Notes under the pieces: model-generated
Database searches by the model: none
Seen by the model: the letters and a program-made list of their open reading frames with translations, nothing else
Told to the model about the DNA's origin: nothing
Part shown: one piece after another, positions 1 through 33,319 of the stretch
Numbering within the stretch: the stretch's first letter is position 1
How the letters are laid out: each line of letters begins with the position of its first letter
Program-made: the position numbers and the translations under genes
Virus record (IMG/VR): IMGVR_UViG_3300027833_000138
Location: 1-33,319 of that record
DNA: 33,319 bases
From: a virus
Strand: one strand, 5' to 3'

Positions 1-281
1 CAAGTATCACTGTATACTATACAGACAGCGAGTTCCTGCAAGTAGCACAGTGGATATGGGATAACTTTGACATCTGTAGTGGTATTAGTTTGTTGCCTGT
101 TAGTGACCATACATATCAGCAAGCTCCTTATGAGGACATCACTGCTGAGAAGTACGAGGAGTTACTAGCAGCAATGCCACAAGGTGTTAATTGGAATGAC
201 CTAATCTACTTCGAGCAAGAGGATAACACAACAGGCTCTCAGGAGTTAGCGTGTACTGGTGGGGCGTGTGAGATAGTGTAG
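1..281 (+). CDS. nrdJ: Adenosylcobalamin-dependent (class II) ribonucleotide reductase, C-terminal fragment
   Basis: Reading from base 3, the frame is open from the window edge to TAG at 279-281, so this is the 3' end of a gene cut by the edge (about 92 residues). The protein would reduce ribonucleotides to deoxyribonucleotides for phage DNA synthesis, using coenzyme B12. The stretch FDICSGISLLPVSDHTYQQ followed by APYEDIT resembles the end of monomeric class II reductases. The last residues, CTGGACEIV, carry the cysteine pair expected to re-reduce the active site. The matching N-terminus lies at 32550-33319, at the other edge and on the same strand. I infer that these are two ends of one gene and that the window is a genome opened inside it. 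A bidirectional terminator follows immediately. Confidence 0.88.
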   Translation, partial: SITVYYTDSEFLQVAQWIWDNFDICSGISLLPVSDHTYQQAPYEDITAEKYEELLAAMPQGVNWNDLIYFEQEDNTTGSQELACTGGACEIV

Positions 282-282
282 T

Positions 283-314
283 AAAACTTGGGGGTCATTG
301 CGACCCCCTTTTTT
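283..314. terminator. Bidirectional rho-independent terminator between convergent arms
   Basis: A 7-bp perfect stem (GGGGGTC at 290-296, GACCCCC at 302-308) has a 5-base loop. It is flanked by AAAA at 283-286 and by six T from 309, so either strand gives a GC-rich hairpin followed by U. It sits directly after the nrdJ stop and overlaps the stop codon of the last leftward gene, where the two transcription arms meet. Confidence 0.9.
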
Positions 315-3300
315 ATCTTCTATCTTGACGTTCGTTGTAGTTTTCGGCTCCACCGAGGAACCAGTTGTAAACTACATTGCCTACAACAGGAACACCACGG
401 ACAGCCTTACTTACATCAGGGTCATCTTCAAACACTTCCCCCCCTAAAGTTAAAGCCGCGTCAATGATTGGTGTAGCCGGAGCTATCTGATTAAACACAG
501 CACCTTTCCAATCTCCGTTTGACCAGTACTTATCTACAGTATATTGGTTCATACCATAGACACCAAGCAAAGCCCACAGCGCTCTATCGGGGATGTCTTC
601 CGCTTTAACTTCCCTTCCTAGTATCAAGTCTTTAGCCACCTGAGTACCTGTGTTAGCGACTGAAAGATACCCTGCCAACAACGTAGCATTCTTAATAGCT
701 TCCTTCTTATTCCCTTTAGCATATTCCTGCACTACATTCCTACGTACAATATCAACCTGCTTCAAAGTAAAAGACTTCAACATATAAAGAATACGATGAT
801 TAGGGCTGTCCAGATAAGCCTGTGGAAACTCACTTAACGAGATAGGCTGTGCATCTGATAGCTCATTGAACAAGAACTGTCTAACTGAAGCTGACCTGTT
901 GCCTTCCTCTAAGTCTTTAAGCAATGCTTTAGTTTCATCACCATAAGTATTACCAAACTTTTTAAGTAACTTCTCTCGTCCCTTCGCTGTCTTAGCTAAC
1001 TTACTAGCATTCTTATAGGCGGCATTAATAAGAGTTTCTTTACCCCATCTATCCATAGCCTTAAAGCCTGACACACCCATAAGTTTATTCAAGGCTTTTG
1101 CTGTGCCCCTTGCACTTGCTTCGGACAATTCCTTTGAAACTTCATCAATACCTAAATCAATCAGCTTCCAATCCTTTGACTTAAACATTCCTGCTACAGT
1201 ATTTCTAAACCCGTTTAAAGCTCCAGATGTACCTACGTCACCTAGCTGAGTAAGGGCGGAGATAGGATTAGCAATAGTACCCATGTATCCTAAGTCTCTT
1301 ACCGTAGCATTCACTGAGTTAGGGGATTGCTCGCCACCCACAAAGCGGCTCTTCAGCATTTCAATAAGTTCAACCTCATCTTCCGGACGTATTCGCCCGG
1401 CCTTTGTTTCTGCCTGCACGTAGTCACCGATAGAGTTGTCCATATCAACTAGACCTGTCTGACTATTGTTAGTCTTATACTTACCTAAGAACTTACGCTT
1501 CTCTAAATCATTAACGGCTCTTCGTAGGTAGATAGACAAAGACTCTTCAGGTGAGGCGTAGTATTGCATCTGGTCGTCAGACAAAATTAGCTTACGATTA
1601 CGCACAAACGCAGGCTTACCGTCCTTCGGAGCAAAACTATAGCCACGTACTAGCTTGTCAATTATCTCAGCGTTCTCCTCATCAGTAATCATATCGACAG
1701 ATATTTTCTTATGTGCCGCATACTGACGCTGTGCCTTACCAATCAAACCTTTCTGTTCTACACCTAAACTATCCTGCAATCCCTTGAGGTCTTTCACTAA
1801 GCGAGGGAAGTAGTTGTCAATCTTTTGGAAGCTATGACCTGACTCCAGTAAGTCGTCACCTAGTTTACTTAACATAGGTAAGACACTCATATCGAACTCA
1901 TCAGCCAAACCACGACCCATTAGTCCTCTTGCCGCATCGAAGTCTTCGTTATACAGTAGCCGTGCGATTTGAGAGCGCGTTGCTTCAGGAAGTTTAGACA
2001 AACCTTTAACAAAACCTTCAGCGTCCTTCATAACTTGCTGAGTTCGTAGGTTAGTATCAAGTTCAAACTTACGTAGTCTACCAAACACAGGCTCACTGAT
2101 TGCCTTGATACGAGTACTAAGGACACCTAATATTTTGTCAACACCACTGTTAGTAAACCTACCTACAGCCGAGTCATTAACGATAGTTTCTTCTAGTTGT
2201 TTATCAGCAATCTTCTGCGGAGAGATTTCTAGTTTTAAATTCAGTCGCTTCTGTGCGGCTCCTAGTTTATTAAGGTCAACCCCTGCTTCCTCAAGAATAG
2301 CTTTAGGATTAAAAGGATTCTTACCTTCACGTATTCCCCTATCTACTATTATCTGAGCATCCCTTACTGTCTTCTTAGCGCCTCTGTCACTAAGTACTTT
2401 AACACCTTTAACAAACACACCACTAAGAGCACCACCGGCAAGAGCAGATACCCCTGCTTTAGTTGCGTCTACCTCACCCGACTCTGAATATACAAAGTCA
2501 TCAGCCGCACTACCAAACCCTGCAATAGCAGTACCTAACATAATACCACCTTTGACTGTACTTGCCGCAGGTATAAGATTGATAGGGTCAATAACAGCTT
2601 TAGAGACAGCGCCAACCGTAGCACCCGTAGACTCAGGGTCATAGCTAAACATCGGGCCAGATAACATCTGAACCATACGCTCCTTTCTACGCTTAACAGC
2701 TAAACGTCTTTCGTTGAAAGGTAACTTACTAATGTCCTCACCGTACTTGTCTTCAACTGTAATCAAGTCTTCTGGGCTACCACCTGTGTATCCAACAGGA
2801 GCAGAGTAAGCCATAGCGTACTCAGGTACAGGAGCCAAGGCTTCCATGAATGACGTAGCGTTACTTATGTAGTTAGGGTTCTTAATAAACTCATGGATAG
2901 CTTGTCTAGTTTGATTTGACTTACCTCTTGACAGGAATTGTTTCTTACCGTTTTTGACAATAATTAAGTCACCTACCTCAGCATCTTTACTTTGAAGGTT
3001 AGGAGAGTTATCAATATCTTCCTGTGTTATTACGTGGTCAATGTCTATAACGTCTTCTTCTGACGAGAAGATACGCACCAGTTTACCATCCTTGATACGG
3101 TCGCCTGACAGCACACCTTTCTTTTGTAGATTAGGGCTATTGTAAATATCGTCAAGCGTAACAGTGTAACCTACTTCAGATAGTCTAGCGTCAGCCTCTT
3201 CCTGTAGTATTTGTTCCTCAACTCTTTTGTTTTCTGTTGTACGTTCACCAGACTCCTCTCGTCTAGCCTTTCGACTAGAGAGGGGTTGTCCTTGAGTTTC

Positions 3301-3330
3301 TTCTAGTACATCAAGCTTTGTGTCTGCCAT
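313..3330 (-). CDS. Large internal virion / DNA-ejection protein (putative)
   Basis: A protein of 1005 residues, the last gene of the leftward structural arm. The N-terminus is highly charged. Residues 56-88 and 100-130 are two copies of one repeat built around DI(Y/D)NSPNLQ and a downstream GD(R/L)I. Residues of about 250-310 hold Ala/Gly-rich hydrophobic segments (for example GGIMLGTAIAGFGSAA and GVSALAGGALSGVFVKG) that could insert in a membrane. The remainder is mostly helical and charged. Its size, its position after two Ala/Gln-rich proteins and its membrane-like segments fit the large ejection protein of podoviruses (compare P22 gp16 or T7 gp16). I see no lytic transglycosylase motif, so the role rests on context. 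Start ATG at 3330 lies 2 bases after the upstream gene. Confidence 0.68.
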   Translation of the reverse strand: MADTKLDVLEETQGQPLSSRKARREESGERTTENKRVEEQILQEEADARLSEVGYTVTLDDIYNSPNLQKKGVLSGDRIKDGKLVRIFSSEEDVIDIDHVITQEDIDNSPNLQSKDAEVGDLIIVKNGKKQFLSRGKSNQTRQAIHEFIKNPNYISNATSFMEALAPVPEYAMAYSAPVGYTGGSPEDLITVEDKYGEDISKLPFNERRLAVKRRKERMVQMLSGPMFSYDPESTGATVGAVSKAVIDPINLIPAASTVKGGIMLGTAIAGFGSAADDFVYSESGEVDATKAGVSALAGGALSGVFVKGVKVLSDRGAKKTVRDAQIIVDRGIREGKNPFNPKAILEEAGVDLNKLGAAQKRLNLKLEISPQKIADKQLEETIVNDSAVGRFTNSGVDKILGVLSTRIKAISEPVFGRLRKFELDTNLRTQQVMKDAEGFVKGLSKLPEATRSQIARLLYNEDFDAARGLMGRGLADEFDMSVLPMLSKLGDDLLESGHSFQKIDNYFPRLVKDLKGLQDSLGVEQKGLIGKAQRQYAAHKKISVDMITDEENAEIIDKLVRGYSFAPKDGKPAFVRNRKLILSDDQMQYYASPEESLSIYLRRAVNDLEKRKFLGKYKTNNSQTGLVDMDNSIGDYVQAETKAGRIRPEDEVELIEMLKSRFVGGEQSPNSVNATVRDLGYMGTIANPISALTQLGDVGTSGALNGFRNTVAGMFKSKDWKLIDLGIDEVSKELSEASARGTAKALNKLMGVSGFKAMDRWGKETLINAAYKNASKLAKTAKGREKLLKKFGNTYGDETKALLKDLEEGNRSASVRQFLFNELSDAQPISLSEFPQAYLDSPNHRILYMLKSFTLKQVDIVRRNVVQEYAKGNKKEAIKNATLLAGYLSVANTGTQVAKDLILGREVKAEDIPDRALWALLGVYGMNQYTVDKYWSNGDWKGAVFNQIAPATPIIDAALTLGGEVFEDDPDVSKAVRGVPVVGNVVYNWFLGGAENYNERQDRR

Positions 3331-3332
3331 GT

Positions 3333-4235
3333 TTAAACCTCTCCAAAGGCATCGTCAGTTGTACTCTCAGGAACATTACCGCCTGTCCTGTTTCGTTTCT
3401 TACGCTTACCTACCTGACTACCTTGACTACCAGTTGAACCATTGTCACCACCAGTAGGAAGGTCAAGAGATTCTACAGCACTAATAGCTTGAGTTAGGGC
3501 TTCTTCGGTACTCATCTTACCTCGAATCATTAGCTCCTTAGCTTTAAAGTAAACAGCCTTCTTGGTGTCTCCACTTAATGTTTTAAAAATCCATCCGGTT
3601 TTTAATTTTTTTACTTTTTCTTGAAACTCCTTTGTATTGAGGATGTAGTCAAAAGCTTTTTCTTCCTCTGCTGTTGCGGGCTTAACAACCGCGTTAGAAG
3701 AACCAAAAAGAATTGAACCTGCTTTCTCTAAGGTTATACCGCCTGTTTCAATTGCCTTAGCAAGCTCTTCGTTTCCGTTCTCTCTGGCTTGTTGAGCAAA
3801 AAGCGCACGGGACACACCTTGTTGTGCGAGTACTGCATCTGCTCGGTCAAGCTCACGTTTAGTCGAAGCTTTCTGCATCTTAAAAGTTTCTTCAGCTATG
3901 TCCATTCTTTTTTCAGCACGTTCTTCCTGTACCTTTGCCACACGCATAGCTTCGATTTTTGCGGCAGTCTGTGCAGCACCCGCAAAGTCGCCTGTGCCTT
4001 GTTGTATCTTGGCTAGCTTGGCGAGTCCTTCCGGTTTTGTCAAGTCCAAACCAGACAAAGCCTGCTGCATACGTGCTTGAGATGAGGGAGCACCCCCGCG
4101 AGCTACGCTACCTAAGCTGCCCTGAAGTCGTTGCGCTTGTTGTTGACCAAACATACCACGGAAACCGGGAGTGCCGGCAACGGGCTGTTGTGTTGGAGTA
4201 ATCTCCGTTAGCATTCTCATTAAATCTCTAGCCAT
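3333..4235 (-). CDS. Internal virion protein (putative), 300 aa
   Basis: It begins with a Gln/Gly-rich segment (PGFRGMFGQQQAQRLQGSLG), followed by a long helical, coiled-coil-prone part (residues of about 60-170, rich in Ala, Lys, Glu and Gln). The tail is basic and Ser/Gly-rich (GKRKKRNRTGG). No enzymatic motif is visible. The start shares one base with the stop of the upstream 308-aa gene (TAATG), so the two are translationally coupled. Composition and place between the tail gene and the 1005-aa protein suggest a head-interior or ejected protein. This is inference from context; I do not recognise a named family. Confidence 0.6.
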   Translation of the reverse strand: MARDLMRMLTEITPTQQPVAGTPGFRGMFGQQQAQRLQGSLGSVARGGAPSSQARMQQALSGLDLTKPEGLAKLAKIQQGTGDFAGAAQTAAKIEAMRVAKVQEERAEKRMDIAEETFKMQKASTKRELDRADAVLAQQGVSRALFAQQARENGNEELAKAIETGGITLEKAGSILFGSSNAVVKPATAEEEKAFDYILNTKEFQEKVKKLKTGWIFKTLSGDTKKAVYFKAKELMIRGKMSTEEALTQAISAVESLDLPTGGDNGSTGSQGSQVGKRKKRNRTGGNVPESTTDDAFGEV

Positions 4236-5161
4236 TACTCATCACCTCCGCCAAACAAACCACCAATAACAGGAACATCAGTAAGATAATTATTGATATC
4301 TCCAAAGACATTGCCTAATAAACCATCTTCTCCAGTTGCAATGGAAGGGTCTTTCAATACACCGGCGACCAGTTGCTCCTGTAGTGAAGCTTCACGGCCT
4401 AACAAGCTATCAAGCAAGGAACGCTGCTGGCCTAGTCTTAACTGATTAGCTAAGTCTTCAGCTTGCATACGAGTCTCAAGACCACCTAAGCCTAGTTCAG
4501 CACCAAACTGTGCGCCTGTTCTACGGCCAACATCAGCAAAGCCAGCAGGGGTAGCGGCAGCACCAAAGAGTCCAATAGCCTGCTCTTGTGGCATGTAACC
4601 TGCACCCAATAAACCCTGTGCTCCTAATAGAGACTGTTGTTGTTCAGCCAATGCTTGTTGTCTAGCACCTAAGTTGGCTCTTGACATTGCTTCCTGTCGT
4701 GCAGTCTCTTGTGCCAGTAACTCAGGTGAAGAACCACCGTAAGCTGCGGAACCTAAACCTAAGCGACCTTGGGACAGCATACGTTCTTCTAACGCGAGAC
4801 GGTTGCGTTCCTCTTCAGGACGCTGTGTGGCTCTAATCTGCTCGAAGATAGCTGCTTGCTGTGCCGCAGGGTCTTGCCCTACCTGACCAAACAAGCCTGC
4901 TGCTTGACCCATTAATTGGTTTTGTAGAGCCTGCTGCTCAGGAGACAAACCTAAAGTTAAACCCCCTTCAGGTGTTGCCGATACATTAGCCAAACTACCT
5001 GTGACTGTGTAAGGTTTAAAAGTACTATCTAGCTTTGCGGTTTCAGCTAAAGCAGTAGCGCCTTCTTGTTGTGTTTTACCTAGCTGTTGAACGTCTTTAA
5101 TGTTCTCACGACCTAAGTAGTAATCAGCACCAGCGCGTGCCAAGTCTGTAAATGTACTCAT
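4235..5161 (-). CDS. Internal virion protein (putative), Ala/Gln/Leu-rich, 308 aa
   Basis: A low-complexity, largely helical protein dominated by Ala, Gln, Leu and Gly. It contains several Gln-rich helices (for example LAEQQQSLLGAQGLLGAG) and ends in a short hydrophobic, Gly-rich segment (VPVIGGLFGGGDE). Such a composition is typical of podovirus ejection proteins in the style of P22 gp7/gp20, which leave the capsid with the DNA. It overlaps both neighbours by one base at TAATG junctions, so the tail gene, this gene and the 300-aa gene form one coupled cassette. Function is inferred from composition and position. Confidence 0.62.
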   Translation of the reverse strand: MSTFTDLARAGADYYLGRENIKDVQQLGKTQQEGATALAETAKLDSTFKPYTVTGSLANVSATPEGGLTLGLSPEQQALQNQLMGQAAGLFGQVGQDPAAQQAAIFEQIRATQRPEEERNRLALEERMLSQGRLGLGSAAYGGSSPELLAQETARQEAMSRANLGARQQALAEQQQSLLGAQGLLGAGYMPQEQAIGLFGAAATPAGFADVGRRTGAQFGAELGLGGLETRMQAEDLANQLRLGQQRSLLDSLLGREASLQEQLVAGVLKDPSIATGEDGLLGNVFGDINNYLTDVPVIGGLFGGGDE

Positions 5162-6693
5162 TATATCAGTCTCCCTAATAGAGCGTGTATGTCAATTTTT
5201 TGAATAGAGAACTGAGCATCATTAATCTCAGCTTCAAGGCCAATCGTCACTACCTCACCGCTACCACTGGTGTTTACCTTCGGAGTGTTGATAAGAATAG
5301 ATGAAGTGTATTCACCAGTAGTGTTGTACTCAGCAGTGCCGTACTCGGCTAGAGTTCCTGTACCAAAAATAAATGCCTGCTTAGTGTAACTTTGCGCATA
5401 GTCATACCCCCAGTTAAGAGTTGTGGGTGTGCTTTGGCCGCCGATAATAGTCAAGTTAAATTTCTTCAAGAACTTTAGGTTAGCCGCATTGCCAAAGTCC
5501 AAAGGATTACTAAAGTACCGCATCTCGTATTTTTCAGTACCGTCTAAGTAACCGTTATACTCAACAATACCGCTATCTTTTCCTATGTATATCGTACCGC
5601 CTTCCAAGACAGCAAAAGACAATGGATATAGGCCTGACCAAGTAGTTGCTCTTTGTGACCCGTCAGGTAAAGGAGTACGCATGTCAAAGCAGTACACAGT
5701 GTTGCTGTCTGGAAGGGTCAATACATAAAAGGCTTCCTCCGAGCTATACAAAGACTTGATAGGGTTGGTCTGTAAAGGAAGCAAAGACAACAAGTCATTA
5801 CGTACATTCTTACTGATGTCTCGCATAGGCATGGACTTTTCTTGTATAGTCCTACCAAAGCTACGCACACCTGTTTCAGACAAAAACAAAACGTCAGTGC
5901 CTGTGTGCTGTACTGAATCACGAGCTATACAACCAATGCCCTCTACAGTGTCCGTAAGGGTCATTGAAGCGGGGCTTGACGCCCCAGAGTACACAATTAT
6001 AGACTTCTTGCCAAAGATGATTAGGAAGCCATTGTGAGCCGCTAAGGACACTATCTCATCATAGCCTGTAGGCCACACCAAAGTTACGTCTAAAGAACCT
6101 GAAGTACCTCCTGTCCACGCATGACCATTGAGCGTGTCAGACCAATATACGGTATGCTTGTCGCCTGTAACGTCAGCTACAAATAACTTACCATAAGCTG
6201 CTAAGACTTCATTACCTTGTGGTGCAGTTCCTGTGCTGTGGCTGTGGCCTGACATAGTTTCTAGTACAAAAGAACCTGACTCGTCTGTGCCTATCAGCGG
6301 CTCATGGCCTCTCTGGAACATGTAGACATGGTTGTTAAGTGTTACTGCTTTCCAGTTGTTAGCCGTTGGTGTGTAACTACTGGGCGTTATGTCTGTCAGT
6401 GTTGTAGTCCCTGAGAATATTTTATTGTTACCGGCTGACAACACAATTTTATCACCAGACCTATCAATAAACTCGTACATGGTTTCAATACCACGGCTAG
6501 TCCCTAGCACAGAGGAACCGTTGGTAGACACCCCCTCCCAGCCTTTACGTGCGCCGATACGACCTAGCTTGTCAATAACACAGTTGTCTGCGACAGACGC
6601 AAACGAAGGGTCAATCCCGATAGGAGAGTCCTGCGTGTTAATGCCAGCAAAGCCCGGAGCCGCTACTGTAATGTTTTGTAATTGTTGAGCCAT
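5161..6693 (-). CDS. Tail hub / DNA stabilisation protein (P22 gp10-like, putative)
   Basis: A protein of 510 residues opening with APGFAGINTQDSPIGID and then a segment about constants and setup (CVIDKLGRIGARKGWEG), a pattern I associate with podovirus tail proteins of the P22 gp10 / packaged-DNA stabilisation type. Much of the rest is Gly/Thr/Ser-rich beta structure with repeated short strands (NNHVYMFQRGHEPL, AYGKLFVADV, NGFLIIFGKKSIIVYSG), consistent with a beta-propeller-like core. It lies between the head-tail adaptor gene and the ejection-protein genes, the expected place for a tail hub or plug. The start shares one base with the end of the adaptor gene. No catalytic motif is visible. 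Confidence 0.72.
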   Translation of the reverse strand: MAQQLQNITVAAPGFAGINTQDSPIGIDPSFASVADNCVIDKLGRIGARKGWEGVSTNGSSVLGTSRGIETMYEFIDRSGDKIVLSAGNNKIFSGTTTLTDITPSSYTPTANNWKAVTLNNHVYMFQRGHEPLIGTDESGSFVLETMSGHSHSTGTAPQGNEVLAAYGKLFVADVTGDKHTVYWSDTLNGHAWTGGTSGSLDVTLVWPTGYDEIVSLAAHNGFLIIFGKKSIIVYSGASSPASMTLTDTVEGIGCIARDSVQHTGTDVLFLSETGVRSFGRTIQEKSMPMRDISKNVRNDLLSLLPLQTNPIKSLYSSEEAFYVLTLPDSNTVYCFDMRTPLPDGSQRATTWSGLYPLSFAVLEGGTIYIGKDSGIVEYNGYLDGTEKYEMRYFSNPLDFGNAANLKFLKKFNLTIIGGQSTPTTLNWGYDYAQSYTKQAFIFGTGTLAEYGTAEYNTTGEYTSSILINTPKVNTSGSGEVVTIGLEAEINDAQFSIQKIDIHALLGRLI

Positions 6694-7337
6694 TATGAAT
6701 ACCAGATAGTTTCTTCAGGATGTTTAGCTGCATCATAAGCAATAGCATCAGACAACGAAACATCAGCCAAAGCAAACAACTCAGCAGCACTTGTACCTCC
6801 AGTTTCTCCACGCTCCCTTGCTCCCAGTGCTGTAGCCATTTGAACTACGGGCATAGAGGGTACTGTTAGTCTAGCTGTGTCGCCACTAAAATCAGCAGTA
6901 CGAACAGCGGTATTAAAAGTTAAAGTATATGCTTTGTCTGGATTAGGATAAATCTCTACAATGTCATCACCGTTAGCATCTACCCCTTTAAAGCAGTAGT
7001 ATTGTGGCTGCCCGGTGGGAGCAGGAGTGACTAAGTTCTCGTTGTCCATCCAAGCAGAACCACGGTACTGTATAAAGTTCTTAGAAGTTTCATTAACAAC
7101 ATTAAAAACTTTTAAGTTAGAGCCTGCGTTTGTAAGAGAGTATGTAGTAGTGTCAGCAACCAGAGATACTGAAAGTTCAGTCCGTAATGCTGTCCAATCA
7201 TAAGCATCCTCTACTGTCCTTTTCGCATCGTTTACAAACTCTCCAATAAGTTTAGAGTAACTATTCTGAGACACGGTACTGACTTCTTCTTCTCGAAGTC
7301 TACGCAGTACGCTGTTTACTAATTGTAAGTATGTCAT
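6693..7337 (-). CDS. Head-tail adaptor / tail accessory protein (putative)
   Basis: A 214-residue protein beginning MTYLQLVNSVLRRLREEEV and containing a helical FVNDAKRTVEDAYDWTALR segment, then a beta-rich middle (about residues 45-150). This helix-then-sandwich arrangement is common in the adaptor proteins (T7 gp11-like, P22 gp4-like) that dock below the portal. The ATG overlaps the stop of the upstream collagen-like gene by a few bases, and its stop overlaps the start of the tail-hub gene. Stoichiometry and exact partner cannot be read from the sequence. Confidence 0.68.
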   Translation of the reverse strand: MTYLQLVNSVLRRLREEEVSTVSQNSYSKLIGEFVNDAKRTVEDAYDWTALRTELSVSLVADTTTYSLTNAGSNLKVFNVVNETSKNFIQYRGSAWMDNENLVTPAPTGQPQYYCFKGVDANGDDIVEIYPNPDKAYTLTFNTAVRTADFSGDTARLTVPSMPVVQMATALGARERGETGGTSAAELFALADVSLSDAIAYDAAKHPEETIWYS

Positions 7338-10318
7338 TTATTAAAACCTTTTCCTGTAAATAAACGTGTTGGTTGTGGGTTATAAAACTCTCTTAGTATG
7401 TCAGTTCTAACAGGAGCAGCCGCTGGTCTTATTCTAGGCGCTGCCTGAGATGTTGCAAGAATTTCGGGGATATCAGATATTGTTGTTTTAAATTTAAGCA
7501 TGTCTTTAAATAAAGTATCTGTTGTACGAGTAGCAGACCCTAGACCGCGAAGACCTTGCTCTCCTTGTGCTCCCTGCTCTCCTTGCTCTCCTTGCTCTCC
7601 TTGCTCTCCTTGCTCTCCTTGCTCTCCATCTGCACCATCCAGACCGTCAAGTCCATCTGCACCGTCCAGGCCGTCAATGCCGTCTGCACCGTCTATGCCA
7701 TCGATACCATCAACTCCTTCAGTACCATCGATACCGTCAATACCATCTATGCCATCTATGCCATCAACTCCTTCAGTACCGTCTATGCCGTCTATGCCAT
7801 CAACTCCTTCAGTACCGTCTATGCCGTCTATGCCATCGATACCATCAGTACCATCTATGCCATCTATGCCGTCTATGCCATCTATGCCATCTATGCCATC
7901 TATGCCGTCTATGCCGTTTACTGGAGTATCTACTGGAGTATCTACCGGAGTATCCACTGGTACATCCACTGGTACGTCTATAGAAGTTATTGGAGTGATA
8001 CCGTCTGCGGGTAAGAAATCATTAAACAGGTCTTCAATTACAGACAACCCGTTGCCTTCTGTACCTACTTCTCCTGTTTCCGTAGCCGTTGGTTGTTCTG
8101 CTAAAACATCTTCTATTTCAACAGGTGCCGCTGGTTCAGGAGAACCGTATACTTCTTCGTAAGGAACGCCAGCCAAGGCTTCAGCAACAAACTGACCACC
8201 CATGCTTATGTATTCCTCTAAAGGAATTTCACCCGCTAGGACAGCTTCATATACTTGCCTTGTTAAAACATCTTCATCGGCAGGGACTACATCAGGTTCT
8301 GTTGTTTGCATGTCGGCTTCTACTCTTCCCCTACCTGTCCAAGAACCGTCATCCCAATTAATGTCATATCTTATACCATCTACAACAACAGTATATGTAC
8401 CTGTTTCTCCCCATACCGCGCCTTCAGACTGGTTTTCAACAGTGGTGCTGTCTTCATATACTTGTCTATCATCCCAAGTCATCTCTCTGCCTAGACTACC
8501 CGTCTCTGTTAAAACGGCACCCTCATAAGTCCCTCCACCCTCTTGCGCGCCATCGCCACTAACAGTTTCTGCTGCTGCTTGGGCTTCTGCTGCTGCCTGA
8601 GCTTCTGCTGCTGCTTGAGCTTCTGCGGCTGCTTGAGCTTCTGCCTGAGCCTGTGCTTCTGCCTGAGCCTGTGCTTCTGCCTGAGCCTGTGCTTCTGCTG
8701 CTGCTTGGGCTTCTGCTGCTGCTTGGGCTTCTGCTGCTGCTTGGGCTTGTTCCGCTTCTAAAGATGACGCAACATCCTCTACCTCTATTTCAAAAGGAGG
8801 TATTTCTTCATCAACTATTTCAAGGTCAACTTCCTGTGGATAGGTTGCTTGCTCAGGAGTAATACCTGTGATGTCTACTTGCTCATCGTTTATGTCTGTA
8901 ATGGTTTCAAAGACATCCTCGAACGTACCATAATTTTCTCTTAACGTGTCTAACGTGCTTGGAGCAAGGTCAGTAGGAATTCCCGTTGTTGCGTCTACTA
9001 ACTCTCCCGCATAATTAAAAATAACACCTGAAGAACCTTCTTTAATTTTGTCTAGAGTCTCTGTCACGGAACTAAGCACTAAGTCAACAGGTACACCGCC
9101 TATATTATCTATAGAACCCACAGCTACATCAGCTAGGTCTACAAGAGATACACCTGCAAACTCAGGAACAATTGCTATCTTAGCTAATTCAGCAGCTTCA
9201 AATGCTTCAGCCGCCGCCGCGGTTTTAATTTTTCCAGCCGCAATAGCATCCTGAGTTTTTAGATATGCTGTTTCCGCTGCTTCTGCTGAAGAGACAGCTT
9301 CGTCAGGAACATACAAATCTAATCCTGCCGAGGCTAAAGCTAAGTAATCAGCCGTCTTTAAAGTTTCTCCGCTGGCTCCTTTAATTGCCGCTTGTACTGC
9401 ATCTGAAAGACCGCCTGTAGCTGCCGATAAAGCTACCGTAGCTAGAGGTCGTAAGACATTATCTCTAATCTTTGTCCAGTTAGACCTCCTGTCAGCGCTT
9501 TCATAATTAGTACTGCCTAGCTGCTGTTTAAAGTTTTCCTCTTCGCTGACTCGTTGATTACCTTTTAGTATTTTTTGGTCATCAAACAATATAACTTCTT
9601 TAGCGTGGAAAGCTGGATTGCCTCCATCAAACATTGCAGTTGGTATTTTATACAAAGTGTCGTTTTTAATAAAATAAGAATTAACAGACTCTGCTTCAGG
9701 GCCATAAAGTTTGGCATCTTTTTGAGAGAGAACATTAGCCGCTAGTTTAAGATAATCGTCTTTTTCTAAGGCTCCTTTCTCGTGCTGTCCGCTTAAAAAG
9801 TTAAGCTGGTCGTTAAATGCAAGACCGTTATAAACTTCTTTAAAGGCATCAGGGTCTTCGCTAAACAATGTTGAAAGACTATCACGCTGCTTCTGTTTAA
9901 ATTCCCCTAGCAGTGGTTCATACTTATCATAAAACTTCTGCGGGTCGTTAAATTCTTCGTCAGTAAAAGAATCTCTAGATAATCCTATTGCATTTAATTT
10001 TTCTTCTTGCTGTCTGTTTTTCTCTGTTTCTAATAACTCAGGGTCGAGAGGAGCAGACATATCTAGGTCGTTTAAACCTAAATCTTCAAGATAGCTAGTG
10101 TCAATATTGGAGTAATCTATTGCTGATAGGTCAACATATTCACGACTGGGTGTGCCATATAACGAAGCATCTAGCTCTGATGGAGTATCAAAAGAACTAT
10201 CTAAAGAAACAACCTCTTCATCCTGAACAGGAGCTAAAGGCTGGTAAGGAGCAGATTTCTTTTTGACACCTACTCTGTTATTAATTTGTCTATTAAGGCT
10301 GCCGTATCCAGAACCCAT
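7334..10318 (-). CDS. Large acidic collagen-like virion protein, 994 aa
   Basis: The domain order is visible. Residues of about 1-520 are acidic, helical and non-repetitive. Residues of about 522-583 are a pure AEAQAAAEAQA helix repeat. An acidic stretch is followed by VPVD/TPVD tetrapeptides (about 778-799). Residues of about 800-922 are roughly 40 uninterrupted Gly-X-Y triplets (GID, GTE, GVD, GLD, GAD, then six GEQ). A short basic tail ends in RLFTGKGFNK. The triplets hold no proline and Y is nearly always Asp, Glu or Gln. Such rods commonly form trimeric stalks in phage tail spikes or fibres. Its place between the holin and the adaptor genes suggests a tail or tail-tip component, but no named family is recognised. 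The start has GAGGG upstream and shares bases with the holin stop. Confidence 0.75.
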   Translation of the reverse strand: MGSGYGSLNRQINNRVGVKKKSAPYQPLAPVQDEEVVSLDSSFDTPSELDASLYGTPSREYVDLSAIDYSNIDTSYLEDLGLNDLDMSAPLDPELLETEKNRQQEEKLNAIGLSRDSFTDEEFNDPQKFYDKYEPLLGEFKQKQRDSLSTLFSEDPDAFKEVYNGLAFNDQLNFLSGQHEKGALEKDDYLKLAANVLSQKDAKLYGPEAESVNSYFIKNDTLYKIPTAMFDGGNPAFHAKEVILFDDQKILKGNQRVSEEENFKQQLGSTNYESADRRSNWTKIRDNVLRPLATVALSAATGGLSDAVQAAIKGASGETLKTADYLALASAGLDLYVPDEAVSSAEAAETAYLKTQDAIAAGKIKTAAAAEAFEAAELAKIAIVPEFAGVSLVDLADVAVGSIDNIGGVPVDLVLSSVTETLDKIKEGSSGVIFNYAGELVDATTGIPTDLAPSTLDTLRENYGTFEDVFETITDINDEQVDITGITPEQATYPQEVDLEIVDEEIPPFEIEVEDVASSLEAEQAQAAAEAQAAAEAQAAAEAQAQAEAQAQAEAQAQAEAQAAAEAQAAAEAQAAAEAQAAAETVSGDGAQEGGGTYEGAVLTETGSLGREMTWDDRQVYEDSTTVENQSEGAVWGETGTYTVVVDGIRYDINWDDGSWTGRGRVEADMQTTEPDVVPADEDVLTRQVYEAVLAGEIPLEEYISMGGQFVAEALAGVPYEEVYGSPEPAAPVEIEDVLAEQPTATETGEVGTEGNGLSVIEDLFNDFLPADGITPITSIDVPVDVPVDTPVDTPVDTPVNGIDGIDGIDGIDGIDGIDGIDGTDGIDGIDGIDGTEGVDGIDGIDGTEGVDGIDGIDGIDGIDGTEGVDGIDGIDGADGIDGLDGADGLDGLDGADGEQGEQGEQGEQGEQGEQGAQGEQGLRGLGSATRTTDTLFKDMLKFKTTISDIPEILATSQAAPRIRPAAAPVRTDILREFYNPQPTRLFTGKGFNK
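7556..7919 (-). repeat. Collagen-like Gly-X-Y triplet array
   Basis: A tandem 9-base repeat unit encodes about 40 consecutive G-X-Y triplets, mostly GID, with GEQ at the distal end. The DNA copies are nearly identical, so repeat number may vary by slippage between isolates or be misassembled from short reads. Confidence 0.93.
8570..8755 (-). repeat. AEAQ-type helical repeat
   Basis: Degenerate 12- to 15-base units encode AEAQAAAEAQA and AEAQAQ over about 62 residues. This would be a long alpha-helical or coiled-coil rod, distinct from the collagen block further along the same protein. Confidence 0.9.
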
Positions 10319-10722
10319 TATCTTTCCCTCTGTACGTTATTCATTTTCTCTACGGTACGCATACCACCTAAGCCTAACATACCAAGTAAGACAGGCATCA
10401 TCTCAGACAACTCTATCATTGGGATTACAATTGGAGTATGGGATAAAGCCAACGCAAAATTAGCCATCGGGATAACAAGGAAGTTACTCGCCATGCCAAG
10501 GCAGCATACCCACCCCACAGCCGGACGCCAGCCAGCGACAAATAAGTTCTTATGCGCTGCTTCAGTTTTATTAACTTCAATCTGTCCCTTTGCTAGTTCT
10601 TGAGCATGCTTCTCAGCAAGAGTAGCCAGTTCAAAAGCTATAGAGTTTTTCTTATCTTTATCCTCTATAAATTTGTCAAGTAAATCAGTAACTGGCCCTA
10701 TTAAGCTGCTTAGTATACTCAT
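10318..10722 (-). CDS. Holin candidate (3-TM, gene-transfer-agent holin-like)
   Basis: A 134-residue protein with a charged helical N-terminus (residues 1-50) and hydrophobic segments from residue 60. These include LFVAGWRPAVGWVCCLGMA and FLVIPMANFALAL, then IPMIELSEMMPVLLGMLGLGG. The GWRPAVGW element is typical of the three-TM holin family first described with gene-transfer-agent release. It would permeabilise the inner membrane at the end of infection. No good Shine-Dalgarno precedes the ATG. Instead a TATAAT box lies 2 bases upstream of the start codon (see the promoter at 10725-10753). The endolysin candidate is about 10 kb away near the terminase genes. Confidence 0.78.
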   Translation of the reverse strand: MSILSSLIGPVTDLLDKFIEDKDKKNSIAFELATLAEKHAQELAKGQIEVNKTEAAHKNLFVAGWRPAVGWVCCLGMASNFLVIPMANFALALSHTPIVIPMIELSEMMPVLLGMLGLGGMRTVEKMNNVQRER

Positions 10723-10724
10723 GT

Positions 10725-10753
10725 ATTATACACCATTTAGTCTTTGTTGTCAA
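10725..10753 (-). promoter_or_regulatory. Consensus sigma70 promoter at the holin start
   Basis: On the minus strand TTGACA (10753-10748), a 17-base spacer and TATAAT (10730-10725) match the sigma70 consensus exactly. The predicted +1 (about 10718) falls inside the holin gene just after its ATG. Transcripts from here would therefore serve the collagen-like gene and the tail and ejection genes downstream, not the holin. The palindrome AGTATACT (10711-10718) covers the predicted start site. Confidence 0.8.
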
Positions 10754-10925
10754 GCTGTTTTTTTGTTCCTTTAACTATACTTTGTACAGTATCTGATTCA
10801 TATATACGAATACCTAACCATATAATAGTTAAGATAGAAGCTGTCGGCGGCAACCAAGCAGCCATAGAAAGGATTGCAGTAGAAGCCGCAGCTACGTCAA
10901 GCATTTCTTTTGTGTCTTCAACCAT
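10737..10925 (-). CDS. Small membrane protein, second holin-like candidate, 62 aa
   Basis: A short protein with one or two hydrophobic stretches (residues of about 12-42, including AAWLPPTASILTIIWLGIRIYE) and a charged Lys/Asp C-terminus (GTKKQLDNKD). Proteins with this WLP...IIW.GIRIYE pattern and an exit D-T-V-Q motif are frequent next to lysis genes in podoviruses and are often annotated as holins. It lies 14 bases upstream of the 3-TM holin candidate, so the pair may act as holin and antiholin or pinholin. That is inference; neither activity can be read directly. Confidence 0.7.
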   Translation of the reverse strand: MVEDTKEMLDVAAASTAILSMAAWLPPTASILTIIWLGIRIYESDTVQSIVKGTKKQLDNKD

Positions 10926-10952
10926 TGTAGACGTCCTGTTGTCAAGTTATTT

Positions 10953-11594
10953 TTAAGTATTAATAGTGTTAACAGTTGGGCCGGAGGTGTTAGTCACAGC
11001 TTGTATTAACGTCCAGTTAGTCCCATCATTAGAATGCTCAACATTAAAAGCAGAAGCCCAATAGTTAGAACTAAGCGAACTATATCCGTTTCTTACTAAA
11101 ATGCTGCCTATTGTAATAGGTGAACCCATGTCGTACTGAATCCAATCGTTTATAATAAGTGAGGTATTGCGGTTGCCAAGATACCAACCTGAATTAATAG
11201 CAGCTGACCCCGCTTTATTGGGTGACCAAGAGGCGTAAGGAGTAACACTGGCAGAAAGCTCTGGTATGGTTGGGTCTGCTGCACTATTTTGACCAATAAT
11301 TAAGTTTGTTAAATTTGCATCTGTATACAAGGCAAACTGTGAAATCATAGGGCCAACAGACACCGACCTCGTAAACCCAGTAAGCCGAATATAGCGAGCA
11401 GTTATTCCACCAGCAGCAGACTTACCATGAAAATCATTCATGCTGATAGGGCCAGTAGCTACCCCTGCCAACTCCCGCACCGCCGTGTCATTCATAGAAA
11501 TCTGCGTAGACCCGTCACCCCCGAGTTCTACCTGAATAGACCTGTCAGCAGTAGTGCCAGCAAGGGATATTGTTCCTGAAGCGGCGAGAGTCAT
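10953..11594 (-). CDS. Tail protein with a discoidin (F5/8 type C)-like domain
   Basis: A 213-residue protein. The N-terminal 60 residues (LAASGTISLAGTTADRSIQV, then ISMNDTAVRELAG) are a module I know from marine phage tail proteins. Residues of about 66-213 look like a jelly-roll carbohydrate-binding fold: ARYIRLTGF, YASWSPNKAG, WIQYDMGSPITIGSILVRN, FNVEHSNDGTNWTLIQ. These are hallmarks of F5/8 type C or discoidin domains. It probably helps recognise surface glycans. Its start shares bases with the stop of the 125-aa gene, and the S74 fibre is just upstream, so it belongs to the adsorption cassette. Confidence 0.72.
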   Translation of the reverse strand: MTLAASGTISLAGTTADRSIQVELGGDGSTQISMNDTAVRELAGVATGPISMNDFHGKSAAGGITARYIRLTGFTRSVSVGPMISQFALYTDANLTNLIIGQNSAADPTIPELSASVTPYASWSPNKAGSAAINSGWYLGNRNTSLIINDWIQYDMGSPITIGSILVRNGYSSLSSNYWASAFNVEHSNDGTNWTLIQAVTNTSGPTVNTINT

Positions 11595-11971
11595 TAATCA
11601 CCGCCTTCAAGGAGAAGTCTAGCAGCTTCCTCGACAGCCTGTTGTTCTGCTGCAACCCAAGGATTCTCACTGGTAGTCACGGGCACTTTAGACTCAGCAA
11701 GTTCATCTGCAATAAAGGTTTCAATAGAGGCAACTTCCTCTTCACCCAAGGCAGCTTTAGTCCAAGCCATAGCATTTTCTTCAGCAACATTAACCCAAGG
11801 GATAAAACCTTCAGCATCTACATTAGCTTCCAAATTAACAGTACCGTACCTACGGCCTCTGTGCGTTCTACCGTCAACCACTTCGTAATCAGAAGCTTCC
11901 CAATGTGCAGTGGTAATTGCACCTGTTTCTACGTCAGCTTCTAACGCTACAATGTTCCAAAGTATAGCCAT
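11594..11971 (-). CDS. Conserved tail-fibre-associated protein, 125 aa
   Basis: A small acidic protein with a beta-rich first half (AILWNIVALEADVETGAITT, then THRGRRYGTVNLEA) and a helical second half ending AAEQQAVEEAARLLLEGGD. I recognise the pattern from aquatic phages, where it sits beside tail fibres, but no biochemical role is known to me. A GGAG Shine-Dalgarno lies 7 bases before the ATG. It starts 1 base after the fibre gene ends, so fibre, this protein and the discoidin-like protein are co-translated. A fibre-assembly role is a guess from position. Confidence 0.6.
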   Translation of the reverse strand: MAILWNIVALEADVETGAITTAHWEASDYEVVDGRTHRGRRYGTVNLEANVDAEGFIPWVNVAEENAMAWTKAALGEEEVASIETFIADELAESKVPVTTSENPWVAAEQQAVEEAARLLLEGGD

Positions 11972-11972
11972 G

Positions 11973-14282
11973 TTACTTCTCCACCTTGTCTAACCTTAAT
12001 TCAAGTTTCTCTACTTTTTGAGTCAGTTCTTTTACAGCTTCAATAAGAAGAGGAGTCAGTCTTTCGTACATAACTGTCTTGTAGTCTTTACCTACTACAG
12101 AGTCAGCTATAGTTTCCGGCAGCACAGCTTCTACTTCTTGAGCAGAAACACCGACCTCTACGCCAGTGTAGTCTACGCCAAGAGCCAAGGCAGTTTCATT
12201 GGGAGTATAATAGTAACCGTTAAGTTGGGCTATCTTGTTCAATGCGTTAGGAATAGTTCCTTTAAAATCTTTAAGGCGTTCATCAGAGTAGTTAGCAGTA
12301 ATGTTACCTGTAGCCACTATATTGCCTACAACGTGTAGTTTCTCAGCAGGTGCGGTAGTGCCTAGTCCTAGATTTTTTGAAAGCCCACTTTTAGCAAAAC
12401 GTGCGTATTCTCCGGTAGTTCCACCTTTTATAACAAGACTATTTCCAGTGCCAGCATCAGCCGCTGTACAGTCAATTTCCGCAATCCCCGGTGAGCAAGT
12501 TAAATTTACTGCTGAGTCAACACCATTAGTATTTCTTAGCTGAAGACCTTTCCACCCCGCATAGGTTCCGGTGCTTCTGATGCCGTCTCCCGAGATATGA
12601 CTGCCAGAAGTTGTTACGCTTGTTGTTGTTTTTCCCACAAGAAAACCACCGCCGCTAGGAAAACGGGCTCTTTCTTGATTGTTAGTGTACATAGCCAGTG
12701 AGTTGTCAGCGGAGTTCCATTGAACACGGCTGAAAATATTATTGGCATTTCCAAAATTTACTGCTGCGGCAGCACCATTATTCTCTATGTTGAAACTTGA
12801 ATTGCAAACCACACTTCCATCAAATTCAGCCGATGCGTTTACCTCAAATATGGGTGCGTTTATTTGTAGTTTTGCGTCAGCGACAAAATCTAAAACACCA
12901 TCAAAACTACTATATATATATAAACCCGAATCTCGAAAGTTTATCCTTGTGTTGGTAGATGTAGTGTTTCCAATTGCTAAGGTTTGCTGCAAGCTTTCGC
13001 CACCTCCGGCAGAAGTGCTTGCAATTGTTCCATCAGCAGCAATAGTAATATTAGACCCTGCTGTTAGGGAAGCCACTACATTAGTAGTGTCAGTAACGTC
13101 TGCACTGGCTTCGATACCATCTAGCTTAGTACCGTCAGTAGCTACGTCACGACCATCAAAGGTACTGTTAGTAGTAATGGCACCAGTCATTGCCCCACCC
13201 GACTTAGGCAATGCCGCAGCAGCCAAAGTACCTTGAGCAGCAGTAGCGTAGTCCGAAGAGTCAAAGGCTTTTACTTGTGCAAGGTTTGTTACCTCGCTGT
13301 CCATTAGCGCACCAGCGGCTGTTACGTTGATAGTATCGGTTACGTCTGCACTGGCTTCAATGCCATCTAGCTTAGTGTTATCAGCAGAAGTAAAGTTAAT
13401 TTCAGTAAGACCGCCGTCACCCACTGAGTACGTAGTGTCTGTCCAAGGCACATTTATAACTGCTTGATCATCACTATTTAATTGAATACCGTAAGTTCTT
13501 GAAGCGGTTGCTGTAACAGTGTTAGCAGCTACAGTTTGCTCTGTGTCGCTAAATAGTTCTACACCACCTAAGACTGTCGAAGTAGCGACAGGGAGTGCAA
13601 AAGAACTGCTAGTAATAGTAAAGTTAGGATAGGCACCTGAAATAGTAGTACCACCACCACCTGTAAGGGCTACAGTCTGGTCGGGGGCAGTGTTACCAAT
13701 CTCACCACCCGCTGACAAACTAATGCCTGTGCCTGTCGATAAAGCGGCAACAACATTTGCAGTATCAGTTACATCTGCTAAGGCTTCGATACCGTCTAGC
13801 TTTGTATGGTCTGCGTCAGTGAATGCGTTAGTGTCTGCATTAGACTCGTAAGCAGTTTTAATTTGAGAGGCTGTTTGGTCAGCGGTAGCGCCTGCTTCGA
13901 TACCATCTAGCTTAGTACCGTCAGTAGCTACATCACGACCGTCAAAGGTGCTGTTAGTAGTAATAGCGCCAGTCATTGCGCCGCCAGTAGTGGGTAACGC
14001 AGCATCAGCAGTTACACCCTGTGCAGCAGTAGCATAATCTGTGGCGGCTGTAGTGGCAGCAGTGCCTAAGCCTAGAGTAGTACGTGCAGCAGAAGCATCC
14101 GCATCATCAATCAGTGTAGCACCGAAAGCCGAAACGGTTGAAGAATTTAGTTTAGTAGCACTGGCTACAGCAATATTGTTAAACTCAGTGTCGATCTCTG
14201 TCCCTTTAACAATCTTAGCAGGATTACCAGACGGCAGAGAATCTTTAGTAGCGAAGTTGGTAGTTTTAGTATAATTAGACAT
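11973..14282 (-). CDS. Tail fibre / spike with C-terminal S74 intramolecular chaperone
   Basis: The ATG at 14282 is preferred over an adjacent TTG at 14285, giving 769 residues. The N-terminal half contains four copies of a motif built on TKLDGIEA followed by ADVTDT or ATADQT, a stalk-type repeat. The middle is a beta-rich receptor-binding part. The C-terminal 104 residues are a peptidase S74 chaperone of endosialidase: SDERLKDFKGTI, then GVSAQEVEAVLPE, and a terminal coiled coil (LTQKVEKLELRLDKVEK). In this family the chaperone trimerises the fibre and cleaves itself off before the Ser of SDERLK, here S666. Two 85-bp blocks in the gene are near-identical, a sign of internal duplication. A terminator separates it from the capsid gene. 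Confidence 0.9.
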   Translation of the reverse strand: MSNYTKTTNFATKDSLPSGNPAKIVKGTEIDTEFNNIAVASATKLNSSTVSAFGATLIDDADASAARTTLGLGTAATTAATDYATAAQGVTADAALPTTGGAMTGAITTNSTFDGRDVATDGTKLDGIEAGATADQTASQIKTAYESNADTNAFTDADHTKLDGIEALADVTDTANVVAALSTGTGISLSAGGEIGNTAPDQTVALTGGGGTTISGAYPNFTITSSSFALPVATSTVLGGVELFSDTEQTVAANTVTATASRTYGIQLNSDDQAVINVPWTDTTYSVGDGGLTEINFTSADNTKLDGIEASADVTDTINVTAAGALMDSEVTNLAQVKAFDSSDYATAAQGTLAAAALPKSGGAMTGAITTNSTFDGRDVATDGTKLDGIEASADVTDTTNVVASLTAGSNITIAADGTIASTSAGGGESLQQTLAIGNTTSTNTRINFRDSGLYIYSSFDGVLDFVADAKLQINAPIFEVNASAEFDGSVVCNSSFNIENNGAAAAVNFGNANNIFSRVQWNSADNSLAMYTNNQERARFPSGGGFLVGKTTTSVTTSGSHISGDGIRSTGTYAGWKGLQLRNTNGVDSAVNLTCSPGIAEIDCTAADAGTGNSLVIKGGTTGEYARFAKSGLSKNLGLGTTAPAEKLHVVGNIVATGNITANYSDERLKDFKGTIPNALNKIAQLNGYYYTPNETALALGVDYTGVEVGVSAQEVEAVLPETIADSVVGKDYKTVMYERLTPLLIEAVKELTQKVEKLELRLDKVEK
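13109..13193 (-). repeat. 85-bp internal duplication in the tail-fibre gene (copy 1; copy 2 at 13895-13979)
   Basis: By eye the two 85-base blocks differ at about five positions, mostly A/G. They encode the same residues, MTGAITTNSTFDGRDVATDG followed by TKLDGIEA. Near-identity at DNA level points to recent duplication or gene conversion in the fibre stalk. Confidence 0.85.
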
Positions 14283-14318
14283 CAAGAAACCTGTTTAAGT
14301 ATAAAAGAAAAGGAAAGT

Positions 14319-14349
14319 AAAAAGGGACTCCCTCGTGAAAGGAAGCCCC
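14319..14349 (-). terminator. Rho-independent terminator after the capsid gene
   Basis: On the minus strand a 9-bp stem (14349-14341 with 14332-14324, two G-U pairs) and an 8-base loop are followed by five U (14323-14319). It sits 12 bases after the coat-protein stop and would partly insulate high coat expression from the fibre genes. Confidence 0.82.
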
Positions 14350-14360
14350 TTGGTTACTAC

Positions 14361-15293
14361 TTACGCATCTACTGCAAGGACAAAGCCAGCGTCTGGACGC
14401 AAGACCTTAGTGCCATACAAAGTATCAGCGGTGTACAAAGTTCCGAGGAACTCTTGCTTGTACTGAGTTTGTGAACGAACGCTCTGCTGTTCTGCCAGAA
14501 CATAAGTGTCCTTATGCAGAAGCTGTGCAGCACGTACACCACTCTCAGGAGTAGCAGCGTTGGTTGATACAAATACGTCAATGCCGTACAGAGTACCAAT
14601 TTGGCCGTTTTGAACACCTTTGCCATCTACGAAGTCAGAAGACTGGTAGCGGTCAATGCCCATGATAGCGTTACGCAGAGCAGGTGGAACTACGAAGCAA
14701 CGGTTGTCCATAGGAACATCTGCATCGTCCATCTTCTGGATCAAAGCCCGGAAAGCTAGATCAGAAAAAGCACCACACTCAGCAGCACCCTGAGCACTAT
14801 AAGCTTCGAGAAGACCGGTGGTTGGGTCAATCTGGAAAGAAGCGTTGTGAGTCCAGTCAGTACCATCACCGTTACCTAGAGACTTACCAAGGTTAGTCAG
14901 GTCAGTATCTACTTGACGAGCCAGAGCATAACCAGCATCACCAGTGTAGAACTGTCGCAAAGAAGCAAGAGCCTGAGTTTCAGTAATGTCTTCAATCATG
15001 CGAGAGTATTCGAAGTGCTGGTCAATAACAACCTGTACTTCACCTTCACTTGCATTTTGAATGGTTACTGCTTGTCCTGCAACCTTAGCGTGAGCATCGC
15101 CACGGATAGGCTTAGGAATATGTACAACGTCACCTTTCTTACCTGTCATGCCCATAGACTTAACAAGAGGAGCAAGTACGAGGTTAGACTTATATGCAGC
15201 AACAACTTCGTCACTCCAGATTTCTGGAATAAAAGTAGCTGCGCTTGCGTTGGTTACTGCTCCGCCCATATTGGGATAAGTTGAATCAGTCAT
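14361..15293 (-). CDS. Major capsid protein (HK97-fold type, putative)
   Basis: A 310-residue protein with the layout of podovirus coat proteins: ATFIPEIWSDEVVAAYKSNL near the N-terminus, then GDVVHIPKP and a long helix with RQVDTDLTNLGKSLG. A central A-domain-like segment follows (MDDADVPMDNRCFVVPPALR), then TLYGIDVFVSTN, with a beta-strand end (YGTKVLRPDAGFVLAVDA). Scaffold is directly upstream and a strong terminator directly downstream, the usual arrangement for the most abundant virion protein. AAGG lies before the ATG. The identification is from overall pattern and context; no decoration or cleavage domain is apparent. Confidence 0.88.
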   Translation of the reverse strand: MTDSTYPNMGGAVTNASAATFIPEIWSDEVVAAYKSNLVLAPLVKSMGMTGKKGDVVHIPKPIRGDAHAKVAGQAVTIQNASEGEVQVVIDQHFEYSRMIEDITETQALASLRQFYTGDAGYALARQVDTDLTNLGKSLGNGDGTDWTHNASFQIDPTTGLLEAYSAQGAAECGAFSDLAFRALIQKMDDADVPMDNRCFVVPPALRNAIMGIDRYQSSDFVDGKGVQNGQIGTLYGIDVFVSTNAATPESGVRAAQLLHKDTYVLAEQQSVRSQTQYKQEFLGTLYTADTLYGTKVLRPDAGFVLAVDA

Positions 15294-15323
15294 GTTATAA
15301 TACCTTATAATAAAAGAGTTTAA

Positions 15324-16127
15324 TTAGCGGACTCTCTTCTCGGCATAAGCTCTAGTGATTTCATCAGATAAAGCTAAATACCGTTCTGGATTGTCCTGCA
15401 TTAGTTTAATAATGTCTGAACGGCGATATATTTTCTTAGCACGTTGCTCACCATTTCCTTTGGTGCTGCCAGTAGAAGCAGTTTTAACTGCGGCTTTTCT
15501 CGTTTGTTTCTCAGCGGCTACAGTGTTGGCTACAGCACCTTGACGTTCTTTCCAGTTAGTGAAAAGTTCATCTGCGGCTTCGTAGTCATACTGCGTGTCT
15601 GCCTGAGCAAAGAGTTGTGTTCTAATCTTAGAGGCTTTAATCCAATCTACAAACTTCTGGTCTTGTATAATCTGCGTCATATCGGGATGACGTTGTTGCA
15701 GATGTGACAATGCAGATGTTCGCGCTTGTTCCTTGTTAGCGGCCTCCGCCTTTTTAATTGAAGGGTGATTAGCAATAGCTCTTTCCATAGCCTTTTCAGG
15801 CTCGGAGAAAAAGTCAATATCATCGTCTTCAGTTTCTTGCGTTGGTGTAGTTGTGTCGAGTTGTGTCTGGATGTATGAATCAACAACAGAACGAAGCTCC
15901 CCTACTTCTCCGCTTTGCTTGCCTAAAAGCTTCTCAGCCTCTTGGTGCATCCTTACAATTTCAGCGGTTGACTTTCCTTTGTACTTCTCGGGGATATCAT
16001 CTTCAGGTATAGGATCAGGGGTTGGCTCGGGTTGGGCTTCCTGTGCTCCTATCTCTTCAATGTTGTTTACTTCTTCTTGTTCGTTGTTGTCCTCATCAGG
16101 ACGCTCGTCTGGTAGAAATGTTGCCAT
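15324..16127 (-). CDS. Capsid scaffolding protein
   Basis: A 267-residue, very charged protein. The first 50 residues are acidic and Pro-rich (PDERPDEDNNEQEEVNNIEE), followed by IPEKYKGKSTAEIVRMHQEA, a motif common in podovirus scaffolds. Helical middle segments follow, and the C-terminus is basic (KKIYRRSDIIKLM, then ITRAYAEKRVR) and would bind coat protein. It is directly upstream of the coat gene with a GGAG ribosome site. It should act inside the procapsid and leave during maturation. Confidence 0.85.
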   Translation of the reverse strand: MATFLPDERPDEDNNEQEEVNNIEEIGAQEAQPEPTPDPIPEDDIPEKYKGKSTAEIVRMHQEAEKLLGKQSGEVGELRSVVDSYIQTQLDTTTPTQETEDDDIDFFSEPEKAMERAIANHPSIKKAEAANKEQARTSALSHLQQRHPDMTQIIQDQKFVDWIKASKIRTQLFAQADTQYDYEAADELFTNWKERQGAVANTVAAEKQTRKAAVKTASTGSTKGNGEQRAKKIYRRSDIIKLMQDNPERYLALSDEITRAYAEKRVR

Positions 16128-16184
16128 TATTAAACTCCGTACCTTTAGTATTATGGAGGTTTATATTATGTAAGGATTCAACAC

Positions 16185-16403
16185 CTATGAATTTTCCTTA
16201 CGTTCTTGTTGCAGTTTCTGCTCTCGTTTCTTGACCCAATTGTCGGAGTTAATACCATTCCGCTTTTCAGTCCAAGTACCGAAGGAAGATAACTGCTTCA
16301 ATGCTGGTTGACCACACTCAGTGCAATCAACTTCTTTAGTGTCACTACTAACTATGAATTCGTTAGTATGTCCGTTTGTGCATTTAAAATCAAACAAAGG
16401 CAT
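16185..16403 (-). CDS. FmdB-like zinc-ribbon protein
   Basis: About 72 residues. I chose the start at 16403 (MPLFDFKC) over the ATG at 16409 because AGGT then lies 7 bases upstream and because FmdB-type ribbons typically begin MP(L/T)Y-D/E. C-x3-H near residue 8 and C-T-E-C-G form a zinc ribbon. The C-terminal half is Lys/Glu/Gln-rich and helical. Similar small ribbons appear in phage head clusters between portal and scaffold. The function is unknown; it may be a head accessory or regulatory protein. Confidence 0.7.
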   Translation of the reverse strand: MPLFDFKCTNGHTNEFIVSSDTKEVDCTECGQPALKQLSSFGTWTEKRNGINSDNWVKKREQKLQQERKENS

Positions 16404-16644
16404 CTTCATTACCTAAGTTGTCGTATGCGTCACGTACTTGTTCTTCTAAGTTTAGTAACGAAGCAATGACATAAAGTTGTCCCTTCCTGAAGAAGAGGTC
16501 TTTCTCATCTTTCGTTCCTTCTACTGAATTAATACCTTTAGAGTTAGTAAGCAAATCTTCGGCCAGAGTAGACCACCCTGCTGTACGGAACATCGAAAGC
16601 ATATCTTCGTAGTATTTTTCTAGTTCTTTATCTGTATCAGTCAT
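16390..16644 (-). CDS. Conserved hypothetical protein upstream of scaffold, 84 aa
   Basis: An acidic helical protein (KELEKYYEDMLSMFRTAGW, then FFRKGQLYVIASLLNLEEQV) of a type found between portal and scaffold in other phages. I cannot assign a function. It is the first gene after the promoter at 16711-16739. AAGGAG is visible upstream of its ATG, and its end overlaps the zinc-ribbon gene by a few codons. Confidence 0.7.
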   Translation of the reverse strand: MTDTDKELEKYYEDMLSMFRTAGWSTLAEDLLTNSKGINSVEGTKDEKDLFFRKGQLYVIASLLNLEEQVRDAYDNLGNEDAFV

Positions 16645-16710
16645 TAACTGTTTCTCCTTAAAGGACAGTTTATTATAAAATTAAAGTATATCAAAGCATA
16701 CTATAAATAT

Positions 16711-16739
16711 ATTATATCATATATCACAGTGAAAGTCAA
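16711..16739 (-). promoter_or_regulatory. Sigma70-type promoter for the capsid genes
   Basis: On the minus strand TTGACT (16739-16734), a 17-base spacer and TATAAT (16716-16711) match the consensus except for one base of the -35. It lies in the only long gap (16645-16789) of the head cluster, about 65 bases before the 84-aa gene, and would boost scaffold and coat expression. The downstream leader holds imperfect AGTAT/ATACT arms near 16684-16702. Confidence 0.8.
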
Positions 16740-16789
16740 GAACTATTTTATCTTTTTTACCGTTGACTTCTTCTTAGCGGTAGGCCTAA

Positions 16790-16912
16790 TTACTTTTTCT
16801 TCTTAGTGGGTTTGCTGTATGATACTTTCTTGCCAGTCTTCTTGGCTGCTTTCTTAGCTGCCGTCATTCCTGACTTAGTGTATGAGTATGATTTTCCACC
16901 TACTTTTGGCAT
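16790..16912 (-). CDS. Small Lys-rich protein, 40 aa
   Basis: MPKVGGKSYSYTKSGMTAAK is followed by a Lys-rich tail with KKTGKKVSYSKPTKKKK. I selected the ATG at 16912 because AGGAG lies just upstream, and because phage proteins of this type begin MPKVGGK. A longer reading start at 17011 would overlap the 96-aa gene heavily. It probably binds DNA or a virion component, but function is unknown. It lies 13 bases after the 96-aa gene. Confidence 0.68.
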   Translation of the reverse strand: MPKVGGKSYSYTKSGMTAAKKAAKKTGKKVSYSKPTKKKK

Positions 16913-16925
16913 TGTACTTCTCCTC

Positions 16926-17216
16926 TTACCATTTAACTTTATCAGCCCAGAAAGCTGCTGACATCTTACCTTTGGATATGTTCTTACCATGTCTGGCTTT
17001 AAAGCTAGCACGCTTCTTTTTCATCTTCTCAGACTCACCTGCTTTGGGACTGCCCGCTGTCTTCGCGCCTTGCTCACCAAAGCGGATGGTCTTAACCTTA
17101 TCCCCTTCTTTGGCAACCACTACGTGACTTTTCTTAGGATGACCGGGGGTGCGTTTGGGTTTGTTAAAACCTGCTACACCAGCCCTAGCTAGCCTTGGGT
17201 CTTTTTTTACTGCCAT
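16926..17216 (-). CDS. Conserved basic phage protein, 96 aa
   Basis: A very basic protein: MAVKKDPRLARAGVAGFNKP then RTPGHPKKSHVVVAKEGDKV, and a C-terminal half with KARHGKNISKGKMSAAFWAD. I recognise this sequence pattern from many aquatic phages near the portal gene but know of no demonstrated function. The first codons overlap the 51-aa coiled-coil reading frame by 32 bases, another sign of coupled translation. Confidence 0.75.
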   Translation of the reverse strand: MAVKKDPRLARAGVAGFNKPKRTPGHPKKSHVVVAKEGDKVKTIRFGEQGAKTAGSPKAGESEKMKKKRASFKARHGKNISKGKMSAAFWADKVKW

Positions 17217-17340
17217 CGGCTTTCTCCTTTGTTAAAGTCTTAACCTCTTGTTCTAGTTTGTCAACCTTTTTATTTACAGCAGCGAACGCTATGTTTACTT
17301 GCTCCATAGCATCGCTGAAGATTTTACTTGTTAGAATCAT
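17185..17340 (-). CDS. Small coiled-coil peptide after the portal gene, 51 aa
   Basis: The ATG at 17340 overlaps the portal stop as ATGA. The product begins MILTSKIFSDAMEQVNIAFA and has a heptad-like VNKKVDKLEQEVKTLTKEK helix, then a short basic tail. It ends 32 bases inside the 96-aa gene. The overlap geometry and coherent coiled coil argue for a real gene. It is too short for a functional assignment. Confidence 0.55.
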   Translation of the reverse strand: MILTSKIFSDAMEQVNIAFAAVNKKVDKLEQEVKTLTKEKADGSKKRPKAS

Positions 17341-19319
17341 AGTGTAAATTGTCCTTGTTGTGGCTGTTCAGGTGCTGCGGGTTTTACAGTGCCTTCTTTA
17401 GCAGCTACCTCTCGTTCCTTAAGAAGTTGTTTAGAGACCTCAAGACGGCGTTGGAACTCTTTGTCGTCAGCATCGCCAGCCTGTAGGTTAGCTGTTACAG
17501 CCTTGATACGGGCTATCTCTGTTTCTTGAGGTACAGCTTGAGCTTCTGCAACAGCCTTAGCTGCACGCGCTTCAGACTCTTTAGCTTGGCCGTTGAGAGC
17601 AGCAGTTTGTGAGGCTTGGAACTGCATTTCAGCTTGCTGCGTAGCTTGCTGTGCTTTCTGAGCTTCTGGGTTAGGCTGGTTGGCCTGATCAAGTTTAGCA
17701 ATAAGTTCTTCGCGGTTGGACAAGTTCATGTTCTCAACAATAGACTTAATCAACTCAGGATACATTGGAGTCTCTGGTGACATAGTTTGTAGCAACTGTA
17801 CTAACTGTGTTACCTCATACTCACGGGCAATGATACCTAAAGAACTAGATACATCAAACTTATAATCAGCAACCGGATATAGCTCAGGCTCAAACTGCAT
17901 GTAACGATGAGCAGCTTTAGTTACCAGTGGAATAATGAATGACTCTTGGAAGTTAATTAATGTACGCTTGTGACGCTTAATGATAGCGCCTAAGCTCATA
18001 GAGATGCCCGCTGCGGTATTATCTCCATTAATACTACCTGCTATACCCGCTGAGTCAATAGCGCCTGTAGCGGTCTGTACCATCTGTTGTAAAGCACTGG
18101 CCTGTGCAAAGGTAATCTGATTAACCTGACCAAAGTTAAAAGGCTGTAGGACTTCAGAAGGGTTGCCGTTTGTCAAGATAACTTTACCCGGACGTACTTC
18201 AGGTTTAGCGCCTCTTGGCATACGAGTAGCATCCATAGCCAACATAGGGTGTACGGTAAGAGCGAGAGCATCGATTCTAGCGCGTAGTTCTGCGTCTAAC
18301 GCCTTTTGAGAGTTGTACCCTTTCTCACATACCCCTCGACCCCAGAAACGGCTAGGAACGACATCCCAAGGGAATGCAATGACAGGCCGGTCGTTCATCA
18401 TATAGGGGTTCTTTTCAGCCTTTAGTAGAGTACCGCCATCAGCAAGTACAACAATAGCTTCAATATAGTAACTATTATCGTCTTCCTCTTCAACTAGCTC
18501 TACAACTTCTTCTTCTGCGTCTGAGTCTGACATGGCTTCTTCTAACAAATACCGAGGGACTAGACCATAGTATTTAGTAAGACGTACTTTGTCGTCATCA
18601 TAGGTAGTTGTTAGCTCATGATCAGGCTCAATGTCAAAATCAGGGGCTGCTACACCTACAGGTACGTCACGATAAACACCTTCTTCCTGTAATTGCTCTA
18701 CAACATGACGCGACACGAACTCATCAATGGCGACACCCAGTGCATTCTCTACAGAAGTAGCCACCGGGTCAATAAGAAAGTTCTGAGGCATTACAGGGTT
18801 AAGCTTAACACAGGTACGGTCTGCAATATCAACACCAACAGCCGTCAACTCACCACCCATGACAGGCTGTGTCGCTGGTTTCATTTCCTTTTCGCTGGTA
18901 AGCTCAATCTCAGCAATACCTGTACCAAAGACAGCAGCATTGATAAGACATTCAGCTACATTCTTACGGATTTTGTTACGTTTAAAGTCAGACTCAAGGC
19001 CATTACGTAGAACTTGGACGTCCATCTTATCAGTATCACCTTGGTCATCCGTGATATCAAACCACTTACCACGACCAAAGGTAGCTTCCTCTAGTTCAGC
19101 CACAGATGACTCAACAGCCTGCTGCAATGCAGGGGAAATTATTCTTGAACGCTCTGATTCTCGTGTTTTATCTTCGGAAGACCACTGGCCGCGCCAAAGA
19201 CGATAGTATTCGTCAAACTTTTGTGAGTAGTTTGCTTCAAAATGGTCACGCCAATCTGTGCATTTAGTGTCTACCCAGTCTTCTAGGTTTTCTAAATGGA
19301 AGTTTTCTTTTTCTAGCAT
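17337..19319 (-). CDS. Portal protein
   Basis: A 660-residue protein with the podovirus portal pattern. Near the N-terminus are EYYRLWRGQWSSEDKTRESE and RSRIISPALQQAVESSVAEL. A wing region carries NAAVFGTGIAEIEL, and later come RFWGRGVCEKGYNSQKALDA and GAIDSAGIAGSINGDNTAAG. The last 130 residues are Ala/Gln-rich helix (QKAQQATQQAEMQFQASQTA), the likely barrel or C-terminal crown. It would form the dodecameric channel for DNA packaging. It sits directly after the large terminase (3 bases apart), as expected for the packaging pair. Confidence 0.93.
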   Translation of the reverse strand: MLEKENFHLENLEDWVDTKCTDWRDHFEANYSQKFDEYYRLWRGQWSSEDKTRESERSRIISPALQQAVESSVAELEEATFGRGKWFDITDDQGDTDKMDVQVLRNGLESDFKRNKIRKNVAECLINAAVFGTGIAEIELTSEKEMKPATQPVMGGELTAVGVDIADRTCVKLNPVMPQNFLIDPVATSVENALGVAIDEFVSRHVVEQLQEEGVYRDVPVGVAAPDFDIEPDHELTTTYDDDKVRLTKYYGLVPRYLLEEAMSDSDAEEEVVELVEEEDDNSYYIEAIVVLADGGTLLKAEKNPYMMNDRPVIAFPWDVVPSRFWGRGVCEKGYNSQKALDAELRARIDALALTVHPMLAMDATRMPRGAKPEVRPGKVILTNGNPSEVLQPFNFGQVNQITFAQASALQQMVQTATGAIDSAGIAGSINGDNTAAGISMSLGAIIKRHKRTLINFQESFIIPLVTKAAHRYMQFEPELYPVADYKFDVSSSLGIIAREYEVTQLVQLLQTMSPETPMYPELIKSIVENMNLSNREELIAKLDQANQPNPEAQKAQQATQQAEMQFQASQTAALNGQAKESEARAAKAVAEAQAVPQETEIARIKAVTANLQAGDADDKEFQRRLEVSKQLLKEREVAAKEGTVKPAAPEQPQQGQFTL

Positions 19320-19322
19320 CGT

Positions 19323-20576
19323 TTAATACCCTGAGTAATAGTCGGTAAATTCATATTCGTCTTCTTCATAGTCATTAACGTAAGCAATGTTAGCTAACTG
19401 GTCAATATAAGCTAAGGAATCAATCAAATCATCGTGTACTAATTTACTTGGAAACTGGAAAAGCTCATCTAAGAACTGTGTGTTCCATTCTCCTTTGTTT
19501 AATACTATCTTTCCGTGTTCAAACCTGCCTTGCAAAGCCCAAACAATCCTATCTATTTTACGTTTGTTACCGTGAGTTAGCTCTTCTACTTTAAAGAAGC
19601 GTTGGTTTTCTTTCATTAAATCATTTAAATAAGGATACACAGCGTTTTTCAAAGCGCCTTTCTCAACACCCACCGCTACGGGTCGATAATCTCGGACTGC
19701 TTCAAAGATTTTTCCGGCAGTCTTTTGGACGCCCCAACGCCCATGTATAATATCAGCAACCCACCAACCCTCAGTGCCTGCTTTGACCACAGCAATAGAC
19801 GTCTGGTCAAGACGATTAGTTTTAGTTGTAGCTTCTTGAACATCTGCAAATCCTGCCAAATCAACTGCTATGTAATATTGTCCTTCCTCTGGTTCTTCTT
19901 CAGAGAACTTTACGTGTTCTTCCTTAAAGAGTTCACCACCCGCTGCCTCAAAGGATGCCATGAACTCCTGTCGGAAGGAGAAGGCTGACATCGACTTCTT
20001 GGCCCCATCAATTTCTTTTTTATCTATTAAAGGATTATCATAGCTAGTAAAATGCCAAGCATTCCATTCTTCATCCTTTGCTTGGAAAGCATATTGATAT
20101 AAATCATAGAAGTGGTTACGACCCATCGGTGTACCAATGAACATCGCTGAACCCTTCTGATCCGCCAAGGCAGGTCTTAGGATCTGCTCCCAGACCTCCG
20201 GCTTCATATCGGCGTACTCATCCATAACCAAGAACTTAAGGCTGACACCACGCATGGTCTCTGGTCTGTCAGCGCCCTTGAGTGCAATGGTAGCACCGTT
20301 GACTAACTTAATCTGTAAATTGTTTATATGACTTGAAGCTATAACCGGTGCGCCTACTTCTAAGAGAGCCTGCCACATAATGTCTCTAGCCTGACCCTGT
20401 GTAGGAGCAACGTAAAAGACATGGCCCTTAGTTGTAGCCAAGCCCTCAATGATTAACTTCCACGCAGCTAGGCGAGACTTGCCTGTACGTCTACCCGCAG
20501 CAATAACCAGAAAACGACAGGGGTCATTCCAGACCTCCTGCTGCCACGGTAGTAACTCAACCTTTAAGTCAGTCAT
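19323..20576 (-). CDS. Terminase large subunit
   Basis: A 417-residue packaging ATPase/nuclease. Walker A is AGRRTGKS (residues 27-34) and Walker B is FLVMDEYADM, with D119-E120. The coupling segment FIGTPMGRN follows. The RNase H-like nuclease has a first acidic residue in YYIAVDLAGFAD (about 240) and a later HDDLIDSLAY (about 383-392). ATPase and nuclease domains are both complete. Its start overlaps the stop of the 94-aa gene (TAATG) and the portal follows. The packaging strategy (pac, cos or direct repeat) cannot be read from this alone. Confidence 0.95.
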   Translation of the reverse strand: MTDLKVELLPWQQEVWNDPCRFLVIAAGRRTGKSRLAAWKLIIEGLATTKGHVFYVAPTQGQARDIMWQALLEVGAPVIASSHINNLQIKLVNGATIALKGADRPETMRGVSLKFLVMDEYADMKPEVWEQILRPALADQKGSAMFIGTPMGRNHFYDLYQYAFQAKDEEWNAWHFTSYDNPLIDKKEIDGAKKSMSAFSFRQEFMASFEAAGGELFKEEHVKFSEEEPEEGQYYIAVDLAGFADVQEATTKTNRLDQTSIAVVKAGTEGWWVADIIHGRWGVQKTAGKIFEAVRDYRPVAVGVEKGALKNAVYPYLNDLMKENQRFFKVEELTHGNKRKIDRIVWALQGRFEHGKIVLNKGEWNTQFLDELFQFPSKLVHDDLIDSLAYIDQLANIAYVNDYEEDEYEFTDYYSGY

Positions 20577-20860
20577 TAATAATTAGCAGTCATGAAGCGT
20601 ATACCATCAAACGTAAAACTTTTCTGTTTCTTTGCTTTAGCCTCTTTAAGTGCTGCCTTGAAACCTTGCTTTTTACTGATACGTTCCTTTGCTTTTTGAC
20701 CCTCAATGATAGAACCTTGTCTAACATTTTCAATACTCTTTGCTTTACCGGCAGCTTTTAAAGCGCCCCTAGTAGATTGTTTGGCTGCGGCTTTGCCTAC
20801 GTTTTTAGACAACGATTTTGTCAAACCCGAAGCTAATGCTTTACCTATTCCTGCTGTCAT
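20576..20860 (-). CDS. Small basic hypothetical protein, 94 aa
   Basis: Lys/Ala-rich: MTAGIGKALASGLTKSLSKN, then QGFKAALKEAKAKKQKSFTF and an end FDGIRFMTANY. The N-terminus could be amphipathic. AAGG lies upstream of its ATG, and its stop shares bases with the terminase start, so the two are coupled. It may assist packaging or bind DNA, but I do not recognise a family. Confidence 0.62.
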   Translation of the reverse strand: MTAGIGKALASGLTKSLSKNVGKAAAKQSTRGALKAAGKAKSIENVRQGSIIEGQKAKERISKKQGFKAALKEAKAKKQKSFTFDGIRFMTANY

Positions 20861-20884
20861 TTTATTTACCTTCTAAATCAGTTA

Positions 20885-21259
20885 TTAGTACAACCACATT
20901 ACAGGTTTAGAATTACCGTCAACAGAGCGCATATCAATATGGACGAACACACTGTGTATTCCAATGCCTCCAAATCCCATCTTGATAGCTTCCTCAACCA
21001 GCGTGTACCTCTGTTGTGCCGTACTAACTTTAATGTCTGCTGCAATGCCTTGGGCATGAGTTCCTGCTTTCTCCTTCCTCAATTCAATTGGGTGCTCTGG
21101 GCTACGATAGCCGCTGGTTATAACAAATGGGAAACCACACCTTGCTCTTAACAGGTCTAGCTTCAATAGGAATGTATCTTTAATTTCATTCTCACCTGTG
21201 TGCTGACAGGCAAACTCTTTCTTTGTGAAGTAATCCAGGTCTTGGTCGATATCATACAT
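20885..21259 (-). CDS. Endolysin candidate, M15 D-Ala-D-Ala peptidase
   Basis: I chose the ATG at 21259 (MYDIDQDLDYFTKKEFAC, 124 residues). The longer start at 21361 would overlap the small terminase gene by over 100 bases. SGYRSPEHP (residues 49-57), AGTHAQGIAADI (zinc ligands H68 and D75) and HSVFVHIDMR (third ligand H107) match the peptidase M15_3 group, whose phage members cut peptidoglycan cross-bridges. No signal peptide is seen, so release would need a holin. It overlaps the end of the small terminase gene by 8 bases, an unusual place for a lysis gene, far from the two holin candidates. Confidence 0.85.
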   Translation of the reverse strand: MYDIDQDLDYFTKKEFACQHTGENEIKDTFLLKLDLLRARCGFPFVITSGYRSPEHPIELRKEKAGTHAQGIAADIKVSTAQQRYTLVEEAIKMGFGGIGIHSVFVHIDMRSVDGNSKPVMWLY

Positions 21260-21659
21260 CTTCGGTAAATTCTCCCTCAATAGCAGAGTCTTGTTCGTCT
21301 TTAGAACCCGATATAACAGTAGTCTCACCACCGACACCAGTGATAGATATGTTAATTGCACTTGTCCCTCCTGCTACCTTATCCTTCTCGAAGTAGCTGG
21401 TAGGTAAGACCCTATCCATCACTAGCTTCCAAGCAGCAGCCTGATTCTTATGCTCATCGTCCAGAGCAGCATCAAAGATAGACTCTAAGACCTTCTTAGA
21501 CTTAGGAGACGTAAGCATCCTAGTCTTGTACTCATTGATAATAGCAGCATCGCCCGGTGGCCGCCCTCTCTTCCCAACAGTTCCCCGCTTGCGGCTGACA
21601 ATATCTGTCTTCTTAGGGCGTCCCCGCTTTCGCTTCGCTTCAGCGATATTACTTGACAT
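21252..21659 (-). CDS. Terminase small subunit (putative)
   Basis: A 135-residue protein with a basic N-terminus carrying two AT-hook-like elements (RKRGRPKK, then KRGRPPGDAA) and a helical core (SPKSKKVLESIFDAALDDEH, then QAAAWKLVMDRVLP). It ends in a glycine-rich strand and an acidic tail. This matches small terminases of other podoviruses and would recognise the packaging site for the large subunit. It is the first gene of the leftward arm, with AGGA 8 bases before its ATG, and follows a consensus promoter. Confidence 0.82.
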   Translation of the reverse strand: MSSNIAEAKRKRGRPKKTDIVSRKRGTVGKRGRPPGDAAIINEYKTRMLTSPKSKKVLESIFDAALDDEHKNQAAAWKLVMDRVLPTSYFEKDKVAGGTSAINISITGVGGETTVISGSKDEQDSAIEGEFTEDV

Positions 21660-21680
21660 AGATATATCCTTTGGTTACCT

Positions 21681-21700
21681 AAGTATACTTAAGTATACTT
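21681..21700. repeat. 20-bp perfect palindrome (two AAGTATACTT units)
   Basis: AAGTATACTT occurs twice head to tail, and each unit is its own reverse complement. It lies in the leader of the small-terminase transcript, about 85 bases after the predicted start. A 14-base stretch (CCTAAGTATACTTA) is shared with 26038-26051. Confidence 0.9.
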
Positions 21701-21791
21701 TAGACCTCTTTAGGTTTATACTTTAAGTTAATTCTTTAATTATAATCCTTAAAGGAAATAACTATATATCTTCTTAACTAACTATAGTATT

Positions 21792-21820
21792 ATTATAACA
21801 TATTACAGAGCCTTTGTCAA
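21792..21820 (-). promoter_or_regulatory. Consensus sigma70 promoter for the leftward arm
   Basis: On the minus strand TTGACA (21820-21815), a 17-base spacer and TATAAT (21797-21792) match the sigma70 consensus exactly. The predicted start near 21785 gives a leader of about 125 bases to the small terminase gene, containing the AAGTATACTT palindromes. Confidence 0.88.
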
Positions 21821-21882
21821 GCTTTATTTCATCTAATTCCTTTAACCCTTCATGTCCGTTTCTGCTACCTTTTATTACTTTT

Positions 21883-21910
21883 AGTTATATTTACATTTAC
21901 CTATATAACT
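21883..21910. repeat. Inverted repeat AGTTATAT / ATATAACT
   Basis: Eight-base perfect arms (21883-21890 and 21903-21910) are separated by 12 AT-rich bases in the middle of the control region. It could be an operator or an extruding origin hairpin. No T-run follows, so it is not a terminator. Confidence 0.65.
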
Positions 21911-21932
21911 CAAAGACTTATGTTATACTTAA

Positions 21933-21960
21933 GGTATACCATTTGTGTTATATTTGTCAA
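21933..21960 (-). promoter_or_regulatory. Weaker leftward promoter candidate
   Basis: On the minus strand TTGACA (21960-21955) is followed after 16 bases by TATACC (21938-21933). The -35 is perfect and the -10 is poor. The -10 lies within a GGTATACC palindrome next to TTAAGTATA, a half-match to the AGTATACT motif. Confidence 0.4.
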
Positions 21961-22061
21961 CCTAAAACCCACTTTTTTTGTATACCGGAGGGTACCTTTA
22001 CAATCGCGCGTGCACAATAGAGACCCCCGGGGGCGATAATGATACCACATCTGGATTCTCA

Positions 22062-22101
22062 GGTCAATCATTCGTGTGACCCAAGGAGCCTTTGTGGTCA
22101 C
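22062..22101. repeat. Alternating GGTCA / TGACC / GGTCA elements
   Basis: GGTCA (22062-22066), TGACC (22077-22081) and GGTCAC (22096-22101) form two mutually exclusive inverted repeats. The second pair, GTGACC/GGTCAC with a 14-base loop, is the stronger. The array lies 100-140 bases upstream of the rightward promoter and could be a protein-binding array. Confidence 0.5.
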
Positions 22102-22206
22102 GTTTACCGCTGTACCTTGAGGTGTGAGTATGCTATAGGATACCTATGTCCTACTACTATGCGAAAAAACAGGTAAAATTAATTTCACTTATTTTTGATT
22201 TAGGGC

Positions 22207-22234
22207 TTGACACCGGGATTCAAGTCTATACAAT
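22207..22234 (+). promoter_or_regulatory. Rightward early promoter
   Basis: TTGACA (22207-22212), a 16-base spacer and TACAAT (22229-22234) form a good sigma70-type promoter with a start near 22241. It is the only convincing rightward promoter before the early genes. Confidence 0.7.
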
Positions 22235-22240
22235 GGGGGC

Positions 22241-22602
22241 CATCAAGACGAGACAGAGCAGCGTTTCTGAGAATGGTAGAGATGTACAGCGGGATCAATA
22301 TCTAGTGTTAGTAAAGTCCACGGGCTTTGATTAATTTAACACCGAGCTTATATCGCAGTCTTGACCTGAGTGTTACTGCTAGTAGATAACGGTAACGACC
22401 CTAAGAAGCCGTGGCTTGCAAGGTTGTGAACGCAGAGTGTATCAGGATCGACTAACCAATCTAATCAGGTTAGACAGAGGCCAGAAGGCACCGTGTAAGC
22501 GGGTTGCGTGGTTAAAACAGCCTCTATAAGATTAGCGCGGTTATTCACTTAAGACCTTTGATTATCAGGGGTTTTGATTGAATAACTTAAAAGGTTTTTA
22601 AA
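22241..22602 (+). ncRNA. Long structured leader or small RNA before the early genes
   Basis: About 360 bases follow the predicted promoter without a convincing reading frame, while the rest of the arm is tightly packed. Local pairings by eye include AAAGTC/GGCTTT (22313-22328), CTAACC/GGTTAG (22452-22473) and AGAGGC/GCCTCT (22476-22526). An 8-bp GTTATTCA/TGAATAAC stem lies next to the first ribosome site. I do not recognise an Rfam family, and no tRNA is evident. It may be a cis-regulatory leader or a separate RNA. Confidence 0.5.
22540..22595 (+). promoter_or_regulatory. Possible pseudoknot covering the first early ribosome-binding site
   Basis: Stem 1 is GTTATTCA (22540-22547) with TGAATAAC (22579-22586), 8 perfect pairs. 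ACCTTT in its loop (22554-22559) can pair with AAAGGT (22590-22595) downstream, the geometry of an H-type pseudoknot. AAGG in the second arm is the Shine-Dalgarno for the ATG at 22603, so folding would block translation. Confidence 0.55.
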
Positions 22603-23046
22603 ATGTCACATAAACAGAAACGAACATATGCCGAGCTACATAAAATCGCTGATGCATTCAACAGAGACAATGGTTATTGTGGTTTGATAGCTGTTTGCAT
22701 AGCGACCAACGCGAGCATGGGCAAAGTTAAGAGATATATGGAAACAATGGTAAACAGTGGACGGAGACGAGAACACGGCAAAGGAACTCCGCTGGATGTT
22801 ATCGAGAAAACTACCATGCGTTTTGGTAAAAAATATGATATAGATTTTATGGATGGCGGTTACATAGGCCAGACGTTAAATAGAGTCCATAGGGATTTAA
22901 AGAACACCTTTCCGAACGACACGTTTTATTGTCTAGTCAATGGCCATATCGCTTGCATTCGAGAGGGTATTTTAGAAGATTGGACAGCAATGAAACCGAG
23001 CAGACGCAAGGTCTTGAAAGTCTGGAAAATAGAAGAGAGAGTATAA
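22603..23046 (+). CDS. Early protein, papain-like cysteine-peptidase fold candidate
   Basis: A 147-residue protein, the first rightward gene and so likely expressed at once on infection. The N-terminal motif NGYCGLIAVCIATN puts a Cys at residue 26 at the start of a helix, as the nucleophile of papain-like folds. NGHIACIREGILEDW near the C-terminus gives His115 and Asp126 in the order and spacing of a Cys-His-Asp triad. I recall phage proteins of the same build without a named function. It might process or inactivate a host protein, or be an inactive relative. This is inferred from motif geometry only. Translation may be controlled by the pseudoknot over its AAGG site. Confidence 0.62.
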   Translation: MSHKQKRTYAELHKIADAFNRDNGYCGLIAVCIATNASMGKVKRYMETMVNSGRRREHGKGTPLDVIEKTTMRFGKKYDIDFMDGGYIGQTLNRVHRDLKNTFPNDTFYCLVNGHIACIREGILEDWTAMKPSRRKVLKVWKIEERV

Positions 23047-23047
23047 G

Positions 23048-23398
23048 ATGAGAAATTTTGATATCAATATAAAGGACAACAATATAGTAATTTTATTACT
23101 TGAGGGCGCAAACAAGTCAGAGACTACGGCGCGTAGACGTTATCAGGATGCGGTTGACAAGGGTAGTTCTGTTGCCTATTACGCAATGAAGCTTGCTGAG
23201 ACTGAGGTAATCTACACCAGTCTGGACTACACGTGGCACCGCAACCACTACAACAGCTTGAAGAGTTACGCTGGTACTGACCCGGTGAGCAGAGCAGAAC
23301 TTGCGGTTGATAAAGCTAGGCAGGCGGCGACAAAGGCGAAGTATGTTGCAGCAGTGGCGGCCTTTGAAGAGGCAGATCAGGCGTGGATGAACGGTTGA
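23048..23398 (+). CDS. Early hypothetical protein, 116 aa
   Basis: It starts 1 base after the peptidase-like gene. The N-terminus is beta-like (NFDINIKDNNIVILLLEG) and the rest is helical and Ala/Lys-rich (VDKARQAATKAKYVAAVAAF, then EEADQAWMNG). No motif or family is recognised. Position suggests an early host-interaction or regulatory protein. Confidence 0.62.
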   Translation: MRNFDINIKDNNIVILLLEGANKSETTARRRYQDAVDKGSSVAYYAMKLAETEVIYTSLDYTWHRNHYNSLKSYAGTDPVSRAELAVDKARQAATKAKYVAAVAAFEEADQAWMNG

Positions 23399-23411
23399 AG
23401 TAGAGTTATCA

Positions 23412-23435
23412 GTGGGCATTCTAACGAGTGCTCAC
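23412..23435 (+). promoter_or_regulatory. Intergenic hairpin, 9-bp stem
   Basis: GTGGGCATT (23412-23420) pairs with AGTGCTCAC (23427-23435), including two G-U pairs, across a 6-base loop. No T-run follows. A similar hairpin is at 24125-24149. It is possibly an RNase III-type processing or mRNA-stability element. Confidence 0.5.
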
Positions 23436-23464
23436 GCATAACTTGACTACCGGAGGTTTTTAAA

Positions 23465-23554
23465 ATGCGAGAAGTTTTCTATCATGTTATTGTGGCAGCA
23501 GCGACCTTGTATGTCTGGTCTGCTTTACTTGATTTACTTTATTACCTAGCTTGA
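23465..23554 (+). CDS. Tiny membrane peptide, 29 aa
   Basis: MREVFYHVIVAAATLYVWSA plus LLDLLYYLA is a single predicted transmembrane segment running to the stop TGA at 23552. GGAGG lies 7-11 bases before the ATG, one of the strongest ribosome sites in the arm, which argues that the small frame is real. Function is unknown; it could modulate host membrane proteins. Confidence 0.6.
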   Translation: MREVFYHVIVAAATLYVWSALLDLLYYLA

Positions 23555-23564
23555 GGGAATTATT

Positions 23565-23792
23565 ATGAAAGAATATAACGGTCACCGCAGTTGGAACGCT
23601 TGGAACGTATCGCTCTGGTTACACAATGACCCCGACTGGTACGAGGAGTGGTGCTGGATGCCAACCGAGTTTAGTCTGGACAAGGCGGTAGAGGTGCTGC
23701 TGGGGGTCTGCCTGCCTAAAAAGACCCCTGATGGTGCGGTATTTAATAAGCTTACAATTAAACTAGCAATCGAAGAGAACTGGAGCAAATAA
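23565..23792 (+). CDS. Conserved phage protein (YNGHRSWNAWNVSLW family), 75 aa
   Basis: It begins MKEYNGHRSWNAWNVSLWLH, a very conserved opening that I know from many phages (I think of it as a DUF7249-type protein, without certainty of the number). It also contains KKTPDGAVFNKLTIKLAI. No biochemical function is known to me. GAGGGAA precedes the ATG by a proper distance. It is followed after 1 base by the next gene. Confidence 0.75.
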   Translation: MKEYNGHRSWNAWNVSLWLHNDPDWYEEWCWMPTEFSLDKAVEVLLGVCLPKKTPDGAVFNKLTIKLAIEENWSK

Positions 23793-23793
23793 A

Positions 23794-24114
23794 ATGGAAA
23801 AATCACACTTACACCTGATCAAATGGGCGATAGACAAGGGCTATACGCTGGAAGTCTGGGGCGATGGCGAGGAGCTTGATTACTCTGGGACTGGATACAA
23901 GGCAGCAAAGGAGGCGACTGAGGCTTGCGATACAGCCGAGATAGTCCTTAAGTACAAGTCCGGGAAGGTAGCGGCATGGTTCTACGTGGTCAACGGTATG
24001 GACGAACCGGAGGAGTTCGTCAGTGACTACGGTTACAACGAGGTGGGGAGAGCGTGGGAGAAAGCTTATGATCAAGCCTGCCACCCCGAGGAAGTAAGGT
24101 GCTGTAACAAATAG
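23794..24114 (+). CDS. Early hypothetical protein, 106 aa
   Basis: An acidic protein of alternating helix and strand (HLIKWAIDKGYTLEVWGDGE, then KVAAWFYVVNGMDEPEEFVS), ending in a Cys pair (EVRCCNK). The pattern recalls small phage proteins that occur beside the SWNAWNVSLW family, but no function is known to me. Starts 1 base after its neighbour and is followed by a hairpin-containing gap. Confidence 0.65.
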   Translation: MEKSHLHLIKWAIDKGYTLEVWGDGEELDYSGTGYKAAKEATEACDTAEIVLKYKSGKVAAWFYVVNGMDEPEEFVSDYGYNEVGRAWEKAYDQACHPEEVRCCNK

Positions 24115-24124
24115 TTGCTTTATC

Positions 24125-24149
24125 GTAGTCATTCGGTTAGAGTGGCTAC
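24125..24149 (+). promoter_or_regulatory. Intergenic hairpin, 9-bp stem (second of its kind)
   Basis: GTAGTCATT (24125-24133) pairs with AGTGGCTAC (24141-24149), including two G-U pairs, across a 7-base loop. The inner CATT/AGTG end is shared with the hairpin at 23412-23435. No T-run follows. Confidence 0.5.
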
Positions 24150-24187
24150 CATTAAACCAACTAAACCAAATCAACGAGGTAATACAG

Positions 24188-24451
24188 ATGAAAATTAAAC
24201 ATATAGCTAGTAACATGACCGAACTAGACCTAGGATTTGCGCAGGTATTTTTTAGCTACGAAACCCCAGTGGCGGCACGTTTGACTGACGGCTCACTGGT
24301 GCGCACAGCAGAGCGTTATAGTGTCACCACCACCAAACACATCAACAAGTGGCTCAATGGCTGCGAGGCTCTCACAGTGCCGCAGGCTCGTATTGATTGC
24401 CTGTTGACTTCAACCAGTGAATGTGATTCAGACTATAACGAGGTGGCATAA
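24188..24451 (+). CDS. Conserved early phage protein, 87 aa
   Basis: MKIKHIASNMTELDLGFAQV is followed by FFSYETPVAARLTDGSLVRT and a helix with TKHINKWLNGC. I recall this layout from small phage proteins that begin with a beta-sheet on ‘SNMTEL’ and end with a Cys-containing tail; the family has no function known to me. Its last base is shared with the start of the next gene (TAATG). Confidence 0.7.
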   Translation: MKIKHIASNMTELDLGFAQVFFSYETPVAARLTDGSLVRTAERYSVTTTKHINKWLNGCEALTVPQARIDCLLTSTSECDSDYNEVA

Positions 24452-24648
24452 TGGAATTAAGTTACGCAGGATACAGGGAAACACTGTCTAAACTCTCAAG
24501 AATGTATAGAAACTCATATAGACAGGACGGCCATAAAGCAGCACAACCGTGGCGCGATATGATGCGACAGTTACGCGCAGAATATCCAGAGTACGGAGAC
24601 AGATATACACGCGAAGCACTAGGATATCCAAAAAAAGAGGAGAAATAA
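24451..24648 (+). CDS. Small basic early protein, 65 aa
   Basis: MELSYAGYRETLSKLSRMYR then NSYRQDGHKAAQPWRDMMRQ: a charged, Tyr- and Arg-rich, helical protein. No motif is recognised. It overlaps its upstream neighbour by one base and its downstream neighbour by one base, so it is part of a coupled chain. Confidence 0.6.
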   Translation: MELSYAGYRETLSKLSRMYRNSYRQDGHKAAQPWRDMMRQLRAEYPEYGDRYTREALGYPKKEEK

Positions 24649-24944
24649 TGCTAAACAATTACAAGGCAACAGCTAGGAGAATAACTATGACAGGTTGCAG
24701 AATAAGTGAAGAGGACGCGAGAGACCCGTATTTTGACGGCGAAGAGTTAACGGTTGAGGAGCTTAATGAGGCACAGCGCGAGGACTTTGAGGCGTTACTA
24801 GAGGACATACAGGAGTATGCAGAGGGACTCTTAGGAGACCCTAGCTGGGTGCCTGATGATGACGATTTGGCAGCAGCTAGGCATCTTTATCAGCATCTAA
24901 ACTATTATTATATACCACCCAACGTGACAAAGGAGAATAAATAA
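24648..24944 (+). CDS. Acidic early protein, 98 aa
   Basis: The chosen start at 24648 has GAGGAG upstream. A second in-frame ATG at 24687 also has AGGAG at good distance, so two products (98 and 85 residues) are possible. The body is strongly acidic (EELTVEELNEAQREDFEALL), helical and ends LNYYYIPPNVTKENK. Highly acidic early phage proteins sometimes mimic DNA or inhibit host enzymes, but nothing specific shows that here. Confidence 0.62.
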   Translation: MLNNYKATARRITMTGCRISEEDARDPYFDGEELTVEELNEAQREDFEALLEDIQEYAEGLLGDPSWVPDDDDLAAARHLYQHLNYYYIPPNVTKENK

Positions 24945-25261
24945 TGGACATGAACAATTTAGAATGTAAAATTGTAAGCTGGCACCACAACCGTAATTTG
25001 ATTAACGGGTCAACAGATCACCAGCAGTTTGAGAAGTTACTAGAAGAGGTAGAGGAACTGCGTAAGAACATTGAGCACAGCCAGTGTGTCGTTGATGATA
25101 TCGGTGATATTATTGTTGTCTTGATCAACATAGCACACCGCAATAAGTACACGCTGGCGGAGTGTATGGAGCACGCTTATGGTGATATCAAAGATAGAAA
25201 GGGGCAGATGGTCAACGGGCTATTTGTTAAAGAGAAAGTTGACGAGAGTAGAGGTAACTAA
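24944..25261 (+). CDS. mazG: MazG-like NTP pyrophosphohydrolase
   Basis: A 105-residue all-helical protein with the metal-binding pattern of the MazG/dUTPase superfamily: EKLLEEVEELRKNI supplies the E-x2-E-E part and VVDDIGDIIVVLINI the E/D-x3-D part. Single-domain phage members hydrolyse (d)NTPs or reduce ppGpp signalling. It fits with the ribonucleotide reductase and other DNA-synthesis genes. AGGAG lies upstream of the ATG. A second ATG two codons in (MNNLECK) is possible. Confidence 0.82.
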   Translation: MDMNNLECKIVSWHHNRNLINGSTDHQQFEKLLEEVEELRKNIEHSQCVVDDIGDIIVVLINIAHRNKYTLAECMEHAYGDIKDRKGQMVNGLFVKEKVDESRGN

Positions 25262-25262
25262 A

Positions 25263-25469
25263 ATGCAATTTAGAATATTCAACAGGCTTTTAAGCGTAGA
25301 ATTAATTAACGGTTGTGGGCTGTGGCTGGAGTTTAGTGACAGCCGGGCGGTGTGGGTCTACAATACACGCGAGGAAGAGACATACGCAATGCCCTTCGTG
25401 GGTGTGTTCCTCTGTCTGCCTTTCGTGATGATTAGCTTCGGTAACGTCTACACAATAGATGAGGATTAA
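25263..25469 (+). CDS. Small hypothetical protein with a hydrophobic C-terminus, 68 aa
   Basis: The start at 25263 (MQFRIFNRLLSVELINGCGL) lies 2 bases after the mazG stop with GAGGT upstream. The first 40 residues are beta-like, followed by a hydrophobic segment (MPFVGVFLCLPFVMISFG) that may be a membrane helix. Function unknown. Confidence 0.6.
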   Translation: MQFRIFNRLLSVELINGCGLWLEFSDSRAVWVYNTREEETYAMPFVGVFLCLPFVMISFGNVYTIDED

Positions 25470-25471
25470 CT

Positions 25472-25564
25472 GTGTTGACTTTGGTATGCACAGGGCTTAT
25501 ACTCTGCTTAGGTTATGGGATTAAAGAAACAATGGATAACTGGAAAGGAGATGATGATGAGTAG
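25472..25564 (+). CDS. Tiny membrane peptide, GTG start, 30 aa
   Basis: MLTLVCTGLILCLGYGIKET followed by MDNWKGDDDE: one hydrophobic segment and an acidic tail. GAGGA lies 7 bases before the GTG. Its 3' end overlaps the ribosome site and start of the next gene, so translation would pass through that site. The short length makes this uncertain. Confidence 0.45.
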   Translation: MLTLVCTGLILCLGYGIKETMDNWKGDDDE

Positions 25565-25784
25565 AATTCAAGAGGTTTTGCTAGGGTACGAGGGCAGTGA
25601 CTGGATTAACGAAGCCGATCATGTGATAATTGACGAGCTTACTGAGCACCACCTGTACTGCCTGACTGTTTCGGATTTACAGTTCAGAGCGCGTCAGGCT
25701 ATACGTTACGACTATTACAACGAGACGTTAAATGCTTTGAAGGAACAACATAAAAACTTGAAGGGGAGTTGGTTAGATGAGTAG
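25557..25784 (+). CDS. Hypothetical protein, 75 aa
   Basis: Three consecutive ATG codons (25551, 25554, 25557) follow GGAG at 25547. I chose the third for its spacing. MSRIQEVLLGYEGSDWINEA, then HHLYCLTVSDLQFRARQAIR, is helical and acidic, without a recognised motif. It overlaps the zinc-ribbon gene by 8 bases. Confidence 0.6.
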   Translation: MSRIQEVLLGYEGSDWINEADHVIIDELTEHHLYCLTVSDLQFRARQAIRYDYYNETLNALKEQHKNLKGSWLDE

Positions 25785-25977
25785 ATGCAAAGCGTGTGAC
25801 ACTATATTGACAGAGTTCGAGATGAAAAGAATTGATTTTAACACTGACGCGCATTTGGATTTGTGTTATAATTGTATGGTAGTAAGCAACAGGGCGCTTC
25901 TAGAAGAGGATGGGGCGGTGGAGCAGACAATAGATGAAACATTAGCTGAGATAGGTATTGACTTGTCTAATAATTAA
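25777..25977 (+). CDS. Small zinc-ribbon protein, 66 aa
   Basis: MSRCKACDTILTEFEMKR gives C4-x2-C7, and DLCYNCMVVSNR gives the second C-x2-C pair (about residues 30 and 33), a four-Cys zinc site. The C-terminus is acidic (EDGAVEQTIDETLAEIGIDL). Such ribbons can bind nucleic acid or RNA polymerase. It lies directly before the middle promoter and ssDNA-binding gene, so it may be regulatory. The -35 box of that promoter lies inside its last codons. Confidence 0.7.
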   Translation: MSRCKACDTILTEFEMKRIDFNTDAHLDLCYNCMVVSNRALLEEDGAVEQTIDETLAEIGIDLSNN

Positions 25978-25986
25978 TGTTATAAT
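25958..25986 (+). promoter_or_regulatory. Sigma70-type promoter for the replication genes
   Basis: TTGACT (25958-25963), a 17-base spacer and TATAAT (25981-25986) match the consensus except for one -35 base. The box overlaps the end of the zinc-ribbon gene. The predicted start near 25993 gives a leader of about 95 bases to the ssDNA-binding gene and contains the palindrome at 26038. Confidence 0.8.
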
Positions 25987-26037
25987 ATTCTTATGTTATG
26001 TTCTTTAATAATTTAATAAAGTTTAAACCCAAACGAT

Positions 26038-26053
26038 CCTAAGTATACTTAGG
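26038..26053. repeat. 16-bp perfect palindrome CCTAAGTATACTTAGG
   Basis: The palindrome lies between the replication promoter and the ssDNA-binding gene. Its first 14 bases equal 21679-21692 in the divergent control region. As RNA it could extend to an 11-bp stem with the flanking GAT/GTC, including one G-U pair. Confidence 0.85.
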
Positions 26054-26086
26054 GTCATAACTTAAAGTGTAAAAGGAAGAAGTATT

Positions 26087-26452
26087 ATGGCAGTTATCGA
26101 AGGTACAGTAGCGTTTGAAAATCTAAACGAGCACGAGGTTTATCAGGGTCAGTCAACTGGTAAGTATTCATTGGTCATCAGTCTTGACGATGAAACATCT
26201 AATGATTTGGAAGCCAAGGGTGTCAAGCTCCGCGAGTACGAGGGTGTAAAGCAACGTAAGTTTAGCACCAAATACGAAATCCCTGTGTTCGACACGGATG
26301 GTCAGCCATTCATGGGACGGGTGACCCGCGGCTCTAAGGTGCGCTTGCTCTGGGCAGAAGGTAAGCCCCACCCTGTTCACGGTACGTCCACCTACCTTAA
26401 TAAAGTTAAGGTGCTGGAAGTTGCTGAGTCAGGCGAAGGCGAGGGATTCTAA
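26087..26452 (+). CDS. Single-stranded DNA-binding protein (T7 gp2.5-type, putative)
   Basis: A 121-residue protein of likely OB fold: VAFENLNEHEVYQGQSTGKY, then KYEIPVFDTDGQPFMGRVTR and GSKVRLLW. It ends in an acidic tail with a terminal aromatic residue (ESGEGEGF), the feature that lets T7 gp2.5 and related proteins contact polymerase and helicase. At 121 residues it is about half the size of T7 gp2.5, like compact versions in marine podoviruses. It directly precedes the primase-helicase (one-base TAATG overlap). Confidence 0.8.
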   Translation: MAVIEGTVAFENLNEHEVYQGQSTGKYSLVISLDDETSNDLEAKGVKLREYEGVKQRKFSTKYEIPVFDTDGQPFMGRVTRGSKVRLLWAEGKPHPVHGTSTYLNKVKVLEVAESGEGEGF

Positions 26453-28083
26453 TGACAGCAGAGTCTACCTTTCTACGTCACGAGCCATGCCCAACGTGTG
26501 GCTCAGGTGACAATTTAGCAAGGTACTCCGATGGGCATGCGGTCTGCTTCACGGCAGACTGTAACCACTACGAGAGGGGCAACGGAACTGCCCTAGACTT
26601 TGCACCACGTAAACCAACAAGGACATTAGAGATGACAGGAGTAATAGCAGCAATACCGGACAGGCGTGTCTCACTGGCTGTAGCCAAGCGTTATGGGGTG
26701 ACAGTGGAGTACGACACAAAGGGAACGGTAGTTAAGCACCACTATCCCTACTACGATAAAGATACTGGCTCAGTGATCGGCACCAAGGTACGCAGTGTAG
26801 CCAACAAACAGTTCTATGCGACAGGAGGTTTTGATAATGCAGGTCTCTTCGGCCAACAGGCGTTCAAGGGTGGCGGCAAATATGTTACAATCACGGAAGG
26901 CGAGACAGACGCACTGGCAGTCAACGAGATGTTCGATGGCAAATGGCCTGTCGTTTCTATCCGAAGCGGGGCATCAGGTGCAGCCAAAGATATCAAAGCC
27001 AACCTTGAATGGTTAGAGTCTTTCGATAATGTGATCATCTGTTTTGACAATGACAAGCCCGGACAGGAAGCGGCGAAGGTTGTTCTTAATCTGTTCACCC
27101 CCAACAAAGCAAAGAACGTAACCCTACCGATGAAAGACGCAGGAGATATGCTTAAGGGTGGTCAGGTACAGGCGTTTGTCAAGGAGTGGTGGAATGCCAA
27201 GGCGTTTAGGCCAGATGGTATTGTCTCAGGCATGGACACTTGGGATATGTTGCAGGAGCAGAAGGACATCAAGTCCATACCGTATCCGTGGCAGTGCTTG
27301 AACGAGTACACTCATGGTTTTAGACCCAAGGAACTGGTCACGATAACTTCAGGCTCAGGCATGGGCAAGTCACAGATCATGAGAGAGCTTGAGCACTACT
27401 TGCTGAAGAACACTGAGGACAACATCGGTATCCTAGCGTTGGAGGAGGACGTACCGAAGACCACGTTAGGTATTATGTCCATCGAGGCTAACAAGCAGTT
27501 ACATATACCGGAGATCAAGGAGTCCTTAGTAGAGGGAGAGGAGCGAGGGTACTGGGAGAACACGTTCGGGTTAGACCGGATACACTTACTAGACCACTTC
27601 GGCAGCACCAGTGAGGATGACTTGCTAGGGCGCATACGCTACATGGCCAAGGGTCTTGACTGCAAGTGGATTATCCTAGACCATCTGAGCATTGTGGTTA
27701 GTGACCAGTCCAATGGTGACGAGCGTAAGGCTATCGACAGTATCATGACTAACCTTCGTAAGATAGTTCAGGAGACGGGAGTTGGATTGTTCTTAGTGTC
27801 ACACCTACGCCGACCATCAGGTCAGAAGGCGCACGAGGATGGCGGTAAGATTAGTCTAGGAGAACTTAGAGGAAGCGCAGCCATCGCGCAGCTAAGTGAT
27901 ATGGTGATTGGTTTAGAGCGTGATCAGCAACACAGCGACCCTACCATACGTAACACAACAACGGTCAGGGTATTGAAGAATAGGTTTGTTGGTCTGACCG
28001 GCTCGGCCTGTTACCTCTACTATGATGCAGAATCAGGACGTATGGTTGAAACAGTATGTCCGGTGGAAGAAGCGGGGTTTTAA
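26452..28083 (+). CDS. Bifunctional primase-helicase (T7 gp4-like)
   Basis: A 543-residue protein. The N-terminal zinc motif uses C13, C16, C32 and C37. The TOPRIM primase domain has ITEGETDALAV (about 147-157) and the later NVIICFDNDKPG (about 193-204). The RecA-like helicase has Walker A TSGSGMGKS (about 299-307), EED after GILAL, Walker B KWIILDHLSIVV (about 405-416) and VSHLRRPSGQ, and the segment with GELRGSAAIAQLSDMVIGLE. All elements appear intact, so it should both prime and unwind at the fork. It shares bases with the ssDNA-binding gene before and the DNA polymerase after. Confidence 0.95.
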   Translation: MTAESTFLRHEPCPTCGSGDNLARYSDGHAVCFTADCNHYERGNGTALDFAPRKPTRTLEMTGVIAAIPDRRVSLAVAKRYGVTVEYDTKGTVVKHHYPYYDKDTGSVIGTKVRSVANKQFYATGGFDNAGLFGQQAFKGGGKYVTITEGETDALAVNEMFDGKWPVVSIRSGASGAAKDIKANLEWLESFDNVIICFDNDKPGQEAAKVVLNLFTPNKAKNVTLPMKDAGDMLKGGQVQAFVKEWWNAKAFRPDGIVSGMDTWDMLQEQKDIKSIPYPWQCLNEYTHGFRPKELVTITSGSGMGKSQIMRELEHYLLKNTEDNIGILALEEDVPKTTLGIMSIEANKQLHIPEIKESLVEGEERGYWENTFGLDRIHLLDHFGSTSEDDLLGRIRYMAKGLDCKWIILDHLSIVVSDQSNGDERKAIDSIMTNLRKIVQETGVGLFLVSHLRRPSGQKAHEDGGKISLGELRGSAAIAQLSDMVIGLERDQQHSDPTIRNTTTVRVLKNRFVGLTGSACYLYYDAESGRMVETVCPVEEAGF

Positions 28084-29813
28084 TGAAGCAAATAGTCTTT
28101 GATATTGAAGCGAACGGCCTGAACCCTGATAAGGTATGGTGCATCATCGCTTATGTAAGGGACACTCAGGAGTATATAGAGTGGTCTGGAGACGACCTAC
28201 ATTGTTTCAAGGACTGGATTAAAGAGCAGGATGGACTGGAGGTTATCGGTCACAACATCATCGGCTACGATATTCCAGTGTTAGAACGACTGTTGGGTGC
28301 AGACTTCAGCGGGTGTCAGGTTACTGATACATTAGTTATGTCCAGATTGGCAGAGCCATCACGTTTAGGCGGCCATTCATTGGAGAACTGGGGTCAGTTA
28401 TTAAATCAACCGAAAGGAGAACATAATGATTGGGACAGCTTTTCTCAGGATATGGTGGAGTATTGTCGCCAAGACGTTCGAGTTAATGAACTGGTGTACC
28501 AGAGATTACTTCGTGTGCTTGCAGGTTTTGGAGATCAGAGCATTGTGCTTGAGAACCAAGTACAGGGGATTATTAATCAGCAAATTAAAAGCGGCTGGTT
28601 GGTAGATCAAGAGAAAGCCTTTATATTATTAGCGGAGTTGAAGGAAAAGAAGTTTGAGTTAGAGGATAAGGTACACGAGAAGTTTAAACCTTTACCTACT
28701 TTTATAAAACAAGTATGTCCTAAGATTAAGAAGGACGGTACTATGTCAGTAGTAGGGCTGAAGTTCTTAGGAGACAGTTGGGAAACAGTTGGTGGCGAGT
28801 TTAGTCGCATTGACTTTCCTGTGTTTAACTTAGGATCACGACAGCAGATAGGTAGACACTTGCAATACTACGGCTGGGAACCGCGCAGCTTCACCGAGAA
28901 AGGACAGCCCATCGTTGACGAGGCAGTGCTACGCAAGGTGAAAGGTATACCGGAAGCAGAACTTATTGGTGAGTACCTAATGGTACAGAAGCGTATAGCA
29001 CAGATACAGAGTTGGTTGGATGCAGTTCAGGAAGACGGTAGAGTCCACGGCTATGTCAACGCCAACGGTGCAGTTACAGGACGTATGACACACTCAAGCC
29101 CCAATGTTGCTCAAGTACCGGCAGGTAGTGCACCCTACGGTAAGCAGTGCAGAGAGGTTTGGACAGTACCCACAGGTTACAAGCTAGTAGGCATGGACGC
29201 AAGCGGCTTGGAACTACGAATGCTTGCACATTATATGAACGATGAGGGCTACACTAATGAAATACTCACGGGAGATATTCACACGGCAAATCAGTTGGCT
29301 GCGGGCCTTGAAACTAGAAATCAAGCAAAGACTTTCATCTACGCTTTCCTTTACGGCGCAGGAGATGCGAAGATCGGAAGTGTCGTTGGAGGAAATGCAA
29401 GAGATGGTAAAAGACTTAAGGAAAAATTCCTTGCAAACACGCCTGCTCTTAGAACATTACGAGAGCGAGTTGGAGTGGCTGCTGGAAGAGGTTATGTTTT
29501 TGGATTGGATGGACGCAGGGTCTATGTACGGTCAGAACACGCGGCATTGAATACTTTACTACAGAGCGCAGGTGCAATCGTTATGAAGAAGGCACTGTGT
29601 TTACTAGACGAGTATGCTACTACATGGAACATTGATTATAATTTTATAGGAAACATACACGATGAGATCCAGACAGAGGTCAGAGAAGAGGAAGCAGAGG
29701 TTTTCGGAAGGCTCGCAACAAGCTGTGTCGAAGCAGCAGGACTTTTTTACAAGCTCAACTGCCCACTCGCAGGAGAATATCAAGTCGGAAGTAACTGGTC
29801 GGACACCCACTAA
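28083..29813 (+). CDS. Family A DNA polymerase with 3'-5' exonuclease (T7-like)
   Basis: The start at 28083 is set by a TAATG overlap with the primase-helicase, giving 576 residues, short beside T7 gp5 (about 700). The exonuclease has D7 and E9 (VFDIEANGL), then IGHNIIGYDIPVLERLLG and YCRQDVRVNELVY. Polymerase motif A is MDASGLELR (D372). Motif B is RNQAKTFIYAFLYG (R412, K416, Y420), and motif C is IHDEIQ (H526, D527, E528). Y420 occupies the place of E. coli Pol I Phe762, so Tyr as in T7. Both domains look active. The 3' end overlaps the GIY-YIG frame by 152 bases. Confidence 0.95.
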   Translation: MKQIVFDIEANGLNPDKVWCIIAYVRDTQEYIEWSGDDLHCFKDWIKEQDGLEVIGHNIIGYDIPVLERLLGADFSGCQVTDTLVMSRLAEPSRLGGHSLENWGQLLNQPKGEHNDWDSFSQDMVEYCRQDVRVNELVYQRLLRVLAGFGDQSIVLENQVQGIINQQIKSGWLVDQEKAFILLAELKEKKFELEDKVHEKFKPLPTFIKQVCPKIKKDGTMSVVGLKFLGDSWETVGGEFSRIDFPVFNLGSRQQIGRHLQYYGWEPRSFTEKGQPIVDEAVLRKVKGIPEAELIGEYLMVQKRIAQIQSWLDAVQEDGRVHGYVNANGAVTGRMTHSSPNVAQVPAGSAPYGKQCREVWTVPTGYKLVGMDASGLELRMLAHYMNDEGYTNEILTGDIHTANQLAAGLETRNQAKTFIYAFLYGAGDAKIGSVVGGNARDGKRLKEKFLANTPALRTLRERVGVAAGRGYVFGLDGRRVYVRSEHAALNTLLQSAGAIVMKKALCLLDEYATTWNIDYNFIGNIHDEIQTEVREEEAEVFGRLATSCVEAAGLFYKLNCPLAGEYQVGSNWSDTH

Positions 29814-30324
29814 CAAGAATATTTATTTCGAGGACGGAAAGTGGTGGTACGCCGGAGCGACAAGTCGAAGACAAGGAGAACGACAGTCCTTAGAGTCACA
29901 CACCAAGAAGAACATTAGCAGGATGTTTGTAAACGGCAAGTACGTACCCAAGACACACCCGCTGTACAAAGCAGGACGTTACAAAGGGTTTGAGGATGCA
30001 GCCTTTAGTTCCTTAGAGAACTTCAAGGACAATCTACAGGGTCAGGTGTACGTCATTACTAATCCCGCGTGGGAAGGCTGGGTCAAGGTAGGGATGGCAG
30101 TGGACGCAGAAGATAGGGCAGGTAACTATCAAACATCCTCACCTTACAGGGACTATGAGCTAGCCTATGTGGTAGACACACCAGACCGCAGGGCTACGGA
30201 AGCTGAAGCACACAATCGGTTGTCTGACATGTTTGAACAGCGCAATGAGTGGTTCAAGTGTGACGTAGAGATAGCTAAACGATGGATTGATTCTATTGTA
30301 GGAGAGTATGATGAAGCAAGTTGA
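29662..30324 (+). CDS. GIY-YIG nuclease (T5 orf172-like)
   Basis: Residues of about 127-215 form the nuclease: VYVITNPAWEGWVKVGMAVD holds the VYVI and VKVG strands that stand for GIY and YIG. Then come an Arg in AEDRAGNYQ and an acidic residue in RRATEAEAHNRL, and WFKCDVEIAKRWID closes the fold. Residues 1-50 are basic and poorly ordered and come from DNA that also encodes polymerase motif C and beyond. The ATG at 29662 has AGGA 12 bases upstream but overlaps the polymerase by 152 bases. No later ATG starts convincingly before the IYFEDGKWWYAG segment, so the true start is uncertain. It could be a homing nuclease or a replication-associated nuclease. Confidence 0.8.
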   Translation: MRSRQRSEKRKQRFSEGSQQAVSKQQDFFTSSTAHSQENIKSEVTGRTPTNKNIYFEDGKWWYAGATSRRQGERQSLESHTKKNISRMFVNGKYVPKTHPLYKAGRYKGFEDAAFSSLENFKDNLQGQVYVITNPAWEGWVKVGMAVDAEDRAGNYQTSSPYRDYELAYVVDTPDRRATEAEAHNRLSDMFEQRNEWFKCDVEIAKRWIDSIVGEYDEAS

Positions 30325-31177
30325 TGATGTAGTTAAAGATATCTACGCACTGATGGAAAGCAAGGACGCTGACACTACAGTAGATGTAGAGGCTGAGATA
30401 GAGAAGTTCGGCGAAGCAGTGAAGGACTTGATGCGTACAGAGTTTGGCAGAGAGAAGCGTCAGGATAAGCGCACACTTAGACTGTCCAACATAGGACGCA
30501 CAGACCGATACCTTTGGAACGTGGTGGCAGGTACAGAGAAGGAAAAGATTGAACCGCATACCTATATTAAGTTTATGTATGGTCACTTAATTGAAGAGAT
30601 GTTGTTGTTCTTGGTTCGGATGGCAGGACACACAGTCACGGATGAACAGAAGCGTTGTGAGGTTGAGGGCATCCAAGGCTCAATGGACTGTAAGATTGAC
30701 GGTGTAGTGACGGACGTTAAGTCAGCCAGTAGTTTTGGGTTTAAGAAGTTCCAAGACGGCACGCTGATTAACGATGATCCTTTCGGTTACATTGATCAGA
30801 TAAAAGCTTATGCTCATTCTGAGGGAGCTACCGAGATAGGTTGGTTAGCAATGGATAAGACCAACGGCTATCTCAAGTTTCTCAAGTATGACCTAGCTGA
30901 TCCAGAGGTTTCCGAGTTACTTGACTTTCAAGGTACAATAACCGACAGGGTTAAGCACCTTAAGGAGATGGTAAAAAAGCCCGAGCCTGACAAGCTATGT
31001 TATAAGCCGAAGCCAGACGGTAAGTCAGGGAACCTAGAGTTAGCTATAGGCTGTTCGTATTGTCAGTATAAGAGACACTGTTACCCTAACTTGAGGGCTT
31101 TTAAATACTCTAACAAGCCTAAGTTTTTATGTAAGGTAGTTAAGGAACCGAAAGTACAGGAGTTAAGACTGAAATGA
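30311..31177 (+). CDS. Cas4/RecB-like PD-(D/E)XK exonuclease with a possible Fe-S site
   Basis: I chose the second ATG (30311): GGAG at 30301 lies 6 bases upstream, while the ATG at 30308 would be only 3 bases away. GSMDCKIDGVVTDVKS (residues 123-138) supplies the metal-binding D130, D135 and K137, and YIDQIKAYAH supplies the Q-x3-Y of RecB-like nucleases. CSYCQYKRHCYP near residue 250 and a Cys at about 116 (RCEVEG) fit a 4Fe-4S site as in AddB/Cas4. It likely degrades host DNA or processes phage ends, doing the job of T7 gp6. It overlaps the next gene as ATGA. Confidence 0.86.
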   Translation: MKQVDDVVKDIYALMESKDADTTVDVEAEIEKFGEAVKDLMRTEFGREKRQDKRTLRLSNIGRTDRYLWNVVAGTEKEKIEPHTYIKFMYGHLIEEMLLFLVRMAGHTVTDEQKRCEVEGIQGSMDCKIDGVVTDVKSASSFGFKKFQDGTLINDDPFGYIDQIKAYAHSEGATEIGWLAMDKTNGYLKFLKYDLADPEVSELLDFQGTITDRVKHLKEMVKKPEPDKLCYKPKPDGKSGNLELAIGCSYCQYKRHCYPNLRAFKYSNKPKFLCKVVKEPKVQELRLK

Positions 31178-31560
31178 GTAAGAAAAAATTCAGGTCTGGT
31201 TTAGAGTCTGCTTTATATGATCAGCTTAATAAGGAGTTCCAATACGAACCGTACAAGCTGCCCTATATTATCAACAAAAAATATCTCCCTGACTTTGTTC
31301 ACGAGGACAAACAAATACTGATAGAGGCGAAGGGGTACTTCAGGGTAGGTGACACACAGAAGTATACCTCAATCCGAGACTCAATGCCTCAGTGGGAGCT
31401 TGTCTTTGTGTTGTCAGACCCTTACAAGAAGATACGTAAGGGAAGTAAGATGACAATGGGGCAGTGGTGTGATAAGGAAGGCTTCGCTCATTTCACAGTC
31501 AAGACAACCAAGGAATTGCTACAGTACGTGAGGGATAAAAATGTCATTCGAGGAATTTAA
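31174..31560 (+). CDS. T7 endonuclease I-like Holliday-junction resolvase
   Basis: A 128-residue protein with the endonuclease I layout: FRSGLESALYDQL (E11), YEPYKLPY, then LPDF (D40) and ILIEAKGYF (E51, K53). These correspond to the four catalytic residues of T7 gp3. Length and motif spacing agree with the family. It resolves branched DNA before packaging. It begins within the stop of the exonuclease gene. Confidence 0.9.
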   Translation: MSKKKFRSGLESALYDQLNKEFQYEPYKLPYIINKKYLPDFVHEDKQILIEAKGYFRVGDTQKYTSIRDSMPQWELVFVLSDPYKKIRKGSKMTMGQWCDKEGFAHFTVKTTKELLQYVRDKNVIRGI

Positions 31561-31687
31561 GGAACAGTTCTTACGCGACCATGATGAGATAGACATCTTA
31601 GAACTATTAGAGATAGACAGCGAAGATCTCATAGAGGCTTTTGGTAACAGACTAATTAGATATAGAGAGGACAACAATGAGCATTAA
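31541..31687 (+). CDS. Small acidic phage protein, 48 aa
   Basis: MSFEEFKEQFLRDHDEIDIL followed by ELLEIDSEDLIEAFGNRLIR: helical and acidic, of a pattern (ELL.I.SEDL.E.F.....) I have seen in several phages. Its function is unknown. It overlaps the resolvase end by 20 bases and the next gene by 11 bases, with AGGG before its ATG. Confidence 0.7.
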   Translation: MSFEEFKEQFLRDHDEIDILELLEIDSEDLIEAFGNRLIRYREDNNEH

Positions 31688-32033
31688 CGAAGCAACACCA
31701 CAAGACTGGGATAGACTACAAAAGAAACACCCGGCAATAGATGAGTCTTTGATGAAGGTTTATATTGACATGGCAGAGGAAGAAGCCGCCCACAGTTCTT
31801 GGGATAACGCAGTAGAAGATGTAGTCAACAACCCCGACCACTACAACACTGGGTCAATAGAATGTATTGAAGGCATTCAAGCATCTATGTCTGCTGAAGC
31901 ATTCGCTGGTTATCTCAAGGGCAACTGTATGAAGTACCTCTGGCGATACGACTACAAAGGTAAGCCAGTAGAAGACCTTCAGAAAGCAGGTTGGTACTTG
32001 AATAGGCTGACGGATATGGTGGAGAATAGCTGA
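31677..32033 (+). CDS. DUF3310 family protein
   Basis: A 118-residue protein whose C-terminal half carries the DUF3310 signature NNPDHYNTGSIECIEGIQ, then LKGNCMKYLWRYDYKG and LQKAGWYLNRL. The family is common in phages, sometimes annotated as nucleotide kinase, but I know of no proof of activity. Its neighbours (ribonucleotide reductase, MazG) suggest a place in nucleotide metabolism. Confidence 0.85.
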   Translation: MSINEATPQDWDRLQKKHPAIDESLMKVYIDMAEEEAAHSSWDNAVEDVVNNPDHYNTGSIECIEGIQASMSAEAFAGYLKGNCMKYLWRYDYKGKPVEDLQKAGWYLNRLTDMVENS

Positions 32034-32416
32034 TGTTTTATTTTACGTTATTGAGTTCTTGCGCTAGAAACTGTAAATACCAGAGCGAGTTATTTTTAAA
32101 ACTAGGTACAGTGGGTAATGAATATTTGTATCAACTAGGAGAACGAACCAGAAGTTTTCTAGGCTTTTACTTCTGGATTGATAAAAACTCAGATTGGTCT
32201 GAAGACGATGAGCCGGAGGCTTGGAATACATATATACTTTCTTTTGATTTATTGTGGTTCCAAATAGTGTTTGAGATGTACGGTAAGACTCTCTTAAAAG
32301 CCGCTTGGAGACATATAACTTGGAAAAAAGAAGAAGAACACGAAGACTATGACTCACACTTAGGCTGTCAGAACTGGCCTGTTTGTGACTTGGAAGGCTG
32401 CGGAGGTGATAAATAA
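32033..32416 (+). CDS. Hypothetical protein, 127 aa
   Basis: Aromatic-rich: MFYFTLLSSCARNCKYQSEL, then FYFWIDKNSDWSEDDE, LSFDLLWFQIVFEMYGKTL and a His/Cys-containing tail (HLGCQNWPVCDLEGCGG). The last part could bind metal. No family recognised. Starts by TAATG-type overlap with the DUF3310 gene and ends the same way. Confidence 0.6.
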   Translation: MFYFTLLSSCARNCKYQSELFLKLGTVGNEYLYQLGERTRSFLGFYFWIDKNSDWSEDDEPEAWNTYILSFDLLWFQIVFEMYGKTLLKAAWRHITWKKEEEHEDYDSHLGCQNWPVCDLEGCGGDK

Positions 32417-32550
32417 TGGCTACAGGGCAAACACACGGGGGCAAGGGTTCAACGACCCGCCCCACAGACAAGAAGAAGTACGAAGATAACTATGATGCTA
32501 TCTTTGGTAAGAAGAATAAAGACAAACCTAAATCAAAGGATAAGAAATAA
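32416..32550 (+). CDS. Small conserved phage protein (MATGQTHGGKGS type), 44 aa
   Basis: MATGQTHGGKGSTTRPTDKK is followed by KYEDNYDAIFGKK and a Lys-rich tail. I recognise this opening and the N-x-D-x-IF element from small proteins beside nucleotide-metabolism genes in other phages; no function is known. GGAGG lies about ten bases before its ATG, and it shares a base with the nrdJ start. Confidence 0.75.
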   Translation: MATGQTHGGKGSTTRPTDKKKYEDNYDAIFGKKNKDKPKSKDKK

Positions 32551-33319
32551 TGGAACAGTATCAACAGTTTATACACAAGAGCCGTTACGCACGTTGGATG
32601 AAAGAGGAAGGCCGCCGTGAGACATGGGCAGAGACAGTGCAGCGTTACGTAGACTTCTGGTCTAACCGTGGTCAGATAGACAACAAGACCGCTAAGAAGC
32701 TGTTTAACGCTATCCATGACTTAGAAGTAATGCCATCAATGCGCTGCTTAATGACAGCAGGTGAGGCTCTGGATAAAGATAACGTAGCAGGGTTCAACTG
32801 TTCTTACCTTGCAATTGATTCACCACGTAGCTTTGATGAACTAATGTACGTCCTTATGTGTGGTACAGGTGTAGGGTTCAGCGTAGAGCGTAACTTCATT
32901 ACTAAGCTACCAGTCATCGCTGAGTCATTCCACCCGACTGACACTACCATTGTAGTTGGCGACAGTAAGATAGGATGGGCTAGTGCTTTCCGTGAGTTGA
33001 TTGCTATGCTGTACGCAGGTAAGATACCTAAGTGGGACATGTCTAATGTTAGAGAAGCAGGCGCACGTTTAGAAACCTTCGGTGGTCGAGCGTCAGGCCC
33101 ACAGCCTCTTGATGATTTGTTTCACTTCTGCGTAGGTATATTCCAGAAGGCAGAAGGGCGCAAGCTGACCAGCATTGAGTGCCACGATGTAGTCTGTAAG
33201 ATTGCTGACATTGTAGTTGTAGGCGGCGTTAGACGTTCAGCTTTGATTAGCTTGTCCAACCTCTCTGATGGTCGTATGGCTAAGGCTAAGTCAGGTGCTT
33301 GGTGGGAGAATGAAGGTCA
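32550..33319 (+). CDS. nrdJ: Class II ribonucleotide reductase, N-terminal fragment
   Basis: The gene begins at 32550 (MEQYQQFIHKSRYARWMKEE) and runs open to the window edge, giving 256 residues. ETWAETVQRYVDFW and DLEVMPSMRCLMTAGEAL, then GFNCSYLAIDSPRSFDELMY (with the first redox Cys) and MCGTGVGFSVERNF, match monomeric B12-dependent reductases. ADIVVVGGVRRSALISLSNL comes near the end. The loop with the thiyl-radical Cys is not in either fragment and must be in the missing part. The C-terminus is at 1-281. In a linear read the two edges do not join in frame, so sequence is absent between them. Confidence 0.92.
   Translation, partial: MEQYQQFIHKSRYARWMKEEGRRETWAETVQRYVDFWSNRGQIDNKTAKKLFNAIHDLEVMPSMRCLMTAGEALDKDNVAGFNCSYLAIDSPRSFDELMYVLMCGTGVGFSVERNFITKLPVIAESFHPTDTTIVVGDSKIGWASAFRELIAMLYAGKIPKWDMSNVREAGARLETFGGRASGPQPLDDLFHFCVGIFQKAEGRKLTSIECHDVVCKIADIVVVGGVRRSALISLSNLSDGRMAKAKSGAWWENEG

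Follow-up and report, generated by a model that had tools for sequence, protein, structure and literature searches.

A modular, folded RNA leader precedes the first early gene of uncultured phages

The leader of gene 1, the first early gene in a 33,319-nt stretch of viral DNA (positions 1 to 33,319 of IMG/VR record IMGVR_UViG_3300027833_000138, referred to as the window), is, as judged from comparison with related sequences, a previously uncatalogued folded RNA of uncultured phages. It lies between an early promoter and gene 1, is approximately 340-360 nt long, and consists of 5', middle and 3' domains followed by a terminal hairpin that adjoins the Shine-Dalgarno (SD) sequence. Its helices carry compensatory changes, and it occupies a constant place before one gene family on the mRNA strand, as structured cis-acting leaders do. 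All of its close relatives are metagenomic contigs (IMG/VR), and the phages that carry it are apparently marine. We put the chance at slightly better than even that this leader would act in cis as a modular regulatory RNA and control the translation of gene 1. The features of the window that enter this argument are as follows.

22207-22234, + strand: sigma-70-like early promoter, TTGACA-16-TACAAT (11/12 consensus)
22241-22602, + strand: leader RNA, ~360 nt in the window (start at ~22241 placed from the promoter)
22244-22363, + strand: 5' domain, type B (covariation; homology to type A by model)
22244-22249/22358-22363, + strand: P1 of the 5' domain
22250-22254/22263-22267, + strand: small hairpin of the 5' domain (both-sided changes)
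22281-22290/22346-22354, + strand: P2 of the 5' domain (both-sided changes)
22291-22304, + strand: conserved internal loop of the 5' domain, GGGATCAATATCTA
22305-22310/22337-22342, + strand: P3 of the 5' domain (both-sided changes)
22313-22319/22322-22328, + strand: P3a of the 5' domain (both-sided changes)
22365-22446, + strand: middle domain, type B (both-sided changes in 2 of 4 helices)
22365-22369/22442-22446, + strand: closing helix of the middle domain, CCTGA/TCAGG (conservation, no both-sided change)
22372-22375/22393-22396, + strand: helix of the middle domain, GTTA/TAAC (conservation, no both-sided change)
22376-22379/22432-22435, + strand: helix of the middle domain, CTGC/GCAG (both-sided changes)
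22406-22409/22414-22417, + strand: helix of the middle domain, AAGC/GCTT (both-sided changes)
22452-22535, + strand: 3' domain (covariation; stem module from the MFE fold)
22452-22457/22468-22473, + strand: hairpin of the 3' domain, CTAACC/GGTTAG
22461-22466/22530-22535, + strand: pseudoknot of the 3' domain, loop CTAATC with GATTAG (covariation)
22476-22481/22520-22525, + strand: exchangeable stem module enclosed by the pseudoknot, AGAGGC/GCCTCT (MFE fold)
22540-22586, + strand: terminal hairpin adjoining the SD (basal arms are the stem of a preliminary description; apical helix uses ACCTTT)
22590-22594, + strand: SD region, AAAGG core, 4 nt past the hairpin (1-7 nt in 32 relatives)
22603-23046, + strand: gene 1, 147 aa, phrog_3754, predicted papain-like/C39-like cysteine peptidase fold

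The conservation of the terminal hairpin is far beyond chance. Residues 22540-22586 form a single 47-nt hairpin of 22 pairs (arms 22540-22561 and 22565-22586), in which the 5' arm contains the conserved stem sequence GGTTATTC; the predicted energy of the whole hairpin is -23.1 kcal/mol, as compared to -4.4 kcal/mol for the basal stem by itself. Across 32 aligned sequences, 89.1% of cells are paired and both-sided changes, which here and below are tallied per sequence and not per independent event, occur at 15 of the 22 pairs. The covariation score of 0.478 was reached in 0/500 shuffles, a type of test that related sequences can inflate, and compares with values of at most 0.10 for slid partners, which address kinship in part; the structure models scored here and below were partly drawn from the same sequences. 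Spacing is also kept: in 32/32 sequences, 1-7 nt separate the end of the hairpin from the SD and 13-21 nt separate it from the start codon. Ensemble prediction leaves the first half of the SD open (0.76-0.87) but its second half mostly paired (about 0.2), and on these values simple masking of the SD by the terminal hairpin is unsupported. A lone hairpin at positions 870-947 of contig L030 also gave a weak match to the hairpin model (E=0.0045), but it precedes another early gene and the 5' domain model had no match there, and we set it aside as chance or convergence.

A preliminary description of the window had proposed that an H-type pseudoknot gates translation at this site, with the loop of an 8-bp stem pairing to the SD. 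The stem is present, as GTTATTCA (22540-22547) is perfectly complementary to TGAATAAC (22579-22586), and the hexamers lie where they had been placed: ACCTTT at 22554-22559 and AAAGGT at 22590-22595, the latter covering the SD of the ATG at 22603, with a 6-bp complementarity that is perfect in the window. However, among the relatives compared, ACCTTT/AAAGGT pairing is confined to the window and one near-identical contig. In the closest distinct relative (L003/L085, 90% protein identity) the change T22557C disrupts this pairing, whereas in the hairpin the same change converts U-G to C-G and so strengthens the alternative pair; in the other types the hexamer pairing is not kept. Because of this, and because 59% of cells are paired in the proposed second helix versus 99% in the basal stem, the H-type pseudoknot is unsupported; for the hexamer arms, this is an outcome that the preliminary description itself had named as refuting. 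Its complementarity is also not above chance. A scan for the proposed geometry (8-bp stem with a loop 6-mer complementary to a 6-mer just downstream) found a single instance on the window's + strand, and whole-window dinucleotide shuffles contained a mean of 1.65 cases, with 46/60 shuffles at or above the observed count; genome-wide the geometry is unexceptional, and local shuffles, a post hoc test, reproduced it in 29/5000. In the predicted fold ACCTTT is paired inside the apical helix of the long hairpin, with no free loop, and pseudoknot formation would sacrifice this helix at a cost of ~19 kcal/mol. We consider the likelihood that this pairing gates gene 1 translation to be close to negligible. 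What the preliminary description anticipated correctly is that the RBS of this gene is overlaid by a conserved RNA structure, in which the basal arms are kept within the long hairpin although the hexamer arms are not, and the existence of a pseudoknot in the leader, which is formed by 22461-22466 with 22530-22535, 5' of the terminal hairpin, and not by the hexamers it named.

The precedent invoked for that proposal was T4 gene 32. In the gene 32 operator of T4/RB69, a ~28-nt pseudoknot is followed by more than 40 nt of less structured RNA, and the ssDNA-binding protein that the gene encodes binds to it (PMC535899). The leader resembles this operator in that a pseudoknot precedes the RBS in a phage mRNA, but it spans ~340 nt in three domains, places a hairpin at the SD and serves a gene whose predicted product is a peptidase. 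Nothing was found to tie the leader to an ssDNA-binding protein; gene 1 looks like a papain-like cysteine peptidase.

The pseudoknot of the 3' domain shows both-sided changes at 7 of 8 pairs in 27 sequences, and together with its hairpin it scores 0.434, a value reached in 0/500 shuffles and compared with at most 0.104 when both helices are slid. The MAFFT alignment shifts the pseudoknot arm of the window by one column, and the window and L085 are thus counted partly against the pseudoknot in these figures; aligned by hand, their arms are perfect over 6 bp. The enclosed stem module occurs in about five types among the relatives, and types 4 and 5 retain an equivalent pairing between the loop and downstream residues. 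The window and L003 differ at 4/153 positions of the 3' domain and at 12/47 fourfold-degenerate sites of gene 1; on this comparison, the 3' domain is more constrained than the silent sites of gene 1.

Further upstream, the whole type B structure has 98.9% of cells paired in ten sequences, with both-sided changes at 15 pairs. The type A 5' and middle domains, represented by 25 sequences, have 96.9% of cells paired and both-sided changes at 26 of 37 pairs, and score 0.469 (slid, at most 0.104). Since the type A 5' domain model (R2) matches the type B domain of the window at 22272-22361 (E=2.2e-4) and also recognizes type C in L079/L081, the 5' domains of the three types are probably homologous. 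In L095 (2561-2862), the type B small hairpin carries a ~90-nt insertion. At paired positions, G-U outnumbers A-C by 85 to 7, 37 to 8 and 34 to 1, and because G-U is far commoner, the RNA of the + (mRNA) strand is the form under selection.

An equivalent of the early promoter is present at the matching place in most relatives. A second candidate promoter near 22540 (TATAAG at ~22524) was rejected, as relatives that carry this element do not retain it and it is missing from the promoter scan. No terminator-like sites were found in the leader or between it and 24500, and the type A alignment, inspected by eye, contains no conserved start codon or frame for a leader peptide. Rfam 15 covariance models gave only chance microRNA matches to the window and to the type A leader of L092, and neither the terminal hairpin model nor the 5' domain model detected a second leader copy on the + strand of the window. 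Among cultured phages, nucleotide comparison with the leader matched only a promoter-like stretch, which occurs in some Pseudomonas phages (best E=0.03), two exact leader motifs were not found in the bacterial genomes searched, and the leader has so far been found only in phages. A search of mostly open-access literature yielded no description of this RNA.

Several other sequence features surround the early promoter. The motif TATGCTATAGGATACC lies upstream of it (~22130-22145 in the window) in many relatives, both with and without gene 1. In L088, L093, L095, L116, L126, L128 and L028, the TTGACA -35 region is replaced by a segment containing two direct repeats of TGTCGCAA spaced ~22 bp apart (TTGTCGCAACCAGATATATCTATGTCGCAAATAGATAAGC), which looks like a putative activator or repressor operator; a motif related to these repeats, in reverse complement, is present in L020, L030 and L044. 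On the - strand, a consensus-perfect promoter (TTGACA-17-TATAAT with TG before the -10; window 21820-21792) points to the late genes and is positioned back to back with the early promoter.

Scans for the 5' domain motif, which were run without use of gene 1, located it at 84 loci, 83 of which have at least 450 nt of downstream sequence (about 45 distinct contigs), and gene 1 follows in 83/83. Members of the primase-found group that lack gene 1 (L017, L020, L024, L028, L044, L056, L071, L072 and L078) have a comparable early promoter region and another first gene, which is preceded by a plain leader of roughly 40 nt (e.g. CCATCAAGACAACAAACACACAGAGG); the 5' domain model had no match in these phages. 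L028 and L088 share their sequence up to and including CATCAAGACGACACA and diverge thereafter, in what looks like gain or loss of the leader together with gene 1. Within the leader, 5' types A, B and C are joined with 3' types 1-5 in many combinations. The 3' type mostly tracks the gene 1 clade, exceptions being L141 and L157, in which a type 3 leader end accompanies another protein clade.

Gene 1 has relatives in IMG/VR contigs and likely encodes a cysteine peptidase, as predicted from its modeled structure. The AlphaFold model (pLDDT 86) superimposes on the Josephin, ComA and PCAT1 C39 peptidase domains with Z 8.6 over 110-113 residues (rmsd 3.2-3.5), where Z values of 7 to 8 are common for models without a clear match, and Foldseek returned weak matches (best E 0.02); because of both, our confidence in the predicted papain-like/C39 fold is only moderate. 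Residues Cys26, His115 and Asp126 are invariant in 16 gene 1 homologs. PHROGs and Pfam provided no metabolic assignment, and no recognized RNA-binding domain was found in the protein. Possibly, the product is an early host-directed protease.

Cis control of gene 1 translation is the best supported explanation of the leader, because the RNA keeps a constant place next to the RBS and was found only with gene 1. The upstream domains would act as sensing or protein-binding parts, while the terminal hairpin, which lies within the ribosome-binding footprint, would be the expression platform that sets the efficiency of gene 1 initiation. The signal could be a phage protein, a host factor, a small molecule or the gene 1 product itself, and control could run in either direction. 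An arm-exchange switch is possible in such a leader. An 8-nt complementarity links the 5' arm of the pseudoknot hairpin (22450-22457, GA[G/A/C]TAACC) with that of the terminal hairpin, GGTTATTC, and folding of the pseudoknot domain and this alternative pairing would therefore be mutually exclusive; the RNA could alternate between a folded pseudoknot domain and a state in which the base of the terminal hairpin is opened. Across 27 sequences 99.1% of cells in the alternative pairing are paired, and GA 22450-22451 is invariant though unpaired in its own hairpin. In the window 1 of the 8 pairs fails, the pairing shows no covariation within types 1-3, and the complementarity may stem merely from the GGTTAT that both hairpins share. 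The leader is like orphan riboswitch candidates and other structured leaders in that covarying domains precede one gene family and the element at the SD comes last, but it is unlike them in that different 5'/middle domains are found joined to different 3' domains and in its restriction, so far, to phages. Against cis control, ~340 nt is long for the translational control of one gene, and constant linkage is also expected for a trans-acting RNA that works with the gene 1 protein.

This last explanation, in which the leader would be a stable RNA, or be cleaved to yield one, and would either act in trans or assemble with the gene 1 protein into an RNP, RNA and gene traveling as one module, is the strongest of the alternatives, although we regard it as unlikely. 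It would account for the linkage at all 83 testable loci, for the joint absence of leader and gene 1 elsewhere, and for the large and highly conserved 5' and middle domains that start close to the promoter. However, the 3' domain and the hairpin after it hold a constant position right at the SD, as cis action predicts, gene 1 lacks a recognized RNA-binding domain, and a distant homolog in Pakpunavirus JG004 follows closely on other genes within an operon and has no adjacent leader of this kind. GOLLD and ROOL have been reported from phages, and the leader shares with GOLLD, ROOL and OLE the property of being a large structured RNA, but it has no Rfam match and is an mRNA leader of fixed position.

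It is improbable that RNase III cleaves the terminal hairpin as a processing site and so frees the gene 1 mRNA from the leader. In T7 early mRNA, RNase III sites are imperfect hairpins located just upstream of early gene RBSs, and the terminal hairpin, a ~20-bp imperfect hairpin 1-7 nt before the SD, resembles known processing sites of phage early transcripts in its geometry. A generic site should need little conservation of stem sequence, whereas the GGTTATTC stem is conserved beyond this expected need, and processing would leave the additional domains upstream unexplained. More doubtful still is a processive antiterminator that modifies RNA polymerase for the early operon, like the put RNA of HK022, which acts on RNA polymerase and consists of two stem-loops in about 70 nt (PMC9378689). 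The leader resembles put in being structured and in lying close to where a phage early transcript begins, with a conserved promoter-proximal 5' domain ahead of a ~10-kb operon. Unlike put, it is tied to one gene and not to the operon, being missing from relatives that have a comparable early operon and promoter but lack gene 1; its three domains and ~340 nt depart from the put architecture, and no terminator-like site was found from the leader to 24500. A self-cleaving or splicing ribozyme, which a compact, pseudoknotted, multi-domain phage RNA might bring to mind, is very unlikely, as no Rfam ribozyme or intron family matched even at E=10 and no conserved scissile motif was identified.

The leader represents a strongly covarying RNA family of ~340 nt, not previously catalogued, in uncultured phages. 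As phage genomes are short of space, spending a third of a kilobase on RNA ahead of a single early gene would imply that the step it controls is important. Judging by their mosaic of domains, these leaders seem to evolve by module exchange, and the structure model predicts arm pairings that are mutually exclusive. Tentatively, they may form a new class of large modular phage RNA, in which 5'/middle and 3' domains are swapped between phages like protein domains, and which either senses the state of infection to switch on a host-directed protease or makes up an RNA-protein module with it.
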